A stretch of 43,666 nucleotides of DNA, taken from an uncultured Sphingorhabdus sp. Its GTDB lineage: Bacteria > Pseudomonadota > Alphaproteobacteria > Sphingomonadales > Sphingomonadaceae. The notes under the pieces are model-generated. The model saw nothing but the letters and a program-made list of their open reading frames with translations, did not search any database and had not been told where the DNA came from. The position numbers were made by a program, and so were the translations under genes. Positions 1 to 43,666 of this stretch are shown here, piece after piece (position 1 is the stretch's first letter; each line of letters opens with the position of its first letter). The stretch covers positions 1-43,666 of the forward strand of contig CALDZL010000001.1 in the NCBI GenBank assembly GCA_937944295.1, read 5' to 3'.

Positions 1-1283
1 AGCTCAAAAACACCGCGATCACAGGACAGATATTTATTGCTGGTGACACGGCTAATGGTTGATTCATGCATATCAATAGCCTCCGCCACTATGCGTAATG
101 TCATCGGTTTGAGGTGCGAAACGCCATAACGAAAGAAACCATCTTGCTGTTTGATAATCTCGCTCACCGTTTTCAATATGGTTTTTTGCCGCTGATCCAT
201 CGCCTTAATAAGCCAATTGGCATCTGCGATACATTCATTCAGCCAAGTCTTAGTCTCTTTATCAGGACCAGCACTGCTCATTTCACTATAATAGCTGCGA
301 TTGACCAATAATCTCGGCAGATTCGCACTGTTAAGCTCAATGCTCCAGCCCTTACCCTTTGCAGTGACAAAAATATCGGGGGTGATGGCAACGCAATCAT
401 CATGCTGAAATTTGCATCCAGGTTTAGGGTCATAATTGCGCAATTCCATGAGCATATCACGCAGATCTTCTTCATCGCATTGGCATATTCGGCGTAATCG
501 GTCAAAGGCACCTTTGCCAACCAGATCAAGGTTATCAATGAGTTTGGCCATGCAAGGATCATAACGATCGGCTTCTTTGGCTTGAATCGCAATACATTCG
601 CTTAAATTCCGTGCGCCAACACCGATGGGATCAAATGTCTGAATCGCTGATAGGATTTGTTCCATATCTTGGATTTCAACACCCATTTGATAGGCCAGTA
701 AGGGCAATTCATATTCCAAATATCCAGTCGCTTCTATTTTATCGATAATTTGTTGGGCTATTAATAAATTTGATCCGTTAAAAGATGCTCCCGCTTGCAT
801 TAACAGATGATCACGTAAGCTTATATCGGGAGCGGCAAAACTATCAAAATCCAGCGCTTCACTGCCTTCAAACGAACCGTTATTATCGGGGCCGCCTGAT
901 AGGTTAAGCCCAGCTTCAGCTGATTGGTTTGTATCCGTGTGGATTTTATCAGCAGCACAATCTTGGTTGACGAGGTCGCTATCGATATTGACATCTAATG
1001 CTTCGCTGCCGTTAAAATCTTGATCGCTAAATACATCATCACTGGCTCTTTCTAAACTGGCTGTGCTGCTTTCAACATCTGATATATCTCTTGCGGGTTT
1101 TTCTTGTACCGATGAGGCAATATTCTCGCTTTCTAAAAGAGGGTTTTTCTCAATTTCTTCGGTAATGAAAGATTCGACCTCTAGGCTGGATAAGGCCAAG
1201 AGTTTGATCGCCTGTTGCAGTTGCGGCGTCATTACTAAAGACTGGCTTTGCCTTAAATCTAAGCGGGGTGAAAGGGCCACCAT
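1..1283 (-). CDS. rpoN: RNA polymerase sigma-54 factor RpoN (3' end outside window)
   Basis: Sigma-54 directs core RNA polymerase to -24/-12 promoters that need an AAA+ activator. Reading the minus strand from the ATG at 1283 gives an uninterrupted frame of 427 codons running off the window start. The N-terminus (MVALSPRLDLRQSQSLVMTP, then QLQQAIKLL) is the classic Gln-rich activator-contact region. Next comes an acidic, low-complexity linker at about residues 60-150, then the core-binding region (ATGYLEYEL, FDPIGVGARNLSECIA). The frame enters the DNA-binding HTH region with KPMTLRIVAEAIDMHESTISR just before the edge. The RpoN box at the C-terminus is not in the window. The gene follows lptB on the same strand, the usual alphaproteobacterial lptA-lptB-rpoN order, with only 27 bases between them. 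The identity is very secure; only the missing tail prevents a statement that the gene is intact. Confidence 0.95.
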   Translation of the reverse strand, partial: MVALSPRLDLRQSQSLVMTPQLQQAIKLLALSSLEVESFITEEIEKNPLLESENIASSVQEKPARDISDVESSTASLERASDDVFSDQDFNGSEALDVNIDSDLVNQDCAADKIHTDTNQSAEAGLNLSGGPDNNGSFEGSEALDFDSFAAPDISLRDHLLMQAGASFNGSNLLIAQQIIDKIEATGYLEYELPLLAYQMGVEIQDMEQILSAIQTFDPIGVGARNLSECIAIQAKEADRYDPCMAKLIDNLDLVGKGAFDRLRRICQCDEEDLRDMLMELRNYDPKPGCKFQHDDCVAITPDIFVTAKGKGWSIELNSANLPRLLVNRSYYSEMSSAGPDKETKTWLNECIADANWLIKAMDQRQKTILKTVSEIIKQQDGFFRYGVSHLKPMTLRIVAEAIDMHESTISRVTSNKYLSCDRGVFE

Positions 1284-1310
1284 ATTATCCTAATATCCAG
1301 ATATTAGCTA

Positions 1311-2102
1311 TCATAACGCAAAACCTTCGCCTAAATATAGCCTGCGAACATTTTCATCCGCTACAAGGTCTTGCGGTGAACCTGAAAATAACACTTGGCC
1401 ATCATAAATGATACAGGCACGGTCTACAATGTCGAGTGTTTCGCGGACATTATGGTCGGTGATAAGCACCCCTATGTCGCGCTGTTTTAATTCTTTGACC
1501 AATTCCCTAATATCGGAAATTGAGATAGGGTCAATGCCAGCAAAAGGCTCGTCTAGGAGCATGATTTTTGGGTCGGCGGCCAAAGCTCGGGCAATTTCAC
1601 AACGACGACGTTCACCACCAGATAAGGCCATGGATGGAGATGTTCGCAAATCGGTTAAACCAAATTCCCCTAATAATTGTTCCAAGCGTTCGGCACGTCT
1701 TGCTTTATCTGGAACGGCCATTTCTAATACCGCTTTGATATTTTGCTCTACCGTCATACCTCGAAAAATAGAGGTTTCTTGCGGTAAATAGCCAAGACCT
1801 AATATAGCGCGTCGGTACATGGGTAATCCAGTAATATCTTCACCTGCCAGCATCACGCGTCCGCTATCAGGTTTTACCAGTCCCATAACCGAATAAAAAC
1901 AGGTGGTTTTACCAGCACCATTGGGACCAAGTAAACCGACGACTTCTCCGCGTGCCACAGATAAGGATACATCCGTAAGAATCGCTCTTTTATCATAGCT
2001 TTTTGCGATTGAAATAACGCCTAAACCATTTGTATCAGCAATATTTTCAGCTAAGTTTTCATCATTATCGATTAAATTGGGTTCTTGCATCTGCAATGAC
2101 AT
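1311..2102 (-). CDS. lptB: LPS export ABC transporter ATP-binding protein LptB
   Basis: LptB is the cytoplasmic ATPase of the LptB2FG extractor that pulls lipopolysaccharide from the inner membrane onto the Lpt bridge. The 263-residue frame has Walker A (GPNGAGKTT, about 59-67), the signature LSGGE (160-164), Walker B with catalytic Glu (IMLLDEPFAGID, about 180-191) and an H-loop His near 217 (ITDHN). LptB-type details such as LGLGYLPQE and SIFRGMTVEQN are present. The first 25 or so residues are an acidic extension beyond the usual start, so a later start cannot be excluded, although the ATG at 2102 is the only clear one. It lies between lptA and rpoN on the same strand. A 161-base spacer separates it from lptA, so it may also have its own promoter. 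Confidence 0.95.
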   Translation of the reverse strand: MSLQMQEPNLIDNDENLAENIADTNGLGVISIAKSYDKRAILTDVSLSVARGEVVGLLGPNGAGKTTCFYSVMGLVKPDSGRVMLAGEDITGLPMYRRAILGLGYLPQETSIFRGMTVEQNIKAVLEMAVPDKARRAERLEQLLGEFGLTDLRTSPSMALSGGERRRCEIARALAADPKIMLLDEPFAGIDPISISDIRELVKELKQRDIGVLITDHNVRETLDIVDRACIIYDGQVLFSGSPQDLVADENVRRLYLGEGFAL

Positions 2103-2263
2103 ATTATCTTCTTTTCAATCTTCTATAGGTTTGAGCATAGAAAAGAATATATAATATTTCCTTAGCAAATACTCATTTGGCAGGCTTTGTGCATGGAAAT
2201 TTTGGCGAATGCAATTATCTTTGTGCGCATTATACGGAAAGATCGACCAATAACATCTTAATA

Positions 2264-2809
2264 TTATGGATTTTGATCGTCGGTCTCATTTACATCAGAA
2301 TTACGCTGTGGAACCGTAAATGTGCCCGTGACACGCCCAGCTTGACCATTGGACTGCGGTGCTGCTTCTACACTGGTGCGGTTTTGGTTCAGATCAATAA
2401 TGATGCGCCCACCGTTTAATGTATTATTACCTTGGGTTACGGATACATTACCGATCAATGTTATCAGATTGCTGTTAAGGTCGTATATGGCAGCATCGCT
2501 CTTTGTGCGCAAATCTGCTTTAGTAATCATTACACTGCCAATCGCATCCAAACGGTTAATATCAATATTACTGGCATTGCTATAGGCAATTGTTAAACGC
2601 TCTGATCGCAGTGTGAGACCCGCTTGCGTTACTATGACCCCTCCTGATAATATACCGCGATCGCTACGATCTTGCAATTCTATGCGGCCAGCATCGAATG
2701 TGACGGGGGCATCACTATTATGGTTTTGGACGATTTGCGCAGGAGCGCTATTATGTAATGATAAAAATGTTACGGTTGTGAGCGCGATAATATACGGTTT
2801 AAAATTCAC
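2264..2809 (-). CDS. lptA: LPS transport periplasmic protein LptA (OstA-like)
   Basis: LptA forms the periplasmic beta-jellyroll bridge between the inner- and outer-membrane Lpt complexes. The 181-residue protein starts with a signal peptide (hydrophobic stretch IIALTTVTFLSL, likely cleavage after SAPAQ). An OstA/LptA fold then shows its usual repeats: VTFDAGRIELQDRSDRGILS, then GVIVTQAGLTLRSERLTIAY, and ITLIGNVSVTQGNNTLNGGR. The C-terminal 30 residues are polar and probably disordered (GTFTVPQRNSDVNETDDQNP). Length matches alphaproteobacterial LptA. It sits 32 bases downstream of lptC and upstream of lptB, the standard order, which supports the call as much as the sequence does. Confidence 0.9.
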   Translation of the reverse strand: MNFKPYIIALTTVTFLSLHNSAPAQIVQNHNSDAPVTFDAGRIELQDRSDRGILSGGVIVTQAGLTLRSERLTIAYSNASNIDINRLDAIGSVMITKADLRTKSDAAIYDLNSNLITLIGNVSVTQGNNTLNGGRIIIDLNQNRTSVEAAPQSNGQAGRVTGTFTVPQRNSDVNETDDQNP

Positions 2810-2841
2810 ATCTTTATCCTAATCAATTGAGTTTATTTAAC

Positions 2842-3558
2842 TTATCGTACATTGGTCGTCAACCGTACGTTACCTTCTAATATAATAGTTCGGCTGTTTA
2901 AATCTCCAGTAACTTTATCGGCGCGATAACTGCCAAATTTTGTGGTTCCAAAGACATTTCCTGAGAGTATTATTTCGCGTGCGCCAAGAGTGCCACTTAA
3001 TTTATTAGCATTGAATGTGCCAAATTCTGTTTTACCTTTTACTTTATCAAAGCTTTCAAAATTTTGATTGCGCAATTGAATTTCAACATTAGAGGCAGTA
3101 AATTCATTGCCCGCTAGCGACTCATATTGCAGGGGGCCATTGACTCGCATTACTTCGCTATCGAGATTATAGCTACCTCGTTTACCCGATAATATTGCTG
3201 GTCCGCTGTTTAAAACAATGCGTCCTACAAAATCTTCCATATCTAATATAGGAACATCGGATGATTTTTGAACTGCGCTTCCAGCTTTCAAGGAAAAAGG
3301 GCGTCCTTTTCGATCATGACCACGGTATAGAGCATCAGTAACTTTCAATCTTTCTGGTGCTATGCCAACATTTTCCTTGTCCAATACAAAACTAAACTCA
3401 TCATTTACAGTAAGCGGTGTTAAAATTAAAAATGTTATAAGCGCAACTATGATTACAGGAAATATGATGCGTATGGCCTTTATCAGATAATCAATTGTGC
3501 TATTGGGCAGCATTGATTTTTGTAGTTTGGTTAAATTTTCATAATGGTGCTGTTGCAT
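2842..3558 (-). CDS. lptC: LPS export protein LptC
   Basis: LptC is the single-pass inner-membrane protein that receives LPS from LptB2FG and hands it to LptA. The 238-residue frame has a short cytoplasmic N-terminus, one membrane helix at about residues 29-48 (IIFPVIIVALITFLILTPLT) and a periplasmic beta-rich domain. That domain has repeating motifs typical of the family (GSYNLDSEVMRVNGPLQYES, then ASNVEIQLRNQ and GNVRLTTNVR). LptC sequences are poorly conserved, so the call rests on architecture plus position between rnd and lptA. The start ATG at 3558 lies 43 bases after the end of rnd, consistent with cotranscription. Confidence 0.88.
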   Translation of the reverse strand: MQQHHYENLTKLQKSMLPNSTIDYLIKAIRIIFPVIIVALITFLILTPLTVNDEFSFVLDKENVGIAPERLKVTDALYRGHDRKGRPFSLKAGSAVQKSSDVPILDMEDFVGRIVLNSGPAILSGKRGSYNLDSEVMRVNGPLQYESLAGNEFTASNVEIQLRNQNFESFDKVKGKTEFGTFNANKLSGTLGAREIILSGNVFGTTKFGSYRADKVTGDLNSRTIILEGNVRLTTNVR

Positions 3559-3601
3559 GATTTATACCATGTGCTTGAATGCGGAATTGGTGATGAACAT
3601 A

Positions 3602-4222
3602 TTATGAGGTATGAGAAAAAATATCATGTTCGTCCCAACCCATTAGGTCGAGTCTGGCCCGATCAGGTAGAAAATCAAAGCAGGCTTGCGCAATATCCGT
3701 GCGCCCCTCTCGCTCTAACTTTTCAATGAATAATTGATGTAATCTGTGTAAATAACGAACATCGCTGGCCGCATATTCTTGTTGTGCGATTGAGAGTTTC
3801 GCAGCGCCCCAATCGCTCGATTGTTGTTGTTTGGAAATCTCTGTACTAAGCATCTCGCGAACCAATTCTTTTAAGCCATGGCGATCAGTATAAGTGCGGG
3901 TTAATTTGGAGGCAATTTTTGTGCAAAATATGGGGGCAGCCATCACACCCATATAATGTTCGATAGCAGCTAGATCAAATCGTGCAAAATGATAAAGTTT
4001 AATACGATTGGGGTCGGCCAATATAGAACGTAAATTTGGAGCTGCATAATCGCTATCTACTGCGAATTTTACAAGATGTTCATCGCCATTACCATCTGAA
4101 ATTTGTAGCAAGCAGAGACGATCTCTAGGCGTGATGAGTCCCATTGTTTCGGTATCTACAGCAACGGGGCCGTCGGCCATTACATCTTGCGGTAAATCTT
4201 CATGGTGGAGGTAAATGGCCAT
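3602..4222 (-). CDS. rnd: Ribonuclease D, short form (DEDDy 3'-5' exonuclease)
   Basis: This is a 3'-5' exoribonuclease of the DEDDy family that trims the 3' ends of tRNA precursors and other stable RNAs. The 206-residue protein has motif Exo I (VDTETMG, Asp23 and Glu25), Exo II (FARFDLAAI, Asp83) and Exo III (YAASD, Tyr150 and Asp154), so the four acidic catalytic residues are present. It ends soon after the exonuclease domain and lacks the HRDC domains of E. coli RNase D. This single-domain form is what alphaproteobacteria normally encode, and it is typically found just upstream of the lptC-lptA-lptB genes, as here. The start at 4222 (MAIYLHHEDLP) is the only good one. Confidence 0.93.
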   Translation of the reverse strand: MAIYLHHEDLPQDVMADGPVAVDTETMGLITPRDRLCLLQISDGNGDEHLVKFAVDSDYAAPNLRSILADPNRIKLYHFARFDLAAIEHYMGVMAAPIFCTKIASKLTRTYTDRHGLKELVREMLSTEISKQQQSSDWGAAKLSIAQQEYAASDVRYLHRLHQLFIEKLEREGRTDIAQACFDFLPDRARLDLMGWDEHDIFSHTS

Positions 4223-4548
4223 AATAAATTTCTCTCATAAATTGAAATAATATGGCTTGAGCGCTTGGCCACACTGAGCCTATGCGTTTACACCATTGTG
4301 CGTTTTACCCATGCCCTAGCTTTACTTACAAGGCAAGTCAGAGCGTGTTTGAACGTGATCAAAAAATAGTTTGCAACAAAATGGTCGGCACAATAGTGGC
4401 TAATTTAATTTTACGGATGAGAAATATTATAAATTGCTATGACTTTTCTATAAAATTTGTTATATATAGTAGTTCAAAGGCAAAAGGGCCATTGATAATC
4501 TTTGCGAAATAGTCCCATTCGCATCTGATTTCTGATTATTCGGACAGC
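4223..4548. other. Intergenic region upstream of the cold-shock gene
   Basis: This 326-base AT-rich gap separates divergent rnd and the double cold-shock-domain gene. An open frame of 76 codons at 4282-4512 does not look like a protein and is not called. A short inverted repeat, TGCGAA at 4503-4508 and TTCGCA at 4518-4523 with a 9-base loop, lies about 25 bases before the coding start and would fall in the 5' untranslated leader. Long structured leaders are known for cspA-type mRNAs, so a temperature-responsive leader is possible but is only inference here. Confidence 0.4.
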
Positions 4549-5280
4549 ATGAGGTTTACACAAACGAAAATGGGTTTTGATCGCAAACGGCGCGGACGTG
4601 GCCGGGATAAAAGAGACACTTTTGGTGATGAAAGCTATGATGGGTATCGCGATGCACCATCATATGATTCCGGTTCAAATAACAGCAGGCATCCAAGTTT
4701 TGATAGAGACAGTGCCGATAATTCACGTGGTGGTTATTCTTCTTCTAGGTCTTCTGGTGGCGGAATGCCAGCTCAGGTTGTTGGCTCTGGAAAAGGAACA
4801 GTAAAATTCTTTAACGCCAGCAAAGGCTTTGGTTTTGTTGCTTGCGAAGATCGTGCAGATGATGTTTTCGTGCATATTAGCGCGGTTGAGCAAGCTGGTC
4901 TCGAAGGGCTGGGTGAAGGTCAAGAATTAGAGTTCACCCTTGTTGACCGTGGAGGAAAAATATCGGCAAGTGATCTTGTGATCATTGGGGATATAATTCC
5001 ATTTTCAGCCACAACTAAATCGCGCACTGATGCACCAACGGGTGGTGGACAGCGGCAGCTCACGGGTGAGAATGCGACAGGTTCCGTTAAATTTTTTAAC
5101 AGCACAAAAGGTTTTGGTTTTGTTGCGCGTGATGATGGCGAATCAGATGTATTTGTTCATATATCTTCGCTTGAAAAATCAGGTATTCCTTCCATTAATG
5201 AAGGCGACAGATTAAAATTTGATATTGAAATTGATCGCAGGGGCAAATTTTCAGCCGTTAATTTATCTTTACTAGCTTAA
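4549..5280 (+). CDS. Protein with two cold-shock domains
   Basis: Cold-shock domains are small OB folds that bind single-stranded RNA or DNA through RNP1 and RNP2 motifs and act as RNA chaperones. This protein carries two: residues about 83-145 ([19 protein letters not shown], then [14 protein letters not shown]) and about 178-241 ([19 protein letters not shown], then [14 protein letters not shown]). Both keep the aromatic RNP1 (KGFGFV) and RNP2 (VFVHIS) residues. Residues 8-75 form a basic then Ser/Gly/Arg-rich disordered tail ([25 protein letters not shown]). The start is uncertain: ATG 4549 gives 243 residues, while ATG 4570 gives [15 protein letters not shown], which resembles the usual start in sphingomonads as I recall it; neither has a strong Shine-Dalgarno. 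It is followed by a strong terminator shared with dps. Confidence 0.92.
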
Positions 5281-5299
5281 TTTTTATGGATTATGCTCT

Positions 5300-5330
5300 T
5301 AAAAAGGGAGCGTAATAGCCCCCTTTTTTG
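5300..5330. terminator. Bidirectional rho-independent terminator
   Basis: The sequence AAAAAGGG-A-GC-gtaata-GC-C-CCCTTTTTT forms a stem of ten base pairs interrupted by a single A/C mismatch, with a 6-base loop and T-runs on both strands. It lies between the convergent cold-shock-domain gene (plus) and dps (minus) and should terminate both. Confidence 0.85.
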
Positions 5331-5348
5331 TGTCTGCAAACTCTGTGT

Positions 5349-5810
5349 TTAAGATGCAGATTGCATTAAAAACCATATGCGTTGCTCAGCTTGGTCAGTC
5401 CAATCATCGGCGATACCATCGGTGGCATTATCACCTGCCTTTGCCGCAAATTCTTTTACTTCGCGAATTTTATGGACCAATTTTTTATTATCATCAGCTA
5501 ATATTTTCAACATATCTTGCGCATCAATATCAAGATTATCTTGATCAACAATGCTCTGTTGTGCAGCAATGCTAGTGATGGATGTTAGTGATGCATGGCC
5601 ATTTTTACGCACGCGCTCTGCTATTAAATCTGTAATAGCCAAAATCTCTGCTGCTTGATCGTCAAATAGTAAATGATAATCTCTAAAATGTGGGCCGCCT
5701 ACATGCCAATGAAAATTTTTTGTTTTTATAAATAGTGCATAGCAATCGGCGAGTAAGCCATTGAGGCTTTTTGCTAGGGCAGTTTTGCTATTATTACCAG
5801 TTTGTACCAT
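5349..5810 (-). CDS. dps: Dps-family DNA-binding ferritin-like protein
   Basis: Dps forms a dodecameric shell that oxidises and stores iron using peroxide, and in many species coats DNA in stationary phase. The 153-residue frame matches the family length. The inter-subunit ferroxidase ligands are in place with the E. coli spacing: His34 (NFHWHV), His46 (DYHLLF), Asp50, Asp61 and Glu65 (TDLIAERV). The N-terminus (MVQTGNNSKTALAKSLNGLL) is short with only a few basic residues, so DNA binding by a Lys-rich tail is not obvious. It appears monocistronic, with its own promoter region in the 133-base gap upstream and the shared terminator at 5300-5330 downstream. Confidence 0.93.
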   Translation of the reverse strand: MVQTGNNSKTALAKSLNGLLADCYALFIKTKNFHWHVGGPHFRDYHLLFDDQAAEILAITDLIAERVRKNGHASLTSITSIAAQQSIVDQDNLDIDAQDMLKILADDNKKLVHKIREVKEFAAKAGDNATDGIADDWTDQAEQRIWFLMQSAS

Positions 5811-5943
5811 GGTTGCTATTCCTAATTATTATAATGAGATACTAAGCTACTTGATACATTAGGATAATCAAGCTGATATTATAAGCTAATTCTCAAGCTC
5901 TATCTAATCGGTTCAATCGATCAGTACGATATTTTAACATTAT

Positions 5944-6513
5944 TTATTCGATAATATGATAGGCTTGCATCGCCATGACGATGCCCCAAAAAATGATAAA
6001 AATACCGCCAATTCTTCGGATGATTTTTAAAGGAATAATATTAGATAATTCTTCTTTGAATATTATTGCAGGGATATCAGCAATCATAATGCCAATCACG
6101 GCTCCAAAAAATGTAAATATCCAATGATCTGCCTGCGCTGCATTGGCACCAATGATAAATTGGCTTTTGTCACCAATTTGTAGGATAAATAGCCCCAAAA
6201 AACTAGTGGCGAAAGCACCAATATTCCAATTTTCTAACAGATCAAGTGGACGATACCATAATAGCATTCCTATGCCACCCGTTACATAAGCAATAGCAGC
6301 AAAAAGTTTCAAAGCATCCATATTGATCCAGCCCTTAACTTCTGACCCTAAATAGGCTGATAGGGCACAATTAATAAGTGTAGCGAATAATAAACCCGTG
6401 ATAATGATTTTATCATTTTTGAATCGCATCGCCAATACTGCCGATAGTAACTGGGGGCGATCCCCCATCTCGACGATTGCAACGACCAATAATGTAATCA
6501 GAAAACTGTCCAT
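5944..6513 (-). CDS. GDT1/TMEM165 (UPF0016) family cation transporter
   Basis: UPF0016 proteins are six-helix inner-membrane transporters with two inverted repeats, each with an E-x-G-D-[KR]-[ST] motif. Characterised members move Mn2+ or Ca2+ (MneA in Vibrio, Gdt1 in yeast). This 189-residue protein has the expected length and hydrophobic pattern. Motif one is EMGDRPQ at 15-21, with Pro where Ser/Thr is usual. Motif two is QIGDKSQ at 112-118, with Gln where Glu is usual. The Asp and the basic residue are kept in both. The changes may alter ion choice; the family assignment is firm but the substrate is not. The only near neighbour is dps, 133 bases downstream, and no operon is evident. Confidence 0.85.
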   Translation of the reverse strand: MDSFLITLLVVAIVEMGDRPQLLSAVLAMRFKNDKIIITGLLFATLINCALSAYLGSEVKGWINMDALKLFAAIAYVTGGIGMLLWYRPLDLLENWNIGAFATSFLGLFILQIGDKSQFIIGANAAQADHWIFTFFGAVIGIMIADIPAIIFKEELSNIIPLKIIRRIGGIFIIFWGIVMAMQAYHIIE

Positions 6514-6558
6514 GATTATGTTATATTGTAGTTATAGTTAGCATTATAGATAGCCATA

Positions 6559-6894
6559 TTAATGCGCGATACGAATCGCAACGGATGCCAATAAAGACTG
6601 AACCACTTCGCTATTGTCTGATGAACAACCAATAGCATCATTTAATATTCCTAGAAAATTTGCAATTACAGACTTGCTCTCACCATATTTAATCGCATTG
6701 TGTAGTGCTGCTTCAAAAGCAGAGGCAATTTCTGCGACGGCAACAAAGTCATGCGCTATGGCTGTGGTACGAATATTATCAAGCCGCATTAAAAATTGCA
6801 TTGGGTTGCTCTCGAATGATGTGATCTTTAGACTATCATAAATATCAGAAAGCTGCGCACGAGCGAGTAAAAATTGATCATGGTCTAAATTCAT
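6559..6894 (-). CDS. Conserved-looking hypothetical helical protein
   Basis: I do not recognise a named family. The 111-residue protein is predicted all-helical and soluble, with repeated helical segments (LSDIYDSLKI, TAIAHDFVAVAEIASAFEAALHN split by a His-Asp, ANFLGILNDAIGC). The size and the amphipathic helices around an AHDF motif recall histidine-phosphotransfer (HPt) bundles, but the HPt signature HxxKG is absent, so a phosphorelay role is not claimed. There is no signal peptide or membrane helix. It lies 45 bases upstream of the GDT1-type transporter on the same strand, so the two could be cotranscribed. Base composition resembles its neighbours. Confidence 0.6.
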   Translation of the reverse strand: MNLDHDQFLLARAQLSDIYDSLKITSFESNPMQFLMRLDNIRTTAIAHDFVAVAEIASAFEAALHNAIKYGESKSVIANFLGILNDAIGCSSDNSEVVQSLLASVAIRIAH

Positions 6895-7184
6895 TCTCGC
6901 CTCGCATCTTAAAACATTATCATCGATAGAATCATAAATTTTGACGATGTGTGGCCATCAATTGGACGCTTTCATCTTCAAAGATTATAATCACTATCGT
7001 CGATCATGGTTAAAATGAGGTAAAGAGTGATAATATTGATACTTAGCCTATGAGATTTTTATGGTGGACATCATCCAAAGGTTTAACTTTAAGGGCTTGA
7101 CTTTCATCAGTAGGCGCGGCAATGAGCGCTGCATCAAGGCGGCCATGTATAGCCGCCTTCTCTATTTTCAAGAAGGAACGGGCC
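6895..7184. other. Intergenic region upstream of rpmG
   Basis: A 290-base gap lies between a divergent hypothetical gene and rpmG. A TTGACT at 7097-7102 could be a -35 element for rpmG, though no good -10 is seen downstream. The minus-strand open frame at 7043-7234 is the shadow of rpmG and its leader. The only clear structure is the hairpin at 7136-7159, listed separately. Confidence 0.35.
7136..7159 (+). promoter_or_regulatory. Perfect hairpin in the rpmG leader
   Basis: AAGGCGGC (7136-7143) pairs perfectly with GCCGCCTT (7152-7159) around an 8-base loop. It ends about 10 bases before the Shine-Dalgarno AAGGA at 7173-7177 of rpmG. It is not followed by a T-run, so it is not a standard terminator. 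A translational control element or a 5'-end stabilising stem is possible but is inference. Confidence 0.45.
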
Positions 7185-7352
7185 ATGGCGAAACCAGCCA
7201 ATGTCAAAATTAAATTGCTTAGCACTGCTGACACTGGGTTTTTCTATGTTACCAAGAAAAACCCGCGTAACATCACCGAAAAAATGGTGATGCGTAAATA
7301 TGATCCCGTTGTGCGCAAACATGTGGAATTTAAAGAAGCTAAAATAAAATAA
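7185..7352 (+). CDS. rpmG: 50S ribosomal protein L33
   Basis: L33 is a small protein of the large ribosomal subunit near the E-site tRNA. The 55-residue frame [20 protein letters not shown]... contains the family core ([31 protein letters not shown]). It is the Zn-independent form: the CxxC pairs of zinc-binding L33 are missing, as usual in proteobacteria. The frame is open further upstream, but ATG 7185 is chosen because the protein begins there in the family and because AAGGA (7173-7177) is well placed. It is monocistronic, with a terminator just downstream. Confidence 0.97.
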
Positions 7353-7414
7353 GTTCAACAATCACAAATTGGGTGCTAAAGGGCTTTATAACCCTGATAG
7401 TTAAACAATATAGA

Positions 7415-7442
7415 GACCGCACATATTTATGGGCGGTTTTTT
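7415..7442 (+). terminator. Rho-independent terminator of rpmG
   Basis: ACCGC at 7416-7420 pairs with GCGGT at 7433-7437 and is followed directly by a run of T. It lies 63 bases after the rpmG stop. Confidence 0.75.
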
Positions 7443-7488
7443 CGTATCCGATACTTTCTACTTATTTGACCCAATGGTGATAACTTCA

Positions 7489-8670
7489 TTATAATCCCAT
7501 TTGCCGCGCGGCGAGATCGCGCATAATTTCCTCTGAACCGCCGCCAATCGCCATGACGCGCACTTCGCGGTAAATACGCTCCACACGGTGTCCACGTATA
7601 AAGCCTGCCCCGCCCAATATTTGCATCGCTTCACGTGCGCAAAATTCCATCGTCTCTGAGGCCTGCACCTTGAGCATGGCAAGCTCTGCAACGGGACTTT
7701 CGCCATTGCGCACGCGCCATGCGCAATTGTCCAAAAAGCTTGTTGTGGCCCACAAGTGCTGCGCCATATTGGCAATTTTGTGCCGTATTGCCTGATGGTC
7801 GGCAAGGCGTTTGCCAAATGTTTCGCGCTCTTGCGCCCATGCCGCCGCTTCTTCTGTGCAGACGCGCGCATAGGCCGTCGCTTGCGCCGCCATGCCAAGC
7901 CTCTCGCTATTAAAATTGGCCATAATGCCGTAAAAACCCTGATTCTCGATACCGATGATCTGATCTGCTGGAACGAATATGTCATCAAAGTGGATCGTTG
8001 CTGTGTCGCTACTCCACCATCCCATTTTGGGCAATTCGGTGCGGTTCACTCCTTCGCTTTCAAGGTCAATCAACATCAGTGATATGCCACCCATACCGCT
8101 ATCGCCAGTGCGTACAGCGGTGGTCAGCCATTTTGATGTCATACCGCCCGTAATATAGGTTTTGCTGCCATTGACGCGCCAGCCATTGCCATCGCGCACC
8201 GCCTTAGTTTTCAATTTAGCGACATCAGAGCCGCCCGATGGTTCGGTAATGCCGAGGCTGATTTGTTTTTCACCTGATAAGATTTGCGGTACTATTTTCT
8301 CTTTCATAACATTGCTGCCTAGCGCCATGATTGGCGGTAAACCAATGCCGTGGATCATTAATGCAGCAACAATGCCGCCAGCGCCGCAGCGGGCAAGTTC
8401 TTCGCTGGTGATGATCGAATGAAATATATCTGTCTCTTGGCTACCCCCACCCAGAGATTCGGGATAACCTAGGCCAAGCAGTCCAGCCTTGGCAGCTTTG
8501 GGATAGAGATCGTGGGGGATACGGCCAGTTTCCTCCCATATTTCGACATGCGGCATTATTTCGCTCTCGACAAAGCGGCGAACGCTATCTCGCCATATTA
8601 TATGGCTCTCTTCAAACCATGGATTTGGCGGCCGTAAACTATCAAAGTCTATTATATCATATTTGCTCAT
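7489..8670 (-). CDS. Acyl-CoA dehydrogenase family protein
   Basis: Acyl-CoA dehydrogenases are FAD flavoproteins that introduce the alpha-beta double bond of acyl-CoA esters and pass electrons to ETF. The 393-residue protein has the family length and both signature regions: ITEPSGGSDV (141-150, FAD-binding loop) and QILGGAGFIRGHRVERIYRE near the C-terminus. The usual C-terminal catalytic Glu position reads IGGGSEEI with Gly, as in the isovaleryl-CoA and long-chain dehydrogenases, where the base comes from helix G instead. Glu256 (FNSERLGM) sits at that alternative position, so the enzyme should be active. The substrate cannot be told from sequence; branched-chain or long-chain acyl-CoA is most likely. 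It appears monocistronic. Confidence 0.92.
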   Translation of the reverse strand: MSKYDIIDFDSLRPPNPWFEESHIIWRDSVRRFVESEIMPHVEIWEETGRIPHDLYPKAAKAGLLGLGYPESLGGGSQETDIFHSIITSEELARCGAGGIVAALMIHGIGLPPIMALGSNVMKEKIVPQILSGEKQISLGITEPSGGSDVAKLKTKAVRDGNGWRVNGSKTYITGGMTSKWLTTAVRTGDSGMGGISLMLIDLESEGVNRTELPKMGWWSSDTATIHFDDIFVPADQIIGIENQGFYGIMANFNSERLGMAAQATAYARVCTEEAAAWAQERETFGKRLADHQAIRHKIANMAQHLWATTSFLDNCAWRVRNGESPVAELAMLKVQASETMEFCAREAMQILGGAGFIRGHRVERIYREVRVMAIGGGSEEIMRDLAARQMGL

Positions 8671-8729
8671 AACTTATATGCTAAAGGATTAGATGCTATG
8701 AAGCAATGCTTGAGGACCGGCTCTATCTC

Positions 8730-9095
8730 TTATGCACTAACCTGATTCACCGCTTCTAAGAAGTTCATTACCGAAACGGGCTTAGAGAGATAGGCTTTTG
8801 CTCCAGCGGATAAAATACGCTCTTCATCGCCCTTACCAGCATAGGCTGTAACCGCCAAAATAGGGATATGTGATAATTGTGCATTGGCGGAGATATTTTC
8901 TATTAAATCAAGGCCCGATATATTGGGTAATTGAATATCCATGATGATGAGATCAGGCATCACATCTTGCACGGTTTCTATAATATTTCGACCATCGCGT
9001 TTGGCAGTCACTTCAAATTGATGCGCGCGCAATAGATCGGTGAACAGCTTAAGGTTTAGCTCATTATCTTCGATGATGATGACTTTTTTGCCCAT
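8730..9095 (-). CDS. divK: Single-domain response regulator DivK
   Basis: DivK is a stand-alone receiver that in Caulobacter and relatives links the PleC and DivJ kinases to the CtrA phosphorelay and cell-cycle asymmetry. The 121-residue receiver has the acidic pocket (IIIEDNELN), phospho-acceptor Asp53 (LIIMDIQLPNISGLDLI), the Thr switch (VTAYAGKGDEERI) and the Lys of KPVSV. The sequence EDNELNLKLF and the region after the Thr are diagnostic for DivK rather than CheY. An ATG at 9113 would add METHKI. ATG 9095 is preferred because it puts the phospho-Asp at 53 as in Caulobacter DivK. It is divergent from a DUF3572 gene, an arrangement common near divK in alphaproteobacteria. Confidence 0.9.
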   Translation of the reverse strand: MGKKVIIIEDNELNLKLFTDLLRAHQFEVTAKRDGRNIIETVQDVMPDLIIMDIQLPNISGLDLIENISANAQLSHIPILAVTAYAGKGDEERILSAGAKAYLSKPVSVMNFLEAVNQVSA

Positions 9096-9294
9096 AATTT
9101 TATGTGTCTCCATTGGTTTTTCTTTATAGCGCCTGTCCCTAAAAAGCTAGACATGAATACAAGAGATAAAGGCTATTTGCATATAATAGAATCTTAAATT
9201 CATATCTTTAAAATCAAAATAATAATATTTGATGCTCTATATTTCAGTGGTATTGTGACAGGCACTTGTCTAAGGCAGCAATGAGGTATGCAAT

Positions 9295-9558
9295 ATGGAC
9301 AGACCGACATCACAAGCTATTGCTTTGCAAATATTGGTCTGGATATTACAGGACGATAAACGCGCCGAGAGGCTAATCGCTCTTACTGGTATTACGCCTG
9401 ATGATATGCGCGCATCGCTTGGTGAAGGTTGGCTGTTGAGAGCCGCTTTATCTTATCTAGAAGGTTATGAACCAGATTTGATCCAATGTGCAAAAGATAT
9501 AGAGATTACCCCCGAACAATTGGTGGAAGTGTCTGATTTGCTCAAAAACATGGGTTGA
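9295..9558 (+). CDS. DUF3572 family protein
   Basis: This small soluble helical protein of 87 residues matches DUF3572, a family of unknown function confined to alphaproteobacteria. Recognisable features are the N-terminal helix AIALQILVWILQDDKRAERLI, the central GITPDDMRASLGE, and the motif LLRAALSYLEGYEPDLI. It has no signal peptide or membrane helix. It is divergently placed from divK with 181-199 bases between the starts, so shared regulation is possible. The role is unknown. Confidence 0.85.
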   Translation: MDRPTSQAIALQILVWILQDDKRAERLIALTGITPDDMRASLGEGWLLRAALSYLEGYEPDLIQCAKDIEITPEQLVEVSDLLKNMG

Positions 9559-9615
9559 GCGTGTAAATGTTACACACCATTATTAATAAAGACGATAGAT
9601 GGAATAGGAAAAAGA

Positions 9616-10248
9616 ATGATACGACCTCTAATCATTAGCGATTGTGACGAAGTATTGCTGCATATGGTAGTGCCCTTTAAGCAGTGGTTAGATGAAGATA
9701 AATCCATTGATTTTGCACTTGATAGCGCTGATTTCACTCATGCGCTGAGACATAGAGATAGCGGTGCAGTGTTAAAGCCTGAGGAAATTTGGGCCTTGCT
9801 TGGTGGCTTTTTTGATAGCGAAATGCATCGGCAAAAGCCTATTAAATATGCCATTGAATCCCTTAATTCTCTATCTAAACATGCCGATATTGTGGTGCTT
9901 ACAAATTTGATGGATGATCGTAATGAGGCACGGAGACAACAGCTTGCAAGTTTTGGGTTGGAAGTTCCTGTTCATTGTAACCAAGGACCAAAAGGCCCTG
10001 CATTAGCAAAGATTATAGATGATTATAAGCCCAATGTAGCGCTGTTTATCGATGATCTGGCTAATCACCATCAGTCTGCAGGCGAATTACTTCCCAATAT
10101 TTGGCGATTACATATGGTAGGAGAGCCTAAATTAGCACCGCATATCAAGGCGGCCCCGCATGCTCATGAGCGTATTGATAATTGGGAAAAAGCAATGCCA
10201 TGGATATTAAATATTATGACGACAGGGAAAATCGCCCCTAATTTATGA
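9616..10248 (+). CDS. HAD-like hydrolase superfamily protein
   Basis: A 210-residue protein. The N-terminus IISDCDEVLL fits HAD motif I (DxD, Asp9 and Asp11), where the first Asp normally forms the phospho-enzyme. VVLTN near residue 95 fits motif II, and ALFIDDLANH near 145 fits the acidic motif IV. Between motifs I and II lies an all-alpha cap of about 70 residues. The Glu after Asp11 is less usual, so the enzyme may be a specialised phosphatase or a non-catalytic relative; the substrate is unknown. It starts 57 bases after the DUF3572 gene on the same strand, with a GGAAT/GGAAAAAG leader. Confidence 0.7.
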   Translation: MIRPLIISDCDEVLLHMVVPFKQWLDEDKSIDFALDSADFTHALRHRDSGAVLKPEEIWALLGGFFDSEMHRQKPIKYAIESLNSLSKHADIVVLTNLMDDRNEARRQQLASFGLEVPVHCNQGPKGPALAKIIDDYKPNVALFIDDLANHHQSAGELLPNIWRLHMVGEPKLAPHIKAAPHAHERIDNWEKAMPWILNIMTTGKIAPNL

Positions 10249-10320
10249 TATAATTATATAAATATATTAGCATTGCTATCGCCATGATATTACGGCAAAG
10301 AATATATAAAGGATATATAT

Positions 10321-10779
10321 ATGAATGAAGTTGAAGCGCGATTGAGCGAATTGGGTATAATATTACCCAAAGCTGCTGCGCCAGTAGCATCTTATGTTCC
10401 CACCGTTGAATCGGGGAATATACTTTTTATTAGCGGACAATTGCCATTTATTGATGGTGAATTGGAGACGGGCAAATGTGGCGAAGACAGAGATTTAAGC
10501 GATGCTCAAGCAGCGGCGAGAGCGTGCGGATTAATGTTAGTTGCACAGATGAAAGCAGCATTGGGCAATTTATCGCGTATAAAACGCATTGTTAAATTGG
10601 GTGTTTTTGTGGCTTCTTCTTCGGACTTCACAGATCAACCCAAAGTCGCTAATGGTGCATCTGATATAATGGTTGAAATATTTGGGGATATTGGAAAACA
10701 TACACGCAGTGCGGTCTCAGTTCCTGTCCTTCCTCTTAACGCTTTGGTGGAAATAGATGCTATCATTTCTTTCGAATAA
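10321..10779 (+). CDS. RidA family protein (Rid/YER057c/UK114)
   Basis: Rid proteins hydrolyse reactive enamine or imine intermediates, such as 2-aminoacrylate from serine dehydratase, or have related deaminase roles. The 152-residue protein has the family core (NILFISGQLPFIDG; ACGLMLVAQMKAALGNLSRIKRIVKLGVFVAS; HTRSAVSVPVLPLNALVEIDAI). The Arg in HTRSAVSV matches the conserved Arg that binds the substrate carboxylate. This longer YjgF form, with MNEVEARLSELGIILP at the start, is common in alphaproteobacteria. Its last 23 bases overlap the start of the glycerophosphodiesterase gene, so the two are probably translationally coupled. Confidence 0.88.
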   Translation: MNEVEARLSELGIILPKAAAPVASYVPTVESGNILFISGQLPFIDGELETGKCGEDRDLSDAQAAARACGLMLVAQMKAALGNLSRIKRIVKLGVFVASSSDFTDQPKVANGASDIMVEIFGDIGKHTRSAVSVPVLPLNALVEIDAIISFE

Positions 10780-11536
10780 AATTGATGCCATAAGGGCACG
10801 TCCTCCTGTGCCTTCGCGTGTAGCATTTTTGTCAGAACAAAATTTTGCCCATCGCGGTCTGCATAGTGCTGATTCTAATGGTCCGATATTGGAAAATAGC
10901 TTGGGTGCGTTTCAGGCTGCTATTGATTCAGGCCATGGCATAGAATGCGATGTACAGCCATCCGATTCAGGCGTTGCTATGGTTTTCCATGATAAAGAAT
11001 TAGACCGCCTTACCAACTCTAGTGGGTTGATTGAAGAGTTTAATGTTGATGTGTTGCGGGCAATAGCGTTAAAAGGCAATAATGGCAATATCCCAACATT
11101 AGAACAGCTTTTGTCTATAGTTGCGAACAGACAGCCTGTCTTGATAGAAGTGAAATCTGATGTCGCTAATTTTATACCCCTATGTTTATCAGTACGCCGT
11201 GCCTTAGAGGGTTACAGAGGGAAAGCTGCGATTATGTCGTTTAACCCTGCCGTTGTTCGTTGGTTCCGCAAAGATGCGCCACATATTGTGCGCGGTTTAG
11301 TGATGAGTGAAGATGGCTCGCGTAATTTAAAAGGCCGTGCGAAACGTCATTCTGCACTATGGATGGCAAAACCAGACTTCCTTGCTTATGATATACGTGA
11401 TTTACCTTCTAAATTCGCTGCAAATCAACGTTCTCGAGGTATTCCAGTTCTAACTTGGACGGTGCGCAGCCAAGATCATCATAATATTGCTAAACAGCAT
11501 AGCGATGGTTTGATTTTTGAAACACCTAATGGATGA
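10757..11536 (+). CDS. Glycerophosphodiester phosphodiesterase family protein
   Basis: The family hydrolyses glycerophosphodiesters to glycerol-3-phosphate plus an alcohol through a metal-dependent TIM barrel. The 259-residue protein has the N-terminal catalytic His (FAHRGLHS), the metal ligands (ENSLGAF; IECDVQPSDSG) and the second catalytic His (VFHDKELDRLT). Later barrel strands are also visible (PVLIEVKSD; VLTWTVRSQDH). There is no signal peptide, so it is cytoplasmic and of UgpQ type rather than periplasmic GlpQ. The start ATG 10757 lies inside the RidA gene; the stop overlaps the next gene by 8 bases. This three-gene chain suggests tight coupling. Confidence 0.9.
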   Translation: MLSFLSNKIDAIRARPPVPSRVAFLSEQNFAHRGLHSADSNGPILENSLGAFQAAIDSGHGIECDVQPSDSGVAMVFHDKELDRLTNSSGLIEEFNVDVLRAIALKGNNGNIPTLEQLLSIVANRQPVLIEVKSDVANFIPLCLSVRRALEGYRGKAAIMSFNPAVVRWFRKDAPHIVRGLVMSEDGSRNLKGRAKRHSALWMAKPDFLAYDIRDLPSKFAANQRSRGIPVLTWTVRSQDHHNIAKQHSDGLIFETPNG

Positions 11537-12704
11537 AAATGAAACGCATGTAACAGCGCAGCTTGCACCCTCGATTAGCGCCATAGATGCTCAACAATGG
11601 GATGCTTGTAATAGTGGGCAAAACCCCTTTACTAGCCATGCTTTTTTATCGGCATTAGAACAATCCAATAGCGTTGGGCAAAGCGGTGATGAAGATGATT
11701 TTGCGAGACGCTGGACCACTGGTTGGGCGCCATCGCCTATCATTCTCAAACAGGAGGGTGCATTGGTTGGAGCAATGCCAGCTTATTTGAAGAGCCATAG
11801 CAAAGGCGAATATATTTTTGATCATATGTGGGCCGATGCTTATCAGAGAGCGGGGGGGCGCTATTATCCTAAAATGCAAATTGCCGCGCCATTTTCTCCT
11901 GTACCTGGTGAGCGGTTATTATTACGTGATTCCAAATATGCAGAACTATTATTACAAGCAGCAGAGTCGATAGCACAGAGCAACGGGCTTTCATCGGTTC
12001 ATGCAACTTTTATTGATGCACAGCAGATTGATTTATTTGAAAATAAGGATTGGCTTGTTCGTAAAGATAGCCAATTTCATTGGTATAATAAGGGCTATAG
12101 TAGTTTTGATGACTTTCTTGCTAAATTATCATCACGAAAGCGCAAAAATATCCGTAAAGAGCGTCGTGTTGCTAATGCGCAAGTAGATTTCCAGATTTTG
12201 CGTGGAGATGATATTAAAGCGCATCATTGGGATGTATTTTGGGAGTTTTATTTGGATACGAGCGCACGCAAATGGGGAAGCCCCTATTTAACACGTTCTT
12301 TTTTTGATATAATATCTGCTACTATGGCTAAGAAACTTATACTTTTTCTGGCCTTACAGGATGATATTCCTATTGCTGGTGCGCTCAATTTTATTGGATC
12401 AAATTGTTTATATGGTCGTTATTGGGGGGCTAAGCGTGATATTGAATTTCTCCATTTCGAAACTTGTTATTATCGGGCTATCGATTGGGCGATAGAGCAT
12501 GGATTTGATCGTGTCGAAGCGGGAGCACAGGGCCCGCATAAATTAGCACGCGGTTATGAACCAACGCCAACCTATTCGGCGCACTATATTGTTGACCCTG
12601 GATTTAGAAAAGCTATCGATGATTATCTACAGCGCGAAAGGAAAGCTGTCGCGCAGGATATTAAATTTATGGCCTCAATGGGACCGTTCAAGCGCGCAGA
12701 ATAG
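11529..12704 (+). CDS. GNAT/FemAB-like acyltransferase (DUF482)
   Basis: This family is a FemAB-type double GNAT fold, often labelled a peptidoglycan biosynthesis protein; no defined substrate is firmly known. The frame encodes 391 residues from ATG 11529. A TTG 12 bases upstream would add four residues, but the ATGGATGA overlap with the previous stop favours the ATG. Family features are NPFTSHAFLSALEQSNSVG near the N-terminus, DHMWADAYQRAGGRYYPKMQIAAPFSPVPG, LSSRKRKNIRKERR, and the C-terminal FETCYYRAIDWAIEHGFDRV region followed by EAGAQGPHKLARGYEP. It is cytoplasmic with no signal. It is probably coexpressed with the RidA and phosphodiesterase genes. Confidence 0.87.
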   Translation: MDENETHVTAQLAPSISAIDAQQWDACNSGQNPFTSHAFLSALEQSNSVGQSGDEDDFARRWTTGWAPSPIILKQEGALVGAMPAYLKSHSKGEYIFDHMWADAYQRAGGRYYPKMQIAAPFSPVPGERLLLRDSKYAELLLQAAESIAQSNGLSSVHATFIDAQQIDLFENKDWLVRKDSQFHWYNKGYSSFDDFLAKLSSRKRKNIRKERRVANAQVDFQILRGDDIKAHHWDVFWEFYLDTSARKWGSPYLTRSFFDIISATMAKKLILFLALQDDIPIAGALNFIGSNCLYGRYWGAKRDIEFLHFETCYYRAIDWAIEHGFDRVEAGAQGPHKLARGYEPTPTYSAHYIVDPGFRKAIDDYLQRERKAVAQDIKFMASMGPFKRAE

Positions 12705-12722
12705 GTTCAAATAACTTATTCG

Positions 12723-12765
12723 CACATGATCTGTATCGAGTATTTTATATCCGTACAGAGATGTG
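12723..12765. terminator. Possible bidirectional terminator hairpin
   Basis: CACAT-GA-TCTGTA (12723-12735) can pair with TACAGA-G-ATGTG (12754-12765), giving 6 plus 5 base pairs around a small internal loop and an 18-base loop. It lies between the convergent acyltransferase and Sel1-type genes, where a terminator is expected, but it lacks a T-run. Confidence 0.35.
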
Positions 12766-12775
12766 AGCTTATTCT

Positions 12776-13072
12776 CTAAGCAGCAGCGCGTTGTGTTGCT
12801 TTTAACCATGCTCTTGCATCGCGTTGTGCTTCGGCAATTTCACGTGCTGTCATTTCATAAGAGATTTCTGCACGGCAAGTCATGGCTTCTTCACTGCCGC
12901 TTAAAGCTGCAAGGTTGAACCATTTATGCGCTTCGATCAGATCAACCTCAATACCACCGCTACCTGTGGAATAGGCAACACCTAAATCATATAATGCTTC
13001 ACTATCTCCCTGCGCTGCATCATTTAGTCGACTTTCGATCAAAAATTCTGCACTCTTTTTACTGCTTGCCAT
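12776..13072 (-). CDS. Small Sel1-like repeat protein
   Basis: Sel1-like repeats are TPR-related helical hairpins that mediate protein contacts. The 98-residue protein shows one clear repeat (ALYDLGVAYSTGSGGIEVDLIEAHKWFNLAALSGSEEAM), matching the consensus in which A-x-x-LG-x-x-Y precedes A-x-x-W-x-x-x-A-A. A C-terminal amphipathic helix follows (REIAEAQRDARAWLKATQR). The frame is open to a TTG at 13108, but ATG 13072 is chosen because AGAGGG is well placed upstream of it and the extension is unlike the family. There is no signal peptide. It is monocistronic; the partner is unknown. Confidence 0.8.
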   Translation of the reverse strand: MASSKKSAEFLIESRLNDAAQGDSEALYDLGVAYSTGSGGIEVDLIEAHKWFNLAALSGSEEAMTCRAEISYEMTAREIAEAQRDARAWLKATQRAAA

Positions 13073-13204
13073 TTTATACCCTCTTTTGTTTTGGTGAAGA
13101 CAAATCAACAGAAGATGACTAACAAAAGGTTAATATGAGTGTAAAATGATATAATTTATAATAAAATATAATATAATTTTATGTATTTCTGGTATTAGAA
13201 ACAA

Positions 13205-14047
13205 CTATTTGATTGATATATTATCAATTAATCTAGTTGTGCCAATAAATGCTGCAGCAATCAGCCTAGCATCTTGTCCATTCCATTTTTCCAATATTTT
13301 GAGCGACCTTGCATCAATAAGATTGATATAATCAATATTGTTAAAGCCTGATTCCACTATTTTATTTGCACTATTCATTAAGGTTGATTGAATATTTTCA
13401 CCATTTTGAATAGCGATTGCGGCTTCCTGCAATGATTGCGGTAGAGCTGATGCAATAATAAGTTCATCTGCGTTTAAATATTTATTGCGCGAAGATAAGG
13501 CCAGTCCAGCCGCATTACGCACTGTTGGCACGCTGACAATTTTGATATTAAAATCTAAATCTAGCGCCATTTGACGAATGATAGATAATTGCTGATAATC
13601 TTTCTCTCCGAAAAATGCAATATCAGCCCCCGTTTGATTGAACAGTTTAGCGACTATCAACATTACGCCATCAAAATGTCCAGGGCGTTTGGCGCCGCAC
13701 AAATTATCATCTAATCCTTTTATGTGCATTGCTGTAGCAAAACCCTTTGGATATATGGTGGTAATTTCAGGTGCCCACAAGATAGGGATATCTATGGATC
13801 TGAGCAGCATTGAATCTGTTTTTAATTGCTTGGGATAGCTGCCTAGATCTTCACCAGCGCCAAATTGTGCTGGATTGACAAAAATTGACACTATGACATT
13901 GGGTGTTGCTTTTTTTGCTTCGCGGACCAATGATAAATGCCCTTCATGTAATGCTCCCATGGTCGGAACCAGAGCAATAGGCTGCCTATTCTGGCGCAAA
14001 AGAGAGATAGAATGACGTAAATTGTCGAGATTATGAATGGTTTTCAA
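13205..14047 (-). CDS. panC: Pantothenate synthetase (pantoate--beta-alanine ligase)
   Basis: PanC condenses pantoate with beta-alanine through a pantoyl-adenylate, the last step of pantothenate synthesis and thus on the path to coenzyme A. The 280-residue protein has the nucleotidyltransferase HIGH-type motif (PTMGALHEGHLSLV, about 29-42), the pantoate-binding region (VSIFVNPAQFGAGEDLGSYP), LDDNLCGAKRPGHFDGV, FFGEKDYQQL, and the KMSKS-like region LALSSRNKYL. Length is normal. No panB or panD is seen nearby, so it stands alone. The 151 bases upstream separate it from divergent mipZ. Confidence 0.96.
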   Translation of the reverse strand: MKTIHNLDNLRHSISLLRQNRQPIALVPTMGALHEGHLSLVREAKKATPNVIVSIFVNPAQFGAGEDLGSYPKQLKTDSMLLRSIDIPILWAPEITTIYPKGFATAMHIKGLDDNLCGAKRPGHFDGVMLIVAKLFNQTGADIAFFGEKDYQQLSIIRQMALDLDFNIKIVSVPTVRNAAGLALSSRNKYLNADELIIASALPQSLQEAAIAIQNGENIQSTLMNSANKIVESGFNNIDYINLIDARSLKILEKWNGQDARLIAAAFIGTTRLIDNISIK

Positions 14048-14198
14048 TTTAGTTTCAGCCCAATAATAGAAAAATGCTAATGGTTAGAGTTAATATATTT
14101 GCTTATATTGGTCATTCGTGACTAATAACAAGAGATTCGGCATAATATCCTTTTGGGTTTGGGGGAGGTTATGCACTAAATGAGGGGTGTAACAATAA

Positions 14199-15023
14199 AT
14201 GGCGACAGCTCATCATATAGTATTTGCTAACGAGAAGGGCGGTACAGGGAAATCCACAACTGCTGTGCATGTTGCTGTGGCGCTTCAAGCACGCGGGGTT
14301 CGTGTAGCCTGTATTGATTTGGATAATCGTCAGAGAACATTAGCGCGCTATATGGAAAACCGCCGTGAAACCATGAAAAGGCGTAATATAATATTGCCAA
14401 CGCCTACGGTTGAGACATTTTCGTATAATAATCTGGCACGTCTTGATCAAATGGTTAGCCGTTTAGAGAAAGATCATGATTTTCTAATATTTGATACACC
14501 TGGGCGTGATGATAAGTTTGCCCGATTTGTTGCTACACGATCGCATACATTAGTGACGCCTCTAAATGATAGTTTTGTTGATTTTGATTTGATCGGTCAA
14601 GTTGATGCTGAGACTTATAAAGTCAAAAGATTAAGCTTTTACGCAGAATTAATATGGGATGCACGCAAAGCGCGCGCCAAAGCTGATGGTGTAACCATCG
14701 ATTGGGTCGTATTACGTAATCGATTGCAAAATATGGAAGCCCGTAATCAACGCCGCATGTTAGATGCTACGGAAGAATTATCTAAGCGTGCAGGATTTAG
14801 AACTATACCAGGCCTCAACGAGCGTGTCATATATCGTGAACTATTTCCATCGGGCTTAACGCTTATTGATAAGGGGCATCTTGGCGGATTGGCAACTGCT
14901 CATATTGTGGCACGTCAAGAATTACGCGAAATGGTAAATGCGCTTCATTTACCCGATTTTGACAAAGAGGAAGCACAAATAAGTTCCAATAATCTATTCC
15001 AAGTCAGTAAAGTGAGTGCATAA
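14199..15023 (+). CDS. mipZ: MipZ-type division-plane positioning ATPase
   Basis: MipZ is a ParA-superfamily ATPase that forms a polar gradient through ParB and blocks FtsZ assembly away from midcell. The 274-residue frame has the deviant Walker A NEKGGTGKSTTAVH (about 11-24) with Lys13 and Lys18, a Walker A' region (ACIDLDNRQRTLARYMENRRE) that is close to Caulobacter MipZ, and Walker B at FLIFDTPGRDD. The DLDNRQRT and ENRR stretch distinguishes it from plasmid ParA and Soj. The start ATG has GAGGGG about 15 bases upstream. It is followed after 3 bases by a membrane J-domain gene, so the pair is likely cotranscribed. Confidence 0.92.
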   Translation: MATAHHIVFANEKGGTGKSTTAVHVAVALQARGVRVACIDLDNRQRTLARYMENRRETMKRRNIILPTPTVETFSYNNLARLDQMVSRLEKDHDFLIFDTPGRDDKFARFVATRSHTLVTPLNDSFVDFDLIGQVDAETYKVKRLSFYAELIWDARKARAKADGVTIDWVVLRNRLQNMEARNQRRMLDATEELSKRAGFRTIPGLNERVIYRELFPSGLTLIDKGHLGGLATAHIVARQELREMVNALHLPDFDKEEAQISSNNLFQVSKVSA

Positions 15024-15026
15024 ATA

Positions 15027-15470
15027 ATGCCAGCATTATTACTTATTGGTTTAGCGGTCCTTGCCTATCTTGTATATACAGGGAAAATATCAAAAAATGC
15101 TATATTTCCGATTGTGTTGGGGTTAGCGGCCTTATTTTTATTTTCGCGAGGCTTATTCCCTCAAGGTGCTATCACAACGGCAATAGCTGGATTTTTAGGA
15201 CGCGGTTTTTTAAATAAAATATTGATGTCAAAATTGCAGAAAAATCCTGATAGAGCGCAGTCACCACAAATAGCGATACCTGATGATGTAATACAGGCAC
15301 GGGCTTTGTTGGGCGTAAATGCAGACGATGATGATGATGCTATCAAAAGAAAATATCGCAAATTATTAGAAGAACATCACCCTGATCGCGGTGGTGATGG
15401 GGATTATGCTCGGGCTATTAATTTGGCCAAAGATACGTTGATTAAATACCATCTTAACAATAGGCTATAA
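15027..15470 (+). CDS. Membrane-anchored J-domain protein
   Basis: J-domain proteins stimulate Hsp70 (DnaK) ATPase activity through an HPD loop. In this 147-residue protein the N-terminus has two hydrophobic segments (about 3-17 and 25-42, VLGLAALFLFSRGLF). A linker follows, then a C-terminal J-domain from about 87 with HPD at 118-120 (LEEHHPDRGGDGDYARAINLAKDTL). C-terminal placement of the J-domain with N-terminal membrane helices resembles TIM14/Pam18 and its alphaproteobacterial relatives. It sits directly after mipZ and 43 bases before the phosphohexomutase. The client is unknown; a role near the division site is only suggested by position. Confidence 0.85.
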   Translation: MPALLLIGLAVLAYLVYTGKISKNAIFPIVLGLAALFLFSRGLFPQGAITTAIAGFLGRGFLNKILMSKLQKNPDRAQSPQIAIPDDVIQARALLGVNADDDDDAIKRKYRKLLEEHHPDRGGDGDYARAINLAKDTLIKYHLNNRL

Positions 15471-15513
15471 TAGACGTATTATTAAGGAAATATTCAAATA
15501 AAGGCTTATCATT

Positions 15514-16908
15514 ATGAAGTTAACATCGCATATTTTCCATCCCACTAGTTTACGTGAATATGACATTAGGGGCATTATTGACGAAACATTGGGTGCAAAA
15601 GATGCCTATGCGATTGGCCGTGGGTTTGGCACTTTATTATCGCGTGATGGCGGCAAAAAAGCTGCCGTTGGTTATGACGGCCGGCTGAGTTCTCCCATGC
15701 TAGAGGAAGCTCTGGTACAAGGTTTTAACGATAGCGGTATTGCAGTGGTGCGTATCGGTATGGGGCCAACGCCGATGCTATATTATGCTGAATGCGTGCT
15801 GGATGATGTTGATGGCGGCATAGAAATAACCGGCAGTCACAACCCCGCCAACTATAATGGCTTCAAAATGGTGTTTAAGGGGCGTCCTTTTTTTGGGGCG
15901 GATATTCAAAAACTGGGTGCTATGGCGGCGGCAGGCGATTGGGATGATGGGAGCACGGGTTCTGAAACGCTCGACATTATGGATCGCTATGTTGCGCGTA
16001 TTTTGCAAGCGGCCCCGCAAAAAGCGTTTCGTATCGGCTGGGATGCGGGCAATGGTGCGGCTGGACCTGTAATAGAAAAATTGGTGAAATCTCTGCCTGG
16101 CGAGCATCATCTTTTGTATACTGATGTTGATGGCAAATTTCCTAATCATCACCCTGATCCAACCGAAGAGGCTAATCTGGAGGATCTGAAAGCCCTTGTC
16201 GCGGACAAGAAGCTCGATTTTGGAGTGGCTTTTGATGGTGATGGGGACCGTATCGGCGCTATTGATGGACAGGGACGCGTTATTTGGGGTGATCAATTGC
16301 TGCAAATCTATGCGCAGGATGTACTTAATGCTTTACCAAATTCTACCATTATCGCCGATGTTAAGGCATCACAGGCGCTCTATGACCGCGTCGATGAACT
16401 GGGCGGAAAACCGCTGATGTGGAAAACAGGCCATAGCCTGATTAAGTCCAAAATGAAGGAAACAGGGTCGCCACTTGCTGGCGAGATGAGCGGTCATGTC
16501 TTTTTCAAGCATGAATATTATGGGTTTGACGATGCCCCTTATGCGGCTGTTCGCTTAATGAGCGCAGCTGCCAATATCGGCCAATCAATTACTGAATTGC
16601 GCAGCGCAATGAAGGAAATGATCAACACACCCGAAATGCGCTTTCAAGTTGATGAGAGCCGCAAATTTGCTGTGATTGACGAAATATTAGAACGTCTGTC
16701 CACAGATGGTGCTGATGTTAATAATACCGATGGCGCGCGTGTTAATACTGCCGATGGCTGGTGGTTGCTGCGCGCATCCAATACCCAAGATGTGCTGGTT
16801 GCACGGGCAGAGGCGTCCAGCGAAGAAGGGCTAGAGCGCTTGATGGCGCAAATTGATGAACAACTTGCTTTATCGGGGTTAGAGCGCGGTGAGAGCGTTG
16901 GCCATTGA
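15514..16908 (+). CDS. Phosphomannomutase/phosphoglucomutase
   Basis: Alpha-D-phosphohexomutases interconvert hexose 6-phosphate and 1-phosphate (mannose or glucose), feeding GDP-mannose, UDP-glucose and dTDP-sugar synthesis. The 464-residue protein has the phosphoserine loop (TGSHNPANYNGFK, Ser108), the Mg-binding loop (DGDGDR, 241-246), the sugar-binding loop GEMSGH near 324-329 (LAGEMSGHVFFK), and the C-terminal phosphate-binding RASNTQD. This is the AlgC-like bifunctional type, consistent with the polysaccharide genes downstream. Its last five codons and following bases are duplicated at 17975-18001, forming a direct repeat around the next two genes. The gene itself is intact. Confidence 0.93.
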   Translation: MKLTSHIFHPTSLREYDIRGIIDETLGAKDAYAIGRGFGTLLSRDGGKKAAVGYDGRLSSPMLEEALVQGFNDSGIAVVRIGMGPTPMLYYAECVLDDVDGGIEITGSHNPANYNGFKMVFKGRPFFGADIQKLGAMAAAGDWDDGSTGSETLDIMDRYVARILQAAPQKAFRIGWDAGNGAAGPVIEKLVKSLPGEHHLLYTDVDGKFPNHHPDPTEEANLEDLKALVADKKLDFGVAFDGDGDRIGAIDGQGRVIWGDQLLQIYAQDVLNALPNSTIIADVKASQALYDRVDELGGKPLMWKTGHSLIKSKMKETGSPLAGEMSGHVFFKHEYYGFDDAPYAAVRLMSAAANIGQSITELRSAMKEMINTPEMRFQVDESRKFAVIDEILERLSTDGADVNNTDGARVNTADGWWLLRASNTQDVLVARAEASSEEGLERLMAQIDEQLALSGLERGESVGH

Positions 16909-16920
16909 TGTTGTAATTTT
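16894..16920 (+). repeat. Left copy of 27-bp direct repeat (end of phosphohexomutase gene)
   Basis: AGCGTTGGCCATTGAT followed by G and TTGTAATTTT. It covers the last codons and the stop of the phosphohexomutase gene plus 12 bases after it. It matches 17975-18001 at 26 of 27 positions (the single difference is G16910 versus A17991). The copies are 1081 bases apart and bracket the Panacea pair. Confidence 0.92.
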
Positions 16921-16950
16921 GTACAGACTTCATCTTATATAAGGTTGTAG

Positions 16951-16980
16951 TTGACATCATAAATCCAAGTAACTTGCAAT
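16951..16980 (+). promoter_or_regulatory. Candidate promoter of the Panacea operon
   Basis: A perfect TTGACA at 16951-16956 is followed after 18 bases by TGCAAT at 16975-16980, which is a weak -10. It lies inside the direct-repeat-bounded segment, 61 bases upstream of the Panacea start, so the cassette would carry its own promoter. Confidence 0.4.
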
Positions 16981-17041
16981 TTTTAGTAAAATCTCTATAG
17001 CGTTAGAAATTATAATGCTTAGGGAGGGATAAAGGTGTTTT

Positions 17042-17569
17042 ATGAATAATGCACAAAATACAGCTATGCCACCTGCAACAGCTGCAGAAATAGCCAATGA
17101 GTTCCTATCATTAGCCGTAGATGATGGTTTACAGTCAACGATGGACCAGATGAAGCTTCAGAAGCTTACATTCTATGCACACGCTTGGTATTTGGCCTAT
17201 AATAATCGACCTCTTATTGAAAATGACTTTGAGGCATGGCCTTGGGGTCCTGTTGTAAGATCAATATATGTTCAGACTAAAGGTTTTGGTGATAGGCCTG
17301 TTGATACACTTTTGTCAGAATTCAAACAGAGTGAAACAGGGTTTTCTCAAGTTTTCCCTACAGGTGTAAGTGATGATCTGAAGCCTTTTATTAAAAATGT
17401 TTGGGATGTTTTGAAATCATTATCTGGCATTCAATTATCAAACTCTACTCATGCACAGGGTGAGCCTTGGACGATTGTAAATGAGCAGCAAGGGACAGAC
17501 CAAAAACCTGTGATTTCAAATAGTCTAATCGCTAATATCTTTAAAAAGAAATTAGAAGCAGGTGACTAA
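17042..17569 (+). CDS. Panacea-domain (DUF4065, SocA-like) protein, candidate antitoxin
   Basis: The Panacea domain, formerly DUF4065, is found in SocA (a proteolytic adaptor antitoxin of Caulobacter) and in PanA antitoxins paired with very diverse toxins. The 175-residue protein has the family core: ANEFLSLAVDDG, then MDQMKLQKLTFYAHAWYLAY (the MKLQKLxYYAxAW motif), RPLIENDFEAWPWGPVVRSIY (the ExWxxGPVxxxxY motif), and a helical C-terminal part. The start ATG follows AAAGG at good spacing. It overlaps the next gene by 8 bases and lies between direct repeats with its own candidate promoter. Family membership is strong; antitoxin function is inference from context, since some Panacea proteins are phage-encoded or of unknown role. 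Confidence 0.88.
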   Translation: MNNAQNTAMPPATAAEIANEFLSLAVDDGLQSTMDQMKLQKLTFYAHAWYLAYNNRPLIENDFEAWPWGPVVRSIYVQTKGFGDRPVDTLLSEFKQSETGFSQVFPTGVSDDLKPFIKNVWDVLKSLSGIQLSNSTHAQGEPWTIVNEQQGTDQKPVISNSLIANIFKKKLEAGD

Positions 17570-17918
17570 GAAAACTTCTTCTCAGCTACCACAGCAAATA
17601 CCTAAGCCAAAAAATACTTCGCCTGTCCCAGATGAAGCTACTAAAAAAGGCGTTAATGACTATACGGGGTCGAGTGGAGCTAGAGATCGAGTGCTCCGTA
17701 TAAATTTAGGTGTTTTGAAGTATGGGACAGATGACAAAACCCATGCAGCAGCAATAGTATTGTCTATGATGATATTTATGGTAATAATCGGTGTCTTAAT
17801 TTTCGGAGAAGGTAACGATTGGACTAAAGAGGTATTTCGTTGGCTTGGCGGGGCTTTTCTTTTTGTTGCAGGAATTGCAATAGGAAAAGGTAGTGAAAAT
17901 GGTTCTGATGAAAGCTGA
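17562..17918 (+). CDS. Small membrane protein paired with the Panacea gene (candidate toxin)
   Basis: I do not recognise a named family. The 118-residue protein starts at a GTG that overlaps the Panacea stop by 8 bases, a hallmark of coupled pairs; there is no internal ATG before the membrane part. Residues 1-45 are polar with many Pro, Lys and Ser, followed by RDRVLRINLGVLKYG. Two hydrophobic segments come next: about 61-80 (AAAIVLSMMIFMVIIGVLIFG) and about 90-107 (FRWLGGAFLFVAGIAIGKG). The tail is short and polar. Membrane-acting toxins are one class known to pair with Panacea antitoxins, so this is a reasonable toxin candidate, but a membrane anchor or sensor partner would look the same. 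Confidence 0.7.
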   Translation: MTKKTSSQLPQQIPKPKNTSPVPDEATKKGVNDYTGSSGARDRVLRINLGVLKYGTDDKTHAAAIVLSMMIFMVIIGVLIFGEGNDWTKEVFRWLGGAFLFVAGIAIGKGSENGSDES

Positions 17919-17974
17919 TTTGCCAAATAGATTACGTATAAATTATAAAAGAAATCATTATTTTATATGTAAAT

Positions 17975-18001
17975 AGCGTTGGCCATTGATATTGTAATTT
18001 T
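17975..18001 (+). repeat. Right copy of 27-bp direct repeat
   Basis: This copy matches 16894-16920 at 26 of 27 bases and therefore includes a second, isolated copy of the terminal codons and stop of the phosphohexomutase gene with no coding context. Flanking bases on either side do not continue the match. This fits a target-site or att-like duplication created when the 1.08-kb segment inserted. Confidence 0.92.
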
Positions 18002-18064
18002 ATCATAATAGCGCGCTTCCTCTTTAAATTGGGTAGACTTTACGGTTATGCATCCTAATAAGAT

Positions 18065-18937
18065 ATGATGCGTAAGTTTCTTATAGCCCTAGTTTTGTTT
18101 TTCTTTATATTTTTAGGACTGATTTACGCCGCATCTTCTCGTGTTAATCAAGCAACGCCATTTGCGGTGCGTGATATGGCGCCTAATGAAGAGATTATCA
18201 CGCTCAAAACTTCAGACGGCTATAATATTAAGGCAAGCTATGTGGCAGGGGCCTGCGATAATAGCCCAGCAATTTTATTTTTGCATGGTAATGGCGCAAG
18301 GCGTGATCGTTTTATCACCCATTTTAGGGAATTTAACCGCGCTAGCTATGCCGTGATGGCGATTGATTTTCGCGGACATGGCGAGTCGGATGATGCGGAG
18401 AAAAGCTATGGTATCTATGAATCCATTGATGCGCACACAGCCTTTGGTTGGCTAAAAGATAGACAAGATGATGCAAAAATTGGCGTGGTGGGTGTGTCCT
18501 TGGGTGGTGCGGCGGCGCTCATTGGTGAAGCGGGCCCTTTGCGGGCTGATGCTATGGTTTTGCAAGCGGTATTTCCTGATATTAGGCGGGCCATTGGTAA
18601 TCGTACCAAGAGCCTCTTTGGGTCGGTTGGGGGTGCAATGCTTGAGCCTTTTTTAAGCTATCAGTCGATAATAAGATATGGTGTTTGGCCCAGTGATATT
18701 AGCCCTGTTGATGCAGCAAAGCGCTATAAAGGCGCATCATTGGTGATTGGCGGCGGCAATGATCAATATACACCAGCGGGTGAGACATATGAGCTACAAA
18801 ATGCTATTAACGTATCGGGTAAGGCGTGGATATTGGATGGTTATGGCCATCGCGGCGCATCGGGCGTCAGGACAGATGAATATTTTGACCGCACTATTGG
18901 CTTTTTCGACCAACATTTAACGCCCGAGCCTTGCTGA
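18065..18937 (+). CDS. Alpha/beta hydrolase, membrane-anchored or exported
   Basis: A 290-residue serine hydrolase. The N-terminus has a basic start and a hydrophobic segment at about 4-22 (FLIALVLFFFIFLGLIYAAS), probably an uncleaved anchor, placing the domain in the periplasm. The core shows the oxyanion region (ILFLHGNGARRDRF, about 70-83), the nucleophile elbow GVSLGG with Ser145, a likely acid near 235 (GGGNDQYTP) and the catalytic His in DGYGHRG near 266. The RGHGESDD motif and overall plan are like the BEM46/YfhR type of hydrolases. The substrate is unknown. It is followed by an enoyl-CoA hydratase-like gene 62 bases downstream. Confidence 0.88.
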   Translation: MMRKFLIALVLFFFIFLGLIYAASSRVNQATPFAVRDMAPNEEIITLKTSDGYNIKASYVAGACDNSPAILFLHGNGARRDRFITHFREFNRASYAVMAIDFRGHGESDDAEKSYGIYESIDAHTAFGWLKDRQDDAKIGVVGVSLGGAAALIGEAGPLRADAMVLQAVFPDIRRAIGNRTKSLFGSVGGAMLEPFLSYQSIIRYGVWPSDISPVDAAKRYKGASLVIGGGNDQYTPAGETYELQNAINVSGKAWILDGYGHRGASGVRTDEYFDRTIGFFDQHLTPEPC

Positions 18938-18999
18938 ATATTGACAAGGGTGACGCTTCATGTGATTTAATCGTGTAATTAAATTGAGAAGGACAAATC

Positions 19000-19671
19000 A
19001 TGAGCATGACGATTAACATTACAGATGATATCGCCACCATCACTTTGGATGATGGCAAGGCCAATGCGATTGATTGGGATTGGATGGCGGCTTTTATGAT
19101 GTTGCTTGATCAAGCCGAAAGTGAAGCGAAAGCGCTGGTCATTACAGGCCGTAAAGGCGTATTTAGCGGTGGATTTAATCTTAAAAAATTACCGAGGGCT
19201 AGCAAGGAAGAATTGAGCCAATTGCTCGATGATGCGAGTGAAATGTTGTGCCGTATCTATGAGAGCAAATTGCCTATTATTGCGGCATGCAGCGGCCATG
19301 CTATTGCTATGGGTAGCTTTTTCCTATGTGCTTGTGATACGCGCATTGGCATCAAAGGCGATTATAAATTTGGCGCGAATGAAACGCTCAATAATATGAA
19401 CCTGCCTGTGTTTGCGGTTGAATTGCCACGCGATAGGTTGAACCCCCATTATATGACGCGCAGCTTGATTCAGTCTGAAATATATGGCGTGGAGGATGCT
19501 ATTAAGGCGGGGTATTTGGACATGGCGGTGGAGGAAAATAAATTGATGAAGACAGCCAATGGTCTTGCCCAAAAATTGGCGCAGCTCCCTGCACGAGCTT
19601 ATGGGGCGAATAAGAAATTTGTCAGGGGACGTACGTTGAAATATATCCGCGACGCAATTGGTTCTTATTAA
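19000..19671 (+). CDS. Crotonase/enoyl-CoA hydratase family protein
   Basis: The crotonase superfamily uses an oxyanion hole to stabilise enolates of acyl-CoA esters in hydration, isomerisation or hydrolysis. The 223-residue protein has the substrate-pocket start (IATITLDDGKANAID), the first oxyanion strand (ALVITGRKGVFSGGFNLKKL) and the second (IAACSGHAIAMGSFFLCACDTRIG). The usual GGG of the second loop reads AMG, and the catalytic Glu positions of true hydratases (the GxEL and PExxLG regions) are not recognisable. It may therefore not be a classical hydratase. It is shorter than typical family members of about 260 residues at the C-terminal end. A GAGAAGGAC ribosome-binding site precedes the ATG. 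Confidence 0.87.
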   Translation: MSMTINITDDIATITLDDGKANAIDWDWMAAFMMLLDQAESEAKALVITGRKGVFSGGFNLKKLPRASKEELSQLLDDASEMLCRIYESKLPIIAACSGHAIAMGSFFLCACDTRIGIKGDYKFGANETLNNMNLPVFAVELPRDRLNPHYMTRSLIQSEIYGVEDAIKAGYLDMAVEENKLMKTANGLAQKLAQLPARAYGANKKFVRGRTLKYIRDAIGSY

Positions 19672-19768
19672 TTACATAAATATACTTCATCCTATTGCTA
19701 TAATATTCTAAACGTGATTTTAAGTCTTTATGGGCATAGCGTTTTAGATTGAATAGGCGGATAATAAT

Positions 19769-21067
19769 ATGAAAATTGCAATGATTGGCACTGGCTATGT
19801 CGGCTTGGTATCAGGGGCTTGTTTTTCTGACTTTGGCCATGACGTTATTTGCGTCGATAAGGATATATCAAAAATTACGGCGCTAGAAAATGGTATCATG
19901 CCAATTTATGAACCCGGTCTTGAGGAATTGGTTCTGCGTAATGTTGCTGCTGGCCGTTTATCATTTACGACAGAAATAGAAGCTGTTAAAGGCGCCGCTG
20001 CCATATTCATTGCGGTCGGAACGCCGTCACGGCGCGGTGATGGTCATGCTGATTTGCGCTATGTTTTTGCCGCTGCAGAGGAAATAGCGGCAAACTTAGA
20101 TGGACCTGCTGTGGTCGTTGATAAATCAACAGTACCCGTTGGTACGGGTGATGAGGTAGAGCGGATTATGCGCGAAAAGGCACCGAATCTGGATATAGCG
20201 GTGGTATCTAATCCAGAATTTTTACGCGAAGGGGCCGCTATTGATGATTTCAAACGCCCTGACCGCATTGTCATTGGCAGCGAAGATGAGCGCGCCAATG
20301 ATGTCATGCGTGAGGTTTATCGCCCGCTATTTTTGAACAAATCGCCGCTATTATTTACAGGCCGCCGTACTGCCGAACTGATTAAATATGCTGCTAATGC
20401 CTTTTTGGCGACGAAAATTACTTTCATCAACGAAATGGCCGATCTGTGTGAAAAAGTGGGAGCCAATGTTCAAGATGTATCGCGCGGGATGGGGTCTGAT
20501 AATCGTATTGGATCAAAATTTTTGCATGCAGGCCCAGGCTATGGCGGTTCTTGCTTTCCAAAAGATACATTGGCACTAATTAAAACAGCACAAGACTATA
20601 ATAGTCCGATGCAGATAGTGGAATCGGTCGTGCAAGTGAATGATAAGCGTAAGCGTGCCATGGGCCGAAAAGTTATAGAGGCTATGGGCGGCGATGTTCG
20701 CGGAAAAAAAATTGCAATGCTTGGCCTGACTTTTAAACCCAATACCGATGATATGCGCGATGCGCCGTCTATTGCAATTGTTCAAGCGCTAGAAGATGCG
20801 GGCGCTCAAATTTGTGCCTATGATCCAGAAGGCATGAAAGAAGCAGCTCATATAATGGCTACTGTTGATATGAAACAAAATGCTTATGAAACGGCACAAA
20901 GCGCAGATGCACTCGTTATAGTGACCGAATGGGATATTTTCCGTGCGCTTGATATGCGGCGTATATTAACTTCGATGAAGGGCAATATCATGGTTGATTT
21001 GCGTAATATTTATGATGACCATGATATGCGCGAAATTGGCTTTTCTTATACTAGCGTTGGCCGATAG
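19769..21067 (+). CDS. ugd: UDP-glucose 6-dehydrogenase
   Basis: Ugd oxidises UDP-glucose twice to UDP-glucuronate, using NAD, for surface polysaccharides. The 432-residue protein has the Rossmann motif GTGYVGLVSGACFSDFGHDV (7-26), the VSNPEFLREG region (147-155), the Lys206/Asn210 pair (ELIKYAANAFLATKITFINE) and the catalytic Cys262 in GPGYGGSCFPKD. The C-terminal NDP-binding domain starts around 310 (KIAMLGLTFKPNTDDMRDAPS). Length and motifs are normal. It opens a plus-strand run with rfbCBDA 41 bases downstream. The UDP-mannuronate or UDP-GalNAc uronate dehydrogenases are related, but the Cys loop and length favour Ugd. Confidence 0.95.
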   Translation: MKIAMIGTGYVGLVSGACFSDFGHDVICVDKDISKITALENGIMPIYEPGLEELVLRNVAAGRLSFTTEIEAVKGAAAIFIAVGTPSRRGDGHADLRYVFAAAEEIAANLDGPAVVVDKSTVPVGTGDEVERIMREKAPNLDIAVVSNPEFLREGAAIDDFKRPDRIVIGSEDERANDVMREVYRPLFLNKSPLLFTGRRTAELIKYAANAFLATKITFINEMADLCEKVGANVQDVSRGMGSDNRIGSKFLHAGPGYGGSCFPKDTLALIKTAQDYNSPMQIVESVVQVNDKRKRAMGRKVIEAMGGDVRGKKIAMLGLTFKPNTDDMRDAPSIAIVQALEDAGAQICAYDPEGMKEAAHIMATVDMKQNAYETAQSADALVIVTEWDIFRALDMRRILTSMKGNIMVDLRNIYDDHDMREIGFSYTSVGR

Positions 21068-21108
21068 ATTCCTATAGAGACGTCCTTTTTATAGAATAAG
21101 GACAGCAT

Positions 21109-21675
21109 ATGGAAGTGGTAGATACCAAATTAGCCGGCTGTAAAGTCATAACCCCAAAAAAATTTGGAGATAATCGCGGTTACTTTGCCGAAAGTTGGAA
21201 TCAAGTGACATTAGAATCGGCTGGTATATCGGTTGATTTCGTCCAAGATAATCATAGCTTTTCAGCGGATAAAGGCACGGTACGTGGTTTGCATTATCAA
21301 TCACCTCCGCATGCCCAAGACAAATTGGTACGCGCCGCTATTGGTTCCATATTGGATGTAGCCGTAGATGTGCGCAAAGGATCCCCGACCTATGGGCAAT
21401 GGGTGGCAGAGCTATTATCGGAGGGAAATGGCAGACAGCTGCTCGTCCCCAAAGGCTTTTTGCATGGCTTTATAACGTGCGAAGATAATGTTCATGTGAT
21501 GTATAAATGCAGCGATATATATGCACCTGATGCCGATGGGGGCGTGCGATATGATGATCCAGATTTGGCGATTGATTGGCAATGTGATGGCAGCGTAATT
21601 TTATCAGATAAAGACAGCAAAGCACCATCTTTTGCTGCATTTGAGTCACCATTTATCTTTTCCGAAGAAATGTAG
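21109..21675 (+). CDS. rfbC: dTDP-4-dehydrorhamnose 3,5-epimerase
   Basis: RmlC epimerises dTDP-4-keto-6-deoxy-glucose at C3 and C5, the third step of dTDP-L-rhamnose synthesis. The 188-residue cupin has the substrate motif [11 protein letters not shown], catalytic His62 ([17 protein letters not shown], with Lys72), the strand [16 protein letters not shown] and catalytic Tyr132 ([11 protein letters not shown]). FLHGF at the PKGFLHGF loop completes the set. It lies 41 bases after ugd and 10 bases before rfbB. Confidence 0.96.
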
Positions 21676-21685
21676 AGGTTTAATT

Positions 21686-22720
21686 ATGAAATTATTGGTT
21701 ACGGGCGGCGCAGGCTTTATTGGTTCTGCGGTCATACGATTGGCGATTGAGCGCGGCGTTGATATATTGAATCTGGATAGCTTAACCTATGCCGCCAATC
21801 TTGAGAATATCGGCGATGCTACGAAACACCCACTCTATAATTTTCAGCAAGCAGACATAAGAGACCGCAGCGCGCTCGACACTATTTTTGCCGATTATAA
21901 ACCCGATGCGATCATGCATTTGGCGGCAGAAAGCCATGTTGACCGTTCCATTGATGGTCCTGCTGAATTTATCGATACCAATATTATCGGCACTTATAAT
22001 ATGATCGAAGCTGCGCGCAGCTATTGGGATGCGCAAGGCCGCGTTGATACATTCCGTTTTCATCATGTTTCTACCGATGAAGTCTATGGGACTTTGGATG
22101 ATACAGGTTTGTTTGAAGAGAGCACGGCCTATTCGCCCAACTCACCATATTCGGCGAGTAAAGCAGCCAGCGATCATTTGGTGCGTGCTTGGGGCGAGAC
22201 CTATGGCATGCCCTTTGTGTTGACCAATTGCTCCAACAATTATGGCCCCTATCAATTTCCAGAGAAATTAATCCCTGTAGTGATTATCAATGCAATCTCA
22301 GGCAAAGAAATTCCCGTTTATGGGCAAGGGCTAAATATACGTGATTGGCTTTATGTGGAGGATCATGCCGATGCATTGCTGCGCGTGTTAGATAAGGGTG
22401 AGAATAAACGTACATACAATATTGGCGGTAATAATGAAGCGCGTAATATCGATTTGGTCATGATGATTTGTTCAATTTTGGATGAGCTTATACCGAGCGC
22501 TGCACCCTATGCAGATCAAATTACCTATGTCCAAGATCGTCCAGGCCATGATATGCGCTATGCTATTGATGCAAGCCGAATAGAAAAGGAATTGGGATGG
22601 TCGCCTTCGGTGACATTAGAGCAAGGCATGCGCAAAACGGTGCAATGGTATTTGGATAATGAGAGCTGGTGGCGGCCTTTATTGGAACGCAAAGGCGTAG
22701 GTGTAAGACTGGGTAAATAA
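21686..22720 (+). CDS. rfbB: dTDP-glucose 4,6-dehydratase
   Basis: RmlB converts dTDP-glucose to dTDP-4-keto-6-deoxy-glucose, the second step of dTDP-L-rhamnose synthesis. The 344-residue extended SDR has GGAGFIGSA (7-15), the dehydratase triad STDEVYG (Asp131, Glu132) and YSASK (Tyr155, Lys159), plus [17 protein letters not shown] and the C-terminal [12 protein letters not shown] motif. The frame is open upstream to 21632, but ATG 21686 is chosen since [13 protein letters not shown] is the family start and AGAGG precedes it. Confidence 0.96.
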
Positions 22721-22764
22721 AGATCAAACACTAGAATTTGGTACAAGATAGTTTTGGAGGTGAG

Positions 22765-23643
22765 ATGCAGCTCTTAATATTTGGGAAAAGTGGACAGGTG
22801 GCGAGCGAACTTTGCTTACAAGCCCAAGCAGCAGGCTATGATTTTGTTGCATTGAGCCGTGATGATGTAGATGTGTGCGATGGTGATGCGATTAAGGCAG
22901 CCATAGCCAGTAATCCTTGTGATGCGGTTATTAATGCTACTGCTTATACCAATGTAGATGGAGCAGAGAGTGAGCAGGATTTAGCAAATGTAATTAATGC
23001 GGATGCACCATATATCATGGCGCAAGCTGCAGCGCAAAAGCAAGTTCCTTTTCTACATATTTCCACTGATTATGTGTTTCGCGGTAATGGTGATAAGAGC
23101 TGGAATATTAATGATCCAATTGATCCGCCCAACCATTATGGAGTGAGCAAAGCAACAGGCGAGAGGTTTATTACTAGTACAGAGGGCCGTAATATAATTA
23201 TGCGCACTTCATGGGTTTTTTCATCGCATGGTAAGAATTTCGTCAAAACAGTTTTGCGCATTGCCAGAGTGAATGATGCATTGAACATAGTGGGGGATCA
23301 AATTGGCGGACCAACCAGCGCGGTTGATATTGCATCGGCTCTGCTCAATATTGCTAAGCAGGAGTATGAAAAAACCTATCAAACTGGCACTCAGATCATA
23401 CATTATGCGGGAGTACCTTGCGTGAGTTGGGCCGAATTTGCAAGGGAGATTGTCAAAAAGGCGGGTATAGAAGTGGTGATACATGCTATTCCCACAACTG
23501 ACTATCCAACACCAGCGGCGCGGCCATTAAACTCTAGGCTAGACTCATCGCATCTCGCGCCCTTATACGGCCTGAGCGCACCGGATTGGCGTATTGCATT
23601 GGATGACTGCTTAAAAAGGATTAAAGCAAATGACACAGCGTAA
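22765..23643 (+). CDS. rfbD: dTDP-4-dehydrorhamnose reductase
   Basis: RmlD reduces dTDP-4-keto-L-rhamnose to dTDP-L-rhamnose, the last step. The 292-residue SDR has GKSGQVASEL (7-16), INATAYTNVDGAE, the HISTDYVF strand and YGVSK (Tyr125, Lys129). The typical region GDQIGGPTSAVDIA and the C-terminal RPLNSRLDSS motif are present. ATG 22765 is preferred over an upstream TTG because GGAGGTGAG directly precedes it. It overlaps rfbA by 14 bases. Confidence 0.95.
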   Translation: MQLLIFGKSGQVASELCLQAQAAGYDFVALSRDDVDVCDGDAIKAAIASNPCDAVINATAYTNVDGAESEQDLANVINADAPYIMAQAAAQKQVPFLHISTDYVFRGNGDKSWNINDPIDPPNHYGVSKATGERFITSTEGRNIIMRTSWVFSSHGKNFVKTVLRIARVNDALNIVGDQIGGPTSAVDIASALLNIAKQEYEKTYQTGTQIIHYAGVPCVSWAEFAREIVKKAGIEVVIHAIPTTDYPTPAARPLNSRLDSSHLAPLYGLSAPDWRIALDDCLKRIKANDTA

Positions 23644-24508
23644 AGGCATTATATTAGCGGGCGGCAGCGGTACACGTTTGTTCCCTGTTACCCGCTCCGT
23701 TTCCAAGCAATTATTGCCCATTTATGATAAACCGATGATTTATTATCCGCTGAGCGTATTAATGCTGGCGGGCATAAATGAAGTGGCCATAATAACGACA
23801 CCTGAAGATCAAGCCCAATTTCAGCGCCTATTATCAGACGGTAGCCAATGGGGTATGGAGCTGACTTATATTATCCAAGAGAAACCCGAAGGATTGGCGC
23901 AAGCCTATTTATTAGCAGAAGAGTTTTTGGATAGCGCACCGTCGGTGATGGTATTAGGAGATAATATTTTTTATGGTCATGGCTTGCCTGAATTGATGCA
24001 AGCGGCATCGGATAAAGAAAGCGGCGGAACAGTATTTGCTTATCAGGTGGCTGATCCAGAACGCTATGGCGTTGTCGGATTTGAAGCTGATGGCACAGTG
24101 AATTCAATCATCGAGAAACCAGAAAACCCTGCATCCGATTTTGCCGTAACGGGGTTATATTTCTTGGACGGGGATGCACCCAAATTGGCTGCTAATATTG
24201 TGCCCTCGCATCGCGGTGAATTGGAAATCACGTCATTGCTCGAACAATATTTAGATAGAGGCGCACTTGACCTACAAAAAATGGGGCGTGGCTATGCATG
24301 GCTGGATACAGGGACGCATGAAAGCTTGCTAGAGGCGGGTGAATTTGTTCGTACCGTAGAAAAACGCCAGGGGCTTAAAATCGGCTGTCCAGAGGAAATT
24401 GCCTATCACAAGAGTTGGATTGATGATACGCAATTGCGCGATTATATCGAGCCGCTACTAAAGACTGAATATGGGCAATATTTGCTGCGCCTGATGAAGA
24501 ATAGATGA
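23630..24508 (+). CDS. rfbA: Glucose-1-phosphate thymidylyltransferase
   Basis: RmlA joins dTTP and glucose-1-phosphate to make dTDP-glucose, the entry step, and is usually feedback-inhibited by dTDP-rhamnose. The 292-residue protein has the nucleotide-binding GGSGTRLFPVT (11-21) with KQLLPIYDKPMIYYPLS, Asp111 of LGDNIFYG, the EKPENP motif and DTGTHESLLEA. It starts within the end of rfbD, so is translationally coupled, and ends 25 bases from the convergent aminotransferase. Confidence 0.96.
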   Translation: MTQRKGIILAGGSGTRLFPVTRSVSKQLLPIYDKPMIYYPLSVLMLAGINEVAIITTPEDQAQFQRLLSDGSQWGMELTYIIQEKPEGLAQAYLLAEEFLDSAPSVMVLGDNIFYGHGLPELMQAASDKESGGTVFAYQVADPERYGVVGFEADGTVNSIIEKPENPASDFAVTGLYFLDGDAPKLAANIVPSHRGELEITSLLEQYLDRGALDLQKMGRGYAWLDTGTHESLLEAGEFVRTVEKRQGLKIGCPEEIAYHKSWIDDTQLRDYIEPLLKTEYGQYLLRLMKNR

Positions 24509-24533
24509 TGAAAAATAAGGGCTAATGTGTCTA

Positions 24534-25694
24534 TTATATACTTTCTAAAACTTGGGTGATAGAGGTGCATATTTTATCCATGTCATCATCCAATAATGTG
24601 GGATGGACCATGAACATCATGCTGGTTTCGCCCAATTCTCTCGCTGTGGGTAGCCGCGTTGCGGGACGCCACGGCGTATTATCAAAAGCTTTCTCCAAAT
24701 AGATCTCTGAACATGTCCCATGCATTACAGGTACATTATGTTTGCGCAATTTGGCGACCAATGTATCGCGGTTAATTTGCGACTCTGGCCTAATATAGGC
24801 ATAATATTTATAATAGGCGTGGATAAATCCATTATCTGGTCTGGGCGTTCGTATGATGCTATCAAAAGGAGCAAGGGCCTGCGCTATCATCGCAGCATTT
24901 TTTGTACGGCGTGCATGCCAGTCTTGCATGCGCTGCAATTGGATGCGCCCTATTGCGGATTGTATTTCCAACATTCGCCAATTAGTACCAAAGCTCTCAT
25001 GGACAAAGCGAAATCCAGGTGGATGATCGCGATTATAAACGGCATCCCAATTTTTGCCATGATCTTTATAGGACCACATATATTGCCATAAATCAGTATC
25101 TTGCGTTGTAACCATGCCGCCCTCACCGCCCGTAGTCATAACCTTATCTTGGCAAAATGACCAAGCACTAATATGGCCAAAACTACCCACAGATTTTCCA
25201 TCAATTGTTGCACCATGCGCTTGGGCGCAATCCTCTATAACGGCAATATTATGCGTATTGGCCAATCGCATAATTGCGGGCATATCAGCAGGCCATCCCC
25301 CCAAATGTACAGGGATAATGGCCTTTGTCGCTCTGGTAATTTTAGGGGCTATGGTTTCTGCACTTAAATTGCCGCTATCATGATCTACATCTGCAAATAT
25401 AGGCGTTGCTCCAGCGGTCACCACGCTGGATACGGATGCGATAAAGCTGCGCGGAGTGACAATCACCTCATCACCTGCTTTGATACCCAATGCTTTTAAA
25501 GCAAGGTCCAATGCCAAAGTACCATTAGCAAGCGCTATGGCATAAGTGCTATTGGCCCATGCTGCAAATTCTCGTTCAAACTCCCGACCAATTTGCCCAG
25601 TCCAATAATTGACTTTATTCGATGCAATCACATCGCGAACGGCATCGGCTTCCTCATCGGTGAAATGCGGCCAAGAGGGATAAATATTATGCAT
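24534..25694 (-). CDS. DegT/DnrJ/EryC1/StrS-family aminotransferase
   Basis: This family of PLP enzymes transfers an amino group onto keto-sugar nucleotides (or catalyses related dehydrations) for amino sugars of surface glycans. The 386-residue protein has the substrate region LANGTLALDLALKALG, the strand EDCAQAHGATIDGKSVGSFG, and the internal aldimine Lys184 in SFCQDKVMTTGGEGGMV, so it should be a true aminotransferase rather than a dehydratase (those carry His). The exact product is not predictable; perosamine, viosamine or similar 4-amino sugars are possible. It is on its own on the minus strand between rfbA and the sulfotransferase, suggesting that the cluster was assembled piecemeal. 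Confidence 0.92.
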   Translation of the reverse strand: MHNIYPSWPHFTDEEADAVRDVIASNKVNYWTGQIGREFEREFAAWANSTYAIALANGTLALDLALKALGIKAGDEVIVTPRSFIASVSSVVTAGATPIFADVDHDSGNLSAETIAPKITRATKAIIPVHLGGWPADMPAIMRLANTHNIAVIEDCAQAHGATIDGKSVGSFGHISAWSFCQDKVMTTGGEGGMVTTQDTDLWQYMWSYKDHGKNWDAVYNRDHPPGFRFVHESFGTNWRMLEIQSAIGRIQLQRMQDWHARRTKNAAMIAQALAPFDSIIRTPRPDNGFIHAYYKYYAYIRPESQINRDTLVAKLRKHNVPVMHGTCSEIYLEKAFDNTPWRPATRLPTARELGETSMMFMVHPTLLDDDMDKICTSITQVLESI

Positions 25695-25891
25695 TGCTCA
25701 TTCCATTTGCCCTAGGTTTCTTGCCCTTATGGCAACTCGCACCTCAGCGTCAATCTTTATGATAATATCATCATTTTTAACCGTCTATGAAAAATGCATT
25801 GCAATAGCGATATCAAAGAGTCATGGAGTAAGTCTATGAGTAGATATATATATAATATCATTGCTATGACGCTATGTGTTGGGAGTGATAG

Positions 25892-26764
25892 ATGATAGAG
25901 GATTTACTAGAATTTACGCCAGTTATCATCATTGGTGCGGGGCGATCAGGCACCAACATTTTGCGTGATACATTGTGTAATATTGATGGTTTCACGACAT
26001 GGAATTGTGATGAAATTAATCCCATTTGGCGTCATGGCAATTTAGGTGCTAAGTATGATGAATTTGATGCAACCATGGCGACGCCTTCGGTTAAAAGATT
26101 TATACGTCATGCATTTCACCAACAATGGCAGCGCAGTGGTAAGCCAAATTATATTGTTGAAAAAACTTGCGCGAATAGTTTGCGCATTCCTTTCATTGCG
26201 CAAGTTTTCCCAGAAGCTAAATTTCTATTCATTGTGCGCGATGGTATCGATGTCTTGGCGTCAGCCAAAAAACGTTGGCGTGGAGAGATGGAAATGCAAA
26301 GCTGGCCTTATTATTGGGCTAAAATTCGGCATACGCCGATCTTGGATCTGCCTATTTATGGAGTGCGTTTTATGAGTGCACGTGCGCAATTATTGTTTGG
26401 AAATAAAGGGCATATGTCTTTTTGGGGGCCGCAATTTGCCGATATGGAAAATTTAGATAAAGACACACCATTGGATGAATTATGTGTACGGCAATGGCGG
26501 GCATGCGTTGAAAAAGCGCAGGATGATTTAGAAGTTTTGGGCGGTTATCATAGACTTAAATATGAAGACTTAACGGCGCAGCCACAACAAGAAATCAGCA
26601 ATATTATGCACTATCTGGGCGAAGATATTGCTAAGGAAAGCGTTGAGCAAGCTTGTGCATCGGTGCATCATAGTTCGGTTGGTAAAGGACGCGGCAATAG
26701 ACCGAGCGAGGCGATTATGCAATTAATCGGTCCTACATTAGAAAGATTTGGTTATGAAGGGTAA
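25892..26764 (+). CDS. Sulfotransferase family protein
   Basis: Sulfotransferases of this fold move a sulfuryl group from PAPS onto hydroxyls or amines. The 290-residue protein has the 5'-phosphosulfate loop near the N-terminus (IIIGAGRSGTNILRDTL, about residues 13-29) and the 3'-phosphate region (FPEAKFLFIVRDGIDVLASA) with Arg and Ser in usual places. A C-terminal loop, VGKGRGNRPSE, also fits. VEKTCANSLRIPFI supplies the K-T region before that. It is followed 12 bases later by the flippase, so sulfation of the exported glycan or its lipid-linked unit is a plausible role. No PAPS-synthesis genes are in the window. Confidence 0.85.
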   Translation: MIEDLLEFTPVIIIGAGRSGTNILRDTLCNIDGFTTWNCDEINPIWRHGNLGAKYDEFDATMATPSVKRFIRHAFHQQWQRSGKPNYIVEKTCANSLRIPFIAQVFPEAKFLFIVRDGIDVLASAKKRWRGEMEMQSWPYYWAKIRHTPILDLPIYGVRFMSARAQLLFGNKGHMSFWGPQFADMENLDKDTPLDELCVRQWRACVEKAQDDLEVLGGYHRLKYEDLTAQPQQEISNIMHYLGEDIAKESVEQACASVHHSSVGKGRGNRPSEAIMQLIGPTLERFGYEG

Positions 26765-26776
26765 AGCAATAGAATA

Positions 26777-28117
26777 ATGCGCCATTTTTCGCCTAAAGGA
26801 ATGCAGAGAAATAGCGTGACGAGCCTGATGGCGAGTGCGATGATGGTCATTCCTACATTCCTAATCCCATTTTTGCTTAATCGCACCATTACAATTGCAG
26901 AATATGCAATTTATGCAACGATATTATCTTATTTACCACTGGTGAATATTTTGGCACAATCGGTGCGATTGGCCAGTGCATCACGGATTAGAATATTGAA
27001 TGAAGGGCACTCTAATGAAGATGTGCAAGCTAGTTTTTTTGCTGTTATAATTGCGGCTGCAGTAATTCAAATCATAATTATTTCGATATTTACCGAATGG
27101 TTCTTGCAATGGAATAGCAATGCAGAGACAGCCCAAATTATGCGCTATGGTATCCATTGCCTAAATATTAATGTGATTGGAACGATTTTTATTGCACTGA
27201 TTGCGAGCAATGGGTCAGCGCGTTCTGATTTCCTTCCTGAAAATATTTCCAAGCCTTTGCCTAATTTATTTTTGGTGCTGGGTTTTGTAATTATATTTGC
27301 GGGTTTTTGGGATCAAAATTTGGATGTAATATTTTTGATTTTTGCGCTTTCACCTTGGCTCGTATTTATCATTCTGGGGATTATTTATTGGCCAGAATTG
27401 GGTGCTATCATTGGTAAAATTTCATTGATTAAAACATCTATTATAGCATATTTTTTCCGTACCTATTTGGGGCATAGTTGGTGGAACTTAATGGCTTATT
27501 TGGCGACTATGGTTTCAGTAACATTGGTCGCATTATTCCATGACCAATATATTGTAGCATTTAGCATTGCGACTATGGTGGTTTCCTTGAGTGCAGCGAT
27601 TCCTATCGCTATTATGGGACCATTGGCCATTAAAGTGAATATGGTGGATAATGAAAAAATGCCTGAGAAACTATTATTTTTTCGCAATGTTAACTCTTAT
27701 TTCCAAATCTATATTATTGCTATTGCAATTGCTATCTTACTGATACCAGAGCAATTTTATATCTTGTGGGTTGGTCCAATATTGGGGCCAGAGGTCCAGA
27801 TATTCATATATTATCTCTTGCCTGCTTATGCGCTACGCCTGCTTAATATGGCATTTAATATTTATGTCATATCCTATAGTAAGCAGGAAAAATTGATATT
27901 AAGTCCAGCAATCGAAGCCTTTGTAGCTACTATTGGTGGATTAATTTTAGGTAATATGTTGGGCGTAGAAGGTATTGCTTTAGCATTATTACTCGCAGCA
28001 CTTATACGCACCCTATTAACAATCTTTGTGGACCGTATAATTTTGGATGATCATGTTAAAATTACGAAGCGTGATTTTTTATTTTCCTACCCAGAGACGT
28101 TAAAGCGGCATTTATGA
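26777..28117 (+). CDS. Wzx-like polysaccharide flippase
   Basis: This is a 446-residue hydrophobic protein with about 12 predicted membrane helices; clear ones are near 17-37 (SLMASAMMVIPTFLIPFLL), 86-106 (FFAVIIAAAVIQIIIISIF) and 150-170, continuing to the last pair (AFVATIGGLILGNMLGVEGIALALLLAALI). This is the pattern of the MOP-superfamily O-antigen/capsule translocases that flip undecaprenyl-linked oligosaccharide. Primary sequence in this family is poorly conserved, so the call rests on topology and context between a sulfotransferase and a glycosyltransferase. Its end overlaps the convergent GT4 gene by 6 bases. Confidence 0.82.
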   Translation: MRHFSPKGMQRNSVTSLMASAMMVIPTFLIPFLLNRTITIAEYAIYATILSYLPLVNILAQSVRLASASRIRILNEGHSNEDVQASFFAVIIAAAVIQIIIISIFTEWFLQWNSNAETAQIMRYGIHCLNINVIGTIFIALIASNGSARSDFLPENISKPLPNLFLVLGFVIIFAGFWDQNLDVIFLIFALSPWLVFIILGIIYWPELGAIIGKISLIKTSIIAYFFRTYLGHSWWNLMAYLATMVSVTLVALFHDQYIVAFSIATMVVSLSAAIPIAIMGPLAIKVNMVDNEKMPEKLLFFRNVNSYFQIYIIAIAIAILLIPEQFYILWVGPILGPEVQIFIYYLLPAYALRLLNMAFNIYVISYSKQEKLILSPAIEAFVATIGGLILGNMLGVEGIALALLLAALIRTLLTIFVDRIILDDHVKITKRDFLFSYPETLKRHL

Positions 28118-29341
28118 TTGCTGATATAATTCACTGACCATAGTATCCCATTGCGATAAAATTGCGGGTAAGCTCATTTCTTCTCGCACAATCTTTACCT
28201 GTGTGGCCATATGTAGCCGTAATGCTGTGTCTTCGCTGAGGCGTTTTATTGCTTTGGATAAACCCTCTATATCATCGGGCGCGACCACCAGAGCAACCTC
28301 ACGCTCGCTGCAAAATTGCGCCAATGCACTATCGGGCTCGACAATCACCAAAGCAGGCAATCCCAAATCCCAATAAGTGAGGGTCTTGGATGGGAAAGCA
28401 AATTGATATACGCCAGCCTCTAGCGATACAATACCAATATCGGCTGTAGCAATCTCATGGCGCGCCTGTTCAAAAGGGCGGTGTGCGAGAAAATGAATAT
28501 TATCTATATTTTGGCTGCGCGATTTCAGCATATCCAATGCTTTACCCTCGCCCATAAAAGTGAGCATGATATTGTCAGATTGCGTTAAATGCATGGCATC
28601 AATCACATTTTCTAATTTTTGAAATAAACCTAAGTTACCCGCAAAGATAAAATTGACCTTGTCGCTTTTTGCTTCGCTTTGCTTGTCTGAAGGCGATGAA
28701 ATTTCTGCCTTTGCGGGTGCATCAAAAGATTGCAGACCAAAATTATTAATAATGCGGATATTATCATCATTGCCCGTAAGGCTGCTCACCTTATTGGCCA
28801 TATCCTGTGACAGGGTGATGATACGGTCTGCTCTCTTTCGCGTGCTACGCTCAATGAGAGCCAATAATTTATAGAGCGGATTGCTGGGTTTCAAATAACC
28901 CATATGCGATGCTAATTCAGGATATATATCTTGGATATGATAGAGGAGTTTTGCGTCAAAGATCCGCGTGATTAGACTTGCTGATGCGCCTTGGATAACT
29001 GGAGGTATAGACGCGCTCCATATCAGGTCATAGCGCTGCCCTCTTATGCGAGAGGCGATTGATTTACATATAGCACGGCCCGCAAATGCAAAGCTGCCCA
29101 ATTTACGCATGAGGGCAATATTCGCAAAAGGAAAACGCTGCAGGCGTATGATATTGATGCCGTCTAAATCCTCATGGCGCGGGCTTTGTTTAGCAAGGTC
29201 GCTTACTTTATAACAAGGCTGTTCGCACCATATTTCAACGCTATGGCCATTCTCAACCAAACGGCCGGCCAATGTGCGCAACATAGAAGCATAGGGCGGG
29301 CTGTCGGGCCAAAAATGACGATAGATGATGAGTATCTTCAT
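28112..29341 (-). CDS. Glycosyltransferase family 4 (WbuB-like)
   Basis: GT4 enzymes are retaining GT-B glycosyltransferases. The 409-residue protein begins with the acceptor-side Rossmann motif (MKILIIYRHFWPDSPPYASMLRTLAGRLVENGHSVEIWCE), has the donor-domain start (VNFIFAGNLGLFQKLENVIDAM) and ends with a region that in GT4 carries the EX7E motif. The N-terminal YRHFWPDSPP resembles WbuB/WbjE-type enzymes that add L-FucNAc, and the next genes upstream make UDP-L-FucNAc, so that donor is likely by inference. Start ATG 29341 follows AGGA; a TTG two codons earlier is less likely. It overlaps no gene on its own strand and is separated by 2 bases from the sugar transferase stop. Confidence 0.88.
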   Translation of the reverse strand: MKILIIYRHFWPDSPPYASMLRTLAGRLVENGHSVEIWCEQPCYKVSDLAKQSPRHEDLDGINIIRLQRFPFANIALMRKLGSFAFAGRAICKSIASRIRGQRYDLIWSASIPPVIQGASASLITRIFDAKLLYHIQDIYPELASHMGYLKPSNPLYKLLALIERSTRKRADRIITLSQDMANKVSSLTGNDDNIRIINNFGLQSFDAPAKAEISSPSDKQSEAKSDKVNFIFAGNLGLFQKLENVIDAMHLTQSDNIMLTFMGEGKALDMLKSRSQNIDNIHFLAHRPFEQARHEIATADIGIVSLEAGVYQFAFPSKTLTYWDLGLPALVIVEPDSALAQFCSEREVALVVAPDDIEGLSKAIKRLSEDTALRLHMATQVKIVREEMSLPAILSQWDTMVSELYQQS

Positions 29342-29343
29342 GC

Positions 29344-29946
29344 TCAAGTCCTACTTAGCGTGCGCCATAATAGGCGTAAATCTTCGGTAAAACTATAATT
29401 ATCCAAATAAGCGCGATTGATGGCGACTTTATCGGGCCACAAAACCGTATCATTATAGGCTTGCGGGTCATCTTGCGCTGCTAAAATATCCTCTTCATTG
29501 CGATATTTTAGCGTCGCTGGCCCTGTGATACCAGGGCGCAACTCCAAAATTTTTCTATCATCCCCTATTAACATATCAGCATATCCAGACATGTCAGGCC
29601 TCGGTCCAATGAAGGACATTTCACCGATGATAATATTCCATAATTGCGGTAATTCATCAATTTTGCTTTTGCGAAAAAAAGCCCCTGATTGTGATATACG
29701 CGCATCATTGGATGCTGTGACATAACCCTCTTTGGATGCATCATTGGCGCGCATCGTGCGTATCTTATAAATGGTGAAAGGCTTGCCATGCCTGCCTATG
29801 CGTATCTGCGAAAATAAGCCGCTGGCTTTGCAATCTATGTGCGCTATGAGCATAGCTATTAATAGGATTGGCCATGTCAGCAGCAATAATATGATTGCCA
29901 TTATGACATCAAATATCCGTTTTATGGCCCGTTGCAATAAGGTCAA
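29344..29946 (-). CDS. Initiating sugar-phosphate transferase (PglC/WecA-type monotopic PGT)
   Basis: These enzymes transfer a sugar-1-phosphate from a UDP-sugar to undecaprenyl phosphate, starting repeat-unit assembly. The 200-residue protein has the re-entrant membrane helix (IKRIFDVIMAIILLLLTWPILL), the catalytic-domain motifs QIRIGRHGKPFTIYKIRTM and PQLWNIIIGEMSFIGPRPDM, and the short PglC-like length. The frame is open to a TTG at 29994 inside wecB; I prefer TTG 29946 because AAGGG is placed 6-7 bases upstream. No ATG lies near the start, so a TTG start is required. Given its neighbours, UDP-FucNAc or a related sugar is a reasonable donor but unproven. Confidence 0.9.
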   Translation of the reverse strand: MTLLQRAIKRIFDVIMAIILLLLTWPILLIAMLIAHIDCKASGLFSQIRIGRHGKPFTIYKIRTMRANDASKEGYVTASNDARISQSGAFFRKSKIDELPQLWNIIIGEMSFIGPRPDMSGYADMLIGDDRKILELRPGITGPATLKYRNEEDILAAQDDPQAYNDTVLWPDKVAINRAYLDNYSFTEDLRLLWRTLSRT

Positions 29947-29960
29947 AGAATTAGGCCCTT

Positions 29961-31097
29961 TTAAATATAGTCGTGTATCCTGATGCCATCCCAATCATTC
30001 GACAGGCGCGCGCTTCCCATGATTAATTTAACTACCCGTTCCGATGTATTTTTGATTTGATAATCATTGGGGATGATGTTTTTACGATCTTTATGCAGCG
30101 TGCTTACCAATTGAACCGCCTCTAATATCGTATCGCTATTCAGGCCTGTTGCAATGATGCTGCCAGTATCAATCGCTTCTGGCCGTTCAATAGCATCGCG
30201 CGGGGTGATTGCAGGAAAATCCAATAGGCTGGACTCTTCGGCGATGGTGCCGCTATCGCTAATCGCGCAAAAGCTGTTCATTTGCAGAGCATTATAGTCA
30301 TGAAAACCAAAAGGTTTCATATCCTTAATATTGGAATGCAGCGACAGGCCTTCGATGGCGTCAAGACGTTTGCGGGTGCGCGGATGGGTCGATAATATGA
30401 TCGGATAATCATAGGCTTCGGCCAATTTATTCAGCGCATCTATCAGCTGCATGAGACGCTCTTTACTATCGACATTTTCCTCACGGTGCAGGGATGCGAT
30501 AAAATATTGACTTTTATGCAGTGATAGCTGCGATAATATATCCGATGCTTCGATCTTTTCACGATAATGATCTAAAACTTCGCGCATTGGCGAGCCTGTC
30601 AAATAGATACGGCGATGCTCCATACCTTCGCTTAGCAAGTGGCGGCGTGCATGCTCGGTATAGACCAGATTAAAATCGCTAATATGATCAACCATGCGGC
30701 GATTGGTTTCTTCGGGTACATTGCGATCGAAGCTGCGGTTGCCAGCTTCCATATGATAGACTGGTATTTTCATTCGCCGTGCTATTAATGCAGCTATCGC
30801 GCTATTAGTATCGCCCAATATGAGGATTGCATCTGGGCGGTTATTTTGTAATTCTTTTTCGGTTTCCACCAATATGCCGCCCAAAACATTACCCAAGGAT
30901 GATGTATCAACGCCCATGAAATGATCGGGTTTGCGTACGCCTAAATCTTTGAAAAACACTTCATTCAATGCATAGTCCCAATTTTGGCCCGTATGAATGA
31001 TGCGGTGGTTCACATGATTATCCAGCCTATTCATGACCCGCGAGAGGCGGATAATCTCTGGCCGTGTGCCTAATATTGTGGTGATATTTAATGTCAT
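29961..31097 (-). CDS. wecB: UDP-N-acetylglucosamine 2-epimerase (WecB/FnlC-type)
   Basis: This is the non-hydrolysing UDP-HexNAc 2-epimerase fold. The 378-residue protein has GTRPEIIRLSRVM, ILGDTNSAIAA, the signature HMEAGNRSFDRNVPEETNRR, and SDSGTIAEESSLLDFPAI. Next to capF and capE homologues it most likely acts as FnlC/CapG, epimerising C2 in the last step of UDP-N-acetyl-L-fucosamine synthesis, rather than making UDP-ManNAc. Arg instead of the common Lys follows GTRPEII, a change seen in this subgroup. It is followed closely by the sugar transferase, whose longest frame overlaps it. Confidence 0.9.
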   Translation of the reverse strand: MTLNITTILGTRPEIIRLSRVMNRLDNHVNHRIIHTGQNWDYALNEVFFKDLGVRKPDHFMGVDTSSLGNVLGGILVETEKELQNNRPDAILILGDTNSAIAALIARRMKIPVYHMEAGNRSFDRNVPEETNRRMVDHISDFNLVYTEHARRHLLSEGMEHRRIYLTGSPMREVLDHYREKIEASDILSQLSLHKSQYFIASLHREENVDSKERLMQLIDALNKLAEAYDYPIILSTHPRTRKRLDAIEGLSLHSNIKDMKPFGFHDYNALQMNSFCAISDSGTIAEESSLLDFPAITPRDAIERPEAIDTGSIIATGLNSDTILEAVQLVSTLHKDRKNIIPNDYQIKNTSERVVKLIMGSARLSNDWDGIRIHDYI

Positions 31098-31107
31098 AAT
31101 CTATATC

Positions 31108-32214
31108 TCAAACAGGGTCAGCGAATGTATCGGGGTTGCTGGGGTTAAAAATATTATGCGCCCAGAAAAATGTAATCACATCCTGATCCCCGATATTTTC
31201 TATATTATGCGTGTGCAATGGGATTTGGTCAATCGCTACGGGAGTATCGCCTGACACATGAAATATATGTACTTCGTTGGTTAAGACTTTGCGGATACGA
31301 ATAATGGCCTCGCCCGATACGACTAAGAAACGCTCGACCAAGCCGATATGGAAATGATCTCCGCGTATTTTACCGGGGGCTGTGGTGGATAAAAATGTAT
31401 GGCTGGCATTGCCGCCCTTTGCGCTTTCAAATAATGTGCCGCGATGGTCAGAATTTACCTTCATCGCCTTTGGGTAATGATGTGGATAGGCTGCGCTACG
31501 ATAGCTGTTGAATAATGTTAAATCAAAATCATCGGATAGATCGGGGAAGATATTATCCTGATAGAGCGCATGGAAATGGCTAAGCTTATCATATAAGTCG
31601 CTGATGCTCATGTCGCGGCCTTGAGGGTTTATATCACCCGTTTTTTCCGTTAATATTGCATCAATGGCAATGTCTGCGGCTGCCCCAGCATGCAGCAGGT
31701 TAACGCGGCCTTCTGGATTAATCTCTGGTGTTTTATCATTCAACAGGCAATCAATTAGAGTTGCTGTGACGTTATTGTAATTAGGCCGCGCGCATTCACC
31801 AAAAATATGCGGCAAAATCATATTGGTATAGCGATTGGCATATTGGGATAATATCTCTCCTGCGATACGCTTGGCATTGCCATAGGGTGTGTCATGCGCG
31901 GCATGGCTGCTGTTGGCATAGACGATATGCGGATTAATCCGAGCCTTGGTGCAAGCCTCTACTAGTTTTTGCGCAATATCGGGATTGGCCGTTTCGACAT
32001 CATCGCCGCGGTTGACGCCAGCAAAATGGAGGATTGCATCCACCCCATGCAGATGCTGGGATAAGTTATCATCGAATGTGGAATGGTCAATTTGAATAAT
32101 ATTATAAGGCGTTTCATCGCCGTTAAAGCGCGCACTGCAGTTGGCGGCATGAAGATGCGCCGCGCTATGCCAGCCAAGAAGCCCTTTTGCGCCAGTGATG
32201 GCGATACGCCTCAT
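31108..32214 (-). CDS. capF: CapF/FnlB bifunctional SDR-cupin enzyme of UDP-L-FucNAc synthesis
   Basis: CapF reduces and epimerises the 4-keto intermediate toward UDP-L-FucNAc/TalNAc. The 368-residue protein has an N-terminal short-chain dehydrogenase (ITGAKGLLGWH, about 5-15; FAGVNRGDD), a YGNAKRIAGE segment with the YxxxK pair, and a C-terminal cupin from about 245 (HRGTLFESAKGGNASHTFLS; RGDHFHIGLVERFLVVSGEA). This fusion is diagnostic for CapF/FnlB/WbjC. ATG 32214 is chosen because it overlaps the capE stop by one base (TAATG) and follows GGAA; an ATG 12 bases earlier is an alternative. Confidence 0.93.
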   Translation of the reverse strand: MRRIAITGAKGLLGWHSAAHLHAANCSARFNGDETPYNIIQIDHSTFDDNLSQHLHGVDAILHFAGVNRGDDVETANPDIAQKLVEACTKARINPHIVYANSSHAAHDTPYGNAKRIAGEILSQYANRYTNMILPHIFGECARPNYNNVTATLIDCLLNDKTPEINPEGRVNLLHAGAAADIAIDAILTEKTGDINPQGRDMSISDLYDKLSHFHALYQDNIFPDLSDDFDLTLFNSYRSAAYPHHYPKAMKVNSDHRGTLFESAKGGNASHTFLSTTAPGKIRGDHFHIGLVERFLVVSGEAIIRIRKVLTNEVHIFHVSGDTPVAIDQIPLHTHNIENIGDQDVITFFWAHNIFNPSNPDTFADPV

Positions 32215-33251
32215 TATGCGTTCCATGCCTTTAATTCGTTTTGAATTTCGGGCAGAGCAAGCAATATATCTTTGACGCCCTGGACATCAAGGCGCTGCGT
32301 ATTATGGCTGTGATAATCCTCTAATGGTCCTGTTTTTTCAACACCTTCAGAGAAATAAGCGCTATAATGCAGATCGCGCGCATCTAGCCTTAAACGCCAA
32401 TATTCGTCCATATCTTGTGCGGTGGTTAGCTCTTGCAAGCTGGCCAATGTTTCATATAATTTTTCAGCATGACGCCAGCCGATGGTTTTAACCTCATGGT
32501 CGGGGCGGCCAAATAGTTCGAGCAAGCCTGTTACCAAATCTTCTATCGTGCTAGCGGCGGCTTTTTTGATGAATAAATCACCTTGGCGTGCATGTTCAAA
32601 AGCAAAATTCACCAGCTCAACACTATCGCTGAGCGGCATTAAAAAGCGCGTCATTTGCGGCTCTGTAATGGTAATGGGAATGCCTTGTTTAATCTGGTTC
32701 ACAAATAATGGAATGACCGAACCGCGCGAATACATAACATTGCCATAGCGCACACAGCTGATGGTGGTGTCGGCATCGGTACCAATTTCACGGGCTGCGG
32801 CTTGGACCAATTTTTCCATCATCGCTTTGGACAGGCCCATCGCATTAATCGGCATGACGGCCTTATCCGTAGAGAGGCAGACTAAGCTTTTGACCTGCTG
32901 ATCTATCGCGCTGCGGATTACATTTTCGCTACCCAATATATTGGTACGCACCGCCTCTAATGGGAAAAATTCGCATGACGGCACTTGTTTGAGGGCCGCT
33001 GCATGAAAACAAGCATCCACACCCTTCATAGCGCGGTCAACGCTGGTGCGATCACGCACATCACCGATGAAAAAGCGCACGCGTGGATCGGTAATTTGAT
33101 TGCGCAGCATATCTTGTTTTTCTTCATCGCGGCTGAAAACGCGCACTTCCGAAATATCTTCCTTTAGCAGCCCTTTGAGCATGGTCTTGCCAAAACTGCC
33201 AGTGCCGCCTGTGATTAAAACCTTTGAAATAGCAGATGATAATTGGGCCAA
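32214..33251 (-). CDS. capE: CapE/FnlA UDP-GlcNAc 4,6-dehydratase/5-epimerase
   Basis: CapE begins UDP-L-FucNAc synthesis by inverting 4,6-dehydration of UDP-GlcNAc. The 345-residue protein has GGTGSFGKTML near 15-25, STDKAVMPINAMGLSKAMMEK with the M-x3-K catalytic pair that replaces Y-x3-K in this group, and RYGNVMYSRGSVIPLF. The family end is complete (DYHSHNTQRLDVQGVKDILLALP). The start is a TTG at 33251, supported by AAGGA five bases upstream; the first ATG is far inside. It heads a minus-strand operon capE-capF-wecB-PGT-GT4 with a 280-base promoter region shared with the divergent Crp/Fnr gene. Confidence 0.93.
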   Translation of the reverse strand: MAQLSSAISKVLITGGTGSFGKTMLKGLLKEDISEVRVFSRDEEKQDMLRNQITDPRVRFFIGDVRDRTSVDRAMKGVDACFHAAALKQVPSCEFFPLEAVRTNILGSENVIRSAIDQQVKSLVCLSTDKAVMPINAMGLSKAMMEKLVQAAAREIGTDADTTISCVRYGNVMYSRGSVIPLFVNQIKQGIPITITEPQMTRFLMPLSDSVELVNFAFEHARQGDLFIKKAAASTIEDLVTGLLELFGRPDHEVKTIGWRHAEKLYETLASLQELTTAQDMDEYWRLRLDARDLHYSAYFSEGVEKTGPLEDYHSHNTQRLDVQGVKDILLALPEIQNELKAWNA

Positions 33252-33531
33252 AGCTTTTCCTTAATATTGCAAATATATAGCAAATCTATGCGATTATATG
33301 GTTAACAAATCGTTAATTTGGGCACTATAAGATTTACTATAACATTGTTCCCGATTTGCAACCATGGCGCATGTTATAATTATTATTATAGAGTTATTTA
33401 CTGTGATGGAACTCACGGATCGATCTTGTTATAGATGTTATTCTTGATTAGCAGCTATGTTATTGTAGCATGTTAAAGAGGATATTTAGGAGGCGGAGCA
33501 GTTTATCGATAGTGAGGAACATATTGCTGCT
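33252..33531. other. Divergent promoter region between capE and the Crp/Fnr gene
   Basis: A 280-base AT-rich intergenic region. It contains the Crp-like palindrome at 33402-33417 (listed separately) and, nearer the Crp gene, an AGGAGG at 33488-33493 and GAGGA at 33514-33518. No clean -35/-10 pair was recognised. Confidence 0.4.
33402..33417. promoter_or_regulatory. Crp-like operator TGTGA-N6-TCACG
   Basis: The sequence TGTGA-tggaac-TCACG matches the Crp consensus TGTGA-N6-TCACA at nine of ten fixed positions. It is 115 bases upstream of the Crp/Fnr reading frame and 151 bases from capE, so it could serve autoregulation, control of the UDP-FucNAc operon, or both. Confidence 0.5.
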
Positions 33532-34158
33532 TTGGCGGCTTATTTAGAATGTTCGCACGATGCTGCTATGCAGCTCAGCGCAAAAATGAGCCTCAAAAAG
33601 TTTAAGCATAAAGAAATATTGCTGCATCAAGGCGACATGAATGATCAGATTTGGTTGATATTGGACGGTAATGCGCAATTACAAGCCATAGGATTTGATG
33701 GTAAAGTGACATTGCTCACCGCTCAAGGCGCTGGCGAAGTGATTGGTGCTTTTCCTGATGCACTGCAAAGCAATGTTGATATCAAAATATATCGGCATCT
33801 CTCAGCATTGCAAATTTCAGTCACAAATTTAAAACTGATAATGGATGAATATCCCAGTGTTGGGAGGGGTCTGTCTAAAATATTTGGCAATCAATATCAT
33901 ATGATAATCAACAGGTTAGCTATGCATGTTACCTTAACCGCCCATGGCCGTGTGTATGCCGAATTGTTGCGATTAGCAAATGGCAGTGATTTCATTACTC
34001 CTTTTCCTGTTGTTACGGCTATTGGGTTGATGGCGCAGACGTCACGAGAGACAGCATCACGGGCGATCATGCACTTACGGCGGCGCGGTATCATTGAAAA
34101 AAATGAGCAAGGATTGAAAATATTATCGCGTAATATGCTGGAGGATTTGGTGATATAG
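33532..34158 (+). CDS. Crp/Fnr-family transcriptional regulator
   Basis: Crp/Fnr proteins bind an effector in an N-terminal jelly-roll and DNA through a C-terminal winged HTH. This 208-residue protein has the sensor start (FKHKEILLHQGDMNDQIWLILDGNAQLQAIG) and an HTH near 165-190 (GLMAQTSRETASRAIMHLRRRGII). It has no Cys cluster, so it is not an oxygen-sensing Fnr; a cyclic-nucleotide or other ligand is possible, but the phosphate-binding cassette is not clear. The start is doubtful: the first usable codon is TTG 33532, while helical-looking sequence continues upstream (EEHIAALAAYLE) past AUU/AUC codons and AGGAGG at 33488. The gene faces the TIR operon tail-to-tail. Confidence 0.85.
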   Translation: MAAYLECSHDAAMQLSAKMSLKKFKHKEILLHQGDMNDQIWLILDGNAQLQAIGFDGKVTLLTAQGAGEVIGAFPDALQSNVDIKIYRHLSALQISVTNLKLIMDEYPSVGRGLSKIFGNQYHMIINRLAMHVTLTAHGRVYAELLRLANGSDFITPFPVVTAIGLMAQTSRETASRAIMHLRRRGIIEKNEQGLKILSRNMLEDLVI

Positions 34159-34173
34159 GTATGCGATAAGCCG

Positions 34174-35637
34174 CTATAAAATTCGCCATAAGGATTGCAT
34201 GCCCCAAGGCGTTTTTAGATCACCAAATTCTTCGATACTTTGTGCAATATTGGCAAATTCAAATGCCATAGCGCTGTTATAATCGCAACTAATACCATAA
34301 GGTTTTGAGATTGAGGCAAAGGCTTTTACGCGCTCTATCATATCAGCAGTAGGGGCATTCATTATATCGAAAATACAAGCTATTTTGCATCTATCATTCA
34401 TGAAGTTTTGCGCTATCTGATAGGCCTTATATATATTATCACCTACCCAATAATGCCCATCTTCATGCGCATTTAGAACGATATTATCGCTTTGTAAGGG
34501 ATCGACACCATCGAACCATAATAATATTTGCAATTTCTGACCCTCATGATCGGTGGTGAATAAACCATTATTATCGTCTATGCGGGCTGCATCTAATGCT
34601 GTGAGATTATATCCTTTATGTTCCCAATCTATCAGATTGGGGCGTAATTTCTCGCCTCTGCCTTTTATTGTAAAAGCTTTGGCACTGCTGCGCAAATTTC
34701 GAGCGTTACGCAATACTTGACCCATCGCTATTTTGTCCGCCATCGCAACGGCAAGATGGTGCGGTGGATTATCCAAACCCATTTCAATAACAGTGTCGGC
34801 TTGTGCAATGATCGTCTGAAAACCCTTAATCCAATGTGCACCAAATGGCGCTAGCGATAATTGACAAAATTCATCTATTGGAAATGGCAGAATAATGTGT
34901 AATTCCGCCAGTGGATTTTGGTTTTCGCGATATCGTAAAAAAGATTGTGCGCATAAAATATCGCTACCTGCAGCCAGCGATCCGCAAAAAAAGCTAGGTT
35001 TTATATTTTTGATATAGTCATCAATATCTGATGTTATGGCCTCATCTTCTAGGCGGATAATACCGCTATAATGAACGCTGCACGGTGGGCGGTGACGCTC
35101 TAACCAATCACTCTTTTTGCTTTGTTCGGACAATATAATCTTAAATTGCCCGATTGTGGCGGCATGATCCTCCCAAGCATTGGGCAGTTTTGCTATGGCA
35201 TCAGCCAATATTGCTCTTGCTTTAACCTCATCGCCAATTAGTAATAATGCCTCGGCATAGGTGGCGCCGCGCCAATAAGCATTCTCGCCCTCATCAGGGT
35301 TATTCTCAATAAGGGCGATGACTTGTGATGCTAATCTGCGCGCACGATTCGGTTTTCCGCTTAGAAGTGCGAGCGCTGCGGCATTAATAAGCGGATAGCT
35401 ATCGGCTTCTAAGAGTGCGGCTTTCTCATAGGCATTGGCGGCTTGCTCATAGAGTTGCATGGCCTCAGCGGCTTGGTGAGCTGCTTGGGCGGCTTTGGCC
35501 TGATCCTTTAACAACCTCCCTTTGAGGGTGAGGACTTTTGGATCATTTTCATCCCAAGCGGATTGGATAAAAAGATCCCAAGCCCGCGCAGGAGAACCTG
35601 AACGGGCAAGGGAGAGAATTTGGGCTAATGTGGTCAT
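34174..35637 (-). CDS. TPR protein with SLOG/Rossmann-like middle region (third gene of TIR operon)
   Basis: I recognise the architecture but no named function. Of its 487 residues, 15-170 are TPR-like helical pairs (ALALLSGKPNRARRLASQVI; ATYAEALLLIGDEVKARAIL). Residues 185-290 hold an alpha/beta domain (VHYSGIIRLEDE; PSFFCGSLAAGSDILCAQSFL, 214-233; AELHIILPFP, 244-253; GFQTIIAQADTVI). The pattern G-S-L-A-x-G-x-D-I-L followed by H-I-x-L-P-F is seen in TPR proteins next to nucleotide-cyclase-type genes, as I recall it, and recalls a SLOG-type nucleotide pocket. The C-terminal 150 residues contain an alpha/beta region (QKLQILLWFDGVDPLQ, KIACIFDIMNAPT). It starts 12 bases after the middle gene, so it is cotranscribed. 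Confidence 0.75.
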   Translation of the reverse strand: MTTLAQILSLARSGSPARAWDLFIQSAWDENDPKVLTLKGRLLKDQAKAAQAAHQAAEAMQLYEQAANAYEKAALLEADSYPLINAAALALLSGKPNRARRLASQVIALIENNPDEGENAYWRGATYAEALLLIGDEVKARAILADAIAKLPNAWEDHAATIGQFKIILSEQSKKSDWLERHRPPCSVHYSGIIRLEDEAITSDIDDYIKNIKPSFFCGSLAAGSDILCAQSFLRYRENQNPLAELHIILPFPIDEFCQLSLAPFGAHWIKGFQTIIAQADTVIEMGLDNPPHHLAVAMADKIAMGQVLRNARNLRSSAKAFTIKGRGEKLRPNLIDWEHKGYNLTALDAARIDDNNGLFTTDHEGQKLQILLWFDGVDPLQSDNIVLNAHEDGHYWVGDNIYKAYQIAQNFMNDRCKIACIFDIMNAPTADMIERVKAFASISKPYGISCDYNSAMAFEFANIAQSIEEFGDLKTPWGMQSLWRIL

Positions 35638-35649
35638 AGGAAGGTCGCT

Positions 35650-36570
35650 TCATGGTGGACCAAAATTTGTTCCTGTGGGGTCGATTACCATCGTAATTTT
35701 CTTCTCAGTCTCAGGCGTTCTATTTTGAGGGTCTATATATGTTTTGGGTGATGTGCTTACACGAAATATGAGATCAAATTTATAAACATCAGGATTTTTA
35801 TCATTATATTTTCTGATTTCACCAGTTGCACAGCTAATATGCCTATTTTCCACGAGTAAAATTGAATGTTCCTTGGAGGGTTTAATAATTTCGCTATTGC
35901 AGAAACATTTATGTTTGTTGCTGCAACTTTCTCCTTTTGTTTCTATTTCCCCTATTTGGCTAGGAATAATCTGTTTTGAAAAATGCAGCGCATGGTTTTT
36001 ATTTTCATGGTGATAAAATGACCAATCCTCTTCATCCAACATGAATGCTAAATAGCAGGGCCTATTCCATATCACTTCATCAGGGTTTATGGACTCTAAT
36101 TCTCCTTTACCGATTGATTGTTGATCTAGTGGTTTATTATTAAGCCAGATTTTGACTTGGCCTAATATCTCATTCTTTATTTCATTTATATGACCTGAGT
36201 CTGTATAATTACTATTACAATTAATATTTGCAGAAAATACCCGTGATACCAGCGCACCATTCGTATCAAATTTGAAATAGTAGAAATATAGTTTTTCGGG
36301 TTTAAAAGGATGAGAGACCTTTTCATTGGGTGGATATTCGGTATAGTGGTGGAAATTGGATGCCTCATAACGTCCTCCAATGGTGAGCAATAACTTTTTT
36401 AATATGTCCCCCATTTCCTCATTATTAATAGTGAAATTAGAGGGTATAAGATCTTTGATTAAATCAATAAGACTCGATGTTGCATTGCCTGCCAGCGGTA
36501 CATTTGCTTTATTTGTATCACTATCTAAGGTTAGAAGATCACTCAATTCTTTATCTGTATATAATGGCAT
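35650..36570 (-). CDS. Uncharacterised 306-residue protein (middle gene of TIR operon)
   Basis: I recognise no family. The protein is soluble and beta-rich, with no signal or membrane helix. The N-terminal part is hydrophilic and helical (LIDLIKDLIPSNFTINNEEMGDILKKLLLTIG), followed by many aromatic beta strands (EKLYFYYFKFDTNGALVSRVF; VIWNRPCYLAFMLDEEDWSFY; NHALHFSKQIIP). A Cys-rich loop near 228-239 (ESCSNKHKCFCNSE) could bind a metal. The end shows VYKFDLIFRVSTSP and KKITMVIDPTGTNFG. It follows the TIR gene by 13 bases with GGGAG before the ATG and precedes the TPR gene by 12, so it is the middle of one operon. Substrate-sensing or effector roles are equally open. Confidence 0.7.
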   Translation of the reverse strand: MPLYTDKELSDLLTLDSDTNKANVPLAGNATSSLIDLIKDLIPSNFTINNEEMGDILKKLLLTIGGRYEASNFHHYTEYPPNEKVSHPFKPEKLYFYYFKFDTNGALVSRVFSANINCNSNYTDSGHINEIKNEILGQVKIWLNNKPLDQQSIGKGELESINPDEVIWNRPCYLAFMLDEEDWSFYHHENKNHALHFSKQIIPSQIGEIETKGESCSNKHKCFCNSEIIKPSKEHSILLVENRHISCATGEIRKYNDKNPDVYKFDLIFRVSTSPKTYIDPQNRTPETEKKITMVIDPTGTNFGPP

Positions 36571-36583
36571 AATTCACTCCCTA

Positions 36584-38140
36584 TTATTTTAGCGTCTCTA
36601 AACTCTCTTGTATTAGCCTGTATATTTTGCGCCGTTCGGCATTTTCTGCATCTAATTCCAAAAGTTTTTTTGCTTGAACCAATGCGCTATTGAGACGTTT
36701 ACGGGCTATGGCTTTCTTGCCCAATTTCGCCTCGACTAGTGCAATAGCACGCTCGCTAATGAGTAATTTCATTTTCATATCCGCATTGTCGGGATTGGTT
36801 CTTACGAGCTTTGATTTCAGCTGAACTTCTTTTTTCCTAGCAGCCAGAGCAGAATCGTAATCCTGCTCTCTGTAAAATGTGTCGGCGAACCAGGCATATG
36901 CATTGGCAAGTTCGGCCAATATATTTTGATCCTCAGGTTCTCTAGTAAATGCCTTTTCAAACCAGCTTATGGCCTTCTCAAAATGATTCCGTGCTTCAAT
37001 ATTATTATTAAAATTTTTATGTTCCAATATACCCAAATTACTGGCGGCGTAGGCGCGCTCTAGCAAAGCTCTTTTGCTATCATTTTCCAGCATATGAAGT
37101 CGATTAGCTAGGGTCGCGTATTGATTATAGCGTTGTTGGGCGGCTGGATAATCTTGCTGCAATTCATCAACACGGCCAATCCAATATTCGCTTTGTGCAT
37201 GGTCGAAAATACGATTTGGGTTAGAGGGATTGCGCTCCAATAATTCTGCGGTAAAGCGATGTGCTTGTTCAAAGGGTTCTATAGCAGTATCTAAATCGCC
37301 GCGTTTTTCATGATCTTCACCAAGGGCGCGTAATGTCTCTGCGACGAGGCTCAGGCTATCATCATCCAAATTGCTAATATCGCCCTGCGATGTAAAATAC
37401 TCCATTGCTTCTTGGTTGACCTTAGTCATCACGCGTAATGTGCTGGCACCTTTTAATTCATCGCGTAAATCGCGCAGCATGAAAATGATCAGCTCTTCGG
37501 CTTGTATCTTTTGATGCTGTGCTTCTTGGCGGGCTTGGATGGCATATGCGGTCATGAGAGTCATAGCTATCAGCGCGAGCCCCGTTAAGAGTGTGATCAC
37601 CGTCACATGTTTTAATTTTCTTTGTGCATCACGCTGGATTAGAGCATCCAATGGCACATGGGCGATACCAGCAATTAATTTGAGCAAGCCCAATTTCCAA
37701 CCATCGCCCTCTTTGCGTAAATCAGCGGCAAGCGGTTCGCGGCCACCCTCAATCAAAGGGAATGGAAATGCTTGTTCGGGTTCACCAGCAATAAGCGCTG
37801 CCAGAATGGGTTTTTCGGGATGGAGTTCGCGAAATAACGCAATTTCGCGTGCAACCCATGATGATTTTTGGGCCTCAGGAGAGCATAATATTATTAGTGT
37901 GCAAGACTGACTAAGCGCTTTTTTTACCGCTTCTGATAGATCATTGCCTGCGGGTAAATCTTCTTTATCGCGAAAAATAGGTCCAATTTTGCTGTTATCA
38001 TTTTCATCTAATTTACGCAGTGCTTTTGGAAGGCGATAGGTTTCTAAGGCACGATGAAGCTTTTTAGCGATGGCGGAATCGGCATGGCTATAGCTAATGA
38101 ACGCCCCAAAATTAGAGGAGAGTTGCTGTCCTTGAACCAT
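36584..38140 (-). CDS. TIR domain-membrane-TPR protein (first gene of TIR operon)
   Basis: TIR domains in bacteria often cleave NAD or make cyclic ADP-ribose-type signals. This 518-residue protein has a TIR_2-type domain at 9-120: FGAFISYSHADSAIAKKLHRALE (strand A, box 1), FRDKEDLPAGNDLSEAVKKAL (BB loop region), then TLIILCSPEAQKSSWVAREI. Glu99 in WVAREI matches the catalytic Glu of SARM1-like NADases (WVHKEI). A membrane helix follows at about 179-199 (VTVITLLTGLALIAMTLMTAY), then a long TPR region from about 260 to 510 (pairs such as GDLDTAIEPFEQAHRF and NIEARNHFEKAISWFEKAF). The TIR would be cytoplasmic and the TPR periplasmic if the helix spans once. It heads the three-gene operon. Confidence 0.9.
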   Translation of the reverse strand: MVQGQQLSSNFGAFISYSHADSAIAKKLHRALETYRLPKALRKLDENDNSKIGPIFRDKEDLPAGNDLSEAVKKALSQSCTLIILCSPEAQKSSWVAREIALFRELHPEKPILAALIAGEPEQAFPFPLIEGGREPLAADLRKEGDGWKLGLLKLIAGIAHVPLDALIQRDAQRKLKHVTVITLLTGLALIAMTLMTAYAIQARQEAQHQKIQAEELIIFMLRDLRDELKGASTLRVMTKVNQEAMEYFTSQGDISNLDDDSLSLVAETLRALGEDHEKRGDLDTAIEPFEQAHRFTAELLERNPSNPNRIFDHAQSEYWIGRVDELQQDYPAAQQRYNQYATLANRLHMLENDSKRALLERAYAASNLGILEHKNFNNNIEARNHFEKAISWFEKAFTREPEDQNILAELANAYAWFADTFYREQDYDSALAARKKEVQLKSKLVRTNPDNADMKMKLLISERAIALVEAKLGKKAIARKRLNSALVQAKKLLELDAENAERRKIYRLIQESLETLK

Positions 38141-38214
38141 TGATACCCCCGTATTATGAACCTGTGACTAATCATAGCGTTACATATTTAACAGGACGTA
38201 ACAAGATGTCCTAA

Positions 38215-38229
38215 GTGATATATTGTCAC
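38215..38229. promoter_or_regulatory. Degenerate Crp-like inverted repeat upstream of TIR operon
   Basis: GTGA-N7-TCAC at 38215-38229 lies 75 bases upstream of the TIR start, in the 206-base gap shared with the divergent DUF2939 gene. Its spacer is one base longer than the usual Crp N6, and the flanking T/A positions do not match, so it is a weak candidate. Confidence 0.25.
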
Positions 38230-38346
38230 CAAGCTATGATATTGGAGCGTAAAATGATCTTATGCTCTTTGATGGTTAGGGTGATAATGTTTGACACCAA
38301 TATAGTTTAACATCATGCAATATATATTGAATGAAGAGGCAGAGTT

Positions 38347-38895
38347 ATGAAATATATATTTGCAATTATTGCGATATTAGCACTTATATTTGGGGTATGG
38401 TATGCTGCATCACCTTATATTGCTCTATCGGGATTGCACGATGCAGCCGCTGCGGGAGATGCTAAGGGTATAGAAGAACATGTCGATTTTGCCTCTCTGC
38501 GGGCCTCTGTCAAAAGTGAATTTAAGGCTAGGTTGAGCGCTGAAGCTGCAAAGGAAGATGCCAATCCTTTGCTAGCGACGGTGGGGCTTGCTCTGGCAGA
38601 TCGCATGGTTGATGGTATGCTCGACAATATGATGACGCCAAGCGGTATCGCCAAGATGATTAAAATATCTCAGGATAAGGCAGAGGATGTTAGCGCAGTG
38701 GTTGCGCAAGATGAACAAAAGCCAGCAGTGGATAAATTTGATGAATGGGAAGTTGAACGCATTGGTTTGTCTGAATTTCGTCTGTCTAACCCTAATGATA
38801 GGCAAAATCCTGAGCTTATATTTCAGCGCGATGGATTGGGTTGGAAATTATCCAATGTTGATATGACGCATATGGAATTGCCGTTGCTGCAGTAA
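38347..38895 (+). CDS. DUF2939 domain protein
   Basis: DUF2939 proteins are small envelope proteins of unknown function found in many proteobacteria. The 182-residue protein has an N-terminal hydrophobic helix at about 3-23 (YIFAIIAILALIFGVWYAASPY) that could be a signal anchor, then the family motif (ALSGLHDAAAAGDAKGIEEHVDFASLRASVKSEFKARL), helices around MVDGMLDNMMTPSGIAKMI, and a beta-rich end (FDEWEVERIGLSEFRLSNP; LGWKLSNVDM). The domain is probably outside the cytoplasm. A TTGACA at 38291-38296 upstream may be part of its promoter. It is divergent from the TIR operon. Confidence 0.88.
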   Translation: MKYIFAIIAILALIFGVWYAASPYIALSGLHDAAAAGDAKGIEEHVDFASLRASVKSEFKARLSAEAAKEDANPLLATVGLALADRMVDGMLDNMMTPSGIAKMIKISQDKAEDVSAVVAQDEQKPAVDKFDEWEVERIGLSEFRLSNPNDRQNPELIFQRDGLGWKLSNVDMTHMELPLLQ

Positions 38896-38975
38896 GGTCA
38901 TGATTTCACTCAGAAATATATGAACACAATAGTCTAGAGACAGATTTACATGTGGTTTAATATGTTTCGATTATT

Positions 38976-39003
38976 CTGAAATCTGAAATCTGAAATCTGA
39001 AAT
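38976..39003 (+). repeat. Tandem heptamer (CTGAAAT) x4
   Basis: Four perfect copies of CTGAAAT lie end to end, in the 207-base gap between the DUF2939 gene and the tRNA-Ser gene. The array is close to the 3' side of the tRNA but not in any reading frame. Confidence 0.9.
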
Positions 39004-39102
39004 CTCATGCTTATCGCTAGCTATCATCTGATATTATTCATCAACATAATTAGGGCATTTCTTCTGCACAATTTGTTATGAATACTGTGGAGTATATAAA
39101 AA

Positions 39103-39194
39103 TGGAGGACACGGAGGGATTCGAACCCTCGAGGGACGATAAAGCCCCTGTCTCCTTAGCAAGGAGGTGGTTTCAGCCGCTCACCCACGTGTCC
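39103..39194 (-). tRNA. tRNA-Ser (GCT)
   Basis: On the minus strand the sequence folds as a 92-nt class II tRNA. The acceptor GGACACG at the 5' end pairs with CGTGTCC at the 3' end, followed by U discriminator and encoded CCA. The anticodon stem-loop has TTGCTAA with anticodon GCT (complement at 39158-39160), a long variable arm follows, and the T-loop carries GGTTCGAATCC. It reads AGC/AGU serine codons. Confidence 0.96.
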
Positions 39195-39557
39195 ACGCGT
39201 ATATTGGCTAGATAAGTGATATAGCGAGGCTTGGCCAAAGCTGCAATAATATATTCACTTGAATACTAAAAATTCTGTGATCTCGACACAAAATAGCAAT
39301 TGTAGCTCTACTTCTTGGGCTATAGTCTGCAGGATAATGCGATTAAATTATCTTATTGATCGACTATTTATGGAAATCTCCTATCAAAAACTGGCAATAG
39401 GATTCACTTGAGCGTGAATAAGACTCACTCTGCCGCCCGTTCATTGTAGAGTAATCTAGTCTGCGCATATTTTATAAGTAACTATGGACAGAGATATAGC
39501 GCTTTACCATCATGCGCTGTTCATTCAGAACACCATGGCATTGTTTAGGAAAATATT
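39195..39557. other. Intergenic region between tRNA-Ser and eipA
   Basis: A 363-base gap with no credible gene. It would hold the upstream promoter of the tRNA (minus) and of eipA (plus), but no clear -35/-10 pair was recognised. A 6-base inverted repeat ATTCAC/GTGAAT with a 6-base loop lies at about 39400-39418. Confidence 0.35.
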
Positions 39558-40379
39558 ATGGCCCGTTTAGCTTTTACAAAATTAATGCTGATCCTCTCTG
39601 TATTGGGATTGGTTATAATGCCGATGAACGCGTCGCTTGCGCAATTACAGCAAGTTGACCCTAATGATGTGATCGGACAGGTGCCCGATGAAAGCGAATT
39701 ACCATCTGCTTCGGATGTTAGAGAAGAAGCCCAAGAGCGGCTTCCATCTCGTGATGATATTCCAAATGTGCCTGATATTGATGTTCCAGATGTGAATGTA
39801 CCCGATGGCACTGTGCCAGAGGTTGGCGCACCCGATATAGCGGCGCCTAATGGGACTATACCCAGTACAGACCCAATTGGTGAAGCGCAAAGATCTACCA
39901 CCTATCAACAAGATGATGTCATAGCCGCTGCTACGGGCGTATTCGGCAAAGGGGCAGAAGGCTTAGCGAGTATTGTTGAGGATATTTTTAAAAAGCAAGG
40001 CGAGCCCAATGGCTATATAGTGGGCCGCGAAGGCGGCGCTGCCCTAGTCTTTGGTTTGCGCTATGGTTCGGGTACATTATTCCATAAAATAGAGGGTGAG
40101 CGTCCTGTTTATTGGAATGGCCCATCGATTGGATTTGATGCTGGGGCCAATGCGGCCAGCACATTTGTTTTGGTTTATAACCTCTATGATAGTGAAGATC
40201 TATACCGCCGTTATCCTGCGGGTGAGGGGGCGGCCTATTTAATTGGCGGTTTTAATGCGAGCTATTTACGGCGCGGTGATGTGGTGTTAATTCCCATAAG
40301 ACTGGGAGTTGGTGCGCGGCTTGGCGTTAATGCAGGCTATATGAAGTTCCGCAAGAAACGCAAAATATTACCATTTTGA
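39558..40379 (+). CDS. eipA: EipA/DUF1134 family envelope protein
   Basis: EipA (DUF1134) is a periplasmic beta-barrel-like protein needed for envelope integrity in Brucella and conserved in alphaproteobacteria. The 273-residue protein has a signal peptide (KLMLILSVLGLVIMPMNASLAQ, cleavage likely near 29). A long linker at about 30-115 is low-complexity and acidic, with VPD/PD repeats (NVPDIDVPDVNVPDG). The C-terminal DUF1134 core runs from about 120 (AAATGVFGKGAEGLASIVEDIFKKQGEPNGYI; EGGAALVFGLRYGSG; GFDAGANAASTFVLVYNL; IGGFNASYLRRGDVVLIPIRLGVGARLG). Homologues have a short linker; this one is long. It stands alone. Confidence 0.9.
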   Translation: MARLAFTKLMLILSVLGLVIMPMNASLAQLQQVDPNDVIGQVPDESELPSASDVREEAQERLPSRDDIPNVPDIDVPDVNVPDGTVPEVGAPDIAAPNGTIPSTDPIGEAQRSTTYQQDDVIAAATGVFGKGAEGLASIVEDIFKKQGEPNGYIVGREGGAALVFGLRYGSGTLFHKIEGERPVYWNGPSIGFDAGANAASTFVLVYNLYDSEDLYRRYPAGEGAAYLIGGFNASYLRRGDVVLIPIRLGVGARLGVNAGYMKFRKKRKILPF

Positions 40380-40435
40380 TATGCTATGGATTGAGGGGCG
40401 TTCCCCATAGTTTATGCATGAATTAAACGCTGTGA

Positions 40436-41050
40436 TTAGGCAGCTTTTGCTGCTATCATGCGCTGCATATAACGCGCTAAGACGTCAATTTCTAAATTCA
40501 CACTATCGCCAGCTTTGGCATGCGCCAATGTTGTAACTTCGGCGGTATGCGGGATGATGTTCAGACTAAAGCTGCAGCCATCATCATCATCCTGCACGGC
40601 ATTAACCGTTAGCGAAATACCATTGATAGTGATAGAGCCTTTGGGCGCGATATAGGGTGTGATTTCTTGGGGTGCTTTTATAGTGAGCGCCCATGATCCA
40701 CCGATATTTTCATATTGGTTGATGATACCGACACCATCGACATGCCCCGATACGATATGACCGCCCAGCTCATCCCCGACTTTTAAGGAACGCTCTAGAT
40801 TGAGTTTAGCGCCCACCTGCCATTGATCGGCGGTGCAACTAATAGTCTCTTGCGATATATCGACGCAAAAATAATTTCGGCCGTCTGTTTTGCCTTTTTC
40901 AACCACGGTTAAACATACCCCGCTGCAGGCAATAGATGCGCCAATATCAACGTCGTTCATATCATAGCCGCATTGGACTTTTATATGCATATCGCCGCGA
41001 TCTTCGATGCTAGCAATAGTCCCAATATCGGTGATTATTCCTGTGAACAT
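40436..41050 (-). CDS. ribE: Riboflavin synthase alpha chain
   Basis: Riboflavin synthase dismutates two 6,7-dimethyl-8-ribityllumazines to riboflavin. The 204-residue protein has the two lumazine-binding repeats: MFTGIITDIGTIASIEDRG at the N-terminus and GGHIVSGHVDGVGII at about 98-112. CSGVCLTVVE and NGISLTVNAV are the equivalent strands in each repeat. The frame extends to 41098, but ATG 41050 is chosen since MFTGIITDIG is the invariant family start and AGGAA precedes it. It follows ribD by 23 bases. Confidence 0.96.
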   Translation of the reverse strand: MFTGIITDIGTIASIEDRGDMHIKVQCGYDMNDVDIGASIACSGVCLTVVEKGKTDGRNYFCVDISQETISCTADQWQVGAKLNLERSLKVGDELGGHIVSGHVDGVGIINQYENIGGSWALTIKAPQEITPYIAPKGSITINGISLTVNAVQDDDDGCSFSLNIIPHTAEVTTLAHAKAGDSVNLEIDVLARYMQRMIAAKAA

Positions 41051-41073
41051 ATTATTTCCTATCTTTTTAAGGT

Positions 41074-42069
41074 TTATTCTTGGTTGCTCATAACCCATTG
41101 CTTGCGGAGCTCATATATTTCTAGCCTATCTTTGCCGAGCATCCTCTCTGTTTGCAATTGCCAAATGCCATGCGCATCATTCAAATGTTCTAAGCCATAA
41201 TCTTTTAAGCAAGGTCGCCCGCCCAAAAATATCGGTGCGCGATATAATAGAATTCTATCGACCCTATCGGCGCGCATGAATGATGCTGCGGTTTGCGCCC
41301 CGCCTTCGACCAATAGGCTATTATGCGGGATTACTTTTATATCCTCTATATTTTTTAGGCTTTCCCATCCCGATGGTGCAGACGAGCTGCCCAATTGATA
41401 GCGTGTAGGAGAGCGATCTTCTAATCCTTTTAGGCGCACATCAAGGCTGGGATTATCGGCTTTCACCGTACCGCTACCGACCAATATGGCGTCATGATGC
41501 ACGCGTTCCAAATGCCCATGATTACGGGCAATAATACCCGTTATCCATTGGCTAGAGCCATTCTTAAGCGCGATACAGCCATCCAATGATATAGCGAGTT
41601 TAAGGGTGATAAAGGGACGGCCATGTTCACGACGTATGAAAAAAGGCGCCATAGCTGTGCGTGCTTTATGCGGCTCTATGTTTTCGACCACTTCTATGCC
41701 AGCGGATCGTATCTTGGCAAAGCCTTGACCATTGGTGCGCGGGTCAGGGTCTTGGAGCGCACAGATGAGACGTTTGGGCTTGGCGGCAATTATGGATGAT
41801 GCGCAGTTTGGGCCGCGCACGCTTTTATGTACGCATGGTTCTAAAGTGCAATAAATATCAGCACCTTTTGTTTGGTCTCCTGCCATTTCCAATGCCATGG
41901 CCTCGGCGTGCGGGCGCCCTGAATTTTGTGTCCAGCCGCGCCCTATTATCTGGCCCTTTTTAACGATGACACATCCGACATTGGGATTAGAGCCGCTATT
42001 GCCACGCGCACGATAAGATAATGCAATCGCCATTGCCATATAATCATGATGCGACCGAGCTGCGCCCAT
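41074..42069 (-). CDS. ribD: Bifunctional riboflavin deaminase/reductase RibD
   Basis: RibD deaminates diamino-hydroxy-phosphoribosylamino-pyrimidine and then reduces the ribose, the second and third steps of riboflavin synthesis. The N-terminal cytidine-deaminase-like domain has HAE (His54, Glu56) and PC-x9-C Zn ligands (TLEPCVHKSVRGPNC, Cys79 and Cys89). The spacing is one residue longer than the usual TLEPCxHxGxxPPC, and the GxxP is RGP. The C-terminal reductase part has ITLKLAISLDGCIAL, the region HDAILVGSGTVKADNPSLDVR and LLVEGGAQTAASFM. The reductase half is on the short side. It lies 2 bases after the coiled-coil gene and upstream of ribE. Confidence 0.95.
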   Translation of the reverse strand: MGAARSHHDYMAMAIALSYRARGNSGSNPNVGCVIVKKGQIIGRGWTQNSGRPHAEAMALEMAGDQTKGADIYCTLEPCVHKSVRGPNCASSIIAAKPKRLICALQDPDPRTNGQGFAKIRSAGIEVVENIEPHKARTAMAPFFIRREHGRPFITLKLAISLDGCIALKNGSSQWITGIIARNHGHLERVHHDAILVGSGTVKADNPSLDVRLKGLEDRSPTRYQLGSSSAPSGWESLKNIEDIKVIPHNSLLVEGGAQTAASFMRADRVDRILLYRAPIFLGGRPCLKDYGLEHLNDAHGIWQLQTERMLGKDRLEIYELRKQWVMSNQE

Positions 42070-42071
42070 GA

Positions 42072-42554
42072 TTATTGATCACTATCGTTGAACAATTCTT
42101 CGATCAGTGCATCTTTACGCTCTAACTCTTTTTGCCGCTCTGCTGCATTTTCTCTAAGTTGTTTTTCGATCGCCGCCCTTTCTTTTGCCACTTTTGCCCG
42201 AGCCGCAGCGGTTTCTTTATCGATTTTATCAACATCAATGCCCGATGCACGGCCTAATGCTTTATATTTTTGCCGTCTTTCCTCCAATAATGCTTCACGC
42301 AAGCGCAGCCTGGCATCGCGCTCGGCTATAATATCCTGATAATTTCGGCTCTTATCCCAGCTTTCAAAATAAAATATTTCGGGTGGCGGCGGTTTGTTGA
42401 GACGCTCTTGATCCAAAATAAACATAGTTATAATCAAAGCAGGTGGAAACGCTGCTGCAAGAAAAAACAGGGCCTTATGATCCTGTTTTGCGCGCAATAC
42501 GCCCATCAAATCGCCAAATGCGCCACGTGGGGATATATTTTTTGCAAAAGACAT
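42072..42554 (-). CDS. Small inner-membrane protein with coiled coil
   Basis: I do not recognise a characterised family. The 160-residue protein has a short basic cytoplasmic N-terminus, one membrane helix at about 28-47 (ALFFLAAAFPPALIITMFIL), a short aromatic Pro-rich linker (KPPPPEIFYFESWDKS), and a long charged coiled coil from about 74 to 155 rich in Ala, Glu, Arg and Lys (KVAKERAAIEKQLRENAAER). The domain after the helix is probably outside the cytoplasm. It is between the TonB-family gene and ribD on the same strand, 2 bases before ribD. It has no obvious Shine-Dalgarno and a stem-loop lies just upstream. Sphingomonads carry similar proteins next to ribD, as I recall. Confidence 0.75.
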   Translation of the reverse strand: MSFAKNISPRGAFGDLMGVLRAKQDHKALFFLAAAFPPALIITMFILDQERLNKPPPPEIFYFESWDKSRNYQDIIAERDARLRLREALLEERRQKYKALGRASGIDVDKIDKETAAARAKVAKERAAIEKQLRENAAERQKELERKDALIEELFNDSDQ

Positions 42555-42571
42555 GATTCACTAATAGTTTG

Positions 42572-42632
42572 CCAAGGTGGTGATTGCTAGCGATAAATAT
42601 AGCCATGCTATATATGATAATCACCAACTTGG
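42572..42632 (-). promoter_or_regulatory. Nested inverted repeats upstream of the coiled-coil gene
   Basis: CCAAG-G-TGGTGATT (42572-42585) pairs with AATCACCA-A-CTTGG (42619-42632) except for one mismatch, and the loop contains a second stem, ATATAGC (42597-42603) with GCTATAT (42607-42613). It lies within the 90-base gap after the TonB-family stop, in the transcript between two same-strand genes and 18 bases before the next ATG. A terminator or translation-control element is likely, but no T-run follows. Confidence 0.55.
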
Positions 42633-42644
42633 TCTATTATCCGA

Positions 42645-43319
42645 TCAATTTATAGTGAAGGAAACGGTAATTGTTTTCCATTGCTCCACGGGCCTGCCAT
42701 CACGAGTTGCGGGAATGAAACGCCATTTTTTTAAGGCTTGCTTTTCTGCTGCCGCTGCAAATCGTGGATGCGACGCGGATAATATTTTTACCGATTTAAC
42801 CCGTCCATCGGCCCTAATAAGAAACCGCAGCTTCACTGAGCCTTCAATCTCTTGGCGCAATAGAGACCCAGGATATAGAGGTTGAAAGCGATTCGCATAT
42901 TTTGGGTCTTGCTGTGCGCCAATAAATATTGGGTCTGGAATAGCAGGTTCGATAATGGGCTCTATCACAGGATCAAGTGGCTTAATAAAATCATCTGTAC
43001 CGCTCGCGCTGCCACTGGCAATAATAGGTACGGTTTTATCGATTATATCCGCAATATATCGTTCATCGCGTGGAGGCGGCGTTATGGGGGGTTTGGGGAC
43101 CACAATGGGCGGTACAAATGATGTTATTTCGGGATCATTAATCTTTGGCGGCTTTTTAACTGGAATATTAATTACAGTTAGATCATCCTCCAAGACTTTG
43201 GGTGCAACCACATGATTGGTGAGCATTAATCCAGCGATAAGCAATCCATTGATGATGAAAGCCCCGCCGATACTGCCTTGTTTTTCTATCCAACTTGTTT
43301 GTTGATGAACATAACTCAT
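42645..43319 (-). CDS. TonB-family energy transducer
   Basis: TonB links the ExbB-ExbD proton motor to outer-membrane TonB-dependent receptors. The 224-residue protein has a cytoplasmic N-terminus, a membrane helix at about 17-37 (GGAFIINGLLIAGLMLTNHVV), a proline-rich periplasmic spacer at about 50-90 (IPVKKPPKINDPEITSFVPP; VVPKPPITPPP), and a C-terminal TonB domain from about 140 (PLYPGSLLRQEIEGSVKLRFLIRADGRVKSVKILSA; ALKKWRFIPATRDGRPV). The TM Ser-His motif of E. coli TonB is not evident (no SHxxxLS). ExbB and ExbD are not in the window. The AAAAAAGGAGAG ribosome-binding site precedes ATG 43319. Confidence 0.9.
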   Translation of the reverse strand: MSYVHQQTSWIEKQGSIGGAFIINGLLIAGLMLTNHVVAPKVLEDDLTVINIPVKKPPKINDPEITSFVPPIVVPKPPITPPPRDERYIADIIDKTVPIIASGSASGTDDFIKPLDPVIEPIIEPAIPDPIFIGAQQDPKYANRFQPLYPGSLLRQEIEGSVKLRFLIRADGRVKSVKILSASHPRFAAAAEKQALKKWRFIPATRDGRPVEQWKTITVSFTIN

Positions 43320-43450
43320 AGTCTCTCTCCTTTTTTACTTTATAGCAGTCTCTCAGGCTGTTTTCTCAGGCAAAAGGCTGTATAAAAATAACGTTATAAC
43401 ATATCATTTAAATATTTGCAAATAAGGTGGATATGAGGAGTAATATCTGA

Positions 43451-43666
43451 TTAAGATTTGGGCTTATGAGTTTTAAAATATTTTATGATTCTGATGCATA
43501 AGAACATCAATACGAATAAAAATAATATGGCATATAAAATAAAAGCATAAATGCTAATTAGATAATTATTTTGGATCAAATTTTGTCTTAAAAGGGAATC
43601 TAATGCCGTATCATTCAAATAATAATATCTATTATTACCTTCATCGATTCCCCATAAACCATTATC
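43451..43666 (-). CDS. C-terminal part of a membrane protein (5' end outside window)
   Basis: An uninterrupted minus-strand frame of 71 codons plus a TAA (43451-43453) runs to the window end. It begins DNGLWGIDEGNNRYYYLNDT, has one strong membrane helix (LISIYAFILYAILFLFVLMFLC) and ends with the basic tail RIIKYFKTHKPKS. Its start is outside the window, so the family cannot be named. The very low GC and basic tail are typical of a small inner-membrane subunit. It lies 131 bases upstream of the TonB-family gene on the same strand. Confidence 0.6.
   Translation of the reverse strand, partial: DNGLWGIDEGNNRYYYLNDTALDSLLRQNLIQNNYLISIYAFILYAILFLFVLMFLCIRIIKYFKTHKPKS

Follow-up and report, generated by a model that had tools for sequence, protein, structure and literature searches.

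The window, by which we mean the whole 43,666-nucleotide stretch of Sphingorhabdus DNA that was analysed, carries three consecutive minus-strand genes and a fourth, convergent gene on the plus strand. Gene A (36584..38140, minus strand) encodes a 518-residue protein combining TIR, membrane and TPR regions, gene B (35650..36570, minus strand) a 306-residue protein with a variable body, and gene C (34174..35637, minus strand) a 487-residue protein of three domains. Gene R (33532..34158, plus strand), convergent with C, encodes a Crp/FNR-type regulator. The original prediction had described three same-strand genes 12-13 bases apart, and the open reading frame coordinates agree, with gaps of 13 bases between A and B and 12 bases between B and C. 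That account did not contain R, the cyclase ancestry of C, the exchanged cassette or the palindrome within A, all of which are described below.

The gene set recurs in other genomes. Among 69 relative loci with enough sequence to either side, A was kept in 67, a B frame in 65 and R in 63, indicating an arrangement beyond chance adjacency. The trio belongs to a recurring four-gene system of which R is the fourth gene. The system is patchy, being carried by 27 of 99 relatives. At E <= 4e-15, a cut picked after inspection of the match list (the next match lay at 1.5e-14), R was present in all 15 genomes that have C, in two of them unlinked, and in 0 of 46 without C; R thus tracks C across genomes.

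The 64 of 123 flanking proteins that were scanned showed no defence signal. At E <= 1e-10, PADLOC matched just two of them, one to an RtcR-type regulator and one, weakly, to mad2, so the suggested comparison with defence islands gave no support. Pfam assigned the flanking genes mostly to ordinary families, together with two phage integrases, among the 25 of 54 families listed. C had 0 matches in 50,697 phage records and 1 match in 72,556 plasmid records, which rules against mobile-element carriage.

Domain composition of A, C and B

Pfam and hydrophobicity analysis placed a TIR domain at residues ~13-150 of A, a transmembrane segment at ~179-197 and TPR repeats at ~240-518. The TIR region matched TIR_2 (PF13676, 6.9e-13) and ThsB_TIR (PF08937, 2.7e-11), and the repeats matched TPR_12. 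Glu99, the predicted catalytic residue, is indeed retained: of 88 distinct A proteins, 86 carry it, which is every readable copy, and the remaining two are contig-truncated with a gap there. The Trp of the TIR W...E motif is present in 95 of 97 A proteins (duplicates included), and the Glu of this motif occupies the same position as in known TIR NADases. Judged from sequence, the TIR domain of A keeps the fold and the catalytic-type Glu of TIR NADase-type domains, and A is a bacterial, membrane-bound relative of the TIR proteins of animal and plant immunity. The A counts of 97, 91 and 85 and the R count of 91 included duplicate genomes; recounts of distinct sequences are preferred.

The strongly hydrophobic segment of the window's A begins at residue 179, and such a segment lies beyond residue 100 in all 95 A proteins longer than 400 residues (duplicates included). 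Segments over the cut numbered one in 26, two in 37 and three in 8 of 71 A proteins; the one near residues 140-156 is read as the probable last TIR helix. In a topology test on these 71 proteins, K/R residues before the segment outnumbered those after it in 37 and equalled them in 16. No delivery or export domain was found in A with Pfam.

Protein C comprises a TPR-S domain (residues 1-183), a SLOG-like Rossmannoid domain (184-350) and a degenerate, nucleotidyl-cyclase-derived domain (353-487). The N-terminus matched TPR-S (PF20308, 9.4e-9, 36.2 bits against a cut-off of 27.6), with a MAP3K_TRAF_bd Pfam match alongside. A fold search with whole C was dominated by TPR matches; the ASK1 central region (5ulm) matched the TPR part with an rmsd of 4.7 over 178 columns and, by E-value, stood 36th in a list with many TPR proteins.

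The original prediction placed a nucleotide-sensing Rossmann/SLOG pocket at residues 214-253 of C. The motif there is conserved, with G219, L221, A223, G224 and D226 invariant in 52 homologues, and in the AlphaFold2 model of C (pLDDT 93.3) the middle domain alternates beta strands and alpha helices, with a glycine-rich loop after strand 2 of the predicted Rossmannoid. The motif and the modelled Rossmannoid fold stand, and the SLOG assignment is weak: the best alignment was to LOG, a SLOG-superfamily member (hhalign P 0.001, probability 20%), against reference P values of 0.01 for the accepted DprA-LOG pair, 0.18 for DprA versus the C domain, and 0.11 and 0.05 for the TIR and Crp controls. Pfam SLOG models gave zero matches in 8 C copies, the DprA profile did not match, and a comparison with PDB sequences returned none below E 0.17, the best being an unrelated enzyme.

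The third domain of C in the window is a decayed nucleotidyl-cyclase domain. The cyclase family PF00211 was matched in C homologues, the cyclase is intact in close relatives of C, and the two metal-binding Asp residues and the transition-state Arg of class III cyclases are present together in 37 of 127 homologues. In the window's C, profile alignment placed gaps at both metal Asp positions and at the Arg, and MAFFT placed Asp in both metal columns with the Arg absent, so that the exact state of the remnant is alignment-dependent. The domain is also shorter, C having 487 residues compared with 526-617 in the cyclase-bearing, TIR-linked copies. On the tree used to place the loss of the cyclase, the TIR label changes 7 times, in part because contig-edge loci were scored as lacking TIR.

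Gene B had been called unrecognised, and for the window's copy this is accurate: Pfam, PADLOC and NCBIfam gave zero matches at E <= 1. B proteins at the same position elsewhere scored 48.1 (L048), 25.2 (L049), 24.5 (L033) and 21.5 (L044) bits against pNTSase1 (PF20301, cut-off 25), and that of genome G058 scored 147 bits. An IDPxxxN-type C-terminal tail recurs, with D297 and P298 invariant in 43 copies and a tail of IDP type in 64 of 71 under a loose pattern. B is a very divergent protein tied to pNTSase1 by place and tail only. The AlphaFold2 model was of low confidence (pLDDT 68) and the best PDB match lay at E 0.12; B as a proven nucleotide synthetase lacks fold support. A strongly hydrophobic N-terminus occurs in only 3 of 96 B proteins (L039 and L074 being one sequence), which rules out export as a rule. 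The B of L056, outside these three, has a lipoprotein-like start.

A hypervariable cassette spanning the end of A and all of B

Identity profiles of protein and DNA delimited a hypervariable cassette at 35650..37200 (minus strand; left edge approximate), running from the C-terminal TPR of A, here termed TPR2 (from residue ~320-330), to the end of B. In the clearest species pairs the cassette differs sharply and TIR, C and R remain 71-98% identical. For the pair L049/L050, DNA identity was 88-100% outside the block and 40-74% inside it, and TPR2 was only 33% identical although B scored 0.73. B was unrelated in 9 of 26 disjoint pairs, and in these the TPR2-minus-TIR identity difference was -42.9; the 17 remaining pairs gave -14.1 (p 0.0012). 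Two of the nine swapped pairs nonetheless retained appreciable TPR2 identity (L105/L113, 51%; L039/L041, 44%). Partial Mantel tests given C associated TPR2 with B (r 0.52, p 0.001) and not TIR with B (r -0.02, p 0.66). Locus L127, whose overextended A frame distorted one row of the first pair test, was left out of the Mantel and disjoint-pair tests, and in the pair and Mantel tests 8 A proteins were missed by the start pattern, so that their slices begin at the start of the reading frame.

These results demonstrate that A-TPR2 and B form a hypervariable block exchanged between related species, and that TPR2 covaries with B independently of C. TPR2 and B may also contact each other as proteins; being adjacent in DNA, both could be swapped by a single recombination without such contact.

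The regulator R and the palindrome within A

R matched PF00027 (score 27.8, cut-off 27.5) and PF13545 (36.2, cut-off 27). Its cNMP phosphate-binding cassette is not intact in the window, where E, R and S/T are replaced by A, S and N. The RET..R recognition helix is retained: among 90 distinct R proteins, its residues R, E and R occur in 90, 90 and 89, respectively. Across loci, the cNMP pocket of R is intact in 9 of 10 with both cyclase Asp residues and in 0 of 79 others. Cyclase and pocket were lost at the same tree split, as one event, and a Fisher p value for their association is for that reason not a proper test.

A CRP-type palindrome, TGTGA-N6-TCACA, lies inside A at 37592..37607 (unstranded), over codons 179-183, where the membrane segment begins. 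It is the sole exact match in the window, and 100 shuffles gave 0. The GTGA-N6-TCAC core is present within the coding sequence of A in 85 of 86 distinct informative genes (88 distinct A genes minus the truncated L060 and L072), L043 lacking it; L169 and L171 have R and an A without the palindrome. Codon choice fits the palindrome in 82 of 82 distinct genes, compared with 15.3 expected from their own usage (85 of 85 with duplicates), and the palindrome is conserved under codon constraint. For a candidate operator in a coding sequence, such retention is unusual.

A second GTGA-N6-TCAC site (33403..33416, unstranded) lies upstream of R, between R and capD. Of 65 loci, 19 have such sites ahead of R, 20 in all compared with 0.1 in shuffles, and the extra sites are concentrated in front of R and A and do not cluster in other genes. 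A search for a conserved dyad upstream of A found the commonest in just 8 of 74. The internal palindrome had surfaced as 'background' of this upstream-dyad test, in 50 of 75. R may well bind the palindrome inside A.

Interpretation and comparison with known systems

The best explanation of these observations, to which we give somewhat less than an even chance, is a four-gene TIR receptor and signalling system with exchangeable specificity, controlled by R. In such a system, A would be a membrane protein whose TIR acts as an enzyme, probably converting NAD+ to an ADP-ribose-type signal; both the NADase activity and the identity of the signal are putative. The C-terminal TPR of A would be a variable recognition arm and B the variable partner of that arm, and the constant C-terminal tail of B may attach it to one of the components of the machine that do not vary. 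C would read the product or state of the TIR through its TPR-S/SLOG-like module. Ancestrally, C would have made a cyclic nucleotide sensed by the Crp-type R; as cyclase and R pocket have decayed in the window's clade, R must there be controlled otherwise, by direct contact or abundance. R would control transcription of the system, probably through the GTGA-N6-TCAC sites that lie within A and ahead of R.

A more specific form of this reading is possible but tentative: a polymorphic membrane TIR receptor locus in which A-TPR2 and its cognate B pass between species as one exchangeable unit around an unchanging signalling core, for self/non-self or invader recognition, and in which a dedicated Crp-like R, acting through an operator in the receptor's coding sequence, has outlived the cyclic-nucleotide step. 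The specificity of the cassette may serve invader or non-self recognition.

A different account of the cassette is a polymorphic effector-inhibitor pair, in which B restrains its cognate A, loss or mismatch of B frees the TIR, and C and R report the state. In contact-dependent inhibition, a swapped tip is paired with an immunity protein, and a variable 3' end followed by a variable downstream gene is the layout of such pairs. Identity profiles and disjoint pairs show just this layout here, an exchanged 3' portion and downstream partner between constant flanks with B directly downstream of A, and the few B proteins with hydrophobic N-termini also fit. The absence of an export or delivery domain from A and the constant tail of most B copies argue against it, and we regard it as doubtful.

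The system might instead serve envelope or metabolic stress signalling, the alternative to phage defence already raised in the original prediction, with A sensing a periplasmic or membrane condition, R adjusting expression and cassette diversity reflecting envelope ligands. A dedicated transcription factor and the mostly ordinary flanking families among those listed are consistent with this, as is the position of the window's operon between a polysaccharide-type gene and DUF2939/EipA genes. The patchy distribution speaks against it, and abrupt cassette replacement between sister species suits conflict better than housekeeping; we consider this reading improbable.

Thoeris-like phage defence, in which the TIR would produce a cyclic ADP-ribose isomer that C, as its SLOG-like receptor, would detect and so directly activate an effector, is favoured by the ThsB_TIR similarity and Glu of A and by the Rossmannoid of C with its weak LOG match, yet is quite unlikely given that the ancestral output domain of C is a cyclase and not a killer, that phage and plasmid records are all but devoid of C, and that the 64 flanking proteins scanned carry no defence signal.

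For the palindrome itself, the competing view is that it reflects protein constraint or a global Crp site, R being merely linked. The protein motif V[TMI]x[IVL]T at the site is conserved as well, and the site persists at L087, L096, L100, L109, L116 and L129, where R is non-adjacent. Protein constraint sits poorly with the codons used, however: Val is GTG in 82 of 82 genes (29.5 expected), the last two letters of the fourth codon are TC in 82 (41.8) and Thr is ACG or ACA in 82 (38.3). The grouping of extra sites in front of R and A likewise speaks against this view, and two genomes without an adjacent R (G009 and G024) carry R elsewhere. We give it little credence.

If the cassette sets specificity, as the preferred receptor reading holds, the loci are a natural allelic series for the choice of trigger by a TIR receptor. 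Three stages can also be seen in living relatives. In one, a TPR-S/SLOG-like cyclase mostly lacks an accompanying TIR; in the next, this cyclase is accompanied by TIR, B and a regulator whose cNMP pocket is intact; in the last, the cyclic-nucleotide step has decayed. What TPR-S, a module common to animal ASK kinases, senses is thereby made testable.

Related papers include PMC8195603 and PMC10972558. A literature search listed none on TPR-S with TIR and SLOG, on TRAFs-binding with a TIR domain or on TPR-S with a nucleotide synthetase, and none naming pNTSase, the TPR-S domain, PF20301 or PF20308.

The system resembles Thoeris (ThsA/ThsB) in encoding a TIR protein together with a SLOG-like Rossmannoid protein. 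It differs in having no SIR2-SLOG effector and in possessing a membrane TIR-TPR protein, TPR-S, a Crp regulator and a variable cassette. The Thoeris logic originally proposed does not extend to membership, as C has neither SIR2 nor another fused effector and no ThsA match was found. Its ancestral parts resemble those of Pycsar (PycC with PycTIR/PycTM) in comprising a class III cyclase, a TIR and a Crp-type domain that binds cNMP, and the cNMP-binding part of the R of L049, residues 25-148, gives a match to PycTIR in PADLOC. Here, however, cNMP binding resides on a DNA-binding regulator and is not fused to TIR, and the window's clade has lost the cyclase. Pycsar membership was rejected: the C proteins of L049 and L054 had no PADLOC match at E 0.01, and the window's cyclase is degenerate.

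The TPR-S and MAP3K_TRAF_bd matches and the 5ulm match to the TPR of C recall the animal ASK (MAP3K5) signalosome, whereas the present system has no kinase and carries SLOG-like and cyclase-derived domains in its place. In polymorphic toxin-immunity loci (CDI, Rhs), and in the specificity genes of type I restriction, a constant gene likewise has its 3' portion or specificity part exchanged while the flanks are conserved; here the constant portion is a TIR with a membrane segment, no delivery module was seen and the partner keeps a constant tail.

A close precedent is a 2020 study by Burroughs and Aravind (J Bacteriol 202:e00365-20), which reportedly predicted TIR, TPR-S and pNTSase1 as immune parts and is said to have described TPR-S as a TPR scaffold sensing NAD-derived signals. 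The earlier statement that no described system has this exact gene set was thus overstated, because Pfam already has named families for TPR-S and pNTSase1, which reportedly stem from that paper. Its predictions accord with a TPR-S domain in C, pNTSase1 in the B proteins of relatives and a TIR alongside; R as a dedicated fourth gene, the joint decay of cyclase and pocket, the TPR2-B cassette and the intragenic palindrome were found in the present analysis.

The four-gene locus and its hypervariable block

The three minus-strand genes of the original prediction stand as described: gene A (36584-38140) encodes the TIR-membrane-TPR protein, gene B (35650-36570) follows after 13 bases, and gene C (34174-35637), whose N-terminus is a TPR-S domain (PF20308), begins a further 12 bases on. 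Of 99 relatives, 27 carried C. A large genome collection gave 300 further stretches with C, the best 80 of which were analyzed as loci; L058 and L057 are nearest to the window by C. Among the 69 of these best 80 loci with room on both sides, A lay upstream of C on the same strand in 67, a B frame lay between them in 65, and a Crp/FNR-type regulator gene, R, lay near the C end in 63 (convergent in 61). The trio therefore recurs elsewhere, together with a fourth gene. A Polysacc_synt_2 dehydratase gene (32214-33251) adjoins R, divergent from it, and genes for a DUF2939 protein (38347-38895) and the envelope-integrity protein EipA (39558-40379) flank the operon on the opposite side.

The second protein had been called unrecognised, and window B indeed matched nothing in domain-profile searches. 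In five relatives the same-place B matched pNTSase1 (PF20301) at 21.5 to 147 bits, two of them below the cut-off of 25. Modelling of B gave a low-confidence structure (AlphaFold2 pLDDT 68), with a best PDB match at E 0.12. Clustering of 71 B proteins at a score of 0.2 yielded 36 groups, of which 24 had a single member, and the only residues invariant over 43 B proteins were Asp297 and Pro298, within a C-terminal IDPxxxN-type tail. A loose pattern assigned the 71 tails to IDP-type (64), HGGxHP (3) or neither (4). HGGIHPP-like tails replace IDPxxxN in some B genes (L032, L066, L073 and others), and the B of L042 carries such a motif three times.

Between close species, everything is conserved except one block, running from the C-terminal TPR of A (TPR2) through the end of B. 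The window and locus L031 are 82% identical over the TIR part, 81%, 81% and 74% identical over the three parts of C, and 86% identical over R, whereas identity within A falls to 15-40% past about residue 320 and the B proteins are unrelated (score 0.03). Loci L049 and L050 are 88-100% identical in DNA outside the block and 40-74% inside it; with C at 98%, their largest difference is TPR2 (33% identical), although B scores 0.73, so the arm of A can vary without replacement of B. Among 26 disjoint nearest pairs (L127 left out), B was unrelated (score < 0.2) in 9 and not in the other 17. TPR2 identity minus TIR identity averaged -42.9 in the 9 unrelated-B pairs, which retained 64-89% identity in TIR and 51-81% in C, versus -14.1 in the other 17 (p 0.0012); two of the swapped pairs retained 44% and 51% TPR2 identity. 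Over 71 loci, and allowing for C, similarity in TPR2 tracked that in B (0.52, p 0.001), R hardly did so (0.08, p 0.06), and TIR did not (-0.02, p 0.66).

These cassettes appear to travel between loci, as one clear case suggests: L061 resembles the distant L082 in TPR2 (0.44) and B (0.34), with C at 0.33, whereas its near relative L062 (C 78% identical) matches it at 27% in TPR2 and has an unrelated B (score 0.08). Since TPR2 and B are contiguous, co-transfer alone could explain their covariation. However, C starts only 12 bases past B yet lies outside the block, and the left edge of the block falls within A. The L049/L050 comparison and the two swapped pairs with 44% and 51% TPR2 identity also count against a cassette exchanged as a pair.

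The cyclase and middle domains of C

The C proteins of same-order relatives carry a class III nucleotidyl cyclase at their end, matched by PF00211 in L049 and L054 and seen in an alignment. The cyclase triad (D, D, R/K) is kept in 37 of 127 distinct C proteins and not in the remaining 90, the window included. Window C has 487 aa, against 526-617 aa in the eight cyclase-bearing TIR-linked copies, and the exact state of its cyclase remnant is alignment-dependent, since MAFFT still places Asp in both metal columns; the Arg is absent. Complete-triad C-type proteins from wider searches mostly came without an A-matching frame, the exceptions being L172 and L174, which have a TIR frame in the vicinity; L270 and L277 have a neighbour with a TIR-like start. 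Distant cyclase-bearing C homologues in L285, L274 and L276 lie beside R-matching frames, in stretches without an A match.

R could be scored for 89 of the C proteins, and its cNMP phosphate cassette (E, R, S/T) was intact for 9 of the 10 with both cyclase Asp, the tenth, L092, having lost the Arg, and for 0 of the 79 others. In a quick, unrooted tree built from the TPR and middle domains of C, each of the two traits changes a single time, at a split common to both, and the correlation thus counts as one event, not 89. Nearly all TIR-linked sequences fall within a clade of 98 rows (SH-aLRT 100), comprising 8 cyclase-bearing rows and 90 decayed rows that group together (99). Reading the direction as loss rests on the outside distribution, because the cyclase is widespread outside this clade.

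The confident AlphaFold2 model of C (pLDDT 93.3) opens with TPR helices, continues with six strands interleaved with helices and closes with a small alpha/beta remnant. Its TPR part resembles many TPR structures, among which the ASK1 central region (5ulm) ranks 36th. The strand-helix alternation and an invariant G-x-L-x-A-G-x-D loop after strand 2, which aligned onto the LOG loop, are consistent with the predicted SLOG-like pocket, but the match to the LOG profile (21 sequences) is weak: 143 columns, P 0.0011, probability 20%. As yardsticks, P was 0.01 for DprA-LOG, an accepted SLOG pair, 0.11 for the TIR control, 0.05 for the Crp control, and 0.18 for DprA against the C middle domain. We call the domain SLOG-like.

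The regulator R and a palindrome within A

Across 61 genomes, R was found at E <= 4e-15 in 15 of 15 with C and in 0 of 46 without, at a cut-off picked after inspecting the list (next match 1.5e-14). R is therefore more than a mere neighbour of C; it is far from C, yet present, in genomes G009 and G024, and in L169 and L171 it lies upstream of A and divergent from it. In L042, L044 and L045 (G009, G024 and G042), a co-directional gene (DUF6597 + HTH_18 in L044) takes the place of R beside C, followed by further shared genes.

In E. coli CRP, the recognition-helix residues Arg, Glu and Arg read GTGA; they are kept in 90, 90 and 89 of 90 distinct R proteins. Over the 43.7 kb of the window, where 0.28 would be expected, the CRP-type palindrome GTGA-N6-TCAC occurs three times, always within this locus: at 33403, upstream of R; at 33706, within the R gene; and at 37593, within A. 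The first could also serve the divergent dehydratase gene, and the second is present in only 1 of 66 loci. The third extends to a perfect TGTGA-N6-TCACA (37592-37607), the single occurrence in the window and found in 0 of 100 shuffles. This site is present in 85 of 86 informative A genes (88 distinct, L060 and L072 being truncated), L043 lacking it. The protein motif V[TMI]x[IVL]T is encoded by 82 distinct A genes; in these, Val is GTG in all 82 (29.5 expected from each gene's own usage), the fourth codon always ends in TC (41.8) and Thr is always ACG or ACA (38.3). Across 71 codon-aligned genes, no other of the 79 conserved degenerate columns is as uniform as that of this Val. Additional sites are enriched in the regions upstream of R (19/65 loci) and of A (10/66) and rare elsewhere (1 site in the rest of A, 2 in B, 2 in C and 1 in R).

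The palindrome is kept in six loci without an adjacent R and in L168 and L170; the TIR genes of L169, L171, L172 and L174 and three unlinked paralogues lack it. The three unlinked, TIR-membrane-type paralogues (L302, L303 and L304, in G009 and G080) have no C or R in stretches of 3.3-3.7 kb. By inference, the site within A would be bound by R and not by a different Crp protein.

Proposed mechanism and relation to known systems

We tentatively propose, at somewhat less than even confidence, a system in which A would be a membrane-bound TIR receptor whose recognition arm can be exchanged, B the exchangeable partner of that arm, C a TPR-S/SLOG-like reader and R a dedicated regulator. If A has one membrane segment, its TIR and TPR parts should lie on opposite sides of the membrane. 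Hydrophobic segments above the cut number one in 26, two in 37 and three in 8 of 71 A proteins, with more K/R ahead of the segment than behind it in 37 and equal numbers in 16. B may act as an adaptor, as its constant tail on a variable body suggests: the body would meet the variable TPR2, and the tail a constant part. Phage defence is plausible from the parts, but the genomic neighbourhood, judged from 64 flanking proteins, gives it no support, and kin recognition as the trigger, or envelope sensing as the function, fits the cassette as well.

The original prediction knew of no system with this exact gene set. The core set is probably not new, because TPR-S and pNTSase1 reportedly come from a 2020 prediction study of immune components. 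What the present analysis adds to the core set is a dedicated regulator, the joint decay of its cNMP pocket and the cyclase, a hypervariable TPR2-B block and a palindrome within coding sequence. In the literature searched, which was incompletely covered, we found no paper on any of these four.
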